DNA of 64,000 nt from positions 1-64,000 of the forward strand of contig JAGATP010000041.1 of NCBI GenBank assembly GCA_017621155.1, read 5' to 3'. The notes under the pieces were generated by a model. That model worked only from the letters and a program-made list of their open reading frames with translations. It did not search any database and had not been told where the DNA came from. Both the position numbers and the translations under genes were made by a program. Every line of letters begins with the position of its first letter. Position 1 is the first letter of the stretch. The DNA is from Clostridia bacterium (GTDB taxonomy: Bacteria; Bacillota; Clostridia; Christensenellales; Borkfalkiaceae). This document shows, in pieces, positions 1 to 64,000 of the stretch.

Positions 1-150
1 GGAACAGTTCAAGCTTGCAGCATGAAGGGCACGGTACATGCGAGCGGAATCTACGCGGGCTCGATCGTGGGGTATTTATACTACGGCAAGGTAGAGAATT
101 GCGAAGGAGAACAGCTCGTAGGCAACAACCAAGGCGGCTCGGTTTCCTGA
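1..150 (+). CDS. C-terminal end of a repeat-containing surface protein (partial)
   Basis: Reading frame 1 is open from the window edge to a TGA at 148-150, so only the last 49 residues are present. The peptide is Gly/Asn-rich with a pattern of the type GTVHASGIYAGSIVGYLYYG followed by KVENCEG and NNQGG. This resembles GLUG-type or related short Gly-rich repeats of Firmicute cell-surface proteins. No sorting signal or membrane anchor follows, so any anchor must lie upstream. The function cannot be stated. The family resemblance is inference from one repeat. Confidence 0.55.
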   Translation, partial: GTVQACSMKGTVHASGIYAGSIVGYLYYGKVENCEGEQLVGNNQGGSVS

Positions 151-161
151 GGGAGAAAAAT

Positions 162-875
162 ATGAAAATCGTCAAAGCTGTGGATGAATTCAACCAAGGC
201 GGACACTTAATCCACGTCTGTGATTTTGTAGGCGCTTACGTCCGAGGAAAGACGCGGGAAGAGGCTTTGAAAAAATTGGGGAGGGAGCTAAGGCAATATT
301 GCCTTTGGCAAAGAATTCCCTTTTCGGAGGAATTTTCGGCAGAGATTGTAGAGGAAAAAGAGAGCGAATTGCAGATAGCGGACGCGGACAGCGACGTTTT
401 GTTGGAGGGGGAGGACACGCCGCTGACGCTCGCGGAGTACCAAGCCTTAAAGGCGGTTGCGTTAAAGTCTGCACGTGATTTTCAGGCGCTGTACGAATCC
501 GTTCCGCAAAAAGACGTCCCGCTGAAGCATCCGCGAGGGACGTTTTACGGTTCGATTCCCGTTACGGCGGAGGAAATGTACGAGCATACGAAAAACGTCA
601 ACGACTATTACTTCGGAGAAATTGACGTCTCCTCCGATCACGAAGGGGATATTCTTTCCTGTCGAATCAGGGGATTCGAACGGCTTGAAAAAATGCCCGA
701 TTTTCTGAAAAACGGCGTTTTGGAAGGGAGTTACGGAGAGAATTGGTCTCTCCGCAAGGTGTGCCGCCGCTTTGTCTGGCACGACAGAATCCACGCGCGC
801 GCCCTGTATCGGGCGGCAGTCAAGCGATTCGGAAGAGAGAAAATCGCCAATCCGTTTTGCTTTGAGGAATCATAA
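162..875 (+). CDS. HicB-like / DinB-like two-part protein of unknown function
   Basis: 237 residues from the ATG at 162, preceded by GAGGGAG, 12 nt after the upstream gene stops. Residues 1-45 (…GKTREEALKKLGRELRQY) look like the small HicB antitoxin-like fold. The C-terminal half looks like a DinB-type helical bundle: a helix with EHTKNVNDYYFGEI and a late WHDRIHARALYR helix carrying an H-x3-H pattern that could bind metal. This combination is recognised by eye only. No HicA partner lies beside it, so a toxin-antitoxin role is not supported. An earlier in-frame ATG near position 21 lies inside the upstream gene and lacks a ribosome binding site. Confidence 0.6.
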   Translation: MKIVKAVDEFNQGGHLIHVCDFVGAYVRGKTREEALKKLGRELRQYCLWQRIPFSEEFSAEIVEEKESELQIADADSDVLLEGEDTPLTLAEYQALKAVALKSARDFQALYESVPQKDVPLKHPRGTFYGSIPVTAEEMYEHTKNVNDYYFGEIDVSSDHEGDILSCRIRGFERLEKMPDFLKNGVLEGSYGENWSLRKVCRRFVWHDRIHARALYRAAVKRFGREKIANPFCFEES

Positions 876-918
876 CATCGGACAAGGTTTGCCGTTTATC
901 GATCAAAACAAGATAGAG

Positions 919-954
919 GACGCCGCGCTCATTGTAACGCGGCGCCATTTTTTT
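919..954 (+). terminator. Intrinsic terminator
   Basis: Stem GCCGCG / CGCGGC (922-927 with 938-943) is followed by a run of seven T. It closes the unit ending at 875. Confidence 0.85.
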
Positions 955-989
955 CGTTTGATTGCATCGATCATTTTTGAAAAAAAGTA

Positions 990-1018
990 TGGACAAATGA
1001 AATTTTTTATGTTAGAAT
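990..1018 (+). promoter_or_regulatory. Sigma-A type promoter of the LytTR pair
   Basis: TGGACA (990-995), 17 bp, TAGAAT (1013-1018), then a G-rich ribosome binding site and the ATG at 1043. Confidence 0.6.
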
Positions 1019-1042
1019 AAATCCAAAAAAGGGGGGAACAGG

Positions 1043-1744
1043 ATGCGGATTGCATTGGTAGACGATAACGGCGAGTTTCGGGAAGGAATGCGTTCCTTTG
1101 CGAAGCGCTATGAAAAGGAGACGGGGCGTTCTGTGGAGATCGACTGCTTTTGCGACGGAATGGACTTTCTCGAAAAATATTATAACGGTTACGATCTTGT
1201 GTTTTTAGACATCGAAATGCCCTATCTGAACGGAATCGAGGTTGCGAAAAAGCTCCGCGAGAAGGACGAAATCGTTACCCTCATTTTCATGACGAATATG
1301 CCGCAATACGCCATTAACGGCTATGAAGTCAACGCCATCGACTACGTCATCAAGCCCGTTTCCTATTTCACCTTTAAGGCGAAGACGGATAAGGCGGTGC
1401 GCTACCGCGAGAAGAACACCGATTACGATTTTACCGTCTCCAATCGGGACGGCATTGAACGGTTGCAGACTTCCTCCGTCTATTACGTCGAGGTGATGAA
1501 TCATTCCCTCCTTTTCCACACGGCGAAGGGCGTCATCGAGGCGAGCGGAAGCCTCAACAAGATCGAGGAAACGCTCGCGGGACATTCTTTTTTTCGTTGT
1601 AACGCCTGCTATCTCGTCAATTTGCGCTTTGTGGAAGGGTTCAGCGACGGATCTATCCGCATAGCCGGGGATAGTCTCCCCGTCAGTCGTTCCAGAAAAA
1701 AGGCGTTTTTGGAGGCGCTTGTCGCCTATCGGGGGATGGCATAA
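1043..1744 (+). CDS. LytTR-family response regulator
   Basis: 233 residues, a cytoplasmic transcription regulator. The receiver domain (1-120) shows the acidic pair D7/D8, phospho-acceptor D56 in DLVFLDIEMP, T84 and K104 in IKPV. The C-terminal half (about 135-233) is a LytTR DNA-binding domain of the AgrA/VirR type, with the typical YYVEVMNHSLLFHT and FFRCNACYLVNL segments. The GGGGGG ribosome site sits 6 nt before the ATG. Its TAA overlaps the next gene's ATG by one base, so it is translated with the sensor kinase. The target genes are unknown; the membrane glycosidase downstream is a candidate by position only. Confidence 0.93.
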   Translation: MRIALVDDNGEFREGMRSFAKRYEKETGRSVEIDCFCDGMDFLEKYYNGYDLVFLDIEMPYLNGIEVAKKLREKDEIVTLIFMTNMPQYAINGYEVNAIDYVIKPVSYFTFKAKTDKAVRYREKNTDYDFTVSNRDGIERLQTSSVYYVEVMNHSLLFHTAKGVIEASGSLNKIEETLAGHSFFRCNACYLVNLRFVEGFSDGSIRIAGDSLPVSRSRKKAFLEALVAYRGMA

Positions 1745-3051
1745 TGGAACTCGGAATCGCACTTCTCGCATTTTTGACGAATTTTTTCACGCAGATCTCC
1801 ATTCCCTTTTTCATGTTCGCTTCTGTCTTACAGCGTAGGAGATACGGGTGGATTTGCGGGATTGCCTGTATTTTGCTCAACCTCATCGTTTACCTTTTCT
1901 GCGAGGGCATTTACAATCCGGCAGGCCCGTTGACGGTGGGCGGTTGGTTTAATTTTTCCTTTTTGGCGGTACTTCTGGTCAATCTCGCCCTCTTTTACGG
2001 CGCAGTCAGAGTGCGGGTGCGGAATATGCTCTTTTACGGAGCGTCTGCCTATGCTATGCAGAACTGCGTGCACAATCTGACGTTTGTGGCGAACAATCTG
2101 CTCGGCAATCCTTTCCGCGCGGACTTATGGTATCTCGTCACTTTCGTGTTGATGATCGTGCTGTACGTCGGGTTTTATTTTCTCATCGTCAGGAGAGTCC
2201 GAAGGGAAGAAGTGACGATGGAGAGCAGGATTTTGCTCCTTTTGTCCCTCGTGACGTTTACCATCACCTATATCTTAAGTATGTACTTTTTGCCGACGGA
2301 TTCCTCCAATACCGTTGCGCGCATCTATGCGGCGATCTGCTGCATATTCCTTCTTTTCTTGCAGTACAACGTCTTTGACAAGGGAAAGCTGCTTGCGGAG
2401 AAAAAGACGGTGGAACAGCTCATGTATCAGGAGCAAAAGCAGTACGCCATGTGGCGGGAAAACGTAGAGATCATCAATCTGAAGTGCCACGACCTGAAGC
2501 ATCAGATTGCAGGCATTCGAAACATCATGGATTCGGAAGAGCGAAAAGCGGTCTTAAAAGAGGTCGAAAACGCCATTATGATCTATGAGACGACGGTGGC
2601 GACGGGAAATTCTACCCTCGATTCGATCCTGACGGAGAAATATCTCTACTGTGAAAAGAACGAAATCCATTTTTCCTGTATCGCGGACGGCAAAAAGCTC
2701 TCTTTTATGAGCGAAATGGATCTCTGTACGTTGTTTGGCAACGCGCTGGACAACGCCATCGAGAGCGTTTCGCAAGTTCCGGAAAAGGAAAAACGCATCA
2801 TCAGCCTCAATCTTTATGCCGTGGGCAACCTCTTGAATTTGCACATCGACAATTATTATCGGGGAACCATTCGCATGGTGAACGATCTGCCCGAAACGAC
2901 GAAAGAGGATAAAGCGTTCCACGGTTACGGCGTCAGGAGCATTCGCGCGATCGTGGAAAAGTACGGCGGACAAATGCGCATTCTGCCGCAGGATCAAATT
3001 TTCAATCTGGATATTCTGTTTCCCCTAAAGGAAGAGAACGGAGAGGGCTGA
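1744..3051 (+). CDS. GHKL-type membrane sensor histidine kinase (AgrC-like)
   Basis: 435 residues. About six transmembrane helices fill residues 1-215, with no evident extracellular sensor domain. A coiled linker follows, then the phospho-acceptor segment NLKCHDLKHQIAGIRN with its His near residue 250. The ATP-binding GHKL domain has the N-box LFGNALDNAIES and a late GYGVRSIRAIVEKYGG glycine box. This build is that of peptide-sensing kinases paired with LytTR regulators. No agrB/agrD-like signal genes are adjacent, so the ligand is unknown. Confidence 0.92.
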   Translation: MELGIALLAFLTNFFTQISIPFFMFASVLQRRRYGWICGIACILLNLIVYLFCEGIYNPAGPLTVGGWFNFSFLAVLLVNLALFYGAVRVRVRNMLFYGASAYAMQNCVHNLTFVANNLLGNPFRADLWYLVTFVLMIVLYVGFYFLIVRRVRREEVTMESRILLLLSLVTFTITYILSMYFLPTDSSNTVARIYAAICCIFLLFLQYNVFDKGKLLAEKKTVEQLMYQEQKQYAMWRENVEIINLKCHDLKHQIAGIRNIMDSEERKAVLKEVENAIMIYETTVATGNSTLDSILTEKYLYCEKNEIHFSCIADGKKLSFMSEMDLCTLFGNALDNAIESVSQVPEKEKRIISLNLYAVGNLLNLHIDNYYRGTIRMVNDLPETTKEDKAFHGYGVRSIRAIVEKYGGQMRILPQDQIFNLDILFPLKEENGEG

Positions 3052-3064
3052 CGCCCTCTTTTTT
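3042..3064 (+). terminator. Terminator overlapping the kinase stop codon
   Basis: Stem AGAGGGC (3042-3048), loop TGAC that contains the TGA stop, stem GCCCTCT (3053-3059), then T-run. Confidence 0.85.
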
Positions 3065-3120
3065 CCTGCCATTCCCTTTGACCGACTACGAAGCAAACAA
3101 AACGGTTTACGAATCGCATC

Positions 3121-3149
3121 TTGTTTTTTGTCCATACGATCTGTATACT
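3121..3149 (+). promoter_or_regulatory. Promoter of the GH3 gene
   Basis: TTGTTT (3121-3126), 17 bp, TATACT (3144-3149). AGGAGG precedes the ATG at 3194. Confidence 0.6.
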
Positions 3150-3193
3150 TCGACTTGTAAGATTTCGATCTTAAAAAGAAGGAGGAAACAGTT

Positions 3194-6100
3194 ATGGCTA
3201 AATGCAAAATGAATCAAAAGAAATTCATTGCGATCTGGGCTCCCGTTCTCTGCGTGACCGTAGGCGTGCTCATCGCCGCAACGTCGGTGATGAACTACTA
3301 TTCGGCAGCATTGGACACTTACCTGGGAAGGGGAGAGAAAAAGGTTGTCAATTCCGGTAACTCGTCCGAATGGGATTTGACGTATTACAATTCCCTGTAC
3401 GGATCGACTTCGGGGGAGAACGGATCTCAGCTCTCTGCGGCAAAAGTTGCAAAGCAGATTTCCGATGAAGGCACCGTGCTTCTGAAGAACAACGGCGTCC
3501 TGCCGCTTGCAAAGAACAGCGAAGTTGCACCCTTCGGATTCCGCTATTATAATCCGTTCTACGGCGGAAGCGGTTCGGGCAGCGTTGTCACGACGGACGC
3601 TTACGTCGTCTCCCCGCAAAAGGCGTTGGAGAGCAACTTTAAAGTGAACGGGACATTCGCGGGCGTCACGGATGACACCCCCGTCAGGAAGTACTATTAC
3701 GACACCACGAAGGGAAACGACGTCCTGTATTTCTTCGAGTTTACGAACAGCTTCAACGGTTCCGATCAGAGCATCTACGAATTTGACAAGAGCGTCTATC
3801 AGACGGACGGCGTCGGCAGAAATTCCACTGCCGTCATCTTCCTCGGCAGAGCGGGCGGCGAAAACAACGATCTTTGGTCTGTACCCTATAACATGGTTGG
3901 CGACGTCAACGCGGGAGACGCGGGCACTGCCGCCGCCAAAATTTCGGCGGTGAAAAATGCCGAGCCGACGAGCGAGGTAAAATACGCGCTCGATCTGATG
4001 CCCGAGGAAAAGGAGGTGATCGAGCTTGCGAAGGACACCTGCAACAACGTCGTCGTTGTCGTCAACTCCTCCAACGCGATGGAGCTCGGTACGCTTGCAG
4101 ACGATGACGAAATCGACGCAATCCTTTGGATCGGCGGCCCGGGCGCAAAGGGATTTCAGTCCCTCTCCGACATTCTGGTCGGAGACGTCAATCCTTCCGG
4201 CAGGACGGTGGACGTGTACGTCAGAGACCTGAGTCTGGATCCTACCTATAAAAACCTCGGCGACATCGACGGCTACACTTATACGAATACCGAGGGGCTC
4301 GCTCCGATGCAGGCGAAGCAATATTCCGATTCGCGCAAAGAGAGCAACACGATGAATTACATCGAGTACGAAGAGGGCGTCTACCTGGGTTATAAGTACT
4401 ATGAGACCGCGCACGATACCTCCCTTGCCGGCTTTACCTACGGCGAGTTGAACGGGGACGGCAGCACCAAGACGCAGGGTCAGGTCGTCTATCCCTTCGG
4501 CTACGGGCTTTCCTATACGGAATTTTCGCAAAAGATCGTCTCTTTCTCCGGAAACGAGAGTGAGGTAAGCGTTACCGTCGAGGTGAAGAACGAGGGGGAC
4601 GTCGCGGGAAAGGAAGTCGTCGAAGTGTATTGGACGGCGCCCTATACCGACCTCGATCGCCAGCTCCTCGTCGAAAAGCCCACCGCGCTCCTTGCGGGAT
4701 TCGGCAAGACGAACACGCTGAAGCCGGGCGACAGCGAGCTTGTTACCGTCACCTTCCGTACGGACGATATGGCTTCTTACTCCTATCTTCATAAGAACAG
4801 CGACGGGACGACGGGGTGTTACCTTCTCGACGAGGGAGAATATACGATTTCCCTCCGCAAGAACTCTCACGAGGTGATCGATAAGCGCACTTTCTCCATC
4901 GACGAAACCATTTTCTTCGACGCGGGCAATCCACGGCAGAGCGAAAAGGACGGGCAGGCAGCTTTGGATGAAAACGGCAATCCGACCTCCGTTCCCGCAA
5001 GGGCTTTATCCGATTCCGCCGCAACCTTCGTTGCAGCAACCAACCATTTTGAAGATTCCAACAAGTACATGACGGCAAGCGGCATTCAGTCCCTGACCCG
5101 TTCTACCGCAAACGGCATGGCGGTGTCAAGTTTGATTGCGGGTGAAAAGTACAAAGAGGCTCCCGATTGGGTCGTTTCCCTTCTGAAGCCGTATGCGGTC
5201 AATTCCGATCCCGAGCTCGGCAACGTCGCGGGAAGCCACGTTTACAAGACGAGCGATCCTGTTTCCAAGGCAGACAACGGACTTTCCCTCACTTCCTTCC
5301 GCGGGGTGGATTATTACGATTCTTCGTGGAACGATCTTCTCGATCAGATCGATTACGAAAGCGCGCAGCTGATTACCCTGATGTTCAAGGATCAGTATAC
5401 CGTAAGCCCGCTCGACGAGATCGGTCTCGGTACTTCTAAAGCACTCGACGGGCCGCAGGGACTTACGATCAGCTCTTCGTTCGGAGCGGATAACCTCTCT
5501 ACCTGTGCGTACAGCACCGAGCCTGTCGTTGCAGCTACCTTTAACGCCGAGCTCGCCTACGAATACGGCATCGCCATCGGTCAGGAAGCGCTCACCATTG
5601 GCTGTACCGGTTGGTATGCGCCCGGCCTCAACACCCACAGGACGGCATTTTCCGGCAGAAACTTCGAGTATTATTCCGAAGACGGAATCCTTGCGGGGAA
5701 AATGGCTGCCCGCGTCATCTCCGGTGCGTCCGAGCAGGGTCTCGCCTGCTACATGAAGCACTTTGCGCTCAACGACAACGACTCCAACCGCGCCAACCTC
5801 TGCGTATGGGCGAACGAGCAGGCGATTCGCGAAATCTACTTAAAGCCCTTCGAGATTGCCGTCAAGGAAGCGCGTGCTTCCATCGAATACATTGCCGATG
5901 AAAACGGTGCGCACGAGACGAAGGTCATTCGCGGCGCAACCGCCCTCATGACCTCGTACAACTACATCGGGGCTACCTTCTCCAGCGGTCATTACGGACT
6001 TCTCACCGAAACCCTCCGCGGCGAATGGGGCTTCCAGGGCGCCGTGATCTCCGATATGACGGGTGGCAGCCCGATGCGCCGCGATCAGACGCTGAGAGCG

Positions 6101-6397
6101 GGCAACGACATGATCCTCTACTTCGCGCAGATTAACGCGACGGATACGACGAGTGCTTCCGCAAAGTGGGCAATGCGCGACGCAGTGCATCACATCGCTT
6201 ACATGGTCGTCAACTCCAACTGGATGCAGGGCGCTGCTCCGGGCGCAGTCATCTATTACACCATGTCCCCTTGGATGATCGGACTCATTATCGCGAACGT
6301 CGTAGGTTACCTCTTTGTTGCGGGTATGATCGTTTGGATGGTTGTGCGCGGATTTGATTCCAAAAAGCATCCCGAAAATTACCGTCAGAAGAAATAA
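3194..6397 (+). CDS. Circularly permuted family 3 glycoside hydrolase, membrane-anchored at both ends
   Basis: 1067 residues. A transmembrane helix lies near residues 10-35. The alpha/beta sandwich half normally C-terminal in GH3 enzymes comes first (KQISDEGTVLLKNNGVLPL). A fibronectin-III-like segment follows around 430-570 (GKEVVEVYWTAP). The (beta/alpha)8 catalytic half comes last, with ALDGPQG, the NxHR-like region, CYMKHFALND and the nucleophile motif GAVISD at D954. A second hydrophobic helix (about 1030-1055) and a basic tail close the protein. The inverted order is known in some rumen Clostridia beta-glucosidases; hydrolysis of beta-glycosides outside the membrane is inferred. The nucleophile motif has M instead of the usual W after SD. 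Confidence 0.9.
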   Translation: MAKCKMNQKKFIAIWAPVLCVTVGVLIAATSVMNYYSAALDTYLGRGEKKVVNSGNSSEWDLTYYNSLYGSTSGENGSQLSAAKVAKQISDEGTVLLKNNGVLPLAKNSEVAPFGFRYYNPFYGGSGSGSVVTTDAYVVSPQKALESNFKVNGTFAGVTDDTPVRKYYYDTTKGNDVLYFFEFTNSFNGSDQSIYEFDKSVYQTDGVGRNSTAVIFLGRAGGENNDLWSVPYNMVGDVNAGDAGTAAAKISAVKNAEPTSEVKYALDLMPEEKEVIELAKDTCNNVVVVVNSSNAMELGTLADDDEIDAILWIGGPGAKGFQSLSDILVGDVNPSGRTVDVYVRDLSLDPTYKNLGDIDGYTYTNTEGLAPMQAKQYSDSRKESNTMNYIEYEEGVYLGYKYYETAHDTSLAGFTYGELNGDGSTKTQGQVVYPFGYGLSYTEFSQKIVSFSGNESEVSVTVEVKNEGDVAGKEVVEVYWTAPYTDLDRQLLVEKPTALLAGFGKTNTLKPGDSELVTVTFRTDDMASYSYLHKNSDGTTGCYLLDEGEYTISLRKNSHEVIDKRTFSIDETIFFDAGNPRQSEKDGQAALDENGNPTSVPARALSDSAATFVAATNHFEDSNKYMTASGIQSLTRSTANGMAVSSLIAGEKYKEAPDWVVSLLKPYAVNSDPELGNVAGSHVYKTSDPVSKADNGLSLTSFRGVDYYDSSWNDLLDQIDYESAQLITLMFKDQYTVSPLDEIGLGTSKALDGPQGLTISSSFGADNLSTCAYSTEPVVAATFNAELAYEYGIAIGQEALTIGCTGWYAPGLNTHRTAFSGRNFEYYSEDGILAGKMAARVISGASEQGLACYMKHFALNDNDSNRANLCVWANEQAIREIYLKPFEIAVKEARASIEYIADENGAHETKVIRGATALMTSYNYIGATFSSGHYGLLTETLRGEWGFQGAVISDMTGGSPMRRDQTLRAGNDMILYFAQINATDTTSASAKWAMRDAVHHIAYMVVNSNWMQGAAPGAVIYYTMSPWMIGLIIANVVGYLFVAGMIVWMVVRGFDSKKHPENYRQKK

Positions 6398-6426
6398 GAA
6401 AATCTTTCCTTCCGAAAGAAAAAGGG

Positions 6427-6463
6427 CGGGCGAATTGCTTCGACAATTCGCCCGTTTCCCTTT
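6427..6463 (+). terminator. Intrinsic terminator of the GH3 gene
   Basis: CGGGCGAATTG (6427-6437), CTTCGA loop, CAATTCGCCCG (6444-6454), then TTTCCCTTTG. Confidence 0.8.
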
Positions 6464-6480
6464 GCTTCGATCGCGAATGC

Positions 6481-6509
6481 TTGACGGGAAGGCAAAAGTA
6501 TGATATACT
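6481..6509 (+). promoter_or_regulatory. ruvX promoter placed for a leaderless transcript
   Basis: TTGACG (6481-6486), 17 bp, TATACT (6504-6509), with TGA directly before the -10. Only six bases (GAAAGC) separate the -10 from the ATG at 6516, so the expected first nucleotide is the A of the start codon. No Shine-Dalgarno is present. Confidence 0.75.
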
Positions 6510-6515
6510 GAAAGC

Positions 6516-6953
6516 ATGTTAGGAAAGAGAATCGTAGCCTTTGACATCGGAGATAAGCGGATCGGCGTAGCCGTGACGGATCCCTTCAACGAATATGCCC
6601 TTCCCTCGGACACGTATTGGCGGACGGGAAACTTCGAAGAGGACGTTTCGGCGCTGATTGCCATCGCGAAGGAGAAGGATGCGGGGGAAATCGTGTGCGG
6701 ACTTCCCGTCAACTTCGACGGGACGGAGAGCGTGCAGACGGAAAAGACGAGGCGATTCATCGACGCGATGGCAAAAAAGACGACCCTTCCGATCTATACG
6801 GAGGACGAACGCTTCACGACCATGCAGGCGCACGAAGTGCAGCGCGTCGGGGGCGTCAAGCGCAAGAAGCGGAAGAACTCTGTGGACAGCATCGCCGCTT
6901 CCTACATTCTCGAAAACTATCTCGCAAGCAAAAAATACGGAGGTCATGTATGA
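6516..6953 (+). CDS. ruvX: RuvX/YqgF Holliday junction resolvase-like nuclease
   Basis: 145 residues, the usual size. The RNase H-like fold starts with FDIGDKRIGVAVTD, whose first Asp (D10) is a predicted metal ligand. CGLPVNFDGTES, YTEDERFTT and the late VDSIAASYIL segment supply further acidic residues. Known members act in Holliday junction resolution and/or 5' processing of pre-16S rRNA. It overlaps the DUF1292 gene in the ATGA style, an arrangement common in Firmicutes. It appears to be translated from a leaderless mRNA. Confidence 0.93.
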   Translation: MLGKRIVAFDIGDKRIGVAVTDPFNEYALPSDTYWRTGNFEEDVSALIAIAKEKDAGEIVCGLPVNFDGTESVQTEKTRRFIDAMAKKTTLPIYTEDERFTTMQAHEVQRVGGVKRKKRKNSVDSIAASYILENYLASKKYGGHV

Positions 6954-7240
6954 ACGACAACGAAATCATGGAAGAAGACGACGACGGCAGAGTAGAGCTC
7001 ATCGACGACAACGGCGAAACGCACGTTTTCTATCATCTCGGAACGATGGAGTACGAAGGGGAGCTTTACGCCTTTTTCGAGCCCGAAGAGACGATCGACA
7101 ACGAGGAGGAGGGCGAGGTTTCCATTTTCCGACTCGGCGGCGAAGATTCGGGAGAGCTCTTTCCCGTCGAGGACGAGGAGCTTCTCGAAAAGGTATTTGC
7201 GGAGTTTAACGCAAAGCTCGACGAGGAATACGACGCGTAA
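6950..7240 (+). CDS. DUF1292 (YrzB-like) acidic small protein
   Basis: 96 residues, very acidic (opening MNDNEIMEEDDDGRVELIDD). The fold pattern is that of the DUF1292 family: the beta-rich stretch ETHVFYHLGTMEYEGELYAFFEPEE, then EVSIFRL, then the helix LLEKVFAEFNAKLDEEYDA. The start ATG (6950) overlaps the ruvX stop in ATGA, with GGAGG just upstream, giving translational coupling. The molecular function of the family is unknown. Its constant company with ruvX is the only functional clue. Confidence 0.9.
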   Translation: MNDNEIMEEDDDGRVELIDDNGETHVFYHLGTMEYEGELYAFFEPEETIDNEEEGEVSIFRLGGEDSGELFPVEDEELLEKVFAEFNAKLDEEYDA

Positions 7241-7283
7241 AAAAAGGGGCGAAAATGAAGTGAACCCAATATAATTCACAAAC

Positions 7284-7311
7284 GAAAAAGCGCCGCATTT
7301 TTTGCGACGCC
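7284..7311 (-). terminator. Terminator of the small RNA
   Basis: On the minus strand GGCGTCGCA, loop AAAAAA, TGCGGCGC, then TTTTT. On the plus strand the same hairpin followed by CTTTTATCC may also stop transcripts from the ruvX unit. Confidence 0.75.
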
Positions 7312-7353
7312 TTTTATCCAATGCCTTTTCAGAGAGTCAGATTCGACCCCGTT
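7284..7353 (-). ncRNA. Candidate small RNA of about 70 nt
   Basis: A consensus minus-strand promoter (7360-7388) predicts a start near 7353. A strong terminator (7284-7311) ends the transcript about 70 nt later. No open reading frame with a ribosome binding site fits inside. The transcript runs AACGGGGTCGAATCTG… and ends in a GCG/CGC hairpin followed by TTTTT. It is divergent from the large RNA starting at 7467. No Rfam family is recognised. Existence is inferred from promoter plus terminator only. Confidence 0.5.
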
Positions 7354-7359
7354 ACTCTT

Positions 7360-7388
7360 AGTATAGCACATTTCAAAGGTGCTGTCAA
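7360..7388 (-). promoter_or_regulatory. Consensus promoter facing left
   Basis: On the minus strand TTGACA (7388-7383), 17 bp, TATACT (7365-7360), preceded by an extended TGC. No gene starts downstream. Confidence 0.75.
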
Positions 7389-7432
7389 TAGGGTTTTCAA
7401 AAATAAAATTTCGATTTTTTTTAAAAAAGGTA

Positions 7433-7460
7433 TTGACATTTGCGCGGATTGTGCTATAAT
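7433..7460 (+). promoter_or_regulatory. Perfect consensus promoter of the large RNA
   Basis: TTGACA (7433-7438), 16 bp, TATAAT (7455-7460), with an extended TGC. It is among the strongest-looking promoters in the window, yet no protein gene follows for 700 nt. Confidence 0.8.
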
Positions 7461-7466
7461 AAAGGC

Positions 7467-8047
7467 ACAAAAAGGAAATCGGTTCACAAAAATTGAAAGG
7501 GTTTTTCAAGAGAAGTGGTCGAGCTCCTGAAAAAGAGAAACCCTCCAAAGGGACGGCGAACGGAGGTAAAAGAAGTCCCGCATAAAATAACGGATAAGGA
7601 GAAAGTAAAGGGACAATGAAGGCTTGATTCCCTCCAACGAACGGCTGACGGAGGTAAAATAAGTTCGGTTGCAACGCACGAAAAATACGGAACAAGGAGT
7701 AGTCCGATGCAGAAGTAAGCGCTTATGCCCGATTCGAGAAAAACCGGAGAGGACGTGAGCAATGCAAAATGCAAAATCACCCGAATCAAGAAAATCCGAC
7801 GGAGAGACGGCAAAAAGAGATTTGTGTTGCCGTAAGAATGAAAAGGAAGAAAAAATCCGGAAGGGAAAGAAAGGAGGAGGGATCTTACAAACAATACAAT
7901 GCGAACAATAACGACGTCGGGAGTTGAATGGGATATCCGATCACGGGATGTGAAGGAAAAAGGGTATCGAGTGTAAGTGACAATTCCGGTAGGCGGAACT
8001 AAAATCGGTTGTATTTATCGGGAGGATCGGGAAAGATCCTCCTTTTC
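7467..8047 (+). ncRNA. Large structured non-coding RNA, about 580 nt, with two tandem pseudoknots
   Basis: The span lies between a perfect promoter and a strong terminator. It has no plausible plus-strand gene. Two copies of one motif occur at 7542-7579 and 7631-7667. Each has CCTCC, 2-3 A, a 5-mer B, a 7-nt GGC…AC, GGAGG, an 8-nt TAAAA-AA, then the complement of B. B/B' is GGGAC/GTCCC in copy 1 and CGAAC/GTTCG in copy 2, so the pairing is conserved while the sequence changes. Other helices: 7502-7508/7528-7534, GATTCG/CGAATC (7731/7782), ACGGCAA/TTGCCGT (7807/7827), GATATCC/GGGTATC (7932/7962) enclosing TCAC/GTGA, and TTCCG/CGGAA (7984/7994). It is not tmRNA, RNase P or SRP RNA by their hallmark sequences. 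Length and context would suit a large-RNA class such as ROOL, which I cannot verify. Confidence 0.7.
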
Positions 8048-8050
8048 TTT
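8021..8050 (+). terminator. Terminator of the large RNA
   Basis: GGAGGATC (8021-8028), loop GGGAAA, GATCCTCC (8035-8042), then TTTTCTTT. Confidence 0.9.
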
Positions 8051-8120
8051 GTGAACAAAAACAGACTGCCTTTCGAAGGGCAAACTTTTTTTGTCCTGTC
8101 GAAATTTTTTTCAAAAAGCT

Positions 8121-8150
8121 TGTGACCAAACGGACGGGCTGTGCGTATTA
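8121..8150 (+). promoter_or_regulatory. Candidate ECF-type (autoregulatory) promoter
   Basis: TGTGACC (8121-8127), 16 bp, CGTATTA (8144-8150), just upstream of the sigma factor gene. The GTGACC…CGTATT layout looks like clostridial ECF promoters rather than a sigma-A site. Inference only. Confidence 0.4.
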
Positions 8151-8169
8151 AAGAGTGAAGGGAGTTAAA

Positions 8170-8643
8170 ATGGGCCTCGAAAATCTCTATGAACAATATG
8201 CGGATATGCTGTATCGAGTTTCGTTCTCCCTGCTTCAGAACAAGGCGGACGCGGAAGATGCGGTGATGGACGTCTTTGAACGGTACCTTCGGGCGAGAAA
8301 ACGATTTGTTTCGTCCGAGCACGAAAAGGCGTGGCTCTTGAAGGTCGCCGTGAATCGATGCAGAGACCTTTTGCGGAAGAAGAAATTTCGCCTCTACACG
8401 CCTTTGGAGGAAGTGACTTCTCTTCCCGCCGAGGAACAGACGGTATTCGACTTTTCCGCGATTTTGTCCCTTCCGCAGGAACAGAAGGAGGTCATTCTCC
8501 TCTACTATTTCGAGGATATGAAGGTGGAAGAGATCGGTGAAGTCTTGTCCGCATCGACGTCCGCGGTTAAAATGCGGCTGGTGCGTGCAAGGGAATCTCT
8601 CAGAGAGAGATTAGGAGATGAGTATGAAATCCGACTTAAATGA
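8170..8643 (+). CDS. ECF-family RNA polymerase sigma factor
   Basis: 157 residues. Region 2 (about 5-70) has YEQYADMLYRVSFSLLQNKADAEDAVMDVFERYL and KAWLLKVAVNRCRDLLR. Region 4 (about 95-150) ends in a helix-turn-helix with VEEIGEVLSASTSAVKMRLVRARESLRERL. The ATG at 8170 is chosen because GGGAG lies 6-7 nt before it; a GTG at 8155 lacks such a site. It overlaps the next gene by 20 nt, the usual sigma/anti-sigma pairing. The signal and regulon are unknown. Confidence 0.92.
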   Translation: MGLENLYEQYADMLYRVSFSLLQNKADAEDAVMDVFERYLRARKRFVSSEHEKAWLLKVAVNRCRDLLRKKKFRLYTPLEEVTSLPAEEQTVFDFSAILSLPQEQKEVILLYYFEDMKVEEIGEVLSASTSAVKMRLVRARESLRERLGDEYEIRLK

Positions 8644-9085
8644 GTACTATAAGAGCATAAAGGCTCCCGAAGAGATGCGGGAGCGAGCTTTGACGATGAA
8701 AAGGCATCCGATCGGGCGCATTCTCACCGCGGCGGCTTCCTTTTTCCTCGTCTTTGCCTTAAGTCTTTCCGCCTTCGGGCTGACGCACGCGGAGATTGCG
8801 CTTCCGAACGCCGATCCTGCCTTTTTATCCGTCAGTCAGGACGAACGGGTGCTGACCTTTTCGGTGTTTTCTCTGGGGAAGACGACATTAAGGGCTTCGA
8901 GCGGTATCCTTATCTGCGGGGAAGCAACGGGAAAGGAAATCGTCGTTTCTAATTTTTCGAATGTGGGCTGGGGGCCTGAGCGGGACGAAACGTCCTTTGA
9001 ACTCTCCGTCTCCAAAGGAGAACTTGTCGTCGATTATACCTTCTGTTATGCGGAAGGGGAATGGAATCTTGCAAAAAAATTTTGA
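8624..9085 (+). CDS. Putative membrane anti-sigma factor
   Basis: 153 residues from the ATG at 8624, which has AGGAG at proper spacing; the ATG at 8618 is too close to that site. A short cytoplasmic segment (MKSDLNEYYKSIKAPEEMRERALTMK cut by position, about residues 1-25) precedes one transmembrane helix (about 30-52). An extracellular beta-rich part follows. This is the layout of anti-sigma factors with an N-terminal sigma-binding peptide and an external sensor. No zinc-binding HxxxCxxC motif is present. The function rests on overlap with the ECF gene. Confidence 0.7.
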   Translation: MKSDLNEYYKSIKAPEEMRERALTMKRHPIGRILTAAASFFLVFALSLSAFGLTHAEIALPNADPAFLSVSQDERVLTFSVFSLGKTTLRASSGILICGEATGKEIVVSNFSNVGWGPERDETSFELSVSKGELVVDYTFCYAEGEWNLAKKF

Positions 9086-9100
9086 AAGGAGTCTAAAAAT

Positions 9101-9739
9101 ATGAACAAAATCACCAAAATTGTAGCAGGCGTCTTGTCCTGCGCGTGTGTCGTCGGCGTCATGGCGGGCTGCAACCGGGAAGAGCCTTCCAAAAAGACCA
9201 TAGAAGGCACGGCGGGAGAAATCATCGAGAAAATCAACGTCGCCGCTTACGGCGAGAATTATAACGAGGCGGAGGATATGATGCCCCTCATCACCGCAAC
9301 GAAGGAAAGTCTCGAGGAGCAGTATCGCTCCATGTACGAGGGAGAGGAGGACATGCTCACCGACGCGCTCATTTCGGAGTGGGTGACAGGTCAGCTCGAC
9401 GGCAAAATCATTTCCTACGGCATTTTGGAGAACATGGACGGCGTCGTTGACGTCGCCTATTCCGAGCCTTGGTTCGGAGCATATTTTGTCGTGCTCGTTC
9501 GCTTTGACGAAAAGACGGACGTACAGGCAAAGACGAAGTATATGTACGACAACGCCGACAGAAGGGCTTGGATCTGCATGGAAGCGGACGAGTCGTTTGC
9601 GGCTTGCTACGGCGATATCGCCGTGTTTGCCATGATGGGCAGCTCCGAAGAAGAGGGACCGACAAAGATCAGCGTTGAAAACTATTCCAAGGCATTTGCC
9701 GCCGTTTGCGGAGAAGAGGTTGACTACATCGCAAAGTAA
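9101..9739 (+). CDS. Lipoprotein of unknown function
   Basis: 212 residues. The signal peptide ends in VMAGC, a lipobox, predicting lipidation at Cys 23 and export. The mature part is acidic with no recognised catalytic motif. GAAAGGAG precedes the ATG. It follows the sigma/anti-sigma pair by 15 nt and may belong to that regulon. A long palindromic element separates it from the MBOAT gene. Confidence 0.75.
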   Translation: MNKITKIVAGVLSCACVVGVMAGCNREEPSKKTIEGTAGEIIEKINVAAYGENYNEAEDMMPLITATKESLEEQYRSMYEGEEDMLTDALISEWVTGQLDGKIISYGILENMDGVVDVAYSEPWFGAYFVVLVRFDEKTDVQAKTKYMYDNADRRAWICMEADESFAACYGDIAVFAMMGSSEEEGPTKISVENYSKAFAAVCGEEVDYIAK

Positions 9740-9766
9740 GGTCTGAAAGGACGAATTGAATAGGCA

Positions 9767-9852
9767 AAAGTTCCCCCGAAAGGTCGTTTTCGAAGAGGGC
9801 GGGGCATCGTCCCCGCACATGCGCTCTTTCGACTCGCTGAAAGGGGAACTTT
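9767..9852 (+). other. Long three-tier inverted repeat in the leader of the MBOAT gene
   Basis: Outer arms AAAGTTCCCC (9767-9776) and GGGGAACTTT (9843-9852), middle arms TCGAAGAG (9790-9797) and CTCTTTCGA (9824-9832), inner arms GCGGGG (9799-9804) and CCCCGC (9811-9816) with a 6-nt loop. No T-run follows, so it is not a simple terminator. It ends 14 nt before the MBOAT start codon and could control readthrough or translation. Confidence 0.65.
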
Positions 9853-9866
9853 ATTTTCGGAGAATT

Positions 9867-11255
9867 ATGCTTTTTTCATCCATTGAATTTTTGTATTACT
9901 TCCTGCCCGCCGTCATGATCCTCTATTTTCTCGTCCCCAAGGCGTTGAAAAATGCGGTGTTGCTCGTCGCAAGCCTCATTTTCTACGCGTGGGGAGAGCC
10001 GATGTACGTCTTCTTGATGATCGGGGTGATATTGGTCGGCTATCTGTTCGGGCTCGGGATGCAGACGAGGTTCAAAAAGCTCTGCCTCGTAGGCAGCATT
10101 GTCTGTCTGCTCCTCATTTTGGGCTATTTCAAATACGTGGATTTCTTCATCGAGAGCTTCAACGCCGTCACGGGGCTTTCCGTCGGTCTCCTTCGGGTTG
10201 CCCTTCCCATCGGCATCAGCTTTTACACCTTTCAGGTGCTCTCTTACGAGATCGACGTCTATCGCGGCAACGTCAAGGTGCAGAAGAACATCATCGACTT
10301 TGCAACCTTCGTTGCCCTCTTCCCCCAGCTCATCGCCGGCCCGATCGTGCGCTATGCGGACATCGAAGCGCAGCTCAAAACGAGAGAGCACACCATGCAG
10401 CGTTTCCGCGAAGGGCTCGGTCGGTTTATCGTAGGACTTGCGAAGAAGGCGCTCATTGCCAACAACCTCGCCGCCTTCGTCTCCGCATTCCGCGCTTCGA
10501 CAAATCCGTCCGTCCTCTTTTATTGGCTGTATGCCCTCGCCTTTACCTTGCAGCTCTACTTTGACTTCTCGGGCTATTCGGATATGGCGATCGGACTCGG
10601 AAAAATTTTCGGCTTCGATTTCCCCGAAAACTTCGACTATCCTTACCTCTCCAAGAGCGCAACGGAATTTTGGAGAAGATGGCACAAGACGCTCGGCGGC
10701 TGGTTCCGCGATTACGTGTACATTCCCCTCGGCGGCAACCGCGTCAAGAAGTGGAGATGGGTGTTCAATACCTTCGTGGTGTGGCTCTTGACGGGGCTTT
10801 GGCACGGCGCGGCGTGGAACTTCGTCCTCTGGGGACTTCTCTTCTTCGTCCTATTGATGATTGAAAAGCTCTGGCTGAAGCGCTACCTCGATAAGTCTAA
10901 AGTGCTTTCCCGCGTCTATCTGCTCTTCTTCGTCGTGATGAGCTTCGTTCTCTTTAATGCGAATTCCATGGCGGAGGCAGGAAAAGACTTTGCCTGCCTG
11001 TTCGGCTTCGGCGATCTTCCCTTCATCAACGAGGAAACGATCTACTATTTAAGGAGCAACGCCGTTTTGTTCCTCGCGGGTATCGTCGGCTCTGTCCCGC
11101 TCGTCAAAAATCTCGTCGTCAGGATGAGAAGCACGGGATGGGGAGAAAAGGTCTTTGCGGTTGCCGAGCCCGTCGTCCTTCTCGGATTCTTGCTCCTCGT
11201 CACCGCTTATCTTGTGGACGGCTCGTTTAACCCCTTCCTCTATTTCCGCTTTTAA
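9867..11255 (+). CDS. MBOAT-family membrane O-acyltransferase (AlgI/PatA type)
   Basis: 462 residues from the ATG at 9867, where CGGAG sits 4 nt before the start and the protein begins MLFSSIEFLYYFLPAVM, the usual family N-terminus. About ten transmembrane helices are visible. Motifs include SFYTFQVLSYEIDVYRG, QLIAGPIVRY, the YFDFSGYSDMAIGL segment, and FWRRWHKTLGGWFRDYVYIP plus TGLWHGAAWNF with the conserved His. These enzymes pass acyl groups across the membrane to cell-surface polymers. The next gene supplies the expected extracytoplasmic partner. Confidence 0.93.
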   Translation: MLFSSIEFLYYFLPAVMILYFLVPKALKNAVLLVASLIFYAWGEPMYVFLMIGVILVGYLFGLGMQTRFKKLCLVGSIVCLLLILGYFKYVDFFIESFNAVTGLSVGLLRVALPIGISFYTFQVLSYEIDVYRGNVKVQKNIIDFATFVALFPQLIAGPIVRYADIEAQLKTREHTMQRFREGLGRFIVGLAKKALIANNLAAFVSAFRASTNPSVLFYWLYALAFTLQLYFDFSGYSDMAIGLGKIFGFDFPENFDYPYLSKSATEFWRRWHKTLGGWFRDYVYIPLGGNRVKKWRWVFNTFVVWLLTGLWHGAAWNFVLWGLLFFVLLMIEKLWLKRYLDKSKVLSRVYLLFFVVMSFVLFNANSMAEAGKDFACLFGFGDLPFINEETIYYLRSNAVLFLAGIVGSVPLVKNLVVRMRSTGWGEKVFAVAEPVVLLGFLLLVTAYLVDGSFNPFLYFRF

Positions 11256-11264
11256 GGAGGCGTT

Positions 11265-12347
11265 ATGAAGTTTCGATTTGATAAAAAAATGATCGGCATC
11301 GGCGTCGTCGCCGTGCTTTGGCTCTCCCTTTCCATCGGCGCTTGGGTCAAGCCCGCTACGGAATACTCCGAAGCGGAGCGGCGCACGCTCGCTACCTTCC
11401 CCGCCTTTGACAAGGATTTCCCCAAAAAATTCGAGGATTACGCCCTCGATCAGTTCCCCTTCCGCGACGCCTTTCGTACCGTGAAGTCCGTTTCCGAATA
11501 CTATGCCTTCGGCAGACTCGACAACAACGGAATTTACCTTTCGAAGGGGTATGCCTCCAAGCTCCTCTATCCGATGTCCGAACGGGACGTCAACAACGCC
11601 TGCTTCAAGATGACGCAGATCAATAAATCCTATCTGAAGGATTGCAACGTCTACGTCTCCGTCGTTCCGGATAAGAGCTATTTCCTCGCCAAGGAGAGCG
11701 GGCGGCTCTCCATCGACTATCGGGAGATGGTGGAAAAGGTGCAAAAGGGCACGCCGTTTGCAAAATACATCGATATTTTCCCCGCGCTTTCGCTCGAGGA
11801 TTACTACAAGACGGACACCCATTGGAAGTGCGAAAACCTCGAAGAGGTTTCGGCGTTGCTCCGAAAGGGCATGAATGCGCCCGCTTCCATCGCGACGTAT
11901 GAGGTCAAGCAGGTCGAAAAGCCCTTCTACGGGGTCTATTACGGGCAGTCTGCCCTTCCTCTCCCCGCAGAAACGATTTCGTATATCACCAACGATACCC
12001 TGCAAAACGCGACCATGTACAACGCGCAGACCCAAAAGACGACGTCTATCTACACGCCCGAAGCGGCGTCAAAGGACGGCTACAACTTCTTTTTGGGCGG
12101 CTCTGTTCCCCTCGTGACGGTAAACAATCCCAAGGGGGAAGAGGGAAGAGAACTCATCCTCTTCCGCGACTCCTTCGGAAGCTCGCTCGCACCTTGGCTC
12201 ATCGAGGGCTATTCCAAGGTGACGCTCGCGGATGTCCGCTACATTGCGAGCAACGTCTTGGGAAATTACATCGATTTTCACGGACAGGACGTGCTGTTTT
12301 TGTACAGTACCCTCGTCTTAAACGAAAACCTTGCGACCTTCAAGTAA
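11265..12347 (+). CDS. DHHW-family AlgJ/AlgX-like O-acetylation partner
   Basis: 360 residues. An N-terminal signal anchor (about 8-28) is followed by an extracytoplasmic SGNH-like domain. Landmarks are the ERRTLATFP segment after the anchor, DQFPFRDAFR, NGIYLSKGY, VVPDKSYF, the DTHW motif in YYKTDTHWKCENL and a late LFRDSFGSSLAPWL. With the MBOAT gene 9 nt upstream it forms the standard pair for O-acetylation of an exopolymer. The substrate is unknown. Confidence 0.9.
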   Translation: MKFRFDKKMIGIGVVAVLWLSLSIGAWVKPATEYSEAERRTLATFPAFDKDFPKKFEDYALDQFPFRDAFRTVKSVSEYYAFGRLDNNGIYLSKGYASKLLYPMSERDVNNACFKMTQINKSYLKDCNVYVSVVPDKSYFLAKESGRLSIDYREMVEKVQKGTPFAKYIDIFPALSLEDYYKTDTHWKCENLEEVSALLRKGMNAPASIATYEVKQVEKPFYGVYYGQSALPLPAETISYITNDTLQNATMYNAQTQKTTSIYTPEAASKDGYNFFLGGSVPLVTVNNPKGEEGRELILFRDSFGSSLAPWLIEGYSKVTLADVRYIASNVLGNYIDFHGQDVLFLYSTLVLNENLATFK

Positions 12348-12350
12348 GTC

Positions 12351-12386
12351 GAGGGCGGAGCTGAAGCTCCGCCCCCCCTTTTTTTC
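12351..12386 (+). terminator. Strong intrinsic terminator
   Basis: GGCGGAGC (12354-12361), TGAA loop, GCTCCGCC (12366-12373), then C-run and seven T. Confidence 0.92.
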
Positions 12387-12633
12387 GAAAAAGAAAAAAC
12401 CGTTACGACAGAATATTGTCGAACGATTCCTCGAAAATTTCGCACAGCAAAGCGAGTGCGGATTTGTCCTAGAATAAAAACATATAAATAAAGCGGAAGC
12501 GGTTTGCAAACGAGTTCTTTATCCGTCGGGGTGGGACAAGATACACAAATTTTCTTTCGGCAAATTTCGACAAAATGGTCGCGATTTCGGCAAAAGCTCT
12601 CATGTACCGCCCTTTTATCCAAGCTTCAAAGGC
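12387..12633. other. Intergenic stretch without a recognised gene
   Basis: About 250 AT-rich bases between a terminator and a promoter. I see no gene with a ribosome binding site, no tRNA and no clear riboswitch. Confidence 0.5.
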
Positions 12634-12663
12634 TTGACTTTTGGTTTTGCGGAAGTGTATTAT
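12634..12663 (+). promoter_or_regulatory. Promoter of the 65-residue gene
   Basis: TTGACT (12634-12639), 18 bp, TATTAT (12658-12663). Confidence 0.65.
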
Positions 12664-12704
12664 AGAGATACCGATAATTTGGAAAAACGAAAGGAGAAAA
12701 CATT

Positions 12705-12902
12705 ATGCAAAAAACAGAAAGAAAGGAGCTTTTCGAAGAGGTTTGCAAATCGGAAGCCCCCGTTGCGGCGGCATATTTGGCACAGGAGATCGGAGTTCTC
12801 TTCGACGATTATTTTGTCGGAGACTTCAAAACGGAACAAGACGGCATTCATTACGAACTTAGAAACGGACAGAAATTCTTGATTTCCGTTCGGGAAGAAT
12901 GA
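12705..12902 (+). CDS. Small hypothetical protein, 65 residues
   Basis: AAAGGAG precedes the ATG. The unit has its own promoter (12634) and terminator (12920), so it is a real monocistronic gene. The helical N-terminal half (KELFEEVCKSEAPVAAAYLAQ) is followed by a beta-like DDYFVGDFKTEQDGIHYEL. There is no membrane segment. I do not recognise the family. Confidence 0.7.
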   Translation: MQKTERKELFEEVCKSEAPVAAAYLAQEIGVLFDDYFVGDFKTEQDGIHYELRNGQKFLISVREE

Positions 12903-12919
12903 TCGGTACTTAAGTCGGT

Positions 12920-12952
12920 AGGCGCACCTTTTGCAAAAGGTGCGCCTTTTTT
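12920..12952 (+). terminator. Intrinsic terminator
   Basis: AGGCGCACCTTTT and AAAAGGTGCGCCT around a GC loop, then a T-run. Confidence 0.93.
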
Positions 12953-12977
12953 CCGACGATGACGCTGTGATTTAAAA

Positions 12978-13069
12978 ACCCGCAATAAAATACAATATTG
13001 AAAGTTTTGCGGTTATAAACCGCAATAAAATGAAATTTTAAAAACTTTTGCGGTTATAAACCGCAAAAG
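12978..13069 (-). repeat. Two-copy 41-bp tandem repeat forming minus-strand terminator hairpins
   Basis: The unit AACCGCAATAAAAT…TTTTGCGGTTAT occurs about 2.3 times. Each junction forms the palindrome TTGCGGTT-ATA-AACCGCAA (13007-13025 and around 13045-13069). Read on the minus strand, CTTTTGCGGTT / AACCGCAAAAG (13069-13045) is followed by TTTTT. The second unit is therefore a good terminator for the minus-strand gene ending at 13090, and the first repeats it. Confidence 0.7.
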
Positions 13070-13089
13070 CAATTGACTTTGTCGGTTTT

Positions 13090-13857
13090 TTATAAAATGC
13101 TTCCGTCCTTTCCGCTCTGAAAGAGGAGAAAGTATCCGTCCGTCTCCTTCCAGAAATCGAAGGGGACGAAATACGCTTTGTCCCGATGCTCCTTGGGAAG
13201 TTCCTCCTTCGTCTTTGCCCCGAACAGAAGGTATTTGACTCTGTCTCCCTGATAGAGTTTTCCCAAAATCGCGCCCTCTGCCTGCACGAAGAGCGCATAG
13301 GGCAGCGTTTCTTTGAATCCCGAAAAGGAAGGGAGAGAGGAAAAGCTCTCTTCGACTTCGTCCTTTACGCTTTGATAATAGGAATCGTCGATCTCCTCTT
13401 CGGACGGGTAGAAATTCTCCTCGGCGAGAAGGGAATCGTCATAAGTCCTCTCGTTGAGCGTTTCCTTTTCGGGAGCCCTGGAGGGCACCTCTTCCTTCGG
13501 CTTGAGATGAGAGAGAAGGGCGTCCAAGTCGCAGGAGAAGGATTTGTAAGAGCCGAACGCCACGGGAGTGACGAGGGTATGTACGAAACAGAGAAGGGCG
13601 CAGAAGGGCTCTTTGAGGGAAAGCTCGCTTCGGAGGGTGACTGGCGTCCCCACGGGGACGGTTAAAATTTCCTTTCCGTCCGTAAGAAGGCAGGAGTAAG
13701 TCCCTTCCGAAAGGGGGGCGAGGTGAAAGGGGGAGAGTTTTAAAGAGAGCCGATCTCCGAACTGCTCCGCCTTTAAAATACATTCCACCTTGCTTCCGTC
13801 CGAGGAAAAGCCGCTGCCGATCTCGGACAGGGTGATCGTTCGTTCCAGATAAATCAT
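13090..13857 (-). CDS. Hypothetical protein with beta-rich N-terminus
   Basis: 255 residues from the ATG at 13857. The first 125 residues are beta-rich (LERTITLSEIGSGF…) and are followed by an acidic, Ser/Glu-rich linker (about 130-180). The C-terminal part ends KAYFVPFDFWKETDGYFLLF. No signal peptide or membrane segment is seen and no family is recognised. There is no Shine-Dalgarno: TATAAT ends six bases before the ATG, so the mRNA may be leaderless. Divergent from pckG. Confidence 0.7.
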   Translation of the reverse strand: MIYLERTITLSEIGSGFSSDGSKVECILKAEQFGDRLSLKLSPFHLAPLSEGTYSCLLTDGKEILTVPVGTPVTLRSELSLKEPFCALLCFVHTLVTPVAFGSYKSFSCDLDALLSHLKPKEEVPSRAPEKETLNERTYDDSLLAEENFYPSEEEIDDSYYQSVKDEVEESFSSLPSFSGFKETLPYALFVQAEGAILGKLYQGDRVKYLLFGAKTKEELPKEHRDKAYFVPFDFWKETDGYFLLFQSGKDGSIL

Positions 13858-13863
13858 GCTATC

Positions 13864-13869
13864 ATTATA
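13864..13869 (-). promoter_or_regulatory. Candidate -10 box for a leaderless transcript
   Basis: Minus-strand TATAAT followed by GATAGC and the ATG at 13857, matching the spacing at ruvX. The -35 is poor. Confidence 0.45.
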
Positions 13870-14007
13870 GAGAAAAGAGGGGTAAAAAGAATGGCTTTTT
13901 TCGTCGAAAAAGGGAAATTTGAAGGGCATTCGGTTTTTTTTATTCCTTCCATCGGGAAGATGAAACCTTCTATCATCGGTTTTTCCGAAAAATTTCCGAA
14001 AAAACTG

Positions 14008-14036
14008 TTTACTTTCCCCCTGTTTGGTGGTATAAT
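14008..14036 (+). promoter_or_regulatory. pckG promoter
   Basis: TTTACT (14008-14013), 17 bp, TATAAT (14031-14036), with extended TGG. Confidence 0.75.
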
Positions 14037-14076
14037 TATTATGGAAGAAAAAGGATTTTTTAAGGAGATAATTACA

Positions 14077-15843
14077 ATGACCAACAACAAAAAAGTATTG
14101 CAGTTTGTGCAGGAGAGCGTCGAACTCGCTACTCCCGACAAGGTCGTATGGATTGACGGTTCTCAGGAACAGATCGATGCGCTCCGCGCGGAAGCTGTTT
14201 CTACGGGCGAACTCGTCAAGCTCAATCAGGAGCTTCTTCCCGATTGTTATCTGCACAGAACGGTAGTCAACGACGTTGCCCGCGTCGAAGCCAGAACGGT
14301 CATCTGTCTTCCCAAGGAAGAGGATGCAGGCCCGACCAATATCTGGAAGAGCCCCGAAGAAGGCTATAGAATGTGCAAGGAAATCGCGCGCGGCAAAATG
14401 GCAGGCAGAACGATGTACGTCATTCCTTACTCCATGGGCGTCGTCGGATCTTCCTTCTCCAAGATCGGTATCGAGGTGACGGACTCCATTTACGTCGTCC
14501 TCAACATGATTATCATGACGAGAGTCGGCAATATGTGCCTCGACGCGCTCGGCGAAGACGGCGATTTCATCAAGGGATTCCACGCAAAGTGCGACATCGA
14601 CGAAGAGAACAGATGGATCATGCACTTCCCGCAGGACAACGCAATCTGGTCGGTCAACTCCGGTTACGGCGGAAACGTGCTGCTCGGCAAAAAGTGCTTC
14701 GCGCTCCGCATTGCGTCGTACCTCGGCAGAGAAGAGGGCTGGATGGCAGAGCACATGCTCATCCTCGGCGTCAAAGCGCCCGACGGCAGCAAGAAGTACG
14801 TTGCTGCAGCTTTCCCTTCCGCTTGCGGCAAGACCAACCTCGCCATGCTCATTCCGCCTAAGTCCTTCCTCGACGCAGGATACGAAGTAGAGTGCGTCGG
14901 CGACGACATCGCCTGGATCAGAGTGGGAGAGGACGGCAGACTTTGGGCTGTCAACCCCGAAAACGGATTCTTCGGCGTCGCTCCCGGAACGAACAAGAAA
15001 TCCAATCCCAACGCCCTTGCGGCAACGCAGAAGGGCACCATCTTCACCGACGTGGTGCAGAATCTCGACAACAACACCGTTTGGTGGGAAGGGCTCGATA
15101 AGAATCCTCCTGAGCACGCGCTCGATTGGAAGGGCAATCCCTGGAACGGCAAGACGTCCGACGTCAAGGGCGCTCATCCCAATTCCCGTTTCACCGCTCC
15201 CGCGAAGAACTGCCCTTGCGTTTCTCCCGAATTCGATTCCAAGACGGGCGTTCCCCTGTCCGCTATCATCTTCGGCGGAAGAAGAGCTTCCACGACTCCC
15301 CTTGTCTATCAGTCCAGAGATTGGAATCACGGCGTGTTCGTAGGCTCCATCATGTCCTCCGAGACGACGGCTGCCGCGACGGGTGCGGTCGGCGTGCTCC
15401 GTCACGATCCCATGGCAATGAAGCCCTTCATCGGTTATCACGTGGGCGACTATTTCCAGCACTGGATCGATATGGGCAAAAAGATTTCCAACCCTCCCAA
15501 GATCTTCAACGTCAACTGGTTCCGTCAGAACGAAAAGGGCGAATTCCTGTGGCCCGGATTTGGCGACAACATGAGAGTGCTCAAATGGATTCTCGATCGC
15601 TGCGAAGGCAAAGTTGACGCCAAGGAGACCGCGATCGGCTACGTTCCTTACGCAAAGGACATCGATTTGACCGGACTCGATTATTCTGTCGAGACGCTCG
15701 AATCCATTCTCGAAGTCGATAAAAAGAAGTGGGCTGCGGAAGCGGAGGAAATCACGGGCTACTACAACAACACCATCAAGGACAGAATCCCTCAGGAGCT
15801 TTGGGATTCCCTCGAAACCCTCAAGAAAAATTGCGAAGCTTAA
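14077..15843 (+). CDS. pckG: GTP-dependent phosphoenolpyruvate carboxykinase
   Basis: 588 residues, the family's size. It interconverts oxaloacetate + GTP with PEP + CO2 + GDP in the cytoplasm. The ATG at 14077 is chosen because AAGGAG sits 9 nt before it. Motifs of the GTP class: the P-loop-like FPSACGKTN with the reactive Cys, HFPQDNAIWSVNSGYGGN, the metal-site region CVGDDIAWIR, GVAPGTN, and GGRRASTTPLVYQSRDWNHGVFVGS. It is a single-gene unit with its own promoter and terminator. Most Clostridia carry the unrelated ATP-dependent enzyme, so the GTP form is a lineage marker. Confidence 0.96.
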   Translation: MTNNKKVLQFVQESVELATPDKVVWIDGSQEQIDALRAEAVSTGELVKLNQELLPDCYLHRTVVNDVARVEARTVICLPKEEDAGPTNIWKSPEEGYRMCKEIARGKMAGRTMYVIPYSMGVVGSSFSKIGIEVTDSIYVVLNMIIMTRVGNMCLDALGEDGDFIKGFHAKCDIDEENRWIMHFPQDNAIWSVNSGYGGNVLLGKKCFALRIASYLGREEGWMAEHMLILGVKAPDGSKKYVAAAFPSACGKTNLAMLIPPKSFLDAGYEVECVGDDIAWIRVGEDGRLWAVNPENGFFGVAPGTNKKSNPNALAATQKGTIFTDVVQNLDNNTVWWEGLDKNPPEHALDWKGNPWNGKTSDVKGAHPNSRFTAPAKNCPCVSPEFDSKTGVPLSAIIFGGRRASTTPLVYQSRDWNHGVFVGSIMSSETTAAATGAVGVLRHDPMAMKPFIGYHVGDYFQHWIDMGKKISNPPKIFNVNWFRQNEKGEFLWPGFGDNMRVLKWILDRCEGKVDAKETAIGYVPYAKDIDLTGLDYSVETLESILEVDKKKWAAEAEEITGYYNNTIKDRIPQELWDSLETLKKNCEA

Positions 15844-15855
15844 AGCTTTGGAAAC

Positions 15856-15890
15856 GGGCGCGTTGCTTTTCGCAACGCGCCCCCTTTTTC
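15856..15890 (+). terminator. pckG terminator
   Basis: GGGCGCGTTGC (15856-15866), TTTTC loop, GCAACGCGCCC (15872-15882), then CCTTTTT. Confidence 0.92.
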
Positions 15891-15954
15891 GGGGAAAATC
15901 ATTCGCTTTTTTTCGGAAAAAAATAAAAAAAGGCAAAAAAACGAAAAAAACAGC

Positions 15955-15983
15955 TTGACAGGTATGTCCAAACATGGTAAAAT
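15955..15983 (+). promoter_or_regulatory. Promoter of the rpmG-secE-nusG-rplKA operon
   Basis: TTGACA (15955-15960), 17 bp, TAAAAT (15978-15983), with extended TGG. Confidence 0.8.
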
Positions 15984-16034
15984 GACAATACACCTAGAAA
16001 AGGGGTGTAATTTTTTTGTTATGGAGTTTTCGAT

Positions 16035-16199
16035 ATGGCTACAAAAACATCGAGAATGAAGATTACCTTTGAGTGCACCGAGTGCAAGCAGAGAAATTAC
16101 GACAGCTACAAGAACAAGAAAAACGATCCCGATCGTCTCGTTCTCAAGAAGTACTGCCCGTTCTGCAAAAAGACCACCGAGCACAAAGAGAGCAAGTAA
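16035..16199 (+). CDS. rpmG: 50S ribosomal protein L33, zinc-binding type
   Basis: 54 residues beginning [20 protein letters not shown]. Four cysteines in two CxxC pairs (ECTEC near 14-17, YCPFC near 41-44) mark the zinc-containing form. GGAG precedes the ATG by 8 nt. First gene of the classic rpmG-secE-nusG-rplK-rplA order. Confidence 0.95.
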
Positions 16200-16235
16200 T
16201 TTCTGATTTGTCCGCATAGGCGGCAGGGAGTAAAC

Positions 16236-16535
16236 ATGAAAAAAACGGAACAGGAAGCGAAGCAGCCGGTTGCGACGAAGGCGGAAAAACCCGCCCCGGA
16301 GAAGAAAAAGGAGAAAAAGGCGAAAAACGCAAAGCCCAACATTTTCGTCCGTTTCGGGAGAAAGTGTAAGGAAGTGTTCTCCGAGCTGAAAAAGGTGACT
16401 TGGCCCACACCGGATAAAATTTTCAAATCCACGGGCATCGTCATCGGGGTCGTTCTCATCTTTATGGTTATCGTGACGGCAATTGATGCAGGGCTGGGCG
16501 AGCTTCTGGCGCTTCTCACCAATACGGCACAATAA
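16236..16535 (+). CDS. secE: Preprotein translocase subunit SecE
   Basis: 99 residues. A Lys/Glu/Ala-rich cytoplasmic tail (1-40) precedes the conserved amphipathic segment VFSELKKVTWPTPDKIF and a single transmembrane helix (about 65-90). SecE clamps SecY in the inner-membrane translocon. GGCAGGGAG precedes the start. Confidence 0.96.
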   Translation: MKKTEQEAKQPVATKAEKPAPEKKKEKKAKNAKPNIFVRFGRKCKEVFSELKKVTWPTPDKIFKSTGIVIGVVLIFMVIVTAIDAGLGELLALLTNTAQ

Positions 16536-16547
16536 GGGGGAGAGACG

Positions 16548-17108
16548 ATGGTAGAAACCGTAGAAACCGAAGACAGAAAAAGTCAGGCAAAGTGGTATAT
16601 TCTCCATACGTATTCCGGCTATGAAGCCATGGTCAAGAGCAGCCTTGAAAAGCTGATCGAAAACAACAACTTGAAAGACCATATCTTCGATCTGAAAATC
16701 CCTACCGAACAGACGGTGGAGGAGAAGAACGGCAAACGGAAGCTCGTAGAGCATAAACTCCTTCCCTGTTATGTCTTTATCAAAATGATCTACTCGAATC
16801 AGCTCTGGTACCTCATCACGAACACGCGCGGCGTCACGGGGTTCGTTGGCCCTCAGGGAAGACCCATTCCCATGAAGGAAGAGGAAATCAAGAAGATGAA
16901 GCTCGAGGAATTCGTCATCAACGTCGACTTTAAGGTCGGCGAACGGGTCATGGTCACGGAGGGCCTTGCAAAGGATCTCGTCGGTGAAGTCCTTGCCCTT
17001 GACGACGAAAATCAACAGGTCAAGATTCGCACGACCATCGCCAACAGCGTGCAGGACGTCGTCGTCCGCTACAGCGAAGTGGAGAAGGTCGAAGAGCTTG
17101 CCCAATAA
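16548..17108 (+). CDS. nusG: Transcription elongation/antitermination factor NusG
   Basis: 186 residues. The NGN domain (about 15-120) has KWYILHTYSGYEAMVKSSLE, LLPCYVFIKM and GVTGFVGPQGRPIPM. The KOW domain (about 130-165) has FKVGERVMVTEGLAKDLVGEV. It binds RNA polymerase and links transcription to translation. GGGGGAGAG precedes the ATG, 12 nt after secE. Confidence 0.97.
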   Translation: MVETVETEDRKSQAKWYILHTYSGYEAMVKSSLEKLIENNNLKDHIFDLKIPTEQTVEEKNGKRKLVEHKLLPCYVFIKMIYSNQLWYLITNTRGVTGFVGPQGRPIPMKEEEIKKMKLEEFVINVDFKVGERVMVTEGLAKDLVGEVLALDDENQQVKIRTTIANSVQDVVVRYSEVEKVEELAQ

Positions 17109-17142
17109 TTTACCATCAATCCGGACGAAAGTTCGGTTTGGC

Positions 17143-17185
17143 GTGGGAGAGACGTCAAATTTTTAAGGCGTCTTGCCAATACCAC
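17143..17185 (+). promoter_or_regulatory. Candidate ribosomal-protein binding site upstream of rplK
   Basis: GTGGGAG…ACCAC with GTGG (17143-17146) pairing CCAC (17182-17185) and an inner GACG/CGTC helix. The same GTGGGAG…ACCAC frame recurs before rplA at 17640. This suggests autogenous control, by analogy with L1 translational operators. Confidence 0.45.
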
Positions 17186-17205
17186 ATCTATGGAGGAATC
17201 ACAAA

Positions 17206-17631
17206 ATGGCTAAGAAGATTACAGCAGTAGTGAAGTTGCAGCTTCCTGCCGGAAAAGCTACCCCCGCACCCCCCGTCGGTTCGACGCTCGGCCCCTACGG
17301 AATTAACTTGCCCGGCTTCACCAAGGAGTTCAACGCAAAGACGGCAGACAAAGCGGGACTCATCATCCCCGTCGTCGTCACGATTTATCAGGACAGATCG
17401 TTCACGTTTATTCTGAAAACGCCTCCCGCACCCGTTCTCATCAAGAAGGCGGCAGGAATCGAAACCGCTTCCGCTCGTCCCAACAGAGATAAGGTCGCAA
17501 AGCTTACGAAGGCGCAGGTCGAGGAGATTGCAAAGACCAAGCTTCCCGATTTGAACTGCACGTCTCTCGAAAGTGCAATCAGCATGATCAAGGGCACTGC
17601 GCGCAGCATGGGCGTCACCGTAGAAGAATAA
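17206..17631 (+). CDS. rplK: 50S ribosomal protein L11
   Basis: 141 residues from the ATG at 17206 (GGAGG 9 nt upstream), the family length. It begins [20 protein letters not shown] and has [22 protein letters not shown] and the [15 protein letters not shown] linker, all diagnostic. It forms the GTPase-associated centre with 23S rRNA. An upstream in-frame start at 17173 would add a non-conserved extension. Confidence 0.97.
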
Positions 17632-17639
17632 AGGAGAGC

Positions 17640-17668
17640 GTGGGAGGGGATTTCCCCGTTCGTACCAC
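17640..17668 (+). promoter_or_regulatory. Candidate L1-type operator before rplA
   Basis: GTGG (17640-17643) pairs CCAC (17665-17668). An inner GGGG/CCCC helix (17646-17649, 17654-17657) leaves unpaired AG and GTTCGTA segments. It abuts the AGGAGG of rplA, so protein binding would block translation. Confidence 0.5.
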
Positions 17669-17681
17669 CAGGAGGTAATCA

Positions 17682-18371
17682 ATGAAAGTCGGTAAGAAAT
17701 ATGCAGAAAGCGTAAAGCTTTACGATCACTCAAAGCAATACAGCGTCAACGAGGCAGTCAAACTCGTCCTCGAAACCGCAAAGGCAAAGTTTGATGAGAC
17801 CATCGAGCTTCACGTTCGCCTCGGCGTCGATCCCCGTCAGGCAGATCAGCAGGTTCGCGGCGTTCTCGTCCTTCCCAACGGAACGGGCAAAACGAAGAAG
17901 GTTCTCGTCATCGCAAAGGGCGACAAGGCAGACCAGGCGCTCGCCGCAGGCGCAGAGTTCGTCGGCGCAGAGGAAATGGTTCAGAAGATCCAGAGAGAAA
18001 ACTGGTTCGACTTTGACGTCGTCATCACCACGCCCGATATGATGGGCATCGTCGGACGCATCGGTCGTATCCTCGGCCCGAAGGGACTTATGCCCAACCC
18101 CAAGGCAGGCACGGTCACTCCCGACGTCGCAAGAGCGGTCAGAGAGGTGAAAGCAGGTAAAGTCGAGTATCGTCTCGACAAGACCGCGATCATTCACTGC
18201 CCCATCGGCAAGAAGAGCTTCGGCGAAGAGAAGATCACCGAAAACCTCACCGCGCTGATGGACGCAATCATCAAGGCGAAGCCCGCCGCAGCCAAGGGAC
18301 AGTATTTGAAGAGCGTTACTGTCTCCTCGACGATGGGTCCCGGCATCCGCGTCGCTTACGCCAAAATCTAA
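17682..18371 (+). CDS. rplA: 50S ribosomal protein L1
   Basis: 229 residues, normal size. Landmarks are [56 protein letters not shown], the KAGTVTPDV strand, and the C-terminal [10 protein letters not shown]. It binds 23S rRNA at the L1 stalk and is a classic translational repressor of its own operon. AGGAGG precedes the ATG. Confidence 0.97.
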
Positions 18372-18386
18372 ATTTTGGATTTTTTT
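18361..18386 (+). terminator. rplA terminator overlapping its stop codon
   Basis: CCAAAAT (18361-18367), CTAA loop holding the stop, ATTTTGG (18372-18378), then ATTTTTTT. Confidence 0.8.
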
Positions 18387-18437
18387 CCCGGAAATTGTCA
18401 AAAATCGTTTGACAATTTCCGGGGGATTTCCTATAAT
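18387..18437 (+). promoter_or_regulatory. rplJL promoter with the -35 inside a 16-bp perfect palindrome
   Basis: TTGACA (18409-18414), 17 bp, TATAAT (18432-18437) is a perfect consensus promoter. The arms CCCGGAAATTGTCAAA (18387-18402) and TTTGACAATTTCCGGG (18408-18423) form a 16-bp inverted repeat around AATCG, and the right arm contains the -35. Confidence 0.85.
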
Positions 18438-18443
18438 ATTCCC

Positions 18444-18582
18444 TGTAAAAACAAATGCCGCAGAAAGTGTGTGTTCCTTGGAACTTGAAGGTCGCTCCGC
18501 ACACCGAGGTTTAAGCGATGAGAGGTTCTCTGTCCTTATGCCATGCGGTATAAGGCTTTTTTAATGCTAGAAGGAGGTTTCT
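18444..18582 (+). promoter_or_regulatory. Ribosomal protein L10 leader
   Basis: The 5' leader from the predicted start to rplJ contains the L10-leader-like segment CGCAGAAAGTGTGTGTTCC…GAACTTGAAGG…CACACCGAGGTT. It ends in a terminator hairpin at 18534-18562. Known L10 leaders bind the L10(L12)4 complex and shut down rplJL expression. Confidence 0.85.
18534..18562 (+). terminator. Attenuator of the L10 leader
   Basis: CCTTATGCC (18534-18542), loop ATGC, GGTATAAGG (18547-18555), then CTTTTTT, 20 nt before the rplJ start. Confidence 0.8.
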
Positions 18583-19089
18583 ATGTCTGCTAATTTAGAA
18601 GCGAAAAAACAGGTCGTTGAAGAGATCAAGTCCCGCATCGAGGCGAGCAAGTCCGTAGTTTTCGTCAACTACAACAAAGTCACCGTCGCCGAGATCAGCG
18701 CGCTCCGCAACGAATTCAAGAAGGCAGGCTGCGAGTACAAGGTTTACAAGAACACGCTCGTCAGAAAGGCTTTCAACGAACTCGGCTGCACCGATTTCGA
18801 CGCCGACTTGAACGGCACCACGGCAACGATTTTCTCCGAAGACGAAGTATCCGCAGCGAAGGTCCTCGCAGACCAGATCAAAGCGAATAAGGCGCTCGAA
18901 GAAAAGCTCGTCACAAAGAGCGCATACGTCGATAAGGCGTATGTGGACAAGGCAGGAGTCGCAAGACTCGCCGCAATTCCTTCCAGAGAAGTGTTGCTTG
19001 CAAAGATGGTCGGATGCTTGCAGTCCCCCATTTCCAAACTCGTTTACGTTTTGGACGCACTTACCAAGAAGGAAGAGGAAGCAAATTAA
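18583..19089 (+). CDS. rplJ: 50S ribosomal protein L10
   Basis: 168 residues. The N-terminal rRNA-binding domain has KKQVVEEIKSRIEASKSVVF, VNYNKVTVAEISALR and YKVYKNTLVRKAF. The C-terminal helix (…SKLVYVLDALTKKEEEA) anchors L7/L12 dimers. AGGAGG sits 6 nt before the ATG. Confidence 0.96.
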   Translation: MSANLEAKKQVVEEIKSRIEASKSVVFVNYNKVTVAEISALRNEFKKAGCEYKVYKNTLVRKAFNELGCTDFDADLNGTTATIFSEDEVSAAKVLADQIKANKALEEKLVTKSAYVDKAYVDKAGVARLAAIPSREVLLAKMVGCLQSPISKLVYVLDALTKKEEEAN

Positions 19090-19113
19090 AATTAATAAGG
19101 AGATTGGATCATT

Positions 19114-19482
19114 ATGGATATTCAGAAGTTCATTGAAGAAGTCAAAGGTTTGACCGTAGTTGAGCTCAACGAGCTCGTAAAGGCTCTGGAAGAAGAATTC
19201 GGCGTTTCCGCAGCAGCTCCCGTAGCAGTTGCAGGCGCAGCAGCCGCTCCCGCAGCAGCGGAAGTAGAGGAGAAGACGGAGTTCAACCTCGTCCTGAAGG
19301 CAGTCGGCGGCAACAAGATCGGCGTTATCAAGGTCATCAAGGAGATCCTTGGATGCGGACTTGTCGAAGCAAAGGCAGCAACCGTAGACGGCAAGGTCAT
19401 CAAAGAGGCTATGCCCAAGGCAGACGCAGAGGCAGCAGCAGCGAAGCTCAAGGACGCAGGCGCTACCGCTGAGCTCGTTTAA
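19114..19482 (+). CDS. rplL: 50S ribosomal protein L7/L12
   Basis: 122 residues. It has an N-terminal dimerisation domain ([20 protein letters not shown]), an Ala/Pro hinge (about 33-52) and a C-terminal factor-binding domain with [20 protein letters not shown] and the [12 protein letters not shown] helix. It recruits translational GTPases to the ribosome stalk. Confidence 0.97.
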
Positions 19483-19512
19483 TTATCATTCATTCATTAA
19501 AAAAGCAAGCGA

Positions 19513-19541
19513 AAGGCATCGGATTTCCGATGTCTTTTTCT
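19513..19541 (+). terminator. rplJL terminator
   Basis: GGCATCGG (19515-19522), ATTT, CCGATGTC (19527-19534), then TTTTT. Confidence 0.88.
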
Positions 19542-19589
19542 TTGGCGCAATTCGGACGCATTTGGCGGAGCGCGAAAAGGAATTCGTTC

Positions 19590-20090
19590 TTATAGGAATC
19601 GGACGAGCAGGCAAGCGACGATCGTGGAGAGAAACGTGACGAAAAGGGAAATGAGAATGGGCTTTCCCGTCTTGAAGTCCAGTCCCGCGAAGTAGACGGA
19701 AGCGACGTAAAAGATCGTTTCGGACGAGCCGTAGCAGGTACAGGCACAGCGCGAAATAAAACTGTCCGCGCCGTAAGCGGAGAGGATTTCAGACAACAGA
19801 GCGGTGCTTCCGCTCCCCGAAAAGGGTTTGAGCAGAAGAAGGGGCAAAATCTCTTCGGGAATGCCGAGCGGGCGCACGACGGGGGAAAGCAAGGAGACGA
19901 GCAGGTCGGTCAGTCCCGAAGCGGTGCAAAGCTCCGTGAGTAAAAACATCGCCGCAAGATAGGGGAAGAGGGAAAGAACGAGGGGCGGCACCGTTTTGAT
20001 GCCCTTGACAAAGCTTTCGTAGGGCTTTTTCTTCTTGGCGATCGCATAGAAAAAGAGCGCCAAAAAGAGGATGGGAATGAGATAGCTCAT
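19590..20090 (-). CDS. spmB: Spore maturation protein B
   Basis: 166 residues, an integral membrane protein with about four helices. It has the nucleoside-recognition (Gate) domain signature KTVPPLVLSLFPYLAAMFLLTE split by position, LLKPFSGSGSTALLSE, and the cysteine-rich SRCACTCYGSSETIFYV. In Bacillus SpmA/SpmB are needed for normal spore-core dehydration. The ATG overlaps the spmA stop as ATGA, so the two are coupled. Confidence 0.9.
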   Translation of the reverse strand: MSYLIPILFLALFFYAIAKKKKPYESFVKGIKTVPPLVLSLFPYLAAMFLLTELCTASGLTDLLVSLLSPVVRPLGIPEEILPLLLLKPFSGSGSTALLSEILSAYGADSFISRCACTCYGSSETIFYVASVYFAGLDFKTGKPILISLFVTFLSTIVACLLVRFL

Positions 20091-20626
20091 CGATAGATCA
20101 CCTTGACGAGAAGGACGCCGAGTACGGTGGAAAAGAGGGTGGAAAGAAGGGTCGGGAGGAAAATATCCGTCGGGGCGAGCGAGCCCGCCGCGCTCCGCAG
20201 GGAAAAGACGGTGGTGGGCAGAATTTGCAGGGACGTCGCATTGACGACGAAGAGCATGGCAAGATCGCGCTTTTGCCCTTGGCGAAAAAGGAGATTCGTC
20301 GCCTTGATGCCGAGCGGCGTGGCGGCGGCAAGCCCCAACAGATTGCACGAAAGGTTGGAGGAGAGGAAGGAGAGGGTCTCCTCGTCCCGCGTGCGAAAGA
20401 GGAGCTTTAAGATCGGGTGGCAGAGCTTCGCAAATTTCCGATCTAAGCCCGTGTCCGTCACCAAGGCAAAAAATGCCATCCAGACGGCGTAAGAGGCGAG
20501 GAGGAAAATGCAGAGAGACCCCGCCTTCTCTCCCCCCGCGAGCAGGGCGGAAAGGTACGATTCGGGGGATTTGACGAGCATCAGAATGGAAGCGAGGATA
20601 AAAAGCACGCAAAAAATAACGTTCAC
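20087..20626 (-). CDS. spmA: Spore maturation protein A
   Basis: 179 residues if started at the GTG at 20626. No ATG is available in frame, and the ribosome site is poor (AGG adjacent), so the start is uncertain by a few codons. It is a membrane protein with the SpmA pattern ALLAGGEKAGSLCIFLLASY, WMAFFALVTDTGLDRKFAKL, FLSSNLSCNLLGLAAATPLG, and NATSLQILPTTV. Divergent from metG, with about 100 nt between. Confidence 0.88.
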   Translation of the reverse strand: MNVIFCVLFILASILMLVKSPESYLSALLAGGEKAGSLCIFLLASYAVWMAFFALVTDTGLDRKFAKLCHPILKLLFRTRDEETLSFLSSNLSCNLLGLAAATPLGIKATNLLFRQGQKRDLAMLFVVNATSLQILPTTVFSLRSAAGSLAPTDIFLPTLLSTLFSTVLGVLLVKVIYR

Positions 20627-20669
20627 CCTAAAAAATATGATTTTTTCTCCCCGAATATGCCGAAGTTCA

Positions 20670-20698
20670 TTTACTTTTTGCCTTTTTTGCGCTATAAT
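20670..20698 (+). promoter_or_regulatory. metG promoter
   Basis: TTTACT (20670-20675), 17 bp, TATAAT (20693-20698). Same -35 variant as at pckG. Confidence 0.75.
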
Positions 20699-20727
20699 AA
20701 AAAGAAAAAAAGGACGGAGACAAGAAG

Positions 20728-22668
20728 ATGGCAGAGAAAGAACCCTATTATCTGACGACGGCAATCGCTTATACTTCGGGTAAGCCCCACATCGGCAACA
20801 CCTATGAAATCGTGCTTGCGGACGCAATCGCACGGTTTAAGCGAATGCAGGGGTATGACGTCTTTTTTCAGACAGGAACGGACGAACACGGTCAAAAAAT
20901 AGAGGAGAAGGCGAAGCAAAGCGGGGTGACGCCCAAGCAGTTCGTCGATGAGAGGGCGGCTGAGGTCAAGCGCATCTGGGATCTCATGAACACGACCTAC
21001 GACAAGTTCATCCGCACGACCGACGCCGATCACGAGGCGCAGGTGCAAAAGATTTTCAAAAAGTTCTACGAACAGGGCGATATTTACAAGGGCGCGTACG
21101 AGGGCATGTACTGCACGCCCTGCGAGTCCTTCTGGACGGAGAGTCAGCTCGTAGACGGCAAGTGCCCCGATTGCGGCAGAGAGGTCAAGCCCGCCAAGGA
21201 AGAGGCTTACTTCTTCAAAATGGGCAAGTACGCCGATCGCCTGATCGAGCACATCAACACCCATCCCGAATTTATTCAGCCCGTTTCCAGAAAGAACGAA
21301 ATGATGAACAACTTCCTCCTTCCGGGACTTCAGGATCTGTGCGTTTCGAGGACTTCCTTCAAGTGGGGAATCCCCGTCGATTTTGACGAGAAGCACGTCG
21401 TATACGTCTGGCTGGACGCTTTGAACAACTACATCACGGGCATCGGCTTTGACGTGGACAACCCCTCCGAGCAGTACAAAAAGCTCTGGCCCGCGGGACT
21501 GCACCTCATCGGCAAGGACATCATTCGCTTCCACACGATTTATTGGCCCATCTTTTTGATGGCGCTCGGTCAACCTCTTCCAAAACAGGTGTTCGGGCAT
21601 CCCTGGCTCTTGCAGGGCGGCGAAAAGATGAGCAAATCCAAGGGCAATGTGATTTATGCGGACGATCTCGTTTCCCTCTTCGGGGTGGACGCCGTGCGCT
21701 ATTTCGTCCTGCACGAAATGCCCTTCGACAACGACGGAACGATCACGTGGGAGCTCGTCGCAGAGCGCAACAACGCAGAGCTCGCCAATGTGCTGGGCAA
21801 CCTCGTCAACCGCACCGTCGCCATGAGCAACAAGTACTTCGGTGGCGTGGTTGAGAACAAGAACGTCTCCGATGAAGTGGACGAGGATTTCAAGGCATTC
21901 GTCGCGGGAGTAAAGGACAAGGTCGTCTCCAAGATGGACGAGCTTCGCGTGGCGGACGCCATTTCCGAAGTGTTTGCCCTCTTTCGGAGGAGCAATAAGT
22001 ACATCGACGAGACCGCGCCTTGGGCGCTTGCCAAGGACGAGGCGCAGAGAGATCGCCTTGCTACCGTCCTTTACAACCTTGCGGAGAGCATTTTAATCGG
22101 CGCGTCCCTCTTAAAGCCCTTCTTGCCCGAAACGGCGGACAAAATCCTCTCCTTCTTCGGCGAAACCGTCAGAGCATTGGACGATCTTTCCACGTTTGGC
22201 TTGTATCGGGGCGGAAAAGTGGTCGAAAAGCCCGAAATTCTCTTTGCACGGGTGGACTATGCAAAGGAGATTGCCCCCAAGGTTGCCGCCATTCAGGAGG
22301 CACAGCGCAAGGCATACGAGGCAGAACAGCCCAAAGAGCCCGACCCGAAAATCACCATCGACGACTTTGCGAAGATTAAAATCAAGGTCGGCGAGGTCAT
22401 CGCCTGCGAAGCGGTCAAAAAGAGCAAGCTCCTGCATGAAACGGTAAAAATCGGGGGCGAGACGCGCAGTATTTTGAGCGGAATCGCCGCCTATTATACC
22501 CCCGAAGAGATGGTGGGCAAAAAGGTGCTCGTCGTCACCAATCTCCCTCCCCGCACCATGAAGGGAATCGTTTCGGAAGGCATGATTCTCTGCGCCGAGG
22601 ACAAGGACGGGCGGGTGGTGCTCGTCTCTCCCGAACAGGACGTCGAGAGCGGAAGCGAGATTTCCTGA
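20728..22668 (+). CDS. metG: Methionyl-tRNA synthetase
   Basis: 646 residues. Class I signatures: PHIGNTYE (HIGH equivalent) near residue 20 and GGEKMSKSKGN (KMSKS) near 300. The zinc knuckle has two CxxC pairs (CTPC, CPDC around 127-148). The anticodon-binding helix bundle spans about 360-500. A C-terminal tRNA-binding OB domain follows (IKIKVGEVIACEAVKKSKLL, GGETRSILSGIA). It charges tRNA-Met. The stop overlaps tatD by one base (TGATG). Confidence 0.97.
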   Translation: MAEKEPYYLTTAIAYTSGKPHIGNTYEIVLADAIARFKRMQGYDVFFQTGTDEHGQKIEEKAKQSGVTPKQFVDERAAEVKRIWDLMNTTYDKFIRTTDADHEAQVQKIFKKFYEQGDIYKGAYEGMYCTPCESFWTESQLVDGKCPDCGREVKPAKEEAYFFKMGKYADRLIEHINTHPEFIQPVSRKNEMMNNFLLPGLQDLCVSRTSFKWGIPVDFDEKHVVYVWLDALNNYITGIGFDVDNPSEQYKKLWPAGLHLIGKDIIRFHTIYWPIFLMALGQPLPKQVFGHPWLLQGGEKMSKSKGNVIYADDLVSLFGVDAVRYFVLHEMPFDNDGTITWELVAERNNAELANVLGNLVNRTVAMSNKYFGGVVENKNVSDEVDEDFKAFVAGVKDKVVSKMDELRVADAISEVFALFRRSNKYIDETAPWALAKDEAQRDRLATVLYNLAESILIGASLLKPFLPETADKILSFFGETVRALDDLSTFGLYRGGKVVEKPEILFARVDYAKEIAPKVAAIQEAQRKAYEAEQPKEPDPKITIDDFAKIKIKVGEVIACEAVKKSKLLHETVKIGGETRSILSGIAAYYTPEEMVGKKVLVVTNLPPRTMKGIVSEGMILCAEDKDGRVVLVSPEQDVESGSEIS

Positions 22669-23423
22669 TGTTCGTCGATACCCATTGCCATTTGAATCAA
22701 ATGAACTTAGACGAAGAGCTTCCCCGTATCAGGGAAGCTCGCGTCACAAAAATGATCGCCATCGGCTACGATCTGACCTCTTCCAAAGAGGCGGTGAGGA
22801 TCGCCGAGGGGAACGAGGGCATCTATGCGGCGGTGGGATTTCAGCCCACCGAGCTCCATTCCTTTCAGTCGGGCGATCTCGAAAGAATCCGTGCGCTCGC
22901 CTCGTCTCAAAAGGTCGTCGCCATCGGCGAAATCGGAATGGACTATCACTACGAGGACACGAATAAGCCCCTTCAGCGGGAAAAGTTTGTCGAGCAAATC
23001 GAGCTTGCCAAGGAATTGAAGCTTCCCGTCTGCATTCACAGCCGCGACGATGCGGAGGATATGCTGAACTTGCTCAAAGAGGAGCGGAGCAAGCTCATCT
23101 TTGGCGGCGTCATGCACTGCTATTCCCATTCGAGGGAAATGGTCAAGTCCTTTGTGGACTTGGGATTTTACCTCGCCTTCGGTGGGACGGTCACGTATAA
23201 GAACGCCAAAAAGGTCGCAGAAAGCGCAAGGGAAGTCCCCCTCGATCGGATTTTGACGGAGACGGACTCCCCCTACCTTCCGCCCGTGCCGCACAGGGGA
23301 GAGCGGAACACCCCCGCTTTTATTCCCATCATCGCCGAGAAGCTCGCTGCTCTCAGGGAAATGGAGACAGAGCGTTTTGCCGAAATTGTGATGAAAAACA
23401 CAAAGGCACTGTTCGGTATTTAG
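22668..23423 (+). CDS. tatD: TatD-family metal-dependent DNase
   Basis: 251 residues, normal length. Metal-binding signatures: FVDTHCHLN at the N-terminus, IGEIGMDYHYED, LPVCIHSRDD, VMHCYSHS, and TETDSPYLPPVPHRGERN. The family cleaves DNA 3'-5', and the metG-tatD-(rnmV)-rsmA order is standard in Firmicutes. rnmV is missing between tatD and rsmA here. Confidence 0.94.
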   Translation: MFVDTHCHLNQMNLDEELPRIREARVTKMIAIGYDLTSSKEAVRIAEGNEGIYAAVGFQPTELHSFQSGDLERIRALASSQKVVAIGEIGMDYHYEDTNKPLQREKFVEQIELAKELKLPVCIHSRDDAEDMLNLLKEERSKLIFGGVMHCYSHSREMVKSFVDLGFYLAFGGTVTYKNAKKVAESAREVPLDRILTETDSPYLPPVPHRGERNTPAFIPIIAEKLAALREMETERFAEIVMKNTKALFGI

Positions 23424-23439
23424 GGTGTGGCGTAAAAAA

Positions 23440-23475
23440 ATAAGCTCTGCGTACGCAGAGCCCTTATCTTTGGTT
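23440..23475 (+). terminator. Hairpin after tatD, probable terminator
   Basis: GCTCTGC (23444-23450), GTAC, GCAGAGC (23455-23461), then CCTTATCTTT. The tail is weak. A second small hairpin GAGCC/GGCTC lies just downstream. Confidence 0.6.
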
Positions 23476-23545
23476 CGAGCCTTTCGGCTCTGAAAGCAGT
23501 ATGTGCCGAATGCGGTCAGTTATCCTCAAAAGACAGAGGTAAAAT

Positions 23546-24373
23546 ATGGAAGACGTCAAGAATATTTTAAGGGAGAGCGAATTTGCCTTCAAAAAGCAGT
23601 TCGGTCAGAATTTCATCACCGATTGGAATCTCCTTCGCGCCATCGTCTCGGACGCGGGCGTGGGAGAGGAGACTACTGTCGTCGAAATCGGGCCGGGCGC
23701 GGGAACGCTGACGAAGGCGCTCTCCGAGCGGGCAAAGCAGGTATATTCCTTCGAAATCGACAGGAGCTTACAGCCCGTTCTAGCTAGGACGCTTTCGGGC
23801 GTGGAGAATGTCGAGGTGATCTTTCGAGATTTTATGAAGGTGGATCTTTCCAAGCTGGAAGAGAAGCTCCCGCCCTATACGGTGGTCGCCAACATTCCCT
23901 ATTATATCACCACTCCGCTCGTCATGCGCTTCGTCGAGGAGAGCGAAAAGGTGCAGACCATCGTCGTTATGGTGCAGGAAGAGGTCGCAAGGCGGTTTTG
24001 CGCCGAGGCGGGCTCTCCCGATTACGGCGCGGTGACGGCGGGCATTGCCCTTCGGGGAAGGGCGAAAATCTTGCGCAAAGTCCCCAAAACCCTCTTTTAT
24101 CCCGTCCCCAAGGTGGATTCCGCGATCGTTCGAATCGACATCGGCGGGGGCGTTCCCGTCCTCGACAAAAAGACGTATCGCGACGTCGTCAGATGCGCCT
24201 TTTCGAGTCGGAGAAAGACCCTCGAAAACAACCTGATGAACTCCTTCTCCCTTTCGAGGGAAGAGGCGAGAGAAATTTTGAAAAGAGCGGACATCGACGA
24301 GAAGGCGAGGGGAGAGACCCTTTCTCCCGCACGCCTCGCCGCGCTCGCCGACTTGCTGTATCGACGGGGCTGA
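23546..24373 (+). CDS. rsmA: 16S rRNA dimethyladenosine transferase (KsgA)
   Basis: 275 residues. The SAM-binding motif is VVEIGPGAGTLTKALSE, and the catalytic NIPYYITTPLVM is the hallmark motif IV of adenine dimethylases. FKKQFGQNFITD forms the conserved N-terminus and the C-terminal helical domain is complete. It dimethylates two adenines in helix 45 of 16S rRNA during 30S maturation. ACAGAGG precedes the ATG. Confidence 0.96.
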   Translation: MEDVKNILRESEFAFKKQFGQNFITDWNLLRAIVSDAGVGEETTVVEIGPGAGTLTKALSERAKQVYSFEIDRSLQPVLARTLSGVENVEVIFRDFMKVDLSKLEEKLPPYTVVANIPYYITTPLVMRFVEESEKVQTIVVMVQEEVARRFCAEAGSPDYGAVTAGIALRGRAKILRKVPKTLFYPVPKVDSAIVRIDIGGGVPVLDKKTYRDVVRCAFSSRRKTLENNLMNSFSLSREEAREILKRADIDEKARGETLSPARLAALADLLYRRG

Positions 24374-24389
24374 AAGCAAAAGAAGAGAG

Positions 24390-24416
24390 CGCACGGAGGA
24401 ATCCGTGCGTTTTTTG
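24390..24416 (+). terminator. rsmA terminator
   Basis: CGCACGGA (24390-24397), GGAA-type loop, TCCGTGCG (24402-24409), T-run. Confidence 0.9.
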
Positions 24417-24417
24417 T

Positions 24418-24446
24418 GCATAACGGGAAGGGGGCAAGCATACATT
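24418..24446 (+). promoter_or_regulatory. Sigma-E-like sporulation promoter of spoIVFAB
   Basis: GCATAA with its ATA core at 24420-24422, 16 bp, then CATACATT (24439-24446). The Bacillus sigma-E consensus is ATA, 16-18 bp, CATACA-T. The spacing and the -10 match closely, and spoIVF is a sigma-E operon in Bacillus. Confidence 0.6.
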
Positions 24447-24478
24447 AGACTGATCTTAAATTTCAGTGAGGTGCAAGT

Positions 24479-25150
24479 ATGGAAACCATAGACTATGCGG
24501 AAATGCTGGAAATTCCCGTTTCCACCGTCAACGTCGTCAAAAAGCGCAAGAAGGGAGCTTCTGCGGAAAAGATGAAGGAAAAGGTCTTGAAAGCCGTCAA
24601 TGAAAAGGCGGAAAAGCCGAAACTCAAGCGGGAGAGGGGAAAGTGGAAGGCTTCGGAGATTACCATCGTCGCCGAGTTTGTCGCCGCCTGCCTTCTCTGT
24701 ACCCTCATCTTTCTGACCAACATCTTCTACGAGCAATCGGCAATGAACACCTTCTCCAAGGGGCTTTTCACCGTGGAGCAGGCGGATAAGCGCACGCGGT
24801 CGGATTTCACCCTTTCGGGAGTCGTCTCCGAGCGGGCGGACGTGGAAATCGCGGTCTCCTCTTCGGGCGTGCTGTCCTTTACGGCAGACGCCGCCATCTA
24901 TCCCGTCTGCGACGGAACGATTCGGAAGATCACCAAAGAGGAAGAGGGCTCTACCGTGGAAATTGCGCACAGCGATTCCTTCAAGAGCGTGATCGTCGGA
25001 CTTTCGGACGTCTACGCCGCCGAGGGCGACAAGGTCAAGGGCAATCTTCCCGTAGGCTATGCGAAGGGAGACGTGAGGATTATGCTCTATGAGAACGGAA
25101 CCCTTCTCAACTGTTTCACCGTCGATGAAAATACCCTCAAGTGGATTTAA
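24479..25150 (+). CDS. spoIVFA: SpoIVFA-like M23-fold regulator of the sigma-K protease
   Basis: 223 residues. A basic cytoplasmic N-terminus precedes one transmembrane helix (about 64-84). The C-terminal LytM/M23-like domain (VCDGTIRKITKEEEGSTVEI, VYAAEGDKVKGNLPVG) lacks the zinc-binding His/Asp set, so it is a non-catalytic fold. In Bacillus SpoIVFA holds SpoIVFB inactive in the outer forespore membrane. The assignment rests on that architecture plus the overlapping M50 protease gene. GAGG precedes the ATG. Confidence 0.8.
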   Translation: METIDYAEMLEIPVSTVNVVKKRKKGASAEKMKEKVLKAVNEKAEKPKLKRERGKWKASEITIVAEFVAACLLCTLIFLTNIFYEQSAMNTFSKGLFTVEQADKRTRSDFTLSGVVSERADVEIAVSSSGVLSFTADAAIYPVCDGTIRKITKEEEGSTVEIAHSDSFKSVIVGLSDVYAAEGDKVKGNLPVGYAKGDVRIMLYENGTLLNCFTVDENTLKWI

Positions 25151-25970
25151 ATTTACCGTTCATCCCCTGTTTTTGCTGTTTGGCTTAATCGAGGGGCTTC
25201 GCGGTCGGCTCTTTTCCTTCCTTTCGGTCACGATCGTGGCGATTTTGCATGAGCTCGGGCACAGCCTGTATGCGAGGAGCATCGGCTATTCTCTCGATAA
25301 AATCTGCCTGATGCCCTACGGCGCAACGGTGCGGGGAGAGGTGTTCGGACTTTCCAGAAAGGAGACCGTCCTTTTATGCCTTGCAGGGCCTTTGACGAAC
25401 GGACTTGTCTGCCTTTGCTTTGTCGCCCTTTGGTGGCTCTTTCCCGAAACCTATCCCTATACCGACACGGCGGTTTTCTCCTCCGCCGCCGTAGGGCTTG
25501 TCAATTTGCTCCCTGCCCTTCCGCTCGACGGAGGCAGGGCGCTTTTTTGCCTGATCGGAAAGCCCGTTCGCATTTTTTCCTACGCGCTGTCCGCCTTCTG
25601 CCTCATCTTCGGGCTCCTCCTTTACAATTTGTCCCTCTTCTTTTTCGGGCTCTTTCTCCTCTTCGGGGAAAAGGGCGGGGTTTACGAGAGACTCGATTTT
25701 TCCCTTTCGGAGGGGCTTTTGCATGGGGTGCGGGTGAAGGAAATTCTGATTTCGGGGGATGCCACCTTAAAGTCCGTTTTCCGTTTTTTGAAAAAGGGGG
25801 ACTATCTCGTGCTGACGGTATCGGACGGACGGGAAACGCTGGGAACGCTGACGCAGAACGAACTTTACGATTGCTGTTTAAAATACGGAAATACGGCAAA
25901 TTTGAGCCAAATCCTCGCGGAAAAGGGCAAAAAATCCAAAAAATTTCTTGCAAAAAAAGTATGCGAATGA
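25125..25970 (+). CDS. spoIVFB: SpoIVFB-type M50 intramembrane protease
   Basis: 281 residues from the ATG at 25125, which overlaps spoIVFA by 26 nt. The zinc site is HELGH (H42, E43, H46) in the first half and NLLPALPLDGGR with D135. About six transmembrane helices are followed by a C-terminal CBS-like part (about 205-270). The Bacillus enzyme cleaves pro-sigma-K at the forespore membrane in late sporulation; the same role is inferred here. Confidence 0.9.
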   Translation: MKIPSSGFKFTVHPLFLLFGLIEGLRGRLFSFLSVTIVAILHELGHSLYARSIGYSLDKICLMPYGATVRGEVFGLSRKETVLLCLAGPLTNGLVCLCFVALWWLFPETYPYTDTAVFSSAAVGLVNLLPALPLDGGRALFCLIGKPVRIFSYALSAFCLIFGLLLYNLSLFFFGLFLLFGEKGGVYERLDFSLSEGLLHGVRVKEILISGDATLKSVFRFLKKGDYLVLTVSDGRETLGTLTQNELYDCCLKYGNTANLSQILAEKGKKSKKFLAKKVCE

Positions 25971-25976
25971 TATAAT
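25948..25976 (+). promoter_or_regulatory. Radical SAM operon promoter placed for a leaderless mRNA
   Basis: TTGCAA (25948-25953), 17 bp, TATAAT (25971-25976) with extended TGA. The ATG at 25984 begins 8 nt after the -10 and no Shine-Dalgarno exists. The promoter lies at the end of spoIVFB. Confidence 0.7.
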
Positions 25977-25983
25977 AGATAGA

Positions 25984-27717
25984 ATGAATGCATTGCTTAG
26001 AAAATGTTTGATGGAATCGGAAAAACCCTCTCGCTACGTCGGCGGAGAAGTGAACGCACCTGTCTTTCGGGAAGGGGTGTTCTCCTTCTGTATGTGCTTC
26101 CCGGAAGTGTACGAAGTGGGAATGAGCAATCTCGGCACGAAGATCGTCGCAAAGTCCATGGAAGATGCGGGCTTCGGCGTGGATTGGTGTTTTGCCCCTT
26201 GGCCCGACTTTGGGGAGAAACTCAAGGAGAACGGGATTCCCCTTGCGTCCCTTCATGCGAAAAAGCCACTCTCTTCGTTCGATATGGTGGCGTTTTCCCT
26301 CGGCTTCGAGCTGTCCTATACGAATGTCCTTTATATGCTCGATCTGGCGCACATTCCCCTCCTTCGAAGGGAGAGAGAAGGGAAAGGCTATCCCGTGATT
26401 GCCTGCGGCGGGCCGTGCTGCGTCAATCCTGCGCCCCTTTGCGACTTTGTCGATCTCTTCTTCATCGGCGACGGGGAAGAGGTAGACGCCGAGGTGGGCA
26501 GGCTGTACGAAGAGAGTCCCGATCGGGAGACCTTCTTGCAAAAAGCGGCCGAGATTCGAGGCGTCTTTGTCCCCAAATACCCCAAGGAGCGGGTGAGAAG
26601 CGCGCTCGTCGAAGATCTCGACAAGGCGATCTATCCCGAATCCTTCATGGTTCCCAACTGCGAAGCCGTTCACGACCGTGCGGTCATCGAGGTCATGCGC
26701 GGGTGCTATCGGGGCTGTCGCTTCTGTCAGGCGGGCTTTTTGTATCGCCCCGTGCGGGCGCGCAGCGTGGAGACGCTGACCAAACAGGCGAAATCCATCA
26801 TCGAAAGCACGGGCTATGACGAGCTTTCCATGAATTCCCTCTCCACGGGAGATTATCCGCATTTGCGGGAACTCATTCGGTCTTTGAAAAGAGAGCTCCC
26901 CGACGTCGATCTCGCCCTTCCGTCTTTGCGCGTGGACAGTTTCGACGCCGAATTTGCGCAGGATTCAAGAAAATCCTCCTTGACCTTTGCGCCCGAAGCG
27001 GGCACGCAGCGGCTGCGCGACGTCATCAACAAGGACGTCACGCTCGAAGAAATTCTCCACGCGGCTTCCTCCGCCTTCGATTTAGGCTATTCCTCGGTCA
27101 AGCTCTATTTCATGTTCGGACTCCCCACCGAGACGGACGAAGACCTTCTGGGCATTGCCGACATCGCGACGAAGATTTCCGAGCTGTATTACACGAAAAA
27201 GCGAAAAAAGTCCCTCCGCATCAGCATTTCCGCCTCCACGTTTATCCCCAAGCCGTTTACCCCCTTTCAGTGGGAACGGCAGGCGAGCGAGGAGGAGGTC
27301 AAGCACAAGCTCTCCGTTTTGAAATCCTCCCTCCGCATGCGGGGCGTCACCCTCAGCTGGAACGATTTCTTCACTTCCCGCCTCGAGGCTTGCCTCGCAA
27401 GAGGGGACGAGCGCATGGGAGAAGTCATCGCAGAAGCGTATCGGCAGGGTGCGCGGTTCGATTCGTGGATGGAGCATTTTCAGCCTTCCGCCTGGCAAAG
27501 GGCGTTTGCGGCGTGCGGGGTAGACCCCGAACGGTACACGAGAGAGTGGAGCGAGGAAGAGCGTCTCCCTTGGGAGTTCGTCGACATCGGCGTTTCGAGA
27601 GAATTTTTCCTGCGGGAAAAACACAGAGCTTACGAAAATCGGAGTACGGGCGGCTGTTTGCAGGGCTGCAAGGGGTGCGGACTGCAAGAGGTCTGCCCGA
27701 AGGGAAAGGAATTATGA
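25984..27717 (+). CDS. Radical SAM protein with B12-binding-like N-terminal domain
   Basis: 577 residues. The N-terminal part (about 1-190) is the cobalamin-binding-like domain seen in this family (EVGMSNLGTKIVAKSMEDAG, CGGPCCVNPAPL). The radical SAM core starts with VMRGCYRGCRFCQAGFLYRP, a CxxxCxxC cluster site, followed by LSMNSLSTGDYPHL and APEAGTQRLRDVINK. A Cys-rich tail (GGCLQGCKGCGLQEVCP) may bind a second cluster. The family is always encoded with the DUF2344 protein and RNase G. Its reaction is not established. The stop overlaps the next ATG (ATGA). Confidence 0.92.
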   Translation: MNALLRKCLMESEKPSRYVGGEVNAPVFREGVFSFCMCFPEVYEVGMSNLGTKIVAKSMEDAGFGVDWCFAPWPDFGEKLKENGIPLASLHAKKPLSSFDMVAFSLGFELSYTNVLYMLDLAHIPLLRREREGKGYPVIACGGPCCVNPAPLCDFVDLFFIGDGEEVDAEVGRLYEESPDRETFLQKAAEIRGVFVPKYPKERVRSALVEDLDKAIYPESFMVPNCEAVHDRAVIEVMRGCYRGCRFCQAGFLYRPVRARSVETLTKQAKSIIESTGYDELSMNSLSTGDYPHLRELIRSLKRELPDVDLALPSLRVDSFDAEFAQDSRKSSLTFAPEAGTQRLRDVINKDVTLEEILHAASSAFDLGYSSVKLYFMFGLPTETDEDLLGIADIATKISELYYTKKRKKSLRISISASTFIPKPFTPFQWERQASEEEVKHKLSVLKSSLRMRGVTLSWNDFFTSRLEACLARGDERMGEVIAEAYRQGARFDSWMEHFQPSAWQRAFAACGVDPERYTREWSEEERLPWEFVDIGVSREFFLREKHRAYENRSTGGCLQGCKGCGLQEVCPKGKEL

Positions 27718-28310
27718 TCGTATTTCGCTATACCAAAAAGGACGGCGGGGAGTTTCTCTCCCATCTCGACTTGCTTCGCCACATCGACAGGACGATGAAG
27801 CGTGCGGGCATTGAAGTCAAACGGAGCGAAGCGGTCAACAAGCACCCGAAAATTTACCTTTCCGCTCCGCTCGGCGTGGGCATTTCCTCGGAAGCGGAGT
27901 ATTGCTCGGTGGACACCGACTTTGAGGGCGACTTCAAAGAGGCGTTCAACGCCCATGCGCCCCGCGGGATTCGATGCGTCTCCTATCGCCATACGGAGGG
28001 CAAGGTGAACGTCGCTTACGAAATTACGGCAAATGCGTTCTTGGTCGAGGGGATCGCCCCCTTCGATCCGGAAGAGATTTTGCGGGAAGAAACCCTCGTT
28101 CTCACGGACAAGAGAGGGCGAACGAAGGACGTCCGCCCCTCCATTCTGGAACTCGAGCGAAGGGGAGAGAGTACTTACATGAAATTAAAGACGGGGGAAG
28201 CAACCCTCCGTCCCGACGTGTTGGGAGAGTACCTTGCAGGCCGCTACGGCGGGGAAGTCTCTTCCGTCTTAAAAATTCAATCATACGGACTGGAAAAATA
28301 CGGATTATAG
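27714..28310 (+). CDS. DUF2344 protein partner of the radical SAM enzyme
   Basis: 198 residues. The N-terminal RYTKKDGGEFLSHLDLLRHIDR and KHPKIYLSAPLGVGISSEAEYCSVD segments are typical of the TIGR03936/DUF2344 family. It is fused to the radical SAM enzyme in some lineages but separate here. Function unknown. The AAAGGA before the ATG lies within the upstream gene, implying coupled translation. Confidence 0.9.
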   Translation: MIVFRYTKKDGGEFLSHLDLLRHIDRTMKRAGIEVKRSEAVNKHPKIYLSAPLGVGISSEAEYCSVDTDFEGDFKEAFNAHAPRGIRCVSYRHTEGKVNVAYEITANAFLVEGIAPFDPEEILREETLVLTDKRGRTKDVRPSILELERRGESTYMKLKTGEATLRPDVLGEYLAGRYGGEVSSVLKIQSYGLEKYGL

Positions 28311-28323
28311 GAAAATAGAGCCA

Positions 28324-29817
28324 ATGAAACAGAAGATCTATTTTGACAGAATTCATACTTTGAAGTTTGCTGCCGTCACGGAGAACGAAAAACTCGTCGA
28401 TTTTGAAATCGAAGAGGAAGAAAATGTCGAAATCGTTGGAAACATCTACAAGGGCAGAGTCGTTAACGTCCTTTCCGGCATGAACGCCGCCTTCGTCTAC
28501 TGCGGCTTGGCGAGGAACTGCTACCTCTCCATGAACGAGCCCGAATCGTGGGAAAAGGACAGCGGATTGGATACCCCCACGCCGACCGTTTCGGTCAAAG
28601 AGGGAGACGAAATTTTGGTGCAGGTGGTCAAATCCCCGCGCGGGAGCAAGGGCGCGAAGGTCTCCACCAAGCTCTCCTTTGTGGGGAAGAACATCATTTA
28701 CGTCCCGAACGGGAGCTTTGTCGGCGTTTCGCATAAAATCGAGGACACGGAGCTTCGCGAGCACCTCGCCAAGGAAGTCGAACGGCTCGGAAAGGGGGAG
28801 GGCGGATACGTCGTCCGCACCAACGCACCCTATGCGAGCTTAAAGCAGATCGGTGACGAGATCGAAGAGCTCAAGCGCAAATACAGAACGGTGCTCGAAC
28901 GGGCAAAGACGTTTAAAATCGGCAATCCGCTCTTCGTCGACGGGACGATGACTGCCAAAAAACTCCGCAACCTCATTGCGGAGGACGTGGACGAAATCGT
29001 CGTGTCCGACGAAACGCTCTTTCAGGAAGTCAATTACATCGCGAGCCTTCGAACGGACGGGCTCTCCAAGAAGATCAGGCATTACAGACAAGATCGGGAT
29101 ATGCTCTATTCCGCGGGAATCTCCCAACAGCTCGTGCAAATGCTCTCGCCGCGGGTCGATCTCTCCAACGGGGCGTATCTCATCATTCAGAAGACGGAAG
29201 CGCTCACCGTTATCGACGTCAATACGGGCAAATTCGTAGGGGACAGCGATCCCGAAGAGACCGCCTTCGTCACCAACGTACTTGCCGCCAAGGAAATTGC
29301 CCTTCAGGTGCGCCTCCGCAACATCGGCGGCATCGTCGTGGTGGACTTCATCGATATGCTCGAGGAAGAGCACAAGAAAAAAGTCGTCGAGGAGTTGTCC
29401 TTTTACCTTGCGCAGGACAGAGTGCGCAACAAGGTGCTCCCCATGTCCGACTTCGGGTTGGTGGAATTTACGAGAAAGCGCTCTTCCAACGAGACGGTCA
29501 CTTATTTAAAGCGGGACTGTCCGTACTGTTCGGGTTCGGGCGAAATCAACAAATCCGTCGTCACGATCGTTCGCATCAAGCGGGACATCAACGACTGCTT
29601 TGCGGACGGCTACACGACCGCGATCGTCGATTTAAATGCCTACATCATGAACGAGATTCTTTCGAGGCATCTCTTTACCGAACTCATCGAGGAGAAGTGG
29701 AAGGGCAAGCGCATCTACTTCGTCCCGCATAAGACTTATCACGAATCCCAATACACCGTGACGGGGGACAACTCGGGCGTTCTGTCCCTTCCCGATAAGG
29801 CGCAAATCGCATATTAG
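28324..29817 (+). CDS. rng: Ribonuclease E/G family endoribonuclease
   Basis: 497 residues, RNase G size. An S1-like domain (about 35-125) contains NIYKGRVVNVLSGMNAAFVYCG. The catalytic DNase I-like region holds the two metal Asp residues in VIDVNTGKFVGD and VVVDFIDMLEE. A zinc-link CPYCSGSGEI (about 400) joins dimers. It processes and decays RNA from 5'-monophosphate ends. Third gene of the radical SAM-DUF2344-rng block. In many Clostridia rplU-rpmA follows directly; here it sits 1.5 kb on and inverted. Confidence 0.94.
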   Translation: MKQKIYFDRIHTLKFAAVTENEKLVDFEIEEEENVEIVGNIYKGRVVNVLSGMNAAFVYCGLARNCYLSMNEPESWEKDSGLDTPTPTVSVKEGDEILVQVVKSPRGSKGAKVSTKLSFVGKNIIYVPNGSFVGVSHKIEDTELREHLAKEVERLGKGEGGYVVRTNAPYASLKQIGDEIEELKRKYRTVLERAKTFKIGNPLFVDGTMTAKKLRNLIAEDVDEIVVSDETLFQEVNYIASLRTDGLSKKIRHYRQDRDMLYSAGISQQLVQMLSPRVDLSNGAYLIIQKTEALTVIDVNTGKFVGDSDPEETAFVTNVLAAKEIALQVRLRNIGGIVVVDFIDMLEEEHKKKVVEELSFYLAQDRVRNKVLPMSDFGLVEFTRKRSSNETVTYLKRDCPYCSGSGEINKSVVTIVRIKRDINDCFADGYTTAIVDLNAYIMNEILSRHLFTELIEEKWKGKRIYFVPHKTYHESQYTVTGDNSGVLSLPDKAQIAY

Positions 29818-29833
29818 AGCTTGATCACGCTCA

Positions 29834-29871
29834 AAAAACCGTTTCCCGCAATCAACGGGAAACGGTTTTTG
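29834..29871. terminator. Bidirectional terminator between convergent rng and esterase genes
   Basis: AAAAACCGTTTCCCG and CGGGAAACGGTTTTT around CAATCAA, with A-run and T-run on either side. Confidence 0.92.
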
Positions 29872-29873
29872 AT

Positions 29874-30965
29874 TTAACGGAAGAATACTTGCAGGGCGTT
29901 GTAGAGGGCGGTCAAAGAACATTCGTAGGTGTGGTTTGCGCCGGCGATGGCGACGAAGGAAGTGTTTTCCCCTTCCTTTAAGGAGGGGACGCCTTTCAGC
30001 GTCGCTTTGTAAGTTTCCTTGGCGCTGTCGAACTTGACCGTCCCGTCCAGCTTCCCGCACGAGGAATACCAATAGCGGATGGGATACGTTTCACAGTCGC
30101 GATTGATGCCCGCGATCGTCGTTTCGACGTCGGTCGACCCGCCGCTGAACGTCCCGACGTAGGAAAAGTAGGGGAGACAATAGGAGAGGATAGAATCCAT
30201 TCCCGTAAAGCCGCCCATGGAAAATCCGCAATAGGCGAAATGATCTCTCGCCGCGATCAGATCTTCCTTTCCCGTTCCCTTCGCATAGGTGGCGTAATGC
30301 TCTGCAAGGTAGGGAAGGAGCGCGCCCGTCAGCTCTTTGCCGAGCTGTTTGGTGACGACTTTATTTTCCGTCTGATCGTTTTCGTGCTCGTTGTAAAGGG
30401 TGGGAGTGACGACGATGGTCGGCTTCATCTTGCCCTGTTCGATGAGGAAATCCAACAGCTCCTTGGTGAGATTGCCCGTATTGTAATACACGCCGAGGTT
30501 GAAAGCATCGTAATCTTCTTGGGCAAACCAATAGCCTTCGGAATCCGTAGAGCCGTGCAGTAGGATGAGAAGGTCGTACTCCTTTTCCGTCGAATAGCCG
30601 TAGGGGAGATAGACGTAGGCTTCCTTTTCGATCGTCTTTTGCTCTCCCGTTAAGGCTTCGATGTTATAGGCGGGCGTCTCGTAGACGATTTTCTCGATGG
30701 TGCCCGTCTGTTTCGCGCCCGCCTTGATTGCGGACATCAGCGTTTCGTCTTGGGCGATGGATTCCCACAAAAAAGGGGTGCTCTTGCCGCACACGGTGCA
30801 TTTGCCGTCCGAAAAGGTGTGCGAGAGCGTTTTGCCGCACGCGGTGCAGACTGCCGCCTCGTCGTGCATTTCGTGCTTGCAGTTTTTCGGATCAACTTTT
30901 CCGCAAGCCGCAAGGAGCATGGTGACGGACAAGAGACCGCATAGAGAAGAGAGGATTTTTTTCAT
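29874..30965 (-). CDS. Lipoprotein esterase with two zinc-ribbon-like CxxC pairs
   Basis: 363 residues. The lipobox is LLAAC with Cys 21 lipidated. The mature N-terminus carries CKHEMHDEAAVCTACGK and HTFSDGKCTVCGK, i.e. C29, C40/C43 and C56/C59, resembling two short zinc-ribbon units. The rest is an esterase D / CE1-type alpha/beta hydrolase: LLILLHGSTDSEGYW (oxyanion), YCGFSMGG with nucleophile S249, and the late GANHTYE with catalytic His. It probably deacylates plant or mucin glycans at the cell surface, by family inference. Its own promoter lies at 30988. Confidence 0.88.
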   Translation of the reverse strand: MKKILSSLCGLLSVTMLLAACGKVDPKNCKHEMHDEAAVCTACGKTLSHTFSDGKCTVCGKSTPFLWESIAQDETLMSAIKAGAKQTGTIEKIVYETPAYNIEALTGEQKTIEKEAYVYLPYGYSTEKEYDLLILLHGSTDSEGYWFAQEDYDAFNLGVYYNTGNLTKELLDFLIEQGKMKPTIVVTPTLYNEHENDQTENKVVTKQLGKELTGALLPYLAEHYATYAKGTGKEDLIAARDHFAYCGFSMGGFTGMDSILSYCLPYFSYVGTFSGGSTDVETTIAGINRDCETYPIRYWYSSCGKLDGTVKFDSAKETYKATLKGVPSLKEGENTSFVAIAGANHTYECSLTALYNALQVFFR

Positions 30966-30987
30966 GGTACACTTCCTTTTTTGTTTG

Positions 30988-31016
30988 AGTATACCACCCT
31001 TTTGGGTGCGGGTAAA
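30988..31016 (-). promoter_or_regulatory. Promoter of the lipoprotein esterase
   Basis: Minus-strand TTTACC (31016-31011), 17 bp, TATACT (30993-30988). The spacer contains a small CACCC-AAAA-GGGTG dyad. Confidence 0.65.
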
Positions 31017-31087
31017 GGAAGTTTTCGCAAACGGTAGCTTTGATTGCGCAGATCGCCTCTTTTCATTCGCACGGACAAGCTCTCGGT

Positions 31088-31117
31088 AAAAATGCGGAAT
31101 ATAGATTCCGCATTTTT
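31088..31117. terminator. Bidirectional terminator-like hairpin without an obvious client gene
   Basis: AAAAATGCGGAAT (31088-31100) and ATTCCGCATTTTT (31105-31117). It would end transcripts from either side, but the nearest genes each have other signals. Confidence 0.75.
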
Positions 31118-31137
31118 ATATAAATTAGCGTTCGACA

Positions 31138-31286
31138 GGGGGGGCAAGTTGCCCCATGCCGATCGTGAACAGGCAACCAGTAAAGTCAGGTTGAAACGTC
31201 AACCTGACTTTAAAAATGCCGGTAAGGTGATTCTGCAAAAAATTGTCCTTATTATTGGGAGGGACAGGTTGCCCCATGCCGATGGT
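31138..31286. repeat. Pair of 29-30 bp direct repeats, 120 bp apart
   Basis: 31138-31166 and 31257-31286 share GTTGCCCCATGCCGAT exactly (31148-31163 and 31268-31283) plus a G-rich left flank. Copy 1 is also a GGGGCA/TGCCCC hairpin. Between them lies AAAGTCAGGTTGA-AACG-TCAACCTGACTTT, a 13-bp hairpin. No gene is evident in 31118-31299. Confidence 0.7.
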
Positions 31287-31299
31287 TCGAAAAAAGGCA

Positions 31300-31323
31300 C
31301 GAAAAAAGCGCTCGAACGAGCGC
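31300..31323 (-). terminator. rplU-rpmA terminator
   Basis: Minus strand GCGCTCG, TT, CGAGCGC, then TTTTTT. Confidence 0.9.
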
Positions 31324-31335
31324 CTTTGGTTTTCC

Positions 31336-31611
31336 TTATTCGGCTGCGTATACGCTGACCTGTTTCTTGTCTCTGCCCTTTCTCTCAAATCTGACCACAC
31401 CATCGGTGAGCGCGAACAGGGTATCGTCGCCGCCCTTTCCTACGTTGTTGCCGGGGTAGAACTTCGTTCCTCTCTGTCTGACAAGGATGTTGCCTGCAAG
31501 CACGAACTGACCGTCTGCACGCTTGGGGCCAAGCCTCTTGGCTTCGCTGTCACGACCGTTGTGGGAAGAACCGGTACCCTTTTTATGAGCAAATAAATGG
31601 ATGAACAACAT
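31336..31611 (-). CDS. rpmA: 50S ribosomal protein L27
   Basis: 91 residues. The body [20 protein letters not shown] and [15 protein letters not shown] is diagnostic. Seven extra residues (MLFIHLF) precede the A-H-K-K terminus. This matches the Firmicutes extension that must be cut by the Prp protease, though the usual …QFF end is here …HLF. AAAAGGAG precedes the ATG. The prp gene normally between rplU and rpmA is absent; only 23 nt separate them. Confidence 0.95.
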
Positions 31612-31634
31612 ATTCTTTACTCCTTTTTTTAAAA

Positions 31635-31934
31635 TTACAGAACGATCTTTTCGATCTTCACTGCGGTGAACGGTTGTCTGTGACCTTGCTTTTTCCGTTC
31701 GTTCTTCTTTGCCTTGTACTTGAACACGATGATCTTCTTCGCCTTGTCCTGTGCGACGACGGTAGCGCTGACTTTGGCAACGCTGTCTCCGAGCTTAACG
31801 CCGGACTCGTCGGACACCATGATGGCGTTGAGTTCGACGGTAGCACCGACCTCTGCGTCCAACTTCTCAAGGTTCAAGGTATCGCCTTCGGCAACCTTAT
31901 ACTGCTTGTTTCCGTTTTCGATGATTGCGTACAT
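31635..31934 (-). CDS. rplU: 50S ribosomal protein L21
   Basis: 99 residues, beginning [20 protein letters not shown], with [20 protein letters not shown] near the end, both family signatures. It binds 23S rRNA. AGAGGAGG precedes the ATG. Preceded by an L21 leader and its own promoter. Confidence 0.96.
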
Positions 31935-32018
31935 GAAAAATTTTACCTCCTCTTTCCAGTCTCGCCGAATGCTTAGGCGGTGTTTCCACGCTTAAAAAAG
32001 CCCGTTCCGAGCGGCTCA
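31935..32018 (-). promoter_or_regulatory. Ribosomal protein L21 leader
   Basis: On the minus strand the leader has a GAGCCGCTCGGAACGGGC hairpin followed by TTTTTTAAGCG, then ACCGCCTAAGCATTCGGCGAGACTGG before AAAGAGGAGG. This matches the known L21-leader arrangement close to the ribosome site. Recognition is by eye. Confidence 0.7.
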
Positions 32019-32024
32019 GACAGT

Positions 32025-32053
32025 AATTTATCATAATTTGCCCGAGAAGTCAA
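32025..32053 (-). promoter_or_regulatory. rplU promoter
   Basis: Minus-strand TTGACT (32053-32048), 17 bp, TAAATT (32030-32025), extended TGA. Confidence 0.7.
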
Positions 32054-32058
32054 GCAAT

Positions 32059-32088
32059 TTGCATAGTTTTCGAGAAATTTCTTATACT
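32059..32088 (+). promoter_or_regulatory. Divergent promoter of the 148-residue gene
   Basis: TTGCAT (32059-32064), 18 bp, TATACT (32083-32088), back to back with the rplU promoter. Confidence 0.65.
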
Positions 32089-32105
32089 GTGAGAAAGGAG
32101 TTTTT

Positions 32106-32552
32106 ATGTCGGAAACAACGCAAAAATCCAATGAAGAAATGCTTGCCGAAGTTTATCGGAACTGTCAGGTCGCGCTGGAGTCCATCTCGGATATTCTGCC
32201 CGAGGTAGAGGACGCTCCAACGCGCGAAGAAATCTGCCGTCAGCACGAGGAATATGAAAAGATTTCCTCCAAAGCCTGCGCCATTGCCAAGGAAAAGGGA
32301 TTAGAGCTCAAAGAGCCGAACCCTGTGAAAAAGGCGATGATGTGGAGCGCGATTAAGATGAATACGCTTGCGGATAACTCTCCCGAGCACATTGCGGAGC
32401 TCATGCTTTCAGGTACGGTCACGGGAATTAAGTGCCTGAGAACCTCCTATTCGGAGAGCAAGGACAACTTAACCCCCGATGTGGATGCCCTCGTCTTAGA
32501 GCTTTTGAATCAGGAAGAATCTTTCGAAAACAGGTATAAGCACATGCTGTAA
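32106..32552 (+). CDS. Hypothetical all-helical protein
   Basis: 148 residues, soluble and predicted almost wholly helical. It starts MSETTQKSNEEMLAEVYRNC, with a central NPVKKAMMWSAIKMNTLADNSPEHIAELM and a closing LELLNQEESFENRYKHML. It resembles four-helix-bundle proteins in layout (ferritin-like or DUF2383-like), but lacks a clear metal-ligand set. AAAGGAG precedes the ATG. Monocistronic. Confidence 0.75.
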   Translation: MSETTQKSNEEMLAEVYRNCQVALESISDILPEVEDAPTREEICRQHEEYEKISSKACAIAKEKGLELKEPNPVKKAMMWSAIKMNTLADNSPEHIAELMLSGTVTGIKCLRTSYSESKDNLTPDVDALVLELLNQEESFENRYKHML

Positions 32553-32620
32553 GCTGTTGCTAAAGGGCGCGGGGCGTCTTTGAAGGTTTTACGTCAAGGG
32601 CGTTCCATGCGGACGCGCAA

Positions 32621-32656
32621 AGGGCGGGGCGATTTTTCAAAATCGCCCCGCCCTTT
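32621..32656 (+). terminator. Very stable hairpin, probable terminator
   Basis: AGGGCGGGGCGATTTT (32621-32636) and AAAATCGCCCCGCCCT (32639-32654), a 16-bp perfect stem followed by only three T. Confidence 0.65.
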
Positions 32657-32661
32657 CCGAT

Positions 32662-32777
32662 CCAATCGGCTTTCGGCAAAGAGAAAAGAGGGTAGGGTGA
32701 GCCTTTCCTTCCGAATCGGCTTTCGGCAAATAAAAAACGGCGAAAAAGGCCTTTATTTCCGAGTCGGACTTCGGCGA
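32662..32777 (+). repeat. Three degenerate 48-49 bp tandem repeats
   Basis: CCAATCGGCTTTCGGCAAA (32662-32680), CCGAATCGGCTTTCGGCAAA (32711-32730) and CCGAGTCGGACTTCGGCGA (32759-32777). Each holds a small CCGA/TCGG dyad. They lie just upstream of the feo promoter. Apart from these and the terminator, 32553-32845 shows no gene. Confidence 0.65.
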
Positions 32778-32828
32778 CGGGCGGCAGAGAAGTGGAAAAA
32801 AGCCGTCTTTTTTGAAAAAGAATGGTTG

Positions 32829-32874
32829 TTAGCATAGGCTAATGGTTGACAAACGGCAAAAGGGCGAATATAAT
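32829..32874 (+). promoter_or_regulatory. Perfect consensus promoter of the feo operon with an upstream dyad
   Basis: TTGACA (32846-32851), 17 bp, TATAAT (32869-32874). Immediately upstream TTAGCATAGGCTAA (32829-32842) is a dyad. Its TTAG…CTAA ends recall DtxR/IdeR-type metal-repressor boxes. Confidence 0.8.
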
Positions 32875-32881
32875 AGAGAGG

Positions 32882-33096
32882 AAGTTCGTTGAAGCGAACT
32901 TGGTTTTAACCCCCTATAGTTCGTCTTGACGAACTTGATTTCAGACAGATCGTTTGTTGAGACGGACTTCTTCTAAGACAGGTAGTTCGTTAAAGCGAAC
33001 TTGTTTTTTAGGCGGATAAGTCGTCAAAGCAAACAAAGGGAAAACCGGAAGCGAAAAAATCACTTTGTATTTAATCGGGAGGTTCGTTAAAACGAA
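32882..33096 (+). promoter_or_regulatory. Periodic array of six hairpin repeats in the feo 5' leader
   Basis: Copies: 32882-32901, 32918-32935, 32950-32969, 32984-33001, a degenerate one near 33018-33034, and 33083-33096. The model is AGTTCGT-N4-RCGAACT. The first five centres are spaced 33-35 nt. Each is a 5-8 bp stem with a 4-nt loop (TGAA, CTTG, TGAG, TAAA, CAAA, TAAA). Copy 3 keeps the stem only through G-U pairs. All lie downstream of the predicted start, in the leader; the last sits between GGGAGG and the ATG. They could be an RNA array or tandem operators for the regulator that follows. Confidence 0.75.
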
Positions 33097-33098
33097 GG

Positions 33099-33458
33099 AT
33101 GGAACAATCTCTTACGAAATCGGAAATTTTGTATTTGCTCGCCGTCGAGACGATCGGCGAGACGGGAAAAATCGCCGAAAAGCTGCACGTTGCGAAATCG
33201 AGCGTCTCGAGGGCGCTCGACAATTTGTACGGAAAGCACCTCGTCGTGCGAAAAACGGGCGGGGCGGAGCTCTCTTCCAAGGGGGCAGAGCTGGCAGTTC
33301 TTTACAGGGTCTGCATTGAGCACATTGAGAAAGCCCTTCTCGAAAGGGGATTTCAGGAGAGAGGCCTTTTGGACATCGCCTGCGGCATTGCCGCTTCATT
33401 CGGAACGGAAATCGAAGTTTTGTATCGGAAGATAAAGGAGGATAATCTATGCCTTTGA
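33099..33458 (+). CDS. Winged-helix regulator heading the feo operon (DtxR/MarR-like)
   Basis: 119 residues. The winged helix-turn-helix spans about 5-65: LTKSEILYLLAVETIGETGK, IAEKLHVAKSSVSRALDNLYGKHLVV, then KTGGAELSSKGAEL as wing. The short C-terminal helical part (YRVCIEHIEKALLERGF) is smaller than a full DtxR dimerisation/metal domain. Position in front of feoA and the leader repeats suggests an iron-responsive autoregulator; that is inference. The GGGAGG is 16 nt from the ATG with a hairpin between. The nearer AAGG is too close. Confidence 0.8.
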   Translation: MEQSLTKSEILYLLAVETIGETGKIAEKLHVAKSSVSRALDNLYGKHLVVRKTGGAELSSKGAELAVLYRVCIEHIEKALLERGFQERGLLDIACGIAASFGTEIEVLYRKIKEDNLCL

Positions 33459-33661
33459 TCCTTGCACCGCTCGAGACGACCTTGAAGATCGTCAAGCTTG
33501 CGGGAGACGAAAAGACGAAGAAACATTTGGAAAATCTCGGACTTGTCGTGGGTGGAGAGCTAAAGGTGCTTTCCCGCACGAGCGGAGGGGTTGTCATATC
33601 GGTAAAAGAGAGCAGGCTGGCGTTGGACGGCAATCTTGCCGGACACATCCGGGTTGCTTAA
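33449..33661 (+). CDS. feoA: FeoA-like small protein (first copy)
   Basis: 70 residues, an SH3-like FeoA fold: KIVKLAGDEKTKKHLENLGLVVGGELKVLSRTSGGVV broken by position, ending LAGHIRVA. AAGGAGG precedes the ATG, which overlaps the regulator by 10 nt. FeoA proteins act with FeoB in ferrous iron uptake. Confidence 0.9.
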   Translation: MPLILAPLETTLKIVKLAGDEKTKKHLENLGLVVGGELKVLSRTSGGVVISVKESRLALDGNLAGHIRVA

Positions 33662-33670
33662 GGAGGTTTT

Positions 33671-33904
33671 ATGGAAAAAACGTTGGATCTCTTCCAAATC
33701 GGAGAAGAGGGAGTCATCAAAAAGGTAGGAGGCGAGGGCGGCATTCGCAGGCGTCTTTTCGACATGGGAGTGACGCCCGGAGCAAAGGTGCTCTTGCGAA
33801 AGAGAGCGCCCCTCGGCGATCCCATGGAAGTAACCGTGCGCGGCTATGAGCTTTCGCTCAGAAAGAGCGAAGCTTCCTGCGTGGTAATGGAGGTTGTAAA
33901 ATGA
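33671..33904 (+). CDS. feoA: FeoA (second copy)
   Basis: 77 residues. RRRLFDMGVTPGAKVLLRKRAPLGDPMEVTVRGYELSLRK, in overlapping segments, is the canonical FeoA core (DMGVTPG, APLGDPME, YELSLRKSEA). AAGGAGG precedes the ATG. Its stop overlaps the feoB ATG as ATGA. Confidence 0.95.
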   Translation: MEKTLDLFQIGEEGVIKKVGGEGGIRRRLFDMGVTPGAKVLLRKRAPLGDPMEVTVRGYELSLRKSEASCVVMEVVK

Positions 33905-36240
33905 AGAAATTCGCTTTGGCAGGAAACCCCAACTGCGGAAAGACGACGCTGTTTAACCTATTGACCGGCTCTACGGCTTATGTTGGCAACTGGCCCGGCG
34001 TCACCGTAGACAAGAGGGAGGGAACGTACAAAAAGGGAATTGAACCCGTCGATATCATCGACCTTCCCGGGATCTATTCGCTCTCTCCGTACACGCCCGA
34101 AGAGGTCATTTCCCGTCGATACATTCTGGAAGAAAAGCCCGACTGCGTCATCAACATCGTGGACGCGACCAATCTCGAGCGAAATCTGTATCTGACGACG
34201 CAGATCATGGAAATCGACGTTCCCATGATCGTCGCGCTCAACATGATGGACGCCGTGGAGAAGAACGGGGACAAAATCAACCCCAAAATGTTGGAAGAAA
34301 AGCTCGGCGTTCCCGTGGTTGCCATCTCCGCTTTGAAGGGAGAGGGCATCAAGGAATTGATGGATCGGGCGATCAAGACGTCTAAGTCGCCCAGAAAGGG
34401 AAGGACGGTCTTGCAGGATTCCGCCATTGCCCACCTCATAGGGGACGTCGCCATCGCATTGGAAGCGCAAGGGGTGGAAGCGCCGCTCTTCCACGCGGTG
34501 AAGCTCTCCGAGCTCGACGAAATCGAGGTCAGGATGCACCCCGAACTCGTGAAGATGGTGGACGCCTTCAAGGCGACCTTCTCGGACGACACCTTCGGCA
34601 CGGACTTCGAGGCGGTCGTCGCAGATGCGCGGTACCAATACATATCCAAAAATTACACTTCCGCCCTCTCCAAAAAGGAGAGAAAGGCGTTGACTAAGTC
34701 CGACAAGGCGGACAGAGTGCTCACGAACAAGTGGGCGGGCATTCCCATCTTCCTCGTCATTTTGTTTGCGATTTTCCATCTGACCTTCTCGGAGGGATTC
34801 CTCTTCTCCGATTTGTGGGGCCTTCCCACGCTGGAAGATCTCGGACTTCTCACCGAAGAGGGCGAGCCCATCCACTTCGGCGTGGCGCTCCTCGCCTGCA
34901 TTTACGACGGCGCGATCTTCTCTCCCGGCTGTATCATCAACAACCTCTGGAACGACGTCATCGTCGGCAACGTGTTCGGTTGGATCAGAGCGGGAATCGA
35001 GCTCATTCCCTCCGATTGGGTCGTCGCCTTTTTGAGCGACGGTATCCTCGAAGCCCTCGCAGCCGTGCTCTCCTTCCTTCCCCAGATTCTCGTCCTGTTC
35101 CTCTTTTTCTCCATTTTGGAGGATTCCGGGTACATGGCGCGCGTCGCCTTCATTCTCGATCGAATTTTCAGAAAGTTCGGACTTTCGGGCAGAGCGTTCA
35201 TGCCCATGATCATGGGCTTCGGCTGTTCCATTCCCGCAATGATCAACACCCGCACGCTTGCGGATGAAAAGGAGAGGACGGCGACCGTTCGCGTTATTCC
35301 CTTCTTCTCCTGCGGGGCAAAGCTTCCCATTCTGACGGCAATTGCCGGCGGTACGCTCGCCTTCTTCGGGGTCGGCGGCGTCGATCTCATCACCTACCTC
35401 ATGTACATCGGCGGTATCGCCACCGCGATTCTTGCCGTCATCGTCATGCGGGGTACGACCATGAAGGGGGACGTTCCTCCCTTCATCATGGAGCTTCCCG
35501 CTTACCACGCCCCCCGTTTCTCTTCCCTGATGATTCACCTCTGGGATAAGACCAAGCACTTCGTCAAAAAGGCGTTCACCATCATCCTCGCCTCCACCGT
35601 CGTCATCTGGTTCTTGTCGAGCTTCGGTTGGCAGTTCTGGAACGGCATGGTCGAGGACATGGACGCGTCCATCCTCGCCTCCATCGGCAAAGCCCTTCAG
35701 TGGCTCTTCACGCCGCTCGGCTTCGGTGCGCAGCTCAATTCGTTCGGATGGGTGTTTGCCGTCGCGGTCATCACGGGTCTCATTGCCAAGGAGAACGTCA
35801 TTTGCACCTTTGCTTCCCTTGCGAGCGCAGTCGTCGTCAGCGGAGCAGTCGCGCCCGACATCCTTGCCGAGCTTGAGGCAATCGCCGAGGGTTCGGAGGC
35901 TGCCTGGACGATGATCGCCGCAACCGGCGTCACCGTGCCCGCCCTCATCGCCTTCATCCTATTCAACATGACGACCATTCCCTGCTTTGCGGCTTGCGCT
36001 ACGGCAAAGGCGGAGCTTCCCAAAGGAAAGTTCTGGAAAACCCTCGTGTTCTGGGTTGCGACCTCTTATGCAACGGGCATCGTGTTCTACCTCGGCGGTC
36101 TGCTCGCGCAGGCAATCTGGGGCGTCTCGACCGTAGCCATCGTCATGGGCGTCGTCTTTGCCATCCTCATGGGTGCGATTTTAACGGCAGGGGTTATGGG
36201 CATAGCCCGTTTGACCGATAAAAAGAAGGCTGTCGCCTAA
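33901..36240 (+). CDS. feoB: Ferrous iron transporter FeoB
   Basis: 779 residues. The N-terminal GTPase has G1 GNPNCGKTT (residues 8-16), WPGVTVDKREG, DLPGIYSL (G3) and ALNMMDAVEK (G4). A helical guanine-dissociation-inhibitor part follows (to about 260). Two Gate domains carry the conserved Cys-containing GFGCSIPAM and FFSCGAKLPI, with about eight or more membrane helices. It imports Fe2+ across the inner membrane. Followed by a FeoB-associated Cys-rich miniprotein. Confidence 0.97.
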   Translation: MKKFALAGNPNCGKTTLFNLLTGSTAYVGNWPGVTVDKREGTYKKGIEPVDIIDLPGIYSLSPYTPEEVISRRYILEEKPDCVINIVDATNLERNLYLTTQIMEIDVPMIVALNMMDAVEKNGDKINPKMLEEKLGVPVVAISALKGEGIKELMDRAIKTSKSPRKGRTVLQDSAIAHLIGDVAIALEAQGVEAPLFHAVKLSELDEIEVRMHPELVKMVDAFKATFSDDTFGTDFEAVVADARYQYISKNYTSALSKKERKALTKSDKADRVLTNKWAGIPIFLVILFAIFHLTFSEGFLFSDLWGLPTLEDLGLLTEEGEPIHFGVALLACIYDGAIFSPGCIINNLWNDVIVGNVFGWIRAGIELIPSDWVVAFLSDGILEALAAVLSFLPQILVLFLFFSILEDSGYMARVAFILDRIFRKFGLSGRAFMPMIMGFGCSIPAMINTRTLADEKERTATVRVIPFFSCGAKLPILTAIAGGTLAFFGVGGVDLITYLMYIGGIATAILAVIVMRGTTMKGDVPPFIMELPAYHAPRFSSLMIHLWDKTKHFVKKAFTIILASTVVIWFLSSFGWQFWNGMVEDMDASILASIGKALQWLFTPLGFGAQLNSFGWVFAVAVITGLIAKENVICTFASLASAVVVSGAVAPDILAELEAIAEGSEAAWTMIAATGVTVPALIAFILFNMTTIPCFAACATAKAELPKGKFWKTLVFWVATSYATGIVFYLGGLLAQAIWGVSTVAIVMGVVFAILMGAILTAGVMGIARLTDKKKAVA

Positions 36241-36256
36241 GCGTTGGAGGATAACA

Positions 36257-36409
36257 ATGCAATGGTATGAAATTCTGGTAATCGCGCTTGCCGTCCTCTT
36301 TGTAGGCGGGGTCATCGGCAAGGCAATTCGGGACAAAATGCACGGAAAGAGCGGCTGCGACTGCTCCTCGTGCTGCGGAAATTGTTCCGACTGTAAAAAG
36401 AAAAAATAA
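36257..36409 (+). CDS. FeoB-associated Cys-rich membrane miniprotein
   Basis: 50 residues: one transmembrane helix (about 5-24), then a basic linker and a Cys cluster (GCDCSSCCGNCSDC) and KKKK tail. GGAGG precedes the ATG. The type is regularly found behind feoB in Clostridia, perhaps as a FeoC-like accessory. A paralogue follows the second feoB at 58851. Confidence 0.9.
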   Translation: MQWYEILVIALAVLFVGGVIGKAIRDKMHGKSGCDCSSCCGNCSDCKKKK

Positions 36410-36440
36410 AATTTCCGAATCTGTTTTTGTTTGTTTGTGA

Positions 36441-36482
36441 AAGAGCAGGGCGCACGCGCAAGCGGGCGCCCCGCTCTTTTAT
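36441..36482 (+). terminator. feo operon terminator
   Basis: AGAGC-A-GGGCGC paired with GCGCCC-C-GCTCT, then TTTT. Confidence 0.85.
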
Positions 36483-36565
36483 GATCGTTTTGCAAAAAAA
36501 TGAGGAAAGATAGAAGGGGAAATCGTCTTTTTTCGGGAAAGAGGGACGGAAGTTTCCTCTTTCTA

Positions 36566-36594
36566 TTGCCTTTTTGAAAAAACTATGGTATAAT
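36566..36594 (+). promoter_or_regulatory. Promoter of the pyrH-rseP operon
   Basis: TTGCCT (36566-36571), 17 bp, TATAAT (36589-36594), extended TGG. Confidence 0.75.
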
Positions 36595-36638
36595 GTGGAA
36601 AAAGAGTGCCCGATGACGGGACGAGACAGGAGAACGCT

Positions 36639-37346
36639 ATGCAGGCAAAGTATCATAGAATTTTGCTCAAACTATCGGGGGAAGCCCTTGCGGGCAATCA
36701 GAAATTCGGACTCAACGAGGAAGTGATCGCGCGCGTTGTCGATCAGATCGTCGCGGTGCATAAGATGGGGGTGGAGATTGCCCTCGTCATCGGTGGCGGA
36801 AACTTCTGGAGAGGAAGGCAGGGCGACTTTATGGAGCGCACGACGGCAGACCAGATGGGAATGCTCGCCACGGTCATGAACTCCCTCGCCATGATGGACG
36901 CCATCGAACAGCGCGGAATTCCCGTTCGGGTGCAGACGGCGCTCAACATGATTTCCGTTGCCGAGCCGTACATCCTGCGAAAGGCCCTGCACCACTTCGA
37001 AGAGGGGAGAATCGTCATCATGGCTTGCGGCACGGGCAATCCCTATTGCTCTACCGATACGGCTGCCGCACAGCGCGCCTGCGAGATTCGGGTTGACGTC
37101 CTCTTGATGGCAAAGAACGTGGACGGCATCTACGATTCCGACCCCAAGCAGAATCCAAACGCGAAAAAATACGACAAGCTTACCTACTTTCAGATCATCG
37201 AAAAGGGCTTGAAGGCAATGGATACGACGGCTGCGACCATGTGTATGGACAACAACATTCCCGCCCTCGCCTTCGGACTCGATGAGGAAAATTCCATCGT
37301 CAAAGCGGTGTGCGGGGAAAGTACCGGCACACTCATCACCAAGTGA
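36639..37346 (+). CDS. pyrH: Uridylate kinase
   Basis: 235 residues from the ATG at 36639 (ACAGGAG 6 nt upstream). It phosphorylates UMP to UDP. Family motifs: RILLKLSGEALAG, VIGGGNFWRG, TADQMGMLATVMNSL, GTGNPYCSTDTAA, and KNVDGIYDSDPK. First gene of the pyrH-frr-uppS-cdsA-dxr-rseP order. Confidence 0.97.
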   Translation: MQAKYHRILLKLSGEALAGNQKFGLNEEVIARVVDQIVAVHKMGVEIALVIGGGNFWRGRQGDFMERTTADQMGMLATVMNSLAMMDAIEQRGIPVRVQTALNMISVAEPYILRKALHHFEEGRIVIMACGTGNPYCSTDTAAAQRACEIRVDVLLMAKNVDGIYDSDPKQNPNAKKYDKLTYFQIIEKGLKAMDTTAATMCMDNNIPALAFGLDEENSIVKAVCGESTGTLITK

Positions 37347-37362
37347 TAAAGGAGAAACAAAC

Positions 37363-37935
37363 ATGATTGAAAACGAAGAAGTTGAGATGATTCTCATGAC
37401 ACTCGAGGAAAAATCCGAAAAGACGATTTCCGTCACGAAAGAGGATTTCTCCACCATCCGCGCGGGCAGAGCCAACCCCCACATCCTCGATAAAATTCAG
37501 GTCGAGGCTTACGGCGGGACGTCTCCCCTCGTACAGCTCGGCAACGTGACGGTCTTGGACGCGAAGTGCCTGATGATTTCCCCCTGGGATAAATCCCTCT
37601 TAAAGGCGATCGAAAAGGCGATCCTGCAATCCAACATCGGGCTGACGCCGACCAACGACGGCAAAGTCATTCGCCTCGTCTTCCCCGACCTTACCACCGA
37701 GCGCAGAAAAGAACTCGTCAAGACCATCAAGAGGATGGGCGAGGACGCCAAAGTCGCCGAGCGCAACAATCGTCGCGAGGCAATGGAGGCGATCAAAAAG
37801 CTGAAGACGGGAAAGGTCATCTCGGAGGATGACGCCGCGCTCAGCGAAAAGGAAGTCGAAAAGACTGTTTCCGACTGCATTTCGAAGATCGAAGCGCTCG
37901 TTTCCGCTAAGGAAAAGGAGATCATGACCATTTAA
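37363..37935 (+). CDS. frr: Ribosome recycling factor
   Basis: 190 residues from the ATG at 37363 (AAGGAG). Long helical bundle with the signature TIRAGRANPHILDKIQVEAYGG, ISPWDKSLLKAIEKAI, GKVIRLVFPDLTTERRKELVK, and EDAKVAERNNRREA. With EF-G it splits post-termination ribosomes. Confidence 0.97.
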   Translation: MIENEEVEMILMTLEEKSEKTISVTKEDFSTIRAGRANPHILDKIQVEAYGGTSPLVQLGNVTVLDAKCLMISPWDKSLLKAIEKAILQSNIGLTPTNDGKVIRLVFPDLTTERRKELVKTIKRMGEDAKVAERNNRREAMEAIKKLKTGKVISEDDAALSEKEVEKTVSDCISKIEALVSAKEKEIMTI

Positions 37936-37938
37936 ATC

Positions 37939-38640
37939 ATGCGGATTCCTACTCACGTTGCCATTATCATGGACGGGAACGGCCGCTGGGCGAAGGCTCG
38001 CCTTCTTCCGAGGGGAGAAGGTCATCGACAGGGCATGAATCGCATGATCGATCTCGCCGATTATGCCTTTTCCGTCGGGGTCAAATACCTTACGGTCTAC
38101 GCCCTCTCTACGGAAAACCTCTCCCGCCCGCAAGAAGAGCTTGACGGACTCTTTTCCCTGTTTCGGAAGTATTTCAAGAAGAACGTCAAGCGCCTTCTCG
38201 AAAAGAACATTCGCATCCGCATCATCGGGGATATCACCGCGCTTCCCTTCGATATTCAACAGCTCATCGAGGAGAGCGAAAAGGAGAGCGAAAACAATAC
38301 GGCGGGGTGCATCAACATCGCGCTCAATTACGGTGCTAGACAGGAAATCGTCCGCGCCTGCAACGAGGCGATGAGGCTCGGCAAAGAGGTCACGGAGGAG
38401 GAGTTCTCCGCGCTTCTCTACACAAAAAACCAGCCCGATCCCGATCTCATCATCCGAACGGGACGGGAAAAGCGAATTTCCAACTTTCTCCTGTATCAAG
38501 CCGCCTATTCCGAATTTTACTTTACGGACGTCATGTTTCCCGATTTTTCCAACGCGGAGTTTGACAAGGCGCTTGCGGACTTTTCGACCCGCAAGCGGCG
38601 ATTCGGCAAAACGGACGAACAAATCGACGCGGGGAAATAA
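37939..38640 (+). CDS. uppS: Isoprenyl (undecaprenyl) diphosphate synthase
   Basis: 233 residues. The cis-prenyltransferase motif HVAIIMDGNGRWAKARLLPR contains the catalytic Asp and FPP pocket. GVKYLTVYALSTENLSRP, INIALNYGARQEI and PDLIIRTGREKRISNFLLYQ follow. It makes the C55 lipid carrier for peptidoglycan. No good ribosome site of its own; it starts 3 nt after frr. Confidence 0.96.
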   Translation: MRIPTHVAIIMDGNGRWAKARLLPRGEGHRQGMNRMIDLADYAFSVGVKYLTVYALSTENLSRPQEELDGLFSLFRKYFKKNVKRLLEKNIRIRIIGDITALPFDIQQLIEESEKESENNTAGCINIALNYGARQEIVRACNEAMRLGKEVTEEEFSALLYTKNQPDPDLIIRTGREKRISNFLLYQAAYSEFYFTDVMFPDFSNAEFDKALADFSTRKRRFGKTDEQIDAGK

Positions 38641-38652
38641 ATCGAGGTAATT

Positions 38653-39501
38653 ATGAAGACAAGAATCCTGAGCGGCAGTGTCTACGTTCTCATACTGGCG
38701 GCGTTCTATCTGCTGAAAATCTACGTAAGCGACTATCTCTTTGACGTGCTCATTTGGCTCTTTGCCGTAATGGGTACGTTTGAGATGGCAAGAGCCTGCG
38801 CGCTTCCCCCTTCGCAAAAGGCGATGGTGCTCGCTTTTTCCTTCCTTTGGGTTCCCGTTTTCGTTCTCTCGGAGCTCAAAGCGGCGGCAGGACTCACCGC
38901 GCTCATCGTGTTCTTCTGCCTGATTATTTTCTTTCTCTTCTGTTCTCTCGTCATCGATTATAAGACGGTCACGCTGGAAAGTACGGCAAAGGCAGTGCTT
39001 ACTGCCGTCTATCCCTCGCTGTTTCTCGCCTTTCTGCTCGCGACCAACCATTTGAAGGAGTCTGATCTCGCCATTTTGATGATTCTCGTCATTTCCCCCT
39101 GCGGGGATTCGATCGCCTATCTCTTCGGGTACACCATGCACAACAAGTTCCCCAAGAAGATGGCGCCTTCCATCAGCCCCAACAAGACGCTGATCGGCGC
39201 GGTGGGCGGACTGCTCGGCGGCATCGTCGGAAGCATCGTCCTCTGCGTTATCTGGTATTACGTGAAGGGGCTTCCCGCACCTCTTTGGGAAGACATTCTC
39301 TTTTTCACCCTCGTGGGGCTCTTGTGCGCGGCAGCGACGGAGATCGGCGATCTCGCGGAGAGTGCCATCAAGCGCAAGGCGGGAATCAAGGATATGGGCA
39401 AAATTATGCCCGGTCACGGGGGGATTCTGGACAGAATCGATGGGACGATGCTCGTCACTATCGTGATTTATCTGATTTTCGTTCTAATTCCCGCAATTTA
39501 A
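38653..39501 (+). CDS. cdsA: Phosphatidate cytidylyltransferase
   Basis: 282 residues, about eight transmembrane helices. The C-terminal signature is AATEIGDLAESAIKRKAGIKD…GKIMPGHGGILDRIDG, diagnostic for CdsA, with metal-binding Asp residues. It makes CDP-diacylglycerol from phosphatidic acid and CTP. GAGG precedes the ATG. Confidence 0.95.
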   Translation: MKTRILSGSVYVLILAAFYLLKIYVSDYLFDVLIWLFAVMGTFEMARACALPPSQKAMVLAFSFLWVPVFVLSELKAAAGLTALIVFFCLIIFFLFCSLVIDYKTVTLESTAKAVLTAVYPSLFLAFLLATNHLKESDLAILMILVISPCGDSIAYLFGYTMHNKFPKKMAPSISPNKTLIGAVGGLLGGIVGSIVLCVIWYYVKGLPAPLWEDILFFTLVGLLCAAATEIGDLAESAIKRKAGIKDMGKIMPGHGGILDRIDGTMLVTIVIYLIFVLIPAI

Positions 39502-39524
39502 GATATACTAGGATAGGAAACACT

Positions 39525-40679
39525 ATGAAACACATTGCTCTTGTCGGCAGCACGGGCTCTATCGGCACGCAGGCGCTCAACGTCGCGCGCGCCTATCCCG
39601 ATCTTTTTCAGGTAGAAGCCCTCGTGGCTTCTTCTTCGTATCAGACCTTTTTAGAGCAGATCAAAGAATTTCTGCCCCGCTATGCCGTCCTTCTGAATGA
39701 GGACGCCGCAGAGCGCATTTGCGGAGAAATTCCCCCTTCCGTCCGCTTTTTGACGGGAAAGGAGGCGGCGCTTGCCGCCTGCGCGCTCCCCGAAGCGGAT
39801 ACCGTGCTCGTCGCAACCACGGGCTTTGCGGGGCTTCGCTATTCCTTGGAAGCGATCAAGCGGGGAAAGTCGCTCGCCCTCGCCAACAAGGAGACCCTCG
39901 TCTGCGGCGGCGCGCTCGTCATGCCCCTCGTCGAAGAAAAGGGGATCGACCTGACTCCCATCGACAGCGAGCATTCCGCCCTTTGGCAGTGTTTAAATTT
40001 CAACCCGCACGGCGCATTCCGAAAGCTGCACATCACGGCGAGCGGAGGCCCTTTTTACGGTTGGAAGAGGGAAGCGCTTGCCAAAGTGACGGCAAAGGAC
40101 GCTTTAAAGCACCCGACTTGGAGCATGGGTGCAAAAATCACCATCGACTCCGCCACCCTTCTCAACAAGGGCTTCGAGGTCATCGAGGCAAAGTGGCTCT
40201 ATCGCACTTCCCTCGACAAGATCGGGGCGATCGTCCACCCCGAAAGCATCATTCACTCGATGGTGGAATTTGAGGACGGGGCAGTGCTTGCACAGATGAG
40301 CTATCCGACAATGGAGCTTCCCATTCAGATGGCGCTCACTTACCCCAAGCGCTTCCCCTGCAATGTCAAGCCCCTCGATTTCGCCTCGTTGGGCGCGCTC
40401 CATTTTCTCCCCTTAGAGCGCAAGCAATTCCCCTGTTTCGACTTGGCGCTCACCGCTTCCGAATACGGGGAGAACTACCCCTGCGCATTGAACGGCGCGG
40501 GAGAGGTTGCCGTTCGGGCATTTTTAAACGGGGAGATCGGCTTTTTGGAGATCGGCGAGGTGCTCGAAGGGGTTTTATCTCAGACCAAAAAGCAAAAAGT
40601 CACCGAATACGCCGTGCTGGAGGAGACGGACGCGCTCTCGAGAAGGACGGCAAAGGAAATCATATGTCGCAAATTTTAA
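39525..40679 (+). CDS. dxr: 1-deoxy-D-xylulose 5-phosphate reductoisomerase
   Basis: 384 residues from the ATG at 39525. NADPH-binding start KHIALVGSTGSIGTQAL. The catalytic region has LANKETLVCGG, LTPIDSEHSALWQCL, ITASGGPFYGW, WSMGAKITIDSATLLNKG, and HPESIIHSMVEF. Second step of the MEP isoprenoid pathway, feeding uppS. Confidence 0.97.
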   Translation: MKHIALVGSTGSIGTQALNVARAYPDLFQVEALVASSSYQTFLEQIKEFLPRYAVLLNEDAAERICGEIPPSVRFLTGKEAALAACALPEADTVLVATTGFAGLRYSLEAIKRGKSLALANKETLVCGGALVMPLVEEKGIDLTPIDSEHSALWQCLNFNPHGAFRKLHITASGGPFYGWKREALAKVTAKDALKHPTWSMGAKITIDSATLLNKGFEVIEAKWLYRTSLDKIGAIVHPESIIHSMVEFEDGAVLAQMSYPTMELPIQMALTYPKRFPCNVKPLDFASLGALHFLPLERKQFPCFDLALTASEYGENYPCALNGAGEVAVRAFLNGEIGFLEIGEVLEGVLSQTKKQKVTEYAVLEETDALSRRTAKEIICRKF

Positions 40680-41773
40680 CGGTTTCTTCCGTTCTCGCTT
40701 CCATCGGGTCGATTCTCGTGGCGCTCTTGATTCTGCTCGCCATGATCACCATTCACGAGTTCGGGCATTACATCGCGGGGAAGCTTCTCAAGTTCAAGAT
40801 CAACGAGTTTTCCATCGGTTTCGGGCCTGCCATCTTCAAGAAAAAGAATGAGAAGACAGGGGAGCAATTCTCCGTGCGGGTCATTCCTCTCGGCGGCTAT
40901 TGCGCCTTTGACGGAGAGGAAGAAGAAACCGAATCGGAGACGAGCTTCGTGAAGCAAAAGCCTTGGAAGCGCATCATCGTGCTCGTTGCGGGCGCGTTTA
41001 TGAACTACGTGCTCGCGATGATTCTCATTCTCACTTCCTTTTTCGCCTACGGGCAATACCTCTACGTTACCTATGAGGTCGAGCCCTCCGAGACTGCCGC
41101 GGTCTATTCCTTCCATGACAAGGACATCATCTACGAGTGCGAGGGAAGGGACGTCTACCTCGTCTCCGACATCGTCAAGGGCATTCGCGGGAAGTCGGAA
41201 GGGGATCTCGTGGAGTTTACCGTCTCCCGCCTCGAAGGGGAAGAGCGAAAGGTGCAGAAGGTCGAAATCATGCTTCGCGCCGACACGACTTCCCTAAACT
41301 CGGCGAGCAACGATGAAATCTGGACGGCGCTCGGCATTGCGAAAAACGACGAGGGGGCTTGGCAGATGTTCGTCACGCCTACGCGGCTCGGCTTTTTCGA
41401 GACGATCGGGCGTTCCTTCGTCTATTCCTTCCGCGTGGCAGGGTCGATCTTTCAGGCTTTGGGAGAGCTCATTACGGGGGCAATCGGTCTGAACGCGATG
41501 GGCGGCCCGATTACGACGATCACCATGACTTCTCAAATTGCGACGAGAAGCTTCCGCTCCTTCCTCGAAATATCCTCTTACATCGGCGTCAACCTTGCCG
41601 TGTTCAATCTGCTGCCCATTCCCGCCCTCGACGGGTCAAAGGTCATCTTTACCGCCATCGAGTGGGTGCGGGGCAAGCCCGTCAATCGCAAGGTCGAAGC
41701 GATCATTCACACCGCAGGACTTCTCCTCATCTTCGGCTTCGCGATTCTGGTGGATATTTTACAGTGGCTGTAA
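40664..41773 (+). CDS. rseP: RseP/RasP-type M50 site-2 protease
   Basis: 369 residues, overlapping dxr by 16 nt. Zinc motif HEFGH (H31, E32, H35), a PDZ-like domain (about 130-230), and the C-terminal NLLPIPALDGSKVIF with the third metal ligand. Four transmembrane helices. It performs intramembrane cleavage of anti-sigma factors and remnant signal peptides, so the ECF pair at 8.2 kb is a possible client. Confidence 0.95.
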   Translation: MSQILTVSSVLASIGSILVALLILLAMITIHEFGHYIAGKLLKFKINEFSIGFGPAIFKKKNEKTGEQFSVRVIPLGGYCAFDGEEEETESETSFVKQKPWKRIIVLVAGAFMNYVLAMILILTSFFAYGQYLYVTYEVEPSETAAVYSFHDKDIIYECEGRDVYLVSDIVKGIRGKSEGDLVEFTVSRLEGEERKVQKVEIMLRADTTSLNSASNDEIWTALGIAKNDEGAWQMFVTPTRLGFFETIGRSFVYSFRVAGSIFQALGELITGAIGLNAMGGPITTITMTSQIATRSFRSFLEISSYIGVNLAVFNLLPIPALDGSKVIFTAIEWVRGKPVNRKVEAIIHTAGLLLIFGFAILVDILQWL

Positions 41774-41791
41774 CGCTTAGGCGAGCTGTTC

Positions 41792-41837
41792 TAAAAAAAT
41801 TTCCCCGCAAACGTGTGTTTGCGGGGAATCGCCTTTT
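41792..41837. terminator. Bidirectional terminator between rseP and tetR
   Basis: TTCCCCGCAAAC (41801-41812), GTGT, GTTTGCGGGGAA (41817-41828). The minus strand then has ATTTTTTT; the plus strand has TCGCCTTTT. Confidence 0.9.
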
Positions 41838-41847
41838 ATGGGATTGT

Positions 41848-42441
41848 CTATTCCGGATTTTTTAAGAGGACTTTTTCGGACAACAGTTCGTTGATGAGCT
41901 CGCCGCAGCGGCTTTGCGCCTCTTCTCTCGATAGCCCCTTGTAAAAGCATTCGCCGAGGAATGCGGTCAGACCGTTGCACAAAAAAGCCACGGTCAGAGG
42001 GAGGGGGTGTCGCAGCCTTTCTTCTTTCACCTTGTCCAAAATGAGCTGTTCGCACCCTTGGCGGACGAAGGTGTGAAAGGCGAATTTGACGTAGGGATTG
42101 GTCTCATCGCTGACCGCCTTGACGAGTTCGCCGTTGTCGTAAAAACAGTTGACGATGGCAAACAGGAGATTTTTCGAGGTCTTGACGAGGTCGTCTTCGG
42201 GATTGTTCAAACGGTTTCTCTCATGGCAGTCGGCGAGGACCTTGCGCTGAAAACTGCAAAAGACGTCGTTTAGTAAGTCGTATTTGTCCCGATAATTTGC
42301 ATAAAAGGTCAGCCGACTGATCTTTGCCTTCTCGCAAATTCCCTTGACGGTGAGCTTTTCGAAGGGGGCTTTTTGGATCAGGGAGACGATGGTCGCCCGT
42401 AGTTCCGTTTTTGTCTTAACGATGCGTCTATCTTCAGTCAT
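41848..42441 (-). CDS. TetR-family transcriptional regulator
   Basis: 197 residues. N-terminal helix-turn-helix: LTVKGICEKAKISRLTFYANYRDKYDLL, typical of TetR. The C-terminal ligand/dimer domain is helical and not diagnostic. The target is unknown: no cognate gene is adjacent on its own strand. The start codon is six bases from the -10 box, with AAGGA in those six bases, so the mRNA is leaderless or nearly so. Confidence 0.9.
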   Translation of the reverse strand: MTEDRRIVKTKTELRATIVSLIQKAPFEKLTVKGICEKAKISRLTFYANYRDKYDLLNDVFCSFQRKVLADCHERNRLNNPEDDLVKTSKNLLFAIVNCFYDNGELVKAVSDETNPYVKFAFHTFVRQGCEQLILDKVKEERLRHPLPLTVAFLCNGLTAFLGECFYKGLSREEAQSRCGELINELLSEKVLLKNPE

Positions 42442-42447
42442 GTCCTT

Positions 42448-42476
42448 ATTGTAGCACAGTTTTTTTCAAAAATCAA
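42448..42476 (-). promoter_or_regulatory. tetR promoter
   Basis: Minus-strand TTGATT (42476-42471), 17 bp, TACAAT (42453-42448), extended TGC. The ATG at 42441 is the seventh base after the -10. Confidence 0.7.
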
Positions 42477-42518
42477 GATATGCGCATCAATTTCAGAAAA
42501 CAGAAAAATCAAAAAAAG

Positions 42519-42762
42519 TTATCCACATGGGGGGTGGGGAAAACTTGTGGATAACGTGTGGAAAACTCAAGTTATCCACAGGGAAAACAGAACAAAAAGC
42601 AAAACAAAAGTTCAGGTTAAAAAAAGTTATCCACACCTTTGGTGGATAAAAGTGGATTTCTGCACAAATAGAGGTTAAAATTCCCTAGTTATCCCCTTTT
42701 TTCGACAAAAAAAGAGGGAAAAAGAAAGCAAGCAGATACATAAAATAAAAAAGATATCCACA
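42519..42762. other. DnaA-box cluster
   Basis: Four perfect TTATCCACA boxes: 42519-42527 (+), 42546-42554 (-), 42572-42580 (+), 42627-42635 (+). Three one-mismatch boxes: 42557-42565 (-), 42641-42649 (-), 42754-42762 (+). A weaker one lies at 42689. The DNA between is A-rich. No dnaA, dnaN or rpmH is nearby. Nothing coding is seen in 42477-42796. Confidence 0.85.
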
Positions 42763-42796
42763 TAGGAAAAAAGTTCCCGAAAGAAGGGAAAAACGC

Positions 42797-42825
42797 TTGA
42801 CGGAAACGAAAAAAACGACTATAAT
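42797..42825 (+). promoter_or_regulatory. tRNA-Arg promoter
   Basis: TTGACG (42797-42802), 17 bp, TATAAT (42820-42825). Confidence 0.8.
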
Positions 42826-42855
42826 ATAGTCCGTCAAAAGCGAGAAATAAAATAC

Positions 42856-42932
42856 GCACCTTTAGCTCAACTGGATAGAGCGTTGGTCTACGGAACCAAA
42901 GGCTAGGGATTCGAATTCCTTAAGGTGCACCA
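42856..42932 (+). tRNA. tRNA-Arg (anticodon ACG)
   Basis: Complete cloverleaf: acceptor GCACCTT / AAGGTGC, D stem GCTC/GAGC, anticodon stem TTGGT/ACCAA with loop CTACGGA (anticodon ACG at 42890-42892), T arm AGGGA-TTCGAAT-TCCTT, discriminator A and encoded CCA. A34 is expected to be edited to inosine. Confidence 0.96.
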
Positions 42933-42933
42933 A

Positions 42934-42965
42934 AAAGCAAGTCGAAATTCGGCTTGCTTTTTTTC
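42934..42965 (+). terminator. tRNA-Arg terminator
   Basis: AGCAAG / CTTGCT stem with an inner CGAA helix, then TTTTTTT. Confidence 0.88.
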
Positions 42966-42996
42966 GGAATTTTTTTCAAAAAGGGATGAAAAATGC

Positions 42997-43027
42997 TTGC
43001 TCGTTACGTCGCGTCATAAATTATAAT
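42997..43027 (+). promoter_or_regulatory. MerR-type promoter with 19-bp spacer
   Basis: TTGCTC (42997-43002), 19 bp, TATAAT (43022-43027). An over-long spacer is the hallmark of promoters activated by MerR-family DNA distortion, and the gene downstream is a MerR protein, implying autoregulation. Confidence 0.6.
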
Positions 43028-43045
43028 AGGGGAAAGGAGGCAGTT

Positions 43046-43828
43046 ATGGAGAAAGAAAAAGCAATTCCGAAAGGGTATCGGACGGTGGGCGAGGTCGCCA
43101 AAAAGATGGGCGTGACCGTTCGCGCATTGCAGTATTATGACCGCGAAGGGGTGTTTCGCCCGTCAAGGGTCAGCGAAGGCGGGCGTCGTTTGTACAGCGA
43201 CGAGGATATCGTGAAGCTGCATCAAATTCTCACGCTGAAATCGTTGGGCTTTTCCTTCGATGAAATCAAGAATCGCCTGATTTCCGTCGATACCCCGCAA
43301 AAAGCAAAAGCCGCATTGACGGAACAGAGCAAAGCGATTCAAGCGCAAATCGATCGCTTGACGGAATCCTTACAGGCAATCGAGCTTTTGAAAAGAGAAA
43401 TCGACCAGATGCAGGTTGTCGATTTTTCAAAGTATGCCGATATCATTATCAACCTGCAGATGGGAAACGAGAATTACGGGCTTATCAAACATTTTGACGA
43501 TTCGTTGCTCGATTACTGCCATAAAAAATTCGATCAGGAGACGGGCGGCGATTTCATCCGGCGGTTTCATGCAATTTCAGATCAGGTCGAACGGTGCATC
43601 GAGGGCGGTTTTGCGCCAGACAGCGAACAAGGGCAGAGACTTGCAAGGGACTTTTGGCAGCTGATCACGGAATTTACGGACGGCGATAGGTCGAGGTTGC
43701 TGCAACTGATGCGCTTAGGAGATGAAGATACCCCGATGCAAAATGTGATCCGTCAGTTCATCGAGCCTGCGCTCGAAGTCTATTTCAGAAATTCAGAGAT
43801 TGACCCGTTCGAGGAAAACCATGGATAA
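43046..43828 (+). CDS. MerR-family transcriptional regulator
   Basis: 260 residues from the ATG at 43046 (AAAGGAGG). The HTH is YRTVGEVAKKMGVTVRALQYYDREGVFRPSRVSEGGRRLYS. A coiled-coil dimer helix follows (about 85-125), and a longer helical effector domain (about 130-260) resembles TipAS-type drug-binding domains in position. It overlaps the ABC ATPase by 8 nt, so it likely senses a compound exported by that transporter. Confidence 0.92.
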   Translation: MEKEKAIPKGYRTVGEVAKKMGVTVRALQYYDREGVFRPSRVSEGGRRLYSDEDIVKLHQILTLKSLGFSFDEIKNRLISVDTPQKAKAALTEQSKAIQAQIDRLTESLQAIELLKREIDQMQVVDFSKYADIIINLQMGNENYGLIKHFDDSLLDYCHKKFDQETGGDFIRRFHAISDQVERCIEGGFAPDSEQGQRLARDFWQLITEFTDGDRSRLLQLMRLGDEDTPMQNVIRQFIEPALEVYFRNSEIDPFEENHG

Positions 43829-44635
43829 AGCAATCGAAATCAAAGCCTTAAAGAAAACTTACGGCGCGCATACCGTGTTAAAGGGCATCGATCTGACTGT
43901 GTACAAAGGGGAAATACTGGCTTTGCTCGGCGCAAACGGCGCGGGCAAAACTACGACTTTGGAATGCATCGAGGGCTTGCGCTCTTACGATAGCGGCACG
44001 ATCGCCATACACGGCAAAATAGGGATTCAACTGCAATCGTCTGCATTGCAAGCGTACATCAAGCCCATGGAAGCCGTCAAGCTATTCGCAAAATGGAAAA
44101 AACCAAACCCGACGACAAAATGCTGCAATCTCTCGGAATCCCCGAATTGTCCGAAAAGAAGTATGCCGATTTATCGACGGGGCAGAAGCGCAGACTTCAC
44201 CTTGCGCTTGCCCTGATCGGCAACCCCGATCTGATTGTTCTCGACGAGCCGACTGCGGGGCTTGACGTGGAAGGGCGGGTATCCCTGCACGAGCAGATAC
44301 GCGCGTTAAAATCGCAGGGCAAGACGATCCTTCTTGCCAGCCACGATATGGCGGAAGTCGAAGATTTATGCGACAGAATCGCCGTGCTAAAGGACGGCAA
44401 CCTCGTTTTCGTCGGAACGGTTGGCGCGTTTACGGCGATGGGCGGCAAGAGACACCTGCTTCGCATCAAGACTGCCGACGGGCAGGAAACGTATGAAACG
44501 GGAAATCTAACGGAAACACTTTTGGCAATACTGACGGAGTATCGGCGAAAGGGAACTGAAATCTCCGAGATTCAGACCGATCGGGTATCGCTGGAACAGA
44601 ATTTTATCAATCTTGTGAGGGGTGCAGAAGAATGA
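43821..44635 (+). pseudogene. ABC transporter ATP-binding protein split by a frameshift
   Basis: Frame 1 from 43821 encodes the Walker A half (LLGANGAGKTTTLECIEGL) up to KLFAKWK. The Q-loop to Walker B half (LSTGQKRRLHLALALIGNPDLIVLDEPTAGLD, in pieces) continues in the -1 frame from about 44093. The break is at TGG-AAAAAA-CC (44094-44104); one more A would restore a single protein of about 271 residues. It may be a true mutation, an assembly error in the A-run, or slippage. An internal ATG at 44093 could start the second half alone. The permease gene is intact. Confidence 0.85.
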
Positions 44636-45342
44636 AAGCCCTGTTTTACGGAATTGCATTACAGGTTAAATTGGACATCCGCAGCAAAAGCATGCTGATC
44701 ACCTGCTACCTCGTTCCGCTCGTGTTTTTCCTCTTTATGGGCGGAATATTCACCTCGATCGAGCCCAATGCCGCCAAAACGCTCATTTCGTCTATGACGG
44801 TGTTCACGATCACCATGAGCGCCTTAATGGGACTGCCGCCCGCGCTCGCCGAAATTTACGGCACAGACGTGAAGAAGGTCTACAAGGCAAACGGTGCGCC
44901 TCTGTGGTTTGGCGTGGTCACGCAATTTATTTCGTCGTTTGTGCATACCGTCGTCGTTTGCCTCATCATCTTTGCCGTTTCGCCCTTTCTCTTCCGGGCG
45001 GAATTGCCTGCCGATTTACTGTGGTACTTTTTATCGCTGATCGCATTGCTCATGGTAACGCTTGCAATCGGCTGTATTTTCGGGCTTCTCATTCGGCAAC
45101 AGGCAAAGCTGACCATGATCGCAATGGTGGTGTTTTTACCGTCCGTTATGTTGTCTGGAATTCTATTTCCCGCAGAGCTGTTGCCCCGGTTTCTGCAATC
45201 GATCGCCTATGCGTTTCCTGCGACGATCGCGTTTCAGGCGATGACAAATTTTCAGGCGTGGCACATTCCCGCCTTGCTTGCCCTCTTCGCGCTCCTTTGC
45301 GGCGCGATCGCGCTTCTGTTAAAATGCAAAAAGAACGGATGA
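44632..45342 (+). CDS. ABC-2 type transporter permease
   Basis: 236 residues with six transmembrane helices. Typical ABC-2 pattern: CYLVPLVFFLFMGGIFTSI near the start and a late MLSGILFPAELLPRFLQSIAYAFP segment. It overlaps the ATPase stop in ATGA style. With the MerR regulator and ATPase it forms a drug- or peptide-export operon. The substrate is unknown. Confidence 0.9.
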   Translation: MKALFYGIALQVKLDIRSKSMLITCYLVPLVFFLFMGGIFTSIEPNAAKTLISSMTVFTITMSALMGLPPALAEIYGTDVKKVYKANGAPLWFGVVTQFISSFVHTVVVCLIIFAVSPFLFRAELPADLLWYFLSLIALLMVTLAIGCIFGLLIRQQAKLTMIAMVVFLPSVMLSGILFPAELLPRFLQSIAYAFPATIAFQAMTNFQAWHIPALLALFALLCGAIALLLKCKKNG

Positions 45343-45348
45343 AATTGA

Positions 45349-45385
45349 GCTGCGCCCCGAAAGTCAAAAACTTTCGGGGCGCAGC
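45349..45385. terminator. Hairpin shared by convergent operons
   Basis: GCTGCGCCCCGAAAG (45349-45363) and CTTTCGGGGCGCAGC (45371-45385). A 15-bp stem without a good T-run on either side. Confidence 0.6.
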
Positions 45386-45422
45386 CCATTGCAATCGCGA
45401 GCCGTAGATTATTTTGGAGTTC

Positions 45423-47408
45423 TTATTTCTTCTTTACGATTCGATAGTAGACCTTTGCGGTCAACAGATAGACGATGACGTACACGATGGAAAAGAGGGC
45501 AAAACAGCCAAGGGAGCAAAGGGCAAAGAGCTTCGTGTTGATAAGCCCCAACATGCGCATAATGGTGTTAATCATGGGGAAGGCAAAGCCGACGTGAATC
45601 CCCGCCATCACGAGCGGCATAAAAAAGACGAGCAAAATTTGCGAGTTGATCGACTTTTTCACTTCCGCATAGCTCATGCCGACCTTTTGCATGATTTCAA
45701 ACCGCCTTTGATCCTCGTAGCCCTCCGAAATCTGCTTGTAGTAGATGATGAGAATGGTTGCCATCAGGAACAAAAAGCCGAGGTAGACGCCGAGGAAGAA
45801 CGCTCCGCCGTAGGCGCTCATGTATTGATCGGCTTGTGCCGCTCGGACGAAGGCGCGCGCGTTGTAATTCTTTTCCCGCAGCATGGAAGCGAGCATTCCT
45901 TGAAAGGCAAGCTGCTTTTCCTTGCTGTCCGTCACGTCTGCCCCGTAGCTCAATTGAACGGAGAGCGCATTTTCGCCGTAAACGCTTTGATATTGCCCGT
46001 AAATCTCGCTTAAAGTAATATCGTCCGACACGACGAGGTACAATCCGCCCAAGACCTGCGAGACGCCGTTCGCGAAAAAGGCATCGGGGACGAAGGGATC
46101 GACTTTTTCCTTCACGGAATAGTCCCGATCGAAGAGCCGAACGGTGGAAAGGTCGTATTCAAGCTTGCTTTCGGCAAGCAGCATTTCGTCTTTAGAAAGC
46201 GTCTTGTTTTCGCCCGTGATCCTGTTATAGGCATCTGCCGTGAGAACGATGAGGATAATCGGCGTTTCCATGCCCGCCTCTCTCTTTGCGATGAGTTCAT
46301 TGCCGTTTTGGAAAGCTTGAAAGGGCAGGTACTTACAGGCGACTTCCCGATCGGGCGTCAAGCCGTTTTCTTCGAGCAGCGCGTGAATATCCTCGACCAG
46401 CTTGGAATTTGCGCTTTCCGTCGTGTTTGCCTGTACGATGACGTCGTAGGGGTATCGTTGCGCGAGCATATCGTCTCTGCCTACCATGAACGAGGTGGTC
46501 GTCGAGAGGGTGACGAGCAGCATGGTGAACAGAATGCAAATACTCGCAAGTCCGACGGAGTTTTGCTTCATGCGGTAGGTCATGCCTGAAACGCTCGTGA
46601 AATGATTGGTCTTGTAGTAGAACTTTTTGTTCTTTTTGAGGAGCTTCAAGAGGGCGATGCTTCCCGCGACAAACAGGAAATACGTTCCCAAGATGACGAG
46701 AAGGACGGCGACGAAAAAGAGTTCGAAGGCGGAAACGGAGTCCTTGGTAAGAATCGCGAGCGCGTAGCCCGTGACAAGGCAGATCGCTCCGACAATCGCC
46801 ATGAGGTGGCGGGTTTTCGGCTCTTTTTCCCCTTGATTTTCCCCCTTTATGAGTTCGATGGGTTGAGAGATTCGAATGCGGACAAAGGAGAGAAGATAGA
46901 TTCCGATGAAGATCGCGGAAAACAGGGCGAGGGTGACGAGCATGGACTTCCAAGAAAGGAAGAATCCCGCGCCGTAGTCCGAGCGCAAGATAAGTGCGAC
47001 GATCAGATACATCAATTTGTCGAGGAGAACGCCGAACGCTAACCCGAGAACGAGGGAGAAAAGCCACAAAAACACCGTTTCAAAGAGCAACAGGAGCCCT
47101 AAATGCCGTTTTTCCATTCCGAGCACGTTGTAAAGCCCGAACTCCTTTTTTCGATGCTTGATGACGAAGCTGTTCGTGTAAAACAGAAAGATGACCGCAA
47201 AGAGCCCGACGACGACCGACCCGAAATTTAAAGTGCCCTGAAGGGTACTTCCGCCGTGCATCGCCGCGATGCTGCCGTTTTCGGAGAGCGAGTGAATCAT
47301 GTAGAACATGGTGATCGTGACGATGCAGGTCAGAAGATAGGGGACGTAAATTTTTCGGTTCTTTCGCAAGCTGTGAAGGGACAGGCGCGCATAGAAAAAA
47401 TTAGTCAT
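45423..47408 (-). CDS. BceB-like FtsX-domain ABC permease
   Basis: 661 residues, ten transmembrane helices in the 1+3+... arrangement of peptide-antibiotic exporters. It has a large extracellular domain (about 310-530) between helices 7 and 8, and a conserved start MTNFFYARLSLHSLRKNRKI. HRKKEFGLYNVLGMEKRH is the FtsX coupling region. It senses and removes cell-wall-active peptides from lipid II cycle intermediates together with the ATPase and the sensor kinase. It overlaps the ATPase gene by 8 nt. Confidence 0.92.
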   Translation of the reverse strand: MTNFFYARLSLHSLRKNRKIYVPYLLTCIVTITMFYMIHSLSENGSIAAMHGGSTLQGTLNFGSVVVGLFAVIFLFYTNSFVIKHRKKEFGLYNVLGMEKRHLGLLLLFETVFLWLFSLVLGLAFGVLLDKLMYLIVALILRSDYGAGFFLSWKSMLVTLALFSAIFIGIYLLSFVRIRISQPIELIKGENQGEKEPKTRHLMAIVGAICLVTGYALAILTKDSVSAFELFFVAVLLVILGTYFLFVAGSIALLKLLKKNKKFYYKTNHFTSVSGMTYRMKQNSVGLASICILFTMLLVTLSTTTSFMVGRDDMLAQRYPYDVIVQANTTESANSKLVEDIHALLEENGLTPDREVACKYLPFQAFQNGNELIAKREAGMETPIILIVLTADAYNRITGENKTLSKDEMLLAESKLEYDLSTVRLFDRDYSVKEKVDPFVPDAFFANGVSQVLGGLYLVVSDDITLSEIYGQYQSVYGENALSVQLSYGADVTDSKEKQLAFQGMLASMLREKNYNARAFVRAAQADQYMSAYGGAFFLGVYLGFLFLMATILIIYYKQISEGYEDQRRFEIMQKVGMSYAEVKKSINSQILLVFFMPLVMAGIHVGFAFPMINTIMRMLGLINTKLFALCSLGCFALFSIVYVIVYLLTAKVYYRIVKKK

Positions 47409-48165
47409 TCCGACCTCCCGTTGCGAGCAGCGTCAAGGTATCGGAAATTTTGCAGTAGAGCTCCTCGTTGGTATTTTCGCCGCGATAAATCTGATGAAAG
47501 AGCTTACCGTCCTTGATGAACAAAACTCTTCCCGCACGGCTTGCGGCTTTGGTGGAGTGCGTCACCATTAAAATCGTCTGTCCGACCCGATTGATTCCCT
47601 CAAAGACGTCCAAAAGGCTGTCCGTCGAACGGGAGTCGAGCGCGCCCGTCGGCTCGTCCGCGAGAATGAGCTTGGGGCTTGTAATGAGCGCGCGGGCGAC
47701 GGCGGCGCGCTGCTTCTGTCCGCCCGAAATCTCGTAAGGGTATTTTTCGAGGATTTCTCTGATCCCCAGCCGTGCGGCAATCGGGGCAAGGCGGCGTTCC
47801 ATTTCCGCGTACTCTTTTTTGGCGAGCACGAGCGGCAAAAAGATGTTGTCCTTGACGGTAAACGTGTCCAAGAGATTAAATTCCTGAAAGACGAAGCCGA
47901 GATTGTCGCGGCGGAATGCGGCGATCTCCTTTTCGCCAATTTCGGAGAGAAGCTTGCCATCCAGATTCACGCTCCCGCTCGTCGGCTGATCGAGTGCGGC
48001 GAGGATATTCAAAAGGGTGGTTTTGCCCGAACCCGACTCGCCCATAATCGCGACGTATTCCCCTCGCTCGACGGTGAAGGTTACTCCATCGAGGGCAGTC
48101 ACCTGATTGCCGCCTAAGCGCGAAGAATAGATTTTTCCTAAATTTTGAACGGATAAAAGTGCCAA
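47401..48165 (-). CDS. BceA-like ABC ATPase
   Basis: 254 residues beginning at a TTG (48165) with GGGAGG upstream. Walker A GESGSGKTT, Q-loop FVFQEFNLLDTFTVKDN, signature ISGGQKQRAAVARAL, Walker B LILADEPTGALD. MacB/BceA subclass. Pairs with the downstream permease. Confidence 0.94.
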   Translation of the reverse strand: MALLSVQNLGKIYSSRLGGNQVTALDGVTFTVERGEYVAIMGESGSGKTTLLNILAALDQPTSGSVNLDGKLLSEIGEKEIAAFRRDNLGFVFQEFNLLDTFTVKDNIFLPLVLAKKEYAEMERRLAPIAARLGIREILEKYPYEISGGQKQRAAVARALITSPKLILADEPTGALDSRSTDSLLDVFEGINRVGQTILMVTHSTKAASRAGRVLFIKDGKLFHQIYRGENTNEELYCKISDTLTLLATGGRND

Positions 48166-48222
48166 ATTTTTTTACCTCCCGCGAGCTGCTTTGATTGATA
48201 ACAGTTCGCCTTGAATACCCTC

Positions 48223-48292
48223 ATTTTAGCAAAACAGCCGAAACGAGCGCAATGGAAAGGCGTTACATTTCGGCTGATAAAAGTGACATTTT
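48223..48292 (-). promoter_or_regulatory. bceAB promoter with two response-regulator half-sites
   Basis: Minus-strand TTGCGC (48252-48247), 18 bp, TAAAAT (48228-48223). Upstream are direct repeats AAATGTAAC and AAATGTCAC (plus-strand 48262-48270 and 48283-48291), exactly 21 bp apart, i.e. two helical turns. This is the geometry used by OmpR/BceR-type regulators. Confidence 0.6.
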
Positions 48293-48299
48293 CGTAAGA

Positions 48300-49277
48300 T
48301 CATTCGGCTTGAAGGCGGTAAGTGTTCAGATCGATGAAAAAGGTGCTTCCTTTCCCGAGCTCGGAGGTGACGGAGAGCTTGTGCGAAAGCTTTTCTGCAA
48401 CCCGTCGGCAGAGGTATAGCCCGATCCCTGTCGATTTTCTCTCCAGTCGTCCGTTGTAGCCCGTGTAGCCCTTTTCGAAAATCCTCGGGAGATCCTCTTT
48501 GGCTATGCCGATTCCCGTGTCGGCAATGATCAGAATCTTGTCCTCGACTTTGATCGTAATCGTGCCTTTCTCGGTGTACTTGATGGCGTTTGCCAGGAGC
48601 TGTTCGATGAGAAAGGAGAGCTGTTTCTGGTCGGTAATCACCGCAACGCTTGCGGGAATATAGTCGAGCTTGATCTTTTTGGCGATAAAGAGGGGCGCAA
48701 ACTTTTTCACGGCGTCCTTGACAATTTTGTTCAAATCGTAGGATTTGAACACCAGATCGCTGAGATCGTCCGTCCGCAAGTACCACAACGCCATATCGAC
48801 GTACTGCTCGATGCGGAAGAGCTCGCTTGAAAGCGCACGGTTTTCCTTCGTGTCCTCCCCCTGCAACATGAGCCCCATCGCGGCGATGGGCGTCTTGATC
48901 TGGTGCATCCACATTGTGTAGTAGTCCAGATACTCCGTTTTCTCCCTTTGCTTGCGCTCAAAGTCGAGCTTGCATTGTTCTCTGAGTGCTTCAATGACGG
49001 CAAACAGGTCTGCTTCCGTAAGGTTTTGCGGGGGCGGGAGCTGTAACGTCTTGGCATATTCCAAAAGGCGCAACCGCTCGTCGTGCTTTTTGCAATAATG
49101 GGAGAAGTGGATTCCGACAAAGACTGTCCCCAAGACGGCGCACAAAAGAGTCGCGTAGAGCACCGCTTCCACCGAAAAACGGTAGAGATAGGCAACGATG
49201 AAAAAGATGATTGCAAAGAGAAGGAACGTTGCGATGACGAATTTGTACTGCCAAAGATAGCTTTTGATTGTTTTCAT
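48300..49277 (-). CDS. BceS-like intramembrane-sensing histidine kinase
   Basis: 325 residues from the ATG at 49277; an ATG at 49289 would add four residues, and neither has a clear ribosome site. Two transmembrane helices with almost no extracellular loop (about 12-58). The H-box is MWMHQIKTPIAAMGLML and the catalytic domain has LLANAIKYTEKG, IADTGIGIAKEDLPRIFEKGYTG and KSTGIGLYLCRRVA. Such kinases read the activity of their BceAB transporter rather than the peptide itself. Confidence 0.93.
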   Translation of the reverse strand: MKTIKSYLWQYKFVIATFLLFAIIFFIVAYLYRFSVEAVLYATLLCAVLGTVFVGIHFSHYCKKHDERLRLLEYAKTLQLPPPQNLTEADLFAVIEALREQCKLDFERKQREKTEYLDYYTMWMHQIKTPIAAMGLMLQGEDTKENRALSSELFRIEQYVDMALWYLRTDDLSDLVFKSYDLNKIVKDAVKKFAPLFIAKKIKLDYIPASVAVITDQKQLSFLIEQLLANAIKYTEKGTITIKVEDKILIIADTGIGIAKEDLPRIFEKGYTGYNGRLERKSTGIGLYLCRRVAEKLSHKLSVTSELGKGSTFFIDLNTYRLQAE

Positions 49278-49289
49278 AATGATGACCAT

Positions 49290-49718
49290 GATTTCTTATC
49301 ACAAAACCGTTTGGAAAACAGACGCGCGCAAGACAAGGAGTGCGTGGATTTGACGACGGGAGTTTACTAAGGCGTAAATGACCGAGGCAAAACGCAAGCA
49401 CGACACAAGGGTAGCGTCAAACGCATCGGGTAAGCCTGAAACGTGTCTTTTTTGTCCTTTCCGTGCCACCAACGCTTGATATACCACCCGGTATATCGGC
49501 GCGTTGCCAACCCAAAAATCCCTAAAAAATACTTCGTTTCAGGTGCTCCGCAGTTTTTACGTGCATAAACGCCGTAAGACAAGGAAACCGAATGCAGCCG
49601 TATTCGCCATACGGCAAACGAGGTAGACGCAGTATTACGGCTGTTTCTTGCCGTAAAAACCTTATCCGTTGCGTTTGCCGCTACCTTCTTGCGCGATGTA
49701 TGTTTTTCAAACTTCCCT
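49290..49718 (-). other. 429-nt structured insert between bceR and bceS
   Basis: In most Bce modules regulator and kinase genes abut. Here the gap has no gene with a ribosome site but many inverted repeats. CCTGAAACG/CGTTTCAGG (49435-49443, 49535-49543) encloses CAACGC/GCGTTG (49470-49475, 49501-49506) and GATATACC/GGTATATC (49478-49485, 49490-49497). GCCGTAT/ATACGGC lies at 49597/49609 and TTACGGC/GCCGTAA at 49635/49650. It could be a structured RNA or a miniature mobile element. No known family is recognised. Confidence 0.6.
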
Positions 49719-50393
49719 TCAAAGATCGATCAGATAACCGTAGCCGACTTTCGTCTTGATGAAATCGTTTAACCCCAAGTCTTCCAATTTTTTTCGAAGG
49801 CGGGTCACGTTCACGGTCAGGGTGTTTTCCTCGACGTAGTTGTCGTCCTGCCAAAGCTTCGTCATGAGGGTATCGCGGCTGATGACTTTTCCCTTGTTGG
49901 AGAGGAGGGTTTCCAAAATGCGAAACTCGTTTTTCGTCAGCTCCAAAGTGTTTCCCTCAAAGGAAAGGGTAAAATTGTTCAGATTGAGGGTGACGCCCTT
50001 ATGCTCGAGGAGAGACGGACTGCCCGCGATCTCGTAGGTGCGCCTGAGCATTGCCTGAATCTTGGCAAGGAGCACGCGAAAATCAAAGGGCTTTGCGATA
50101 AAATCATCCCCTCCCAGATTGACCGCCATGACGATGTTCATCTCGTCGGATGCGGACGAGAGGAAGAGGATGGGCACGTTTGAAGTTTTTCGAATCTCTT
50201 TGCACCAATAGTAGCCGTCATAAAAGGGGAGCAGAATATCGAGCAGGACGATGTGGGGCGTTTCTCTGGAAAATTCCCCGCTGACGTCCCTGAAATTTTG
50301 TACGGAAATCACCTCGAAGCCCCAACTTTCGAGATAGCTTTGGATTGCGTTCGAGATTCCTTCGTCGTCTTCGACGAGTAGAATTTTATACAT
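49719..50393 (-). CDS. OmpR-family response regulator (BceR-like)
   Basis: 224 residues. The receiver domain has ILLVEDDEGI, phospho-acceptor Asp in HIVLLDILLP, LFLSS and the GGDDFIAKPFD Lys. The winged-helix effector (about 125-224) ends NTLTVNVTRLRKKLEDLGL…IKTKVGYGYLIDL. It controls bceAB in response to cell-wall-targeting peptides. AAAGGAG precedes the ATG. Confidence 0.95.
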   Translation of the reverse strand: MYKILLVEDDEGISNAIQSYLESWGFEVISVQNFRDVSGEFSRETPHIVLLDILLPFYDGYYWCKEIRKTSNVPILFLSSASDEMNIVMAVNLGGDDFIAKPFDFRVLLAKIQAMLRRTYEIAGSPSLLEHKGVTLNLNNFTLSFEGNTLELTKNEFRILETLLSNKGKVISRDTLMTKLWQDDNYVEENTLTVNVTRLRKKLEDLGLNDFIKTKVGYGYLIDL

Positions 50394-50431
50394 GATGCAC
50401 TCCTTTTCTTAAGCGCAAAACGGAGTTAAAC

Positions 50432-51304
50432 TTACTTGATTCCCCTCAGCACCATTGTGAGCGACACGGAGGTATCCCATTGCTTTTCTCCCGCGTCGTA
50501 GAGTTGAATGCGTTTGTCGTACTTTTGGCAAATGATTTTTTTGAGTTCGAGAAGGGCTTCCTCGCTCACCTCTTTCGGAGCAATGCGCCTCCAGGCGCTC
50601 ACGGCATCGAGCGCGCTTCGACGGTGCGCATCGATCATGGCGTGCGCTTCCTCTCTCGAGTTTTCGGGATGATCGGGGGTGAGATTGATCGCCAGGTAAT
50701 TCGTCGAAACGTGCGAAAAGCCGTAGCGTTCCATGGCGGAGGGCAGTTCGCTTTCGCTCATCGCATAGCGCCCCACCTCGTATTTTTGCCCGCTTTCGAG
50801 ATAGAACGGCTTTACCCTTTCCCAGATGCTTTCTTCCCGTTCGCTCGGCGCTGAGATACAGTCCGCCTCGATGGAAATTCCTCGCCTTGCGGACAGAACG
50901 AGGCAGACTCCGCCCTTTTTCAATACTCTGTACTGCTCGCCGAAAAACTTGGACGGCTCGACGTGTTCCTGAACGGTATTGGATACCACGACGTCAAAGG
51001 ATTCCTCCGCAAAGGGCAAAGCCGTGGCGTCCGCTTCCAGAAATCGGACGTTCGGCGCTTGGCGCGAGGCAAATGCAATGAAGGAAGAGTCCCTGTCGCT
51101 GCCGATGATCTCTGCGTCCGGATACCAACGGGCAAGCGACTCGGAAAGCGCGCCGGGCCCGCAACCGATTTCCAGAATTTTCTTTTTGCCGTCAATTTGA
51201 AATGCGCGTTGATAGGCCTCCCGATAGCGATCGGAAAACCGCAAGGCGCGGGAGCAATAGAGCGTATCGATATTTTGTACATAGTCAGACCAGATCGTGT
51301 TCAT
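50432..51304 (-). CDS. SAM-dependent methyltransferase
   Basis: 290 residues. Class I Rossmann motifs: ILEIGCGPGALSESLARWYP (motif I), IIGSDRDSSFI, VRFLEADATALPFAEESFDVVVSN, in pieces, and LKKGGVCLVLSARRG. The N-terminus SDYVQNIDTLYCSRALRFSDRYR helps bind the substrate. A small-molecule or lipid methyltransferase is likely, with substrate unknown. AAAAGGAGG precedes the ATG. It lies between rarA and bceR on the same strand. Confidence 0.9.
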   Translation of the reverse strand: MNTIWSDYVQNIDTLYCSRALRFSDRYREAYQRAFQIDGKKKILEIGCGPGALSESLARWYPDAEIIGSDRDSSFIAFASRQAPNVRFLEADATALPFAEESFDVVVSNTVQEHVEPSKFFGEQYRVLKKGGVCLVLSARRGISIEADCISAPSEREESIWERVKPFYLESGQKYEVGRYAMSESELPSAMERYGFSHVSTNYLAINLTPDHPENSREEAHAMIDAHRRSALDAVSAWRRIAPKEVSEEALLELKKIICQKYDKRIQLYDAGEKQWDTSVSLTMVLRGIK

Positions 51305-51319
51305 TGCTATCCTCCTTTT

Positions 51320-52651
51320 TTATTCGGACTTTTCATGTTCCCGTTTCCACGCCTTGATTTCCTCGAAGCGGGCTTTGTACTTCATTTCCAATCCCTCTTC
51401 GGTGGGGCGGTAATACGACCTTCCGAGCAGGGAATCGGGCAGGCACTGCATATTGGTGAGCTTTTCTTTGGTGTCGTGAGCGTATTGATAGCCCTTTCCG
51501 TAGTCGAGCTCCTTCATGAGCTTGGTCGGCGCGTTGCGAATGACGAGGGGGACGGGCTCGGCAAGCATGGTGAGGGCGTCCTTTTTCGCCCCTTCATAGG
51601 CAAGGTAGAGCGCGTTCGACTTCGGCGCTAGAGACAGATAGACGACCGCCTCCGTCAGGTGAACGGAACATTCCGGCATACCGATGAAATGGCAAGCCTG
51701 ATAGGCGGCGACGGCGATTTCCAACGCGCGAGGATCGGCAAGCCCGACGTCCTCGCTCGCAAAGCGGGTGACGCGCCGCGCAATGTAGAGGGGATCTTCG
51801 CCCGCTTCCAGCATGCGCGCAAGCCAATAGACGGCGGCGTCGGGGTCGGAATTTCGCATGGATTTATGCAGGGCGGAGATGAGGTTGTAATGCTCTTCTC
51901 CCGTTTTGTCGTAGAGGAGAGATTTTTTGGACGTGCATTGCTCGACGGTTTCCTGCGTTACGATGGCCTTTTCGCCGTTGAGCTCTCCGTTTAAGACCGC
52001 CATTTCGAGGGTGGAGAGCGCGCTTCTCGCGTCCCCGTTTGCAAAGGTCGCAATTCCTTCCAAAAGTTCGTCCGAAATTTCAATTTCCTGCTTGCCGAAC
52101 CCTCTCTCGTCCTTTAAGGCGTGGCGAAGGAGTTCGGTCAATTCCTCCGTTTTCAGGGCTTGCAGGACAAAGACCTTGCAGCGGGAGAGGAGTGCGCCGT
52201 TGACTTCAAAGGACGGGTTTTCGGTCGTCGCGCCGATGAGAATGATGCTTCCCTTTTCCACGAACGGCAAAAAGGCGTCCTGCTGCGCCTTGTTGAACCT
52301 GTGGATTTCATCGACGAATAAAATGGTCTTTTCGCCGAAGCGTCGGCTTTTCTCCGCCTGTTCCATCACCTGCTTGATTTCTTTAATGCCGCTCGTGACG
52401 GCGGAAAAGTCGATGAAATTCGCCTTGGTGCGGTTGGCGATGATGCGGGCGAGCGTCGTCTTGCCCACGCCGGGAGGCCCCCAAAAGATCATAGAGCCGA
52501 TTTTATCGCTCTCGATCAGACGGCGTAAGACCTTGCCTTCGCCGAGGAGGTGCTTTTGCCCGACGAAGTCGTTGAGCGTTTGCGGGCGCAATCTTGCCGC
52601 GAGCGGCTGCAATTCGTCCCGTTCAAAGAGCGTTCTCTGCTCATATATCAT
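51320..52651 (-). CDS. rarA: Replication-associated recombination protein A (MgsA/RarA)
   Basis: 443 residues from the ATG at 52651 (GGAGGG upstream). AAA+ ATPase: PLAARLRPQTLNDFVGQKHL, Walker A WGPPGVGKTTLARII, Walker B ILFVDEIHRFNK, sensor GATTENPSFEVN, SRCKVF. The C-terminal tetramerisation domain has HYNLISALHKSMRNSDPDAAVYWLARM and PEDVGLADPRAL-like segments. It acts at stalled replication forks with SSB. Confidence 0.96.
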   Translation of the reverse strand: MIYEQRTLFERDELQPLAARLRPQTLNDFVGQKHLLGEGKVLRRLIESDKIGSMIFWGPPGVGKTTLARIIANRTKANFIDFSAVTSGIKEIKQVMEQAEKSRRFGEKTILFVDEIHRFNKAQQDAFLPFVEKGSIILIGATTENPSFEVNGALLSRCKVFVLQALKTEELTELLRHALKDERGFGKQEIEISDELLEGIATFANGDARSALSTLEMAVLNGELNGEKAIVTQETVEQCTSKKSLLYDKTGEEHYNLISALHKSMRNSDPDAAVYWLARMLEAGEDPLYIARRVTRFASEDVGLADPRALEIAVAAYQACHFIGMPECSVHLTEAVVYLSLAPKSNALYLAYEGAKKDALTMLAEPVPLVIRNAPTKLMKELDYGKGYQYAHDTKEKLTNMQCLPDSLLGRSYYRPTEEGLEMKYKARFEEIKAWKREHEKSE

Positions 52652-52685
52652 GTGGTTTCCCTCCGCTATTCTAACATCAAACTTA

Positions 52686-52728
52686 AGTATAAATGTTTTT
52701 CGGGCGCGTGTCAAGCGACACGCGCCCG
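52686..52728 (-). promoter_or_regulatory. rarA promoter with the -35 inside a 12-bp palindrome
   Basis: Minus-strand TTGACA (52714-52709), 17 bp, TATACT (52691-52686). The palindrome CGGGCGCGTGTC (52701-52712) / GACACGCGCCCG (52717-52728) contains the -35 and lies just after the caxA stop. It lacks a T-run on the minus strand. Confidence 0.75.
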
Positions 52729-52752
52729 AATTTTACCGCCGAGGAAAAGCGT

Positions 52753-53712
52753 TCAATGACGGATGACAATGTAGACGAGATAGGCGACGTAACAAGCTAC
52801 CATGAGCGCGCCTTGCCATCGTGAAATCTTGGGAGAGATCAGGGAGAACACGAGGACGAGCACGCCCGAAGCGAGCATGACGAGAAGATCGACGAGCACC
52901 GCGGGATTGATCGCAAGGGGAGAGATAGCGGCGGTCACGCCGAGGATTAAGACGACGTTAAAGCTGTTCGAGCCGACGACGTTGCCCACGGCGATGTCGT
53001 TTTCGTGCTTGAGGGCAGCGACGACGCTCGTCACCAATTCGGGAAGGGAAGTGCCGACGGCGAGGATCGTCAGTCCGACCAAAGCTTCGCTCATGCCTAG
53101 AGTCTTGGCGATTTCCGCCGCGTGATCGACCACGAGATCGCCGCCGAAAATGATGCCCGCAAGTCCGATGACGGCAAGGAGAATGCTCAGCCAAAGGGGC
53201 TTTTTGGAATGTGGCTCTTCGGGAAGATCGGCAATTTTCTCGAGTTCCTTTTTCGCCTTTCTTGCCCGAAAGAGGAGAAAGAGGGTATAGGCGAGGAAGG
53301 CGCAGATCATGACGATTCCCTCGATCCGATCTAAGGCGTAGGGCGTCAGGACGAAAGAAAACAGAAGGAGGAGAAGGTAAAAGCCGAGCATGATGGGAAT
53401 GTCGTACTTTTTCATATCCTTGCCGATCAGAACGGGAAGGAGAAGGGCGCTTAAGCCCAGAATGAGCAGGGTGTTAAAGGCGTTCGAGCCGACGACGTTG
53501 CCGATGCTCATGTCGTTCATGCCGCTCAGGGCGCTTTGAATGCTGACGGAAAGTTCCGGCGCGCTCGTCCCCATCGAGACTAAGGTCAAGCCGATGACGA
53601 GGGAGGGCACCTTGCAGGCGCGCGCAATGTCGCTTGCCCCGTCCACGAACCAATCTGCTCCCTTGACGAGAAGAAGCATACCGACGAGCAACAAAATAAC
53701 GTGTAAAAACAT
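52753..53712 (-). CDS. CaxA/YrbG-type calcium (cation)/sodium antiporter
   Basis: 319 residues, ten transmembrane helices in two inverted halves. The two alpha-repeats are GLTLVSMGTSAPELSVSIQSA with GNVVGSNAFNTL and GLTILAVGTSLPELVTSVVAA with GNVVGSNSFNVV. A charged cytoplasmic loop (about 150-175) separates them. The conserved Glu of each SAPE/SLPE binds the ion. An upstream yybP-ykoY riboswitch points to Mn2+ (or Ca2+) export. CGGAGG precedes the ATG. Confidence 0.95.
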   Translation of the reverse strand: MFLHVILLLVGMLLLVKGADWFVDGASDIARACKVPSLVIGLTLVSMGTSAPELSVSIQSALSGMNDMSIGNVVGSNAFNTLLILGLSALLLPVLIGKDMKKYDIPIMLGFYLLLLLFSFVLTPYALDRIEGIVMICAFLAYTLFLLFRARKAKKELEKIADLPEEPHSKKPLWLSILLAVIGLAGIIFGGDLVVDHAAEIAKTLGMSEALVGLTILAVGTSLPELVTSVVAALKHENDIAVGNVVGSNSFNVVLILGVTAAISPLAINPAVLVDLLVMLASGVLVLVFSLISPKISRWQGALMVACYVAYLVYIVIRH

Positions 53713-53860
53713 AATTCCTCCGAAAAAAGAGACTCCTGCTGAAGAAGTTCAGCAAAAGTCTCGAAAATTAAGCGTAACCGAGTACCGCAAGGTACTGTAT
53801 TGACGGATCCGCGCGCAATGCGCATTCTACTCCCTTTTGGCGAGTACTATTATTTTTAAC
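53713..53860 (-). promoter_or_regulatory. yybP-ykoY manganese riboswitch
   Basis: On the minus strand AAAAGGGAGTAG (53838-53827) is the L1-type hallmark. The second conserved loop CCGTCAATACAG…GTACTCGG matches the CGUCAAU…CGG element of known members. A terminator (53762-53723) forms the expression platform directly before the caxA ribosome site. Mn2+ binding is expected to relieve termination. The identification rests on motif order and on the cation-exporter gene. Confidence 0.85.
53723..53762 (-). terminator. Riboswitch expression-platform terminator
   Basis: Minus-strand GAGACT…GCTGAA-CTTC-TTCAGC…AGTCTC followed by TTTTTT. Confidence 0.88.
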
Positions 53861-53866
53861 CGCCTT

Positions 53867-53895
53867 AGTATAACCGAAACGAAATTTTTTGTCAA
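53867..53895 (-). promoter_or_regulatory. Promoter of the riboswitch-caxA unit
   Basis: Minus-strand TTGACA (53895-53890), 17 bp, TATACT (53872-53867). Confidence 0.82.
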
Positions 53896-53933
53896 CAAGG
53901 ATTGATCTCTTTCTCTTTGGCTCGACAAAAATT

Positions 53934-55262
53934 TTATTCGGATTTTTCCTCTGCCTCTTCCTGTTCGGGAGCAGGCGCTTCTTTTTCCTTTTTGAACTTC
54001 GGCAGGGGAAGGGGGAGAGGGAAGAGCTTGCGGAGCTTGATCTTTCTCGTATAGTGCACGAAGCTCGAACAGAGAACGAATCCGACGCTGATTCCGACGA
54101 GCGCCAAAAGACATTCGAAGGCGTTGTCCGCAAATAGCTTATTGTCGTTGGCAACGACGCCCACCATGGCGTAATAGAAGAGATCTCCGGGGATCAGCGG
54201 AATGATGGAGGGATAGAGGAAGATGGTCGCAGGGGCTTTTTTGTAAAAAGCAAGAACTTCGGCGTAGAGCGCGGCGGAGAAGGCGGCGACTGCCGTATAG
54301 AGAATGCGGTAGTTGGTGGTCGCCATCAGCGCAAGGTAGACGATACGGATGAGCGCACCGCCCATGCCCGCAAACAGAAGATCGAGGGGGCTGATTTGAA
54401 AGACGATTCCAAATCCCACCGAAGCGAGGAAGGAAAGTCCCACGAGTTCGAGTTCCCAAAGGGTGTCCCCCGATCCCGTGATGGCTTCGCCGAAGGACTG
54501 ATCGTACCAATTTCCGAAGGCGACGAAGGCGAGCCACAGTCCCGCCACGATGGTGACGACCTCCAGGACGACCTTGATAAGCTCCAGAATGCCATTCATC
54601 TCATTGCCACAGAGAATGTTTCTCATGCCGTTGACCATGGGGATTCCGGGGATTAAGAAGAAGGCGTTGGTGATGACGATGCTGTAGAAATTTTGGGCAA
54701 ATCCGAGATACAAAAAGGCGAAGGCCGACCCGCCGCAGAGAAACATGTTGGCGGTATTGGTGATCATGCGGTTTAAATTCGCCTTCGACCATAGATTGGA
54801 CAGGAAAAAGAGGAGGACGGTATTGAGGAGAACGACGAGGACGTCCTGCCATTTTCCGTTGAAGATGCGGCAGAGGGACGCCATGGCGAGCAGGTACCCC
54901 CCAAGGACGACGGGCATCGGGTAGGTTTTGGCGACGAGCGCCTCTTCCAATAAGCCCTTCAGATCGTGAAGATCCGGTTTTTCCCGCCGCACGCGATAAG
55001 AAAGGTTGTTGAGCCGCCGAAGCTTGGTCAGGTGAATGTGTGCAGGGGGAACGGACACTTGACTGATGCGGTCTTCCCCTTCCGGATTTTTGGCGCACAC
55101 GGTGATGACGGTGCTCATGACGTTGATGCTGATTTCCGCAAGTCCATACGTTTTGCAGATGAGCTCGATGGTGAGATTAACTCGTTCGATGTTCGCGCCG
55201 CAGGCAAGCATTTCCTTGCCGAGGTGGGTCGCGAAGTCTAAGACGTAATCGATGTTTTGCAT
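53934..55262 (-). CDS. ThrE-like threonine/serine exporter family protein (copy 1)
   Basis: 442 residues. The N-terminal ThrE domain (about 5-250) has DYVLDFATHLGKEMLACGANIERVNLTIE, in pieces, the cytoplasmic start helix, and IPGIPMVNGMRNILCGN. The C-terminal ThrE_2-type domain (about 290-410) has LFAGMGGALIRIVYL and FLYPSIIPLIPGDLFYYAM. About ten membrane helices; the tail is acidic and Lys/Glu-rich. Both halves, often separate genes in Firmicutes, are fused. The exact substrate is unproven. AGGA precedes the ATG. Confidence 0.88.
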   Translation of the reverse strand: MQNIDYVLDFATHLGKEMLACGANIERVNLTIELICKTYGLAEISINVMSTVITVCAKNPEGEDRISQVSVPPAHIHLTKLRRLNNLSYRVRREKPDLHDLKGLLEEALVAKTYPMPVVLGGYLLAMASLCRIFNGKWQDVLVVLLNTVLLFFLSNLWSKANLNRMITNTANMFLCGGSAFAFLYLGFAQNFYSIVITNAFFLIPGIPMVNGMRNILCGNEMNGILELIKVVLEVVTIVAGLWLAFVAFGNWYDQSFGEAITGSGDTLWELELVGLSFLASVGFGIVFQISPLDLLFAGMGGALIRIVYLALMATTNYRILYTAVAAFSAALYAEVLAFYKKAPATIFLYPSIIPLIPGDLFYYAMVGVVANDNKLFADNAFECLLALVGISVGFVLCSSFVHYTRKIKLRKLFPLPLPLPKFKKEKEAPAPEQEEAEEKSE

Positions 55263-55291
55263 GGTATTGTCCTCATGATTTTGGTAGTTTC

Positions 55292-55320
55292 ATTATAGCA
55301 TTTCACCCTTTCTTTTTCAA
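55292..55320 (-). promoter_or_regulatory. Promoter of exporter copy 1
   Basis: Minus-strand TTGAAA (55320-55315), 17 bp, TATAAT (55297-55292), extended TGC. Confidence 0.75.
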
Positions 55321-55328
55321 GAAAAAAC

Positions 55329-55357
55329 GTGACATCGGGCGCAAAATGTGCTATCAT
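55329..55357 (+). promoter_or_regulatory. Divergent promoter of the alpha/beta hydrolase
   Basis: GTGACA (55329-55334), 17 bp, TATCAT (55352-55357), extended TGC. Confidence 0.6.
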
Positions 55358-55376
55358 GAAAAGAAGGAGGTCGATT

Positions 55377-56330
55377 ATGAAAGAATTTACCGAAAATACC
55401 CCGCTCTATCGGGTCAGACATTGCAAAGAGTTCGCACAGATGAAGGATCACTTGCTTAACCCCTATTCCCTGCGCTTTTTCGCGCAGTTTTCCTCTTTGA
55501 AGACGGGGCGGTACGTCTTTGCCAATAACCTCAAGGATACCGCCCGCGCCCTCAATAAGATGCGGGAGATGGCAAGGGAGAAGACCCTCGTCTATCGTTC
55601 CCTTTCGCACGAGGCGACGGGCTACTTTGCCTTTCTGATCGGCAAGGACGGACCCTTCGTTCTCGTGATTCCGGGCGGGGGCTATCATGACGTCTGTTCG
55701 ATGGCGGAGGGATTTCCCGTCGCCGTGAAGTTAAACGAGCTCGGTTATAACGCCTACGTCGGGCTCTACCGCGTGGGAAGAGAGGCGCGCTTCCCCAATC
55801 CGCAGGACGATGTTGCGGAGATTCTAAAGGATATTTTCGAGCGGGCGGAAGAAGATGGGGTGCAGACGAAGGGCTACGCGCTCTGCGGCTTTTCGGCGGG
55901 CGGACATCTCGCCGCAAGCATGGCGACGAAGACAGTCGGACTTCCTGCTTACGGGCTTCCCCTGCCCAAGACGCTCCTTCTCGGCTATCCCGTCGTCACC
56001 ATGGGAACATTCACGCATAAGGGGAGCAGAAACGCCCTGCTCGGAAAGGAAAAGGACAATTTTAAGCTTCAGGAGAAGTATTCGATAGAGCGTCAGGTGG
56101 ATGAATCGTATCCGTCCACCTACCTTTGGCAGTGCATAGACGACCCCGCCGTTCCCGTCGAGAACAGCAAAATGCTGGTGGAAGCGCTAAGAGCGCATTC
56201 CGTTCGGTATGAATACCACCCCGTAGAGGGAAAGGGGCACGGTTGGGGACTTGCCATCGGCACGAGTGCGGAGGGTTGGCTGGAACGTGCAGTCGCCTTC
56301 TGGCAGGAGAGCGATTGCATAACAGAATGA
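55377..56330 (+). CDS. Alpha/beta hydrolase, BD-FAE/acetylxylan-esterase-like
   Basis: 317 residues from the ATG at 55377 (AAGGAGG). No signal peptide, so cytoplasmic. VLVIPGGGYHDVCSMAEGFPVA is the HGG-type oxyanion segment, in pieces; YALCGFSAGGHLAAS holds the nucleophile Ser. Asp in CIDDPAVPVENS and His in GKGHGWGL complete the triad. It probably removes ester groups from imported oligosaccharides. Monocistronic, with its own promoter and terminator. Confidence 0.9.
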   Translation: MKEFTENTPLYRVRHCKEFAQMKDHLLNPYSLRFFAQFSSLKTGRYVFANNLKDTARALNKMREMAREKTLVYRSLSHEATGYFAFLIGKDGPFVLVIPGGGYHDVCSMAEGFPVAVKLNELGYNAYVGLYRVGREARFPNPQDDVAEILKDIFERAEEDGVQTKGYALCGFSAGGHLAASMATKTVGLPAYGLPLPKTLLLGYPVVTMGTFTHKGSRNALLGKEKDNFKLQEKYSIERQVDESYPSTYLWQCIDDPAVPVENSKMLVEALRAHSVRYEYHPVEGKGHGWGLAIGTSAEGWLERAVAFWQESDCITE

Positions 56331-56332
56331 AA

Positions 56333-56375
56333 GCAGCCCGCCGCTTTGAAAACAAAGCGGCGGGTTGTTCTTTGA
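56333..56375 (+). terminator. Hydrolase terminator
   Basis: CCCGCCGCTTTG (56337-56348), AAAA, CAAAGCGGCGGG (56353-56364), then TTGTTCTTTG. Confidence 0.85.
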
Positions 56376-56436
56376 GCGGTCGGACAAAAGGGAAAAGATT
56401 GTCAAAAATGCCTCCCTACATTTCCCCGCAAAATAG

Positions 56437-56465
56437 TTGCATCGAGACAGCAATCATAGTATAAT
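56437..56465 (+). promoter_or_regulatory. Promoter of the feoAB fusion
   Basis: TTGCAT (56437-56442), 17 bp, TATAAT (56460-56465). No hairpin array like that at 32.9 kb is present. Confidence 0.75.
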
Positions 56466-56487
56466 AAAGGGTGGTCAGAGGTATCTT

Positions 56488-58854
56488 ATGAATGCAAACG
56501 AGAAGAGAAAGACATTGAAAGAAGTGAAAGTCGGGGAGAGCGCCGTCATCCAAAGCGTGGGCGGAAGCGGTTCTCAGCGACAGCACCTTTTGGACATGGG
56601 CGTCATTCCGGGGACGGAAGTCACCCTCGTCAAGCTTGCGCCTATGGGCGATCCCATGGAGCTGCGTATTTACGATTATGAGCTTACCATCCGCCTCGCG
56701 GACGCCGAAAACATCGGGGTATCCGAGCCTTACATAAAAAAGGAAGAGAAGGATTCTTCCGCCTTCCGGGCAGTTCGGGCGCATCCCGGACTCGGCGAGG
56801 GCGGCAAGTACCACGAAAAGGGGACGGAGCCCCTTCCCAAAGACGAACTACTCACCTTTGCGCTCGCGGGGAATCAGAATTGCGGAAAAACCACCCTCTT
56901 CAATCAGCTCACGGGTGCAAATTGTCACGTGGGAAATTTCCCCGGCGTGACGGTGGACAGAAAGAGCGGAGCGATCAAAGATCATCCCGAAGCGGAAGTG
57001 ACCGATCTTCCGGGAATTTATTCCCTTTCCCCCTATAGCGACGAGGAGCTCGTTTCCCGTCGGTTTATTTTGGAGGAGAAGCCCAAGGGCATCATCAACA
57101 TCGTCGATGCCACCAATATCGAGCGGAATTTGTATCTCACCCTCCAACTCATGGAGCTGGAAGTTCCCGTCGTCCTCGCCCTCAACATGATGGACGAGGT
57201 CAAGGGCAACGGTGGCTCGGTGGACGTCAACGGCATGGAGGAAATGCTCGGCATTCCCGTCGTCCCCATTTCGGCGGCGAAGAACGAGGGCGTCGGCGAG
57301 CTCGTCAATCACGCCCTGCACGTCGCCTCTTATCAGGAAAAGCCCGCCCGTCAGGACTTTTGCGGCAAAGACGATCACGGCGGCGCTGTCCATCGCTGTA
57401 TGCACGGCATTATGCACCTCATCGAAGATCACGCCGCGGCGGCGGGTATCCCCGTTCGCTTTGCGGCGAACAAGCTCATCGAGGGGGATACGCTCGTTTC
57501 GGAAGCTCTTTGCCTTTCTGACAACGAAAAGGAAATGGTCGAACACATTATCGTGCAGATGGAGACAGAGCGAGGACTCGACCGCTCGGCGGCAATCGCC
57601 GACGCGCGCTTCTCCTTCATTCGGGAAGTGTGCGCGCAAACGGTCGTCCGTCCCAAGGAGAGCAAGGAACACGTCCGAAGCCGCAAAATCGATCGGATTT
57701 TGACGGGAAAATACACGGCGATTCCCTCTTTTATCGCCATTATGGCGCTCGTCTTTTATCTCACCTTCGGCGTGATCGGCGAGGGACTCAAAGTGCTCCT
57801 CGAAATGGGAATCGACGCCTTGACTTCCGTGGTGGACGGTGCGCTTCGCTCCTGGCAGGTCAACGAAGTCGTGCATTCCCTCGTCATCGACGGTATTTTT
57901 ACGGGCGTCGGAACGATTCTCTCCTTCGTGCCCATTATCGTCGTTCTCTTTTTCTTCCTCTCCCTGTTGGAAGACAGCGGCTACATGGCGCGTGTCGCCT
58001 TCGTCATGGATCAGCTCTTAAGAAAAATCGGACTTTCGGGAAAGTCCATCGTTCCCATGCTTATCGGGTTCGGCTGTACCGTGCCCGGGGTCATGGCAAC
58101 GCGCACCCTCTCTTCCGAGCGGGACAGAAAGATGACCGTCCTTTTGACGCCTTTTATGAGCTGTTCGGCAAAGCTCCCCATTTACAGCTTCCTCGCCGTG
58201 GCGTTCTTCCCTAAGGTTTCCTGGCTCGTGATGATCGGCATGTACTTCATCGGTATGGCGATGGGCATTCTCATCGCCTTTGTCTCCAAGAAAACGGTGT
58301 TCAAGGGAGAAGCCGTTCCCTTCATCATGGAGCTTCCCAACTATCGTCTGCCCGGAGCAAAAAACGTCGCCAGACTTCTTTGGGAAAAGACCAAGGACTT
58401 TTTGAAGCGCGCCTTTACGGTCATCCTCGTCGCCACCATCGTCATCTGGTTCTTGCAGACGTTTGACTTCCGCATGCAGATGGTGGACTCTTCGAAGAGT
58501 ATGCTCGCGACCATTGCGGGGCTCATCGCGCCTCTCTTCGCTCCCCTCGGGCTCGGAGATTATCGCATCGTCACCGCCCTCATCTCGGGATTCATGGCAA
58601 AGGAGAGCGTCGTTTCCACCCTCGTCGTGCTGTACGGCTCGGCGGAACTGATGACGGCGGCAATCACTCCCTGCGCCGCGTTTGCCCTTCTCGTGTTCTG
58701 TCTTTTGTACACCCCTTGCGTGGCTGCGGTTGCCGCCATTCGCAAGGAACTTGGAACGCGCTGGATGCTTCTGACCGTCGTCGGTCAGTGCGTTCTCGCG
58801 TGGCTCGCCGCAGGGCTGGTCTCCCTCGTCGGCTTTCTGATCGGGTTGCTATGA
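56488..58854 (+). CDS. feoB: FeoA-FeoB fusion ferrous iron transporter
   Basis: 788 residues from the ATG at 56488 (CAGAGG). Residues 1-85 are a complete FeoA domain (QHLLDMGVIPGTEVTLVKLA, PMGDPMELRIYDYELTIRL, in pieces). A charged linker precedes the G protein: ALAGNQNCGKTTLFNQL, NFPGVTVDRKSG, DLPGIYSLSPYSDEE, ALNMMDEVKG. The Gate/membrane part has IGFGCTVPGVMATRTL and MSCSAKLPIYSF. It is a second Fe2+ importer in addition to 33.9-36.2 kb and is separately controlled. The ATG of the next miniprotein overlaps its stop. Confidence 0.95.
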   Translation: MNANEKRKTLKEVKVGESAVIQSVGGSGSQRQHLLDMGVIPGTEVTLVKLAPMGDPMELRIYDYELTIRLADAENIGVSEPYIKKEEKDSSAFRAVRAHPGLGEGGKYHEKGTEPLPKDELLTFALAGNQNCGKTTLFNQLTGANCHVGNFPGVTVDRKSGAIKDHPEAEVTDLPGIYSLSPYSDEELVSRRFILEEKPKGIINIVDATNIERNLYLTLQLMELEVPVVLALNMMDEVKGNGGSVDVNGMEEMLGIPVVPISAAKNEGVGELVNHALHVASYQEKPARQDFCGKDDHGGAVHRCMHGIMHLIEDHAAAAGIPVRFAANKLIEGDTLVSEALCLSDNEKEMVEHIIVQMETERGLDRSAAIADARFSFIREVCAQTVVRPKESKEHVRSRKIDRILTGKYTAIPSFIAIMALVFYLTFGVIGEGLKVLLEMGIDALTSVVDGALRSWQVNEVVHSLVIDGIFTGVGTILSFVPIIVVLFFFLSLLEDSGYMARVAFVMDQLLRKIGLSGKSIVPMLIGFGCTVPGVMATRTLSSERDRKMTVLLTPFMSCSAKLPIYSFLAVAFFPKVSWLVMIGMYFIGMAMGILIAFVSKKTVFKGEAVPFIMELPNYRLPGAKNVARLLWEKTKDFLKRAFTVILVATIVIWFLQTFDFRMQMVDSSKSMLATIAGLIAPLFAPLGLGDYRIVTALISGFMAKESVVSTLVVLYGSAELMTAAITPCAAFALLVFCLLYTPCVAAVAAIRKELGTRWMLLTVVGQCVLAWLAAGLVSLVGFLIGLL

Positions 58855-59018
58855 ATTTACCGAGCATTCTCATTTTAATCGTCGTTGGGGTCATTCTGAT
58901 TGCGGACGTCGCGTATCTATTTCTCCGCGCCCGAAACAAAAAGGGCGGGTGCGACGGCTGCAACGGTTGTGACGGCTGTAACTTCTGCGAAAAACGGGAA
59001 AAGTCCGATAAGCTTTAA
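58851..59018 (+). CDS. FeoB-associated Cys-rich membrane miniprotein (second copy)
   Basis: 55 residues: a transmembrane helix (about 5-27), a basic RARNKKGG linker, then a cysteine cluster CDGCNGCDGCNFCEK with five Cys as repeated CxxC. Overlaps feoB by ATGA. Paralogous in design, not in sequence, to 36257-36409. Confidence 0.9.
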   Translation: MNLPSILILIVVGVILIADVAYLFLRARNKKGGCDGCNGCDGCNFCEKREKSDKL

Positions 59019-59039
59019 ACAGTTTAAAAATGAAGAAAG

Positions 59040-59075
59040 CACCTCCAAGTATTCAAAACTTTGGAGGTGTTTTTC
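59040..59075 (+). terminator. feoAB terminator
   Basis: CACCTCCAA (59040-59048) and TTGGAGGTG (59061-59069), then TTTTT. Confidence 0.88.
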
Positions 59076-59095
59076 AATCCGGAAGATAAATTGCG

Positions 59096-60013
59096 TTATT
59101 TTAAGAAACCGTTGATGATCTGCGCTTCCGCTTCCTCTTCGGTGAGCCCGAGCGTCATCAGCTTGATGAGCTGCTCTCCCGCAATCTTGCCGATCGCCGC
59201 TTCGTGAATGAGCGCGGCGTCCACGTGGTTCGCGGTCAGCTCCGGTTTTGCCGTCACGCGGGCATCATCCATGATGATGGCGTCGCATTCGGTGTGTCCC
59301 GAGCAGGCGTTGTTGCCGTTTAAGCGGGAGACGAACTCCTGCACCGATCTGTCCTTTGCGACGGAGCGGGAAACGACGCTCGCGGAGGAATGTTCCCCGT
59401 TTAGATCGACGCTGAAATACGTCTTTGCGACCTGATCTCCGTGCGTCATGATCTTTTCCTTGACGACGAGCGAGGCGTCCTTCTTCAGATCTCCCTCCGT
59501 TCTCCGAACGGTGGAGGAAACGCCTTTAATCTGCACGGTCTCCATTTCGAGATACCCGCCCTCGTCCACGTGAACGATGGTGGTCGGGTTGAGGACGCGC
59601 TCTCCCGTCCCGTCCCCCTCGCCGTAGTGCTTTTCGACGTAGCGGACGCGGGCGTTCTTGCCCACATAGAAGGTGTGGATGCCGTCGTGCTCGGACTTCT
59701 GGTTGCCGCAGTTGTGAATGCCGCAGCCCGCGATGATGAGGACATCCGCCCCCTCGCCGATGTAAAAATCGTTGTATACGGTGTCGTTCAGCCCCGTTTC
59801 CGTCATGATGACGGGAATGTGCACGCTCTCGTTTTTGGTATACGGCTTGATGATGACGTCGATGCCCGGCTTGTCCGTCTTGGTTACGATGTCGATGTGT
59901 TCGGTGGTGCGCCGTCCCGCCTTTTCGCCGTTCGAGCGGATGTTATACGCCCCTTCGGGAATTTCGTGCAGATCGGCAATTTCCATGAGCAGTCTTCTTT
60001 GAATTTCGTCCAT
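59096..60013 (-). CDS. sufB: SufB/SufD-family scaffold protein, minimal form
   Basis: 305 residues, much shorter than SufB (about 470) and near the SufBD core only. The beta-helix core is visible (IIAGCGIHNCGNQKSEHDGIHTFYVG in pieces; VHVDEGGYLEMETVQIKGV). The C-terminal end holds NACSGHTECDAIIMDDARV and ELTANHVDAALIHEAAIG, with the Cys and Glu/His residues used for cluster building. It works with the SufC ATPase 8 nt upstream to assemble Fe-S clusters. No sufS, sufU or sufD is adjacent. Confidence 0.9.
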   Translation of the reverse strand: MDEIQRRLLMEIADLHEIPEGAYNIRSNGEKAGRRTTEHIDIVTKTDKPGIDVIIKPYTKNESVHIPVIMTETGLNDTVYNDFYIGEGADVLIIAGCGIHNCGNQKSEHDGIHTFYVGKNARVRYVEKHYGEGDGTGERVLNPTTIVHVDEGGYLEMETVQIKGVSSTVRRTEGDLKKDASLVVKEKIMTHGDQVAKTYFSVDLNGEHSSASVVSRSVAKDRSVQEFVSRLNGNNACSGHTECDAIIMDDARVTAKPELTANHVDAALIHEAAIGKIAGEQLIKLMTLGLTEEEAEAQIINGFLK

Positions 60014-60021
60014 AGTTCACC

Positions 60022-60729
60022 TCAACCTATTCTCGGACAAGCGCCGCTCAAAAAGGCGGGAAGCACCTGATCCTTGCTGCCGTCCGCAGTGACAGACCCG
60101 TTCTCGAGGACAATCACCCTGTCCGCGATATTTAAAATGCGCTCCTGATGGGAGATGATGATAATCGAATCGTTCGTCTCCCGATACAGTTTCTCGAATA
60201 CCTTGATGAGACTCTGAAAGCTCCAAAGGTCGATGCCCGCCTCGGGTTCGTCCATAATGGAGATCTTCGCGCCCCGCGCGAGGGTCATGGCGATTTCGAT
60301 GCGCTTGAGCTCCCCGCCCGAAAGAGAGGCGTTCAGCTCACGGTTGACGTACTCCTTGGCGCAGAGCCCGACCTCGGAGAGGTATTCGCACACCTTGCCG
60401 ACGGAAAGGCGCTTGCCCGCGGCGAGGTTCATCAGATCCATGACGGTAAGCCCTTTGAAGCGCACGGGTTGCTGAAAGGCAAACGAAATGCCCGCTTTGG
60501 CGCGCTCGGTGATGGAAAAATCAGTAATGTCCGTGCCGTTGAAGGTGATCTTTCCTCCTGTTGGCTTGAGAATGCCCGCGATGATCTTGGCAAGGGTGGA
60601 TTTTCCGCTCCCGTTCGGGCCGGTAATGACGATAAACCGCTCGTTGAGAGAGAGGCTCACGTCCTTTAATATGGTTTTCGTGCCATTCCCTTCCGGAACG
60701 GCATAGCTAATGTGTTCTAATTGCAGCAT
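60022..60729 (-). CDS. sufC: SufC Fe-S assembly ATPase
   Basis: 235 residues. Walker A ITGPNGSGKSTLAK, Q-loop FAFQQPVRFKG, signature SLSGGELKRIEIAMTLARG, Walker B ISIMDEPEAGIDLWSF (the SufC-specific EPEAGID), H-loop IIISHQERIL. It drives conformational change in the SufB/D scaffold. GAGG precedes the ATG. Confidence 0.95.
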   Translation of the reverse strand: MLQLEHISYAVPEGNGTKTILKDVSLSLNERFIVITGPNGSGKSTLAKIIAGILKPTGGKITFNGTDITDFSITERAKAGISFAFQQPVRFKGLTVMDLMNLAAGKRLSVGKVCEYLSEVGLCAKEYVNRELNASLSGGELKRIEIAMTLARGAKISIMDEPEAGIDLWSFQSLIKVFEKLYRETNDSIIIISHQERILNIADRVIVLENGSVTADGSKDQVLPAFLSGACPRIG

Positions 60730-60748
60730 AATGATTCCTCTGTTTGTT

Positions 60749-60778
60749 ATTATACCCCAAAGATTGGGAAACCGTCAA
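60749..60778 (-). promoter_or_regulatory. sufCB promoter
   Basis: Minus-strand TTGACG (60778-60773), 18 bp, TATAAT (60754-60749). The spacer carries a CCCAATCTTTGGG dyad. Confidence 0.7.
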
Positions 60779-60784
60779 TTGCTT

Positions 60785-62077
60785 TTAATGCGTTCCCTTG
60801 GATTTGTGCATGTGTCGCTGAAATTTCGGTATTTTAATGAGGCGAATGAGCAGTGAGACGATAACGACGCCCACGGCGATGCCGGCGGAGACTTCGAGGG
60901 TGGTCAAAGCGGATTCCGTAAAGGCTTGGATATCTCCCTGCATGAGATAAAACGTCGCGTTATAGAGATGATATCCGGGCGCAAGCGGCACCAACCCCGG
61001 AAGGGTGTACAGCGTGACGGGCGTTTTGGCGATTCCTCCCGTTGTCTCGCAGTAGACGGCGAGGACGAGGGTGGCGATGAAGTTGGAGAGAAATTTGGGA
61101 TCTATGGCGAAAAAATCCTTCGACAGCGCAAACATGGCGTAGCTGATGAGCGAAGCGGCGAGGGAAAAGGGCAGATAGCGGAAGGGAAGCCGATAGAGAA
61201 TGCAAAATCCGAGAGGCCCGACAATCGCCGTCGCGAGAAAGACAATCGCGTAGGGGAAGGAAACGGAAGAGGTGTGATCGACCGAAGGGAAAAAGCGCGC
61301 AAACCAAAGGGCAAGGGAATAGCCCACCGCGATGGCGACAGCCGTGAGGAGCGCCTGCAAGAGCTTGAGCATTCCCGCGACGAGGTCTCCGCACAGAAGG
61401 TCGCGCAGGGCGTTGCCGAAGAGAATTCCCGTGATAAAGAGCATGAGCGTTCCCGCGTTGATAGCGGTCAGATGGTGCCCGATGCCCGCCGCGCAGAAGA
61501 GGACGGCGAACAGTCCGCTTAAAAAGGAATCCATAAAGGTGCGGGCAAGGGTGTTGATGATGCGCTTGGTCAGCCAGAAATTAAACCAAAAGATGACAAA
61601 GCCGATGAACGCCGCCGCGAAAAAATCGGCAAAGTCGCCTCCGAAGGCGATTGCAAACCCGCCTGCGCCGAGCGCCATGCCGAGCATGTCGAGGGAGGAA
61701 AGCTTTTTGTTCTCTTTGATCAGCTCGGAAAACAGCGCCTCCGCCTCGTCTAAGGGGAGGTGTTCCTTGCAGATGCGATCTGCAAGCCTCGCGAGGGATA
61801 ACAGCATTCCAAGGTCGGTGGTCGTCTCGTATACCCTGCGAATTTGCGTGGTGTGGTAGCCGTCCTGCATCAAAACGGACGCCTGCACGAGGGAGGTAAT
61901 GGCAAAGGGCGCCACTTGCTTTGCCCCGTAGGCAAGGCAAATCCGCACGATGGTATTTTCTACGCGCTGAATCTGCGCTCCTTTTTCCAGCAGCTTTTCC
62001 GCAAAATCCATGGCGAGCCCCACGATTCTGTCCGATTCGTACAGTGACGACGGGCTTCTTTGTTCCGAATGTTCCAT
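60785..62077 (-). CDS. ThrE-like threonine/serine exporter family protein (copy 2)
   Basis: 430 residues from the ATG at 62077 (GGGAG). Same fused two-domain build as the protein at 53934: DRIVGLAMDFAEKLLEKGAQIQRVENTI, in pieces, FITGILFGNALRDLLCGD, and the late TLYTLPGLVPLAPGYHLYNATF. About ten membrane helices. Sequence identity with copy 1 is low by eye, so it is an old paralogue rather than a recent duplication. The substrate is unproven. Confidence 0.87.
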   Translation of the reverse strand: MEHSEQRSPSSLYESDRIVGLAMDFAEKLLEKGAQIQRVENTIVRICLAYGAKQVAPFAITSLVQASVLMQDGYHTTQIRRVYETTTDLGMLLSLARLADRICKEHLPLDEAEALFSELIKENKKLSSLDMLGMALGAGGFAIAFGGDFADFFAAAFIGFVIFWFNFWLTKRIINTLARTFMDSFLSGLFAVLFCAAGIGHHLTAINAGTLMLFITGILFGNALRDLLCGDLVAGMLKLLQALLTAVAIAVGYSLALWFARFFPSVDHTSSVSFPYAIVFLATAIVGPLGFCILYRLPFRYLPFSLAASLISYAMFALSKDFFAIDPKFLSNFIATLVLAVYCETTGGIAKTPVTLYTLPGLVPLAPGYHLYNATFYLMQGDIQAFTESALTTLEVSAGIAVGVVIVSLLIRLIKIPKFQRHMHKSKGTH

Positions 62078-62100
62078 AATATCCGCTCCCTCGGCACAAC

Positions 62101-62129
62101 AGTATACCAACTTTTTTGTCGAAAGTCAA
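62101..62129 (-). promoter_or_regulatory. Promoter of exporter copy 2
   Basis: Minus-strand TTGACT (62129-62124), 17 bp, TATACT (62106-62101), extended TGG. Confidence 0.78.
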
Positions 62130-62225
62130 AAGATTTGAAACAAAAAAAGACAATCACAAAAAAGTGACTGTTCTCTCATTTCATCGGATCGGGCGTTCTC
62201 AAAGAGAAATCCTTTCCTTCTCTTG

Positions 62226-62269
62226 GAAAAACTTCGGCAGATCTTAGAAAATTACCAAGATCTGCCGAA
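62226..62269 (-). terminator. Terminator of the phosphatase gene
   Basis: Minus-strand TTCGGCAGATCTT (62269-62257), 11-nt loop, AAGATCTGCCGAA (62245-62233), then GTTTTT. Confidence 0.88.
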
Positions 62270-62290
62270 AAAATCGGATTTAGGATGCTT

Positions 62291-63124
62291 TTATAAAGGG
62301 AGAACTTCTTCGAGGTACTTGTCCCGAAGGGCTTTCATTTCCTCCTCGGTGATGCCGAGGGCTTCTTTGCAGTAGTTGGGAATGCTTTGATAGCGTTCCT
62401 TGATCTTTTCCAAAATTGCATGGATATAAATGCGCTTTGCCTTCATCATGGCGATGATCAGCGCTTTGAATTGTCCGGAAACGGGAGCAATGGTCATGCC
62501 GATTTTTTGCCAGGAGCGCTTTCTGCGCTGGAAGACGTCCGAAAGGCAGTAATCGAGCTCCATGATGTGCTCGTCGACGCCGAGAATGCCCTCAACGAGC
62601 ATGGCGCAGACGCCCGCCCTGTCCTTTCCTGCCGAGCAGTGCCAAAGGACGCAGCCCTCTTCCTCGATGAGCATATGTAAAAATTCGGCGAGCTTTTGCT
62701 GCGGGTCTTTCTGGAAGAGAATAGATTCGTACATGGCAATCATGTAGTTGTCCGCACTGCCGAACTCTTCCTTGATGCGCCTGCTTTCTTTTGCCATGAG
62801 CCTTCTCATGCTCCGATCGTGCGTGATGCCCGCCGTCGCCGTGCAGAGGAGGGGAATGCGGATGTATTCCGCCCCCGGGATCATGGTGTCGGGGTATTCT
62901 CCGATTTCCGTGTCGATGCGCAGATCGACAATCTTTGTCACGCCGATCTGATGCAGGCGCGCAATCGTCTTTTCGGGAAGCTTAAAGAGCTTTCCGCTGC
63001 GAATGAGCTTTCCGTATTTGACCACCCTTCCGTCCTTGGTGGGCAGCCCCCCCAAATCCCTCGTGTTATTCAGTTTTTTCAAGCGAAGGGTGGTAATTCC
63101 CACCTCATTTTGGATTTTAGCCAT
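62291..63124 (-). CDS. Tyrosine-protein phosphatase (Y_phosphatase3 / MptpB-like)
   Basis: 277 residues from the ATG at 63124. The N-terminal NTRDLGGLPTKDGRVVKYGKLIRSGKL, in pieces, is typical of the family. The P-loop HCSAGKDRAG carries nucleophile C163 and R169, with the Lys-Asp (KD) variant seen in MptpB and LipA-type phosphatases. No signal peptide. It dephosphorylates tyrosine or phosphoinositide-like substrates; the physiological target is unknown. Own promoter and terminator. Confidence 0.92.
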   Translation of the reverse strand: MAKIQNEVGITTLRLKKLNNTRDLGGLPTKDGRVVKYGKLIRSGKLFKLPEKTIARLHQIGVTKIVDLRIDTEIGEYPDTMIPGAEYIRIPLLCTATAGITHDRSMRRLMAKESRRIKEEFGSADNYMIAMYESILFQKDPQQKLAEFLHMLIEEEGCVLWHCSAGKDRAGVCAMLVEGILGVDEHIMELDYCLSDVFQRRKRSWQKIGMTIAPVSGQFKALIIAMMKAKRIYIHAILEKIKERYQSIPNYCKEALGITEEEMKALRDKYLEEVLPL

Positions 63125-63157
63125 AATTCCCCATGCTTTTACTTTTGTTCGGTTGTT

Positions 63158-63186
63158 ATTATAGCAAAAAAGAAAGGGTCTGTCAA
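63158..63186 (-). promoter_or_regulatory. Perfect consensus promoter of the phosphatase
   Basis: Minus-strand TTGACA (63186-63181), 17 bp, TATAAT (63163-63158), extended TGC. Confidence 0.82.
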
Positions 63187-63299
63187 TCGACAAACCGTGA
63201 AAATTTTTGGATCGGCGTGAAAGCTTTGGTAATTTCAGAAGGAGCAGATTGCGGAAAGGTGTTTGGAACAAAAAAAGACAGATATTTTTCAAATAGGGA

Positions 63300-63328
63300 T
63301 AGACAAGCGAAGAAAAATGTGCTATACT
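63300..63328 (+). promoter_or_regulatory. Promoter of the phosphoribosyltransferase gene
   Basis: TAGACA (63300-63305), 17 bp, TATACT (63323-63328), extended TGC. The leader has a small CCGGAATG…GCTCCGG-type dyad. Confidence 0.65.
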
Positions 63329-63394
63329 ATAACCGGAATGTTTCAAATCCGAGTTTGGAATGCTCCGGTTAAGAAAATGAGCAGGGGGATTTTT

Positions 63395-64000
63395 ATGGAA
63401 TCCAGAGCAATTTACAAAGTATCGCCGCAAAACAGCGCCATCGCCATTACCGTCATTCCCGGGCATTTTGCGACCAACCATTCGCATACCAATTACTTCG
63501 TCGATCTGACGGAGATGAAATCCATGCACAAAATGGCAAAGGCGGCTGCCGAGCGCTTTGCGCAACACTACGTCGCCACGCCTGTCGACACCATCGTCTG
63601 TCTGGAGCGCACGAAGATGGTCGCGGCGTTTCTCGCAGATAAGCTTTCGCAGGGCGGAATCAATCAAGGGCAGGACATCGCCGTTCTGACGCCCGAGCTT
63701 TCCAATGGACAGCTTTTGCTTCGGGATAACCTGAAAAATCTCGTTTTCGGCAAGCACGTCCTTATTATGTTCGCCAACGTCTCTACGGGACTCACCGCGG
63801 CGACCGCCGTGGAAGGGGTCAAGTATTACGGAGGCACGCCCGTCGGCATTGCCGCGCTCTATTCGGTGCAGAGCGAGGTCTCGGAAACGGAGGTCTACCC
63901 CATTTTCTCCCTCGAAGATCTACCCGACTATCAGACGCACAACAAAGCCGTCTGTCCTCTTTGCAGAAGTCGCGTCAAGCTTGATGCGCTCATCAACAGC
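63395..64000 (+). CDS. Orotate phosphoribosyltransferase-like protein (3' end beyond window)
   Basis: 202 codons are open to the window edge. GGGGGA precedes the ATG. Type I PRTase landmarks: DTIVCLERTKMVAAFLADKL, the region VFGKHVLIMFANVSTGLTAATAVEGVKYYGG in pieces (PRPP-loop position, though lacking the usual acidic pair DD before VSTG), and a C-terminal CPLCRSRVKLDALINS with a CxxC. The CPLC tail is common in a clostridial subgroup. PyrE activity is therefore uncertain. Confidence 0.75.
   Translation, partial: MESRAIYKVSPQNSAIAITVIPGHFATNHSHTNYFVDLTEMKSMHKMAKAAAERFAQHYVATPVDTIVCLERTKMVAAFLADKLSQGGINQGQDIAVLTPELSNGQLLLRDNLKNLVFGKHVLIMFANVSTGLTAATAVEGVKYYGGTPVGIAALYSVQSEVSETEVYPIFSLEDLPDYQTHNKAVCPLCRSRVKLDALINS

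Follow-up and report, generated by a model that had tools for sequence, protein, structure and literature searches.

Few large structured RNAs are known in bacteria, and almost all of them are without a mechanism. With OLE, ROOL and GOLLD (PMC12286853), the candidate RNA described here, which lies in a 64 kb stretch of DNA that we analysed as a whole (hereafter the window), shares its size class, its occurrence in Gram-positive anaerobes, an elaborate conserved structure, the lack of a long open reading frame (ORF) and an unknown biochemical role. However, its family has no Rfam match, a different structural core, a HEPN-like/CBS gene as a neighbour and modules that combine a mini-ORF with a pseudoknot.

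In the AbiF/RCd22 systems, a structured RNA lies beside a toxic protein of the Abi_2/AbiD/F family with structural links to Cas13, and the RCd22 RNA, which carries repeated motifs, neutralises the toxic protein through direct binding (PMC12373285). The new family is alike in that, in lineages other than the window's genus, a structured RNA is encoded beside a protein, here from the HEPN-like/CBS gene, but its RNA lies downstream of that gene, is much larger and has no abiF motif, and there are no binding or toxicity data for it. The type III toxin-antitoxin RNAs ToxI and CptI (PMC5086642) are also built from tandem H-type pseudoknots of similar size, whereas the window units are non-contiguous and spaced by mini-ORFs, have no ToxN-type gene and are followed by a large extra 3' domain. 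Minigenes and two-codon ORFs (PMC8708949) likewise join a Shine-Dalgarno (SD) sequence to an extremely short ORF; those described in that work act in cis on the following gene, while the window copies stand in tandem within a noncoding RNA, each with a pseudoknot after it. Pseudoknots of the rpsO type (PMC3858243) are also positioned at a ribosome binding site, and they regulate a following ribosomal protein gene, but in the modules described here the knot comes after a stop codon, and the transcript holds no gene beyond it. To our knowledge, minimal ORFs arrayed in tandem, with a pseudoknot closing each of them, have no described precedent.

By analogy, AbiF/RCd22, the type III antitoxin pseudoknots and minigenes may work in comparable ways, although the abiF motif of the first and the hallmarks of the second are lacking. 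The abiF RNA motif of Rfam matched neither the window RNA nor its homologues; the AbiF/RCd22-like candidate, a putative RNase gene beside the RNA, is the HEPN-like/CBS gene, which adjoins the RNA in genera g11 and g10 and in a second family, f32, and not in the window's genus. Type III systems are built of 34-50-nt pseudoknots repeated without gaps, and this criterion is unmet, as the two window knots are 88-89 nt apart with a mini-ORF between them, and the gene downstream of the RNA encodes an ECF sigma factor, not a ToxN-family toxin. A genome-wide search for PF13958 (ToxN) found none, but no control gave a signal. Rfam 15 returned nothing at gathering threshold for the window RNA (three unrelated matches below threshold at E ≤ 10) and nothing above it for the homologue RNAs, with ROOL, GOLLD, OLE, raiA, tmRNA, RNase P, SRP and 6S included, and ARAGORN, searching for the tRNA-like domain and tag ORF of tmRNA, found none and a single tRNA-Arg in the window. 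The initial annotation had described a structured RNA of about 580 nt that is not tmRNA, RNase P or SRP RNA; this held, and the Rfam search extends the exclusion to ROOL, GOLLD, OLE and raiA. Elsewhere in the window (18440-18571, plus strand), a ribosomal protein L10 leader barely exceeded its Rfam threshold (44.1 vs 44 bits).

The RNA locus and its tandem pseudoknots

The features of the locus, all on the plus strand and numbered within the window, are as follows.

7433-7460, plus strand: extended -10 promoter (TTGACA 7433-7438, TGC 7452-7454, TATAAT 7455-7460; 16-nt spacer)
7467-8050, plus strand: large structured noncoding RNA (limits inferred, on the 5' side from the promoter and on the 3' side from the terminator; homologues)
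7475-7507, plus strand: 5' hairpin region adjoining the conserved start ACAAAAAGGAA (alignment of five full copies in the genus)
7527-7538, plus strand: degenerate mini-ORF position of module 1, CTG AAA AAG AGA, no stop
7542-7579, plus strand: pseudoknot 1 (PK1), stem 1 7542-7546/7562-7566, stem 2 7550-7554/7575-7579; CCTCC-AAA-GGGAC-GGCGAAC-GGAGG-TAAAAGAA-GTCCC
7596-7613, plus strand: purine-rich, SD-like stretch before mini-ORF 2 (AAGGAG 7596-7601, AAAGGGA 7607-7613)
7616-7627, plus strand: mini-ORF 2, ATG AAG GCT TGA (M-K-A-stop), its pattern conserved in 12/13 modules
7631-7667, plus strand: pseudoknot 2 (PK2), stem 1 7631-7635/7650-7654, stem 2 7638-7642/7663-7667; CCTCC-AA-CGAAC-GGCTGAC-GGAGG-TAAAATAA-GTTCG
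7668-7891, plus strand: purine-rich middle, poorly conserved in sequence (genus alignment)
7892-8014, plus strand: conserved 3' domain (match of model R2, 94 bits; covariation)
7894-8014, plus strand: helices of the 3' domain, P1 7894-7899/8009-8014, P2 7920-7926/7981-7987, P3 7932-7938/7962-7968, P4 7941-7944/7950-7953
7969-7977, plus strand: conserved GAGTGTAAG in the 3' domain
8020-8050, plus strand: intrinsic terminator-like hairpin and T-rich tail (hairpin itself 8020-8043)

The promoter hexamers match the consensus at all 12 positions, and the ORFs that cross the RNA are short and mechanical only. Folded as a whole, the RNA is only modestly better than shuffles (z -2.3). The positions of the promoter, both pseudoknots and the terminator given in the initial annotation held, while its view that the interval contains no plausible gene is corrected by the three-codon mini-ORF at 7616-7627, which it overlooked and which recurs in homologues. 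The expression strength that it named is only an inference from the promoter. How far the family extends, its 3' domain and paralogues, the mini-ORFs that precede the knots and the linkage to a HEPN-CBS gene were beyond its view. That the window encodes a structured RNA with its own transcription unit, belonging to a family of large RNAs, is very likely, although expression has not been shown.

We searched for pseudoknots with a 5-bp stem 1, a loop of 2-3, a 5-bp stem 2, a loop of 7 and a loop of 8, and only PK1 and PK2 fit this geometry on either strand of the 64 kb. Across 2000 dinucleotide shuffles of the 581 nt the mean was 0.001 such knots, and two were never reached. Selection on both stems had been claimed from covariation between two copies within one molecule, which is thin evidence; the claim held, as the pairing is kept in homologues, which now supply the covariation. 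In 12 aligned modules 98.3% of cells pair and three pairs are double-changed, including a stem 1 of CATCC/GGATG; the covariation score was reached by none of 500 shuffles, and pairing falls to about half when the knot partners are slid by one base. The loop sequences of the knots are conserved as well. Exact-pattern matches to the knots in contigs outside the genus were set aside as chance, because the upstream CCTCC strand is missing.

Mini-ORF modules and copies within the genus

Comparison of the window RNA with 61 related genomes by blastn gave matches confined to the genus, namely two more copies in its own genome, one on contig C54 and a partial one at the edge of contig C34, besides one copy in G001 and two in G002. 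Homologues thus occur in all three species of the genus examined, with paralogues at other loci, up to three RNA genes per genome, 2-3 tandem modules per RNA and 13 pseudoknot modules in total. All full copies share the promoter type and the start (G)ACAAAAA(G/A)GAA; each has 2-3 pseudoknots in tandem, then a purine-rich middle and the conserved 3' domain, and the 3' terminus of the genus copies seen is a hairpin. Copies adjacent to gerA are present in all three species, and the RNA was found in the gerA neighbourhood only in these; the window copy sits between ruvX/DUF1292 and the ECF sigma gene, and the G002 copy on C24 is near an acyltransferase gene. A palindromic element that resembles GCGGGATATAGATCCCGCACC recurs in several copies immediately downstream of the RNA on C54 (L004 2130-2780, G000 C54).

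A start codon, two sense codons and a stop directly precede the knot in 12/13 modules of the genus, the sole exception being window module 1 (CTG..AGA). Eleven of the starts are ATG and one is TTG, the stops are TAA, TGA or TAG, and 11 of the 12 mini-ORFs lie at one fixed offset, 14 nt before CCCTCC; the single indel (C54_1) falls between stop and knot. Shuffled upstream sequences gave at most 4/13 mini-ORFs in 20,000 sets. The inner codons vary while start and stop hardly do, and the last sense codon is often GCG. Taken by themselves, the stop codons gave only weak support in a column-shuffle test, which 66% of shuffles passed. Upstream of each mini-ORF is a purine stretch complementary to the anti-SD, at variable spacing, and the duplex of the 7596-7613 stretch with the anti-SD has an energy of -7.8 kcal/mol. 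The knot starts some 15 nt downstream of the first base of the AUG; from ribosome geometry, and without ribosome data, we infer that a ribosome initiating on the mini-ORF would have its leading edge at the knot. It is likely that the modules engage ribosomes, though this too is inferred and translation has not been shown. The modules were found only in the window's genus and are absent from every other RNA-bearing lineage checked.

The CCTCC strand of the knot may instead pair with an upstream GGAGG of the mini-ORF SD (modules of C34, G1, C54 and C24; seen in the L009 fold), and this alternative would make each module a possible two-state switch. A lone module also occurs at the contig edge in C34 (L009/L011, G000, 1-240), where two strong hairpins take the place of the 3' domain and a GH3 glycosidase gene comes after them; this module could be a partial copy or a cis-acting version.

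The wider RNA family and the HEPN-like/CBS gene

Two models were used beyond the genus: R2, made from the 3' domain of the window's genus (g1) with the window copy in its training set, and R3, built from g11. R2 gave weak matches in g11, at loci that share the promoter, the start and the 3' motif, and blastn with one g11 locus found matches in 34/40 g11 genomes. At E ≤ 1, R2 recovers the RNA at 22 of the 30 g11 loci, and R3 in turn matches two g1 copies at E 0.002-0.004, yet not the window copy itself; with these reciprocal matches, homology of the g1 copies with the g11 core is met independently of training. The window copy meets the family criteria of a TTGAC(A/T)-16-TGN-TATAAT promoter, a (G/C)ACAA start and a 3' domain of P1-P4, and under the strict pattern this promoter, with the same spacer, is present in 34/38 family loci. 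The RNAs are about 580-850 nt in size. R3 also located the RNA in three g10 genomes and in f32 (where the match at locus L175, cut by the contig end, is only putative), and independent genomes of at least four genera carry the RNA with covariation.

In an alignment of the g11 core (27 sequences), 96.7% of cells pair, 15/27 pairs are double-changed and the covariation was reached by 0/500 shuffles. RNAalifold independently predicts the same irregular 3'-domain stem and adds a helix, (G/A)AAAAG/CUUUU(C/U), with 11 double changes. A full-length fold of 29 g11 RNAs, for which there was no separate control, contains 102 pairs, of which 47 are both well preserved and double-changed. P3 reads TTTAACC/GGTTAAA in g11 vs GATATCC/GGGTATC in the window. 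The cross-genus alignment in which both-side changes were counted includes one spurious row, the R2 match L111, which was rejected as it lies within coding sequence. A pseudoknot of AAAAAGUG with CUUUU was dropped, because CUUUU(C/U) pairs with the upstream (G/A)AAAAG. A phage or plasmid origin was also considered and rejected, there being no blastn match and no R3 match in three viral contigs with the 17-nt core.

A class-wide R3 search returned no matches, but its filters were strict and its set held no positive genome. The genomes are drafts, mostly from metagenomes, and the strict filters of large scans lose weak matches; the true range of the family is likely to be wider than found. It appears to be previously uncatalogued in that it has no Rfam match, though candidate lists outside Rfam (e.g., PMC8040213) might hold parts of it. 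Two further places were seen: R3 matched a second site in G174 (L172, 38 bits) beside an Ig-like/lipoprotein gene, and the f32 RNA at L174 contains the motif CAGGAGTGTAATCGAATG three times in tandem, possibly a further internal repeat array.

In g11, g10 and f32 the RNA promoter follows the stop of a gene for a 244-246-aa protein, mostly within 50-150 nt. Its CBS pair scores above the Pfam cut-off, and an AF2 model (mean pLDDT 90) of the protein from the window genome matches AcuB and AMPK-gamma-like structures. The N-terminus is all-helical with an invariant L-R-N-A-I-V-H. The HEPN signature is R-X4-H, and the invariant RNAIVH fits it. HEPN Pfam models scored below their cut-offs, so that "HEPN-like" is a proposal that is possible and no more, and a fold search with the protein model listed CBS structures only and no HEPN.

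The RNA and the protein tend to be present together among the 61 relatives (Fisher test, 4.7e-5; not corrected for phylogeny, and leaving out an ileS-linked paralogue in G053). In the window's genus the gene persists elsewhere, not adjoining the RNA, and it was not found in G002, a genome 79% complete. In g12 (G013), downstream of the same protein gene, a promoter of this type precedes a purine-rich stretch. The protein tree groups the proteins of the window's genus and g12 as sister to the RNA-linked clade, with the ileS-linked paralogues outside. These second paralogues lie directly upstream of ileS, without a large RNA (L183, G012 C13; L182, G053). The g12 stretch (L181) runs for at least 800 nt with a long internal repeat (GGAACAAAGAGTAAGGTAAAG...), is cut by the contig end and has no convincing R3 match; it may be a highly divergent family member.

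Possible mechanisms

Our leading reading, to which we give a probability of only about 0.35, is inferred without expression, binding or ribosome data. In it, the large RNA would act in trans as the RNA part of a ribonucleoprotein (RNP) whose usual partner would be the HEPN-like/CBS protein; the CBS pair would serve as a sensor of adenine nucleotides, and the role of the RNA would be to hold, tune or present an RNase of the HEPN type. In the window's genus, each module would additionally allow initiation on the mini-ORF by a ribosome whose leading edge abuts the knot, and the RNA would thereby be loaded with ribosomes or report their availability. A trans-acting RNP with the HEPN-CBS protein is the most economical mechanism, because this gene is the only recurrent neighbour of the RNA across two families. 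Against the combined mechanism, the window's genus does not keep the gene beside the RNA, the HEPN assignment falls short of the Pfam cut-offs and has no support from the fold search, gene order may have been inherited with no functional meaning, the co-occurrence ignores phylogeny, window module 1 has no mini-ORF and the SD spacing varies. A bolder version, in our view improbable, is a new RNP in which tandem units of AUG, two codons, stop and pseudoknot would dock initiating ribosomes and couple their availability to an adenine-nucleotide-sensing HEPN-CBS ribonuclease.

The strongest rival, which remains possible, is an ornate large RNA working alone or with another protein (in assembly, as a scaffold or as a ribozyme), as for OLE, ROOL and GOLLD, with the HEPN-CBS neighbourhood an inherited gene order and the 5' modules a lineage-specific decoration. 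Its size, structure and own promoter, the lack of a linked gene in the window's genus and the RNA-only complexes formed by known ornate RNAs (PMC12286853) speak for it, but the linkage holds across two families and presence and absence coincide in relatives. We consider it unlikely that the RNA of the window's genus is instead a ribosome trap independent of HEPN-CBS, in which the mini-ORF would capture a ribosome and the knot slow it, or a short peptidyl-tRNA drop off, buffering ribosomes or certain tRNAs. Start and stop are kept while inner codons vary, the knot stands at the expected ribosome edge, there are 2-3 tandem copies and up to three genes per genome, and minigenes can deplete tRNA (PMC8708949); however, the modules are missing in all other lineages with the RNA and therefore cannot be the family's basic function, and translation is not shown.

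Less likely still is a role for the knots in binding a protein, like that of type III antitoxin RNAs, with the mini-ORF pattern merely conserved primary sequence. Tandem H-type knots of 36-38 nt do resemble the ToxI units of 34-36 nt (PMC5086642), the loop sequences are conserved and stop-codon exchange alone is only mild evidence, but no ToxN-type gene is nearby or was found in the genome (with the control silent), the units are about 75-115 nt apart and non-contiguous, and the mini-ORFs retain both start and stop although their inner codons vary. It is very unlikely that the RNA regulates the downstream gene in cis, as a leader or attenuator; an ECF sigma gene does follow the window copy and a GH3 gene the partial copy on C34, but a terminator closes the RNA, different loci have different genes downstream and conservation is highest in the 3' domain. 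Chance or an artefact of assembly is all but excluded, since, although all genomes are draft assemblies, covariation is found in independent genomes of at least four genera and the shuffle controls exclude chance.

Under the combined mechanism, the ribosome-docking modules would be an addition made by the window's genus to a trans-acting RNA. The function of this RNA family is directly testable, since it offers dozens of homologues with clear covariation, a candidate partner protein and, in one genus, repeated modules that face the ribosome.
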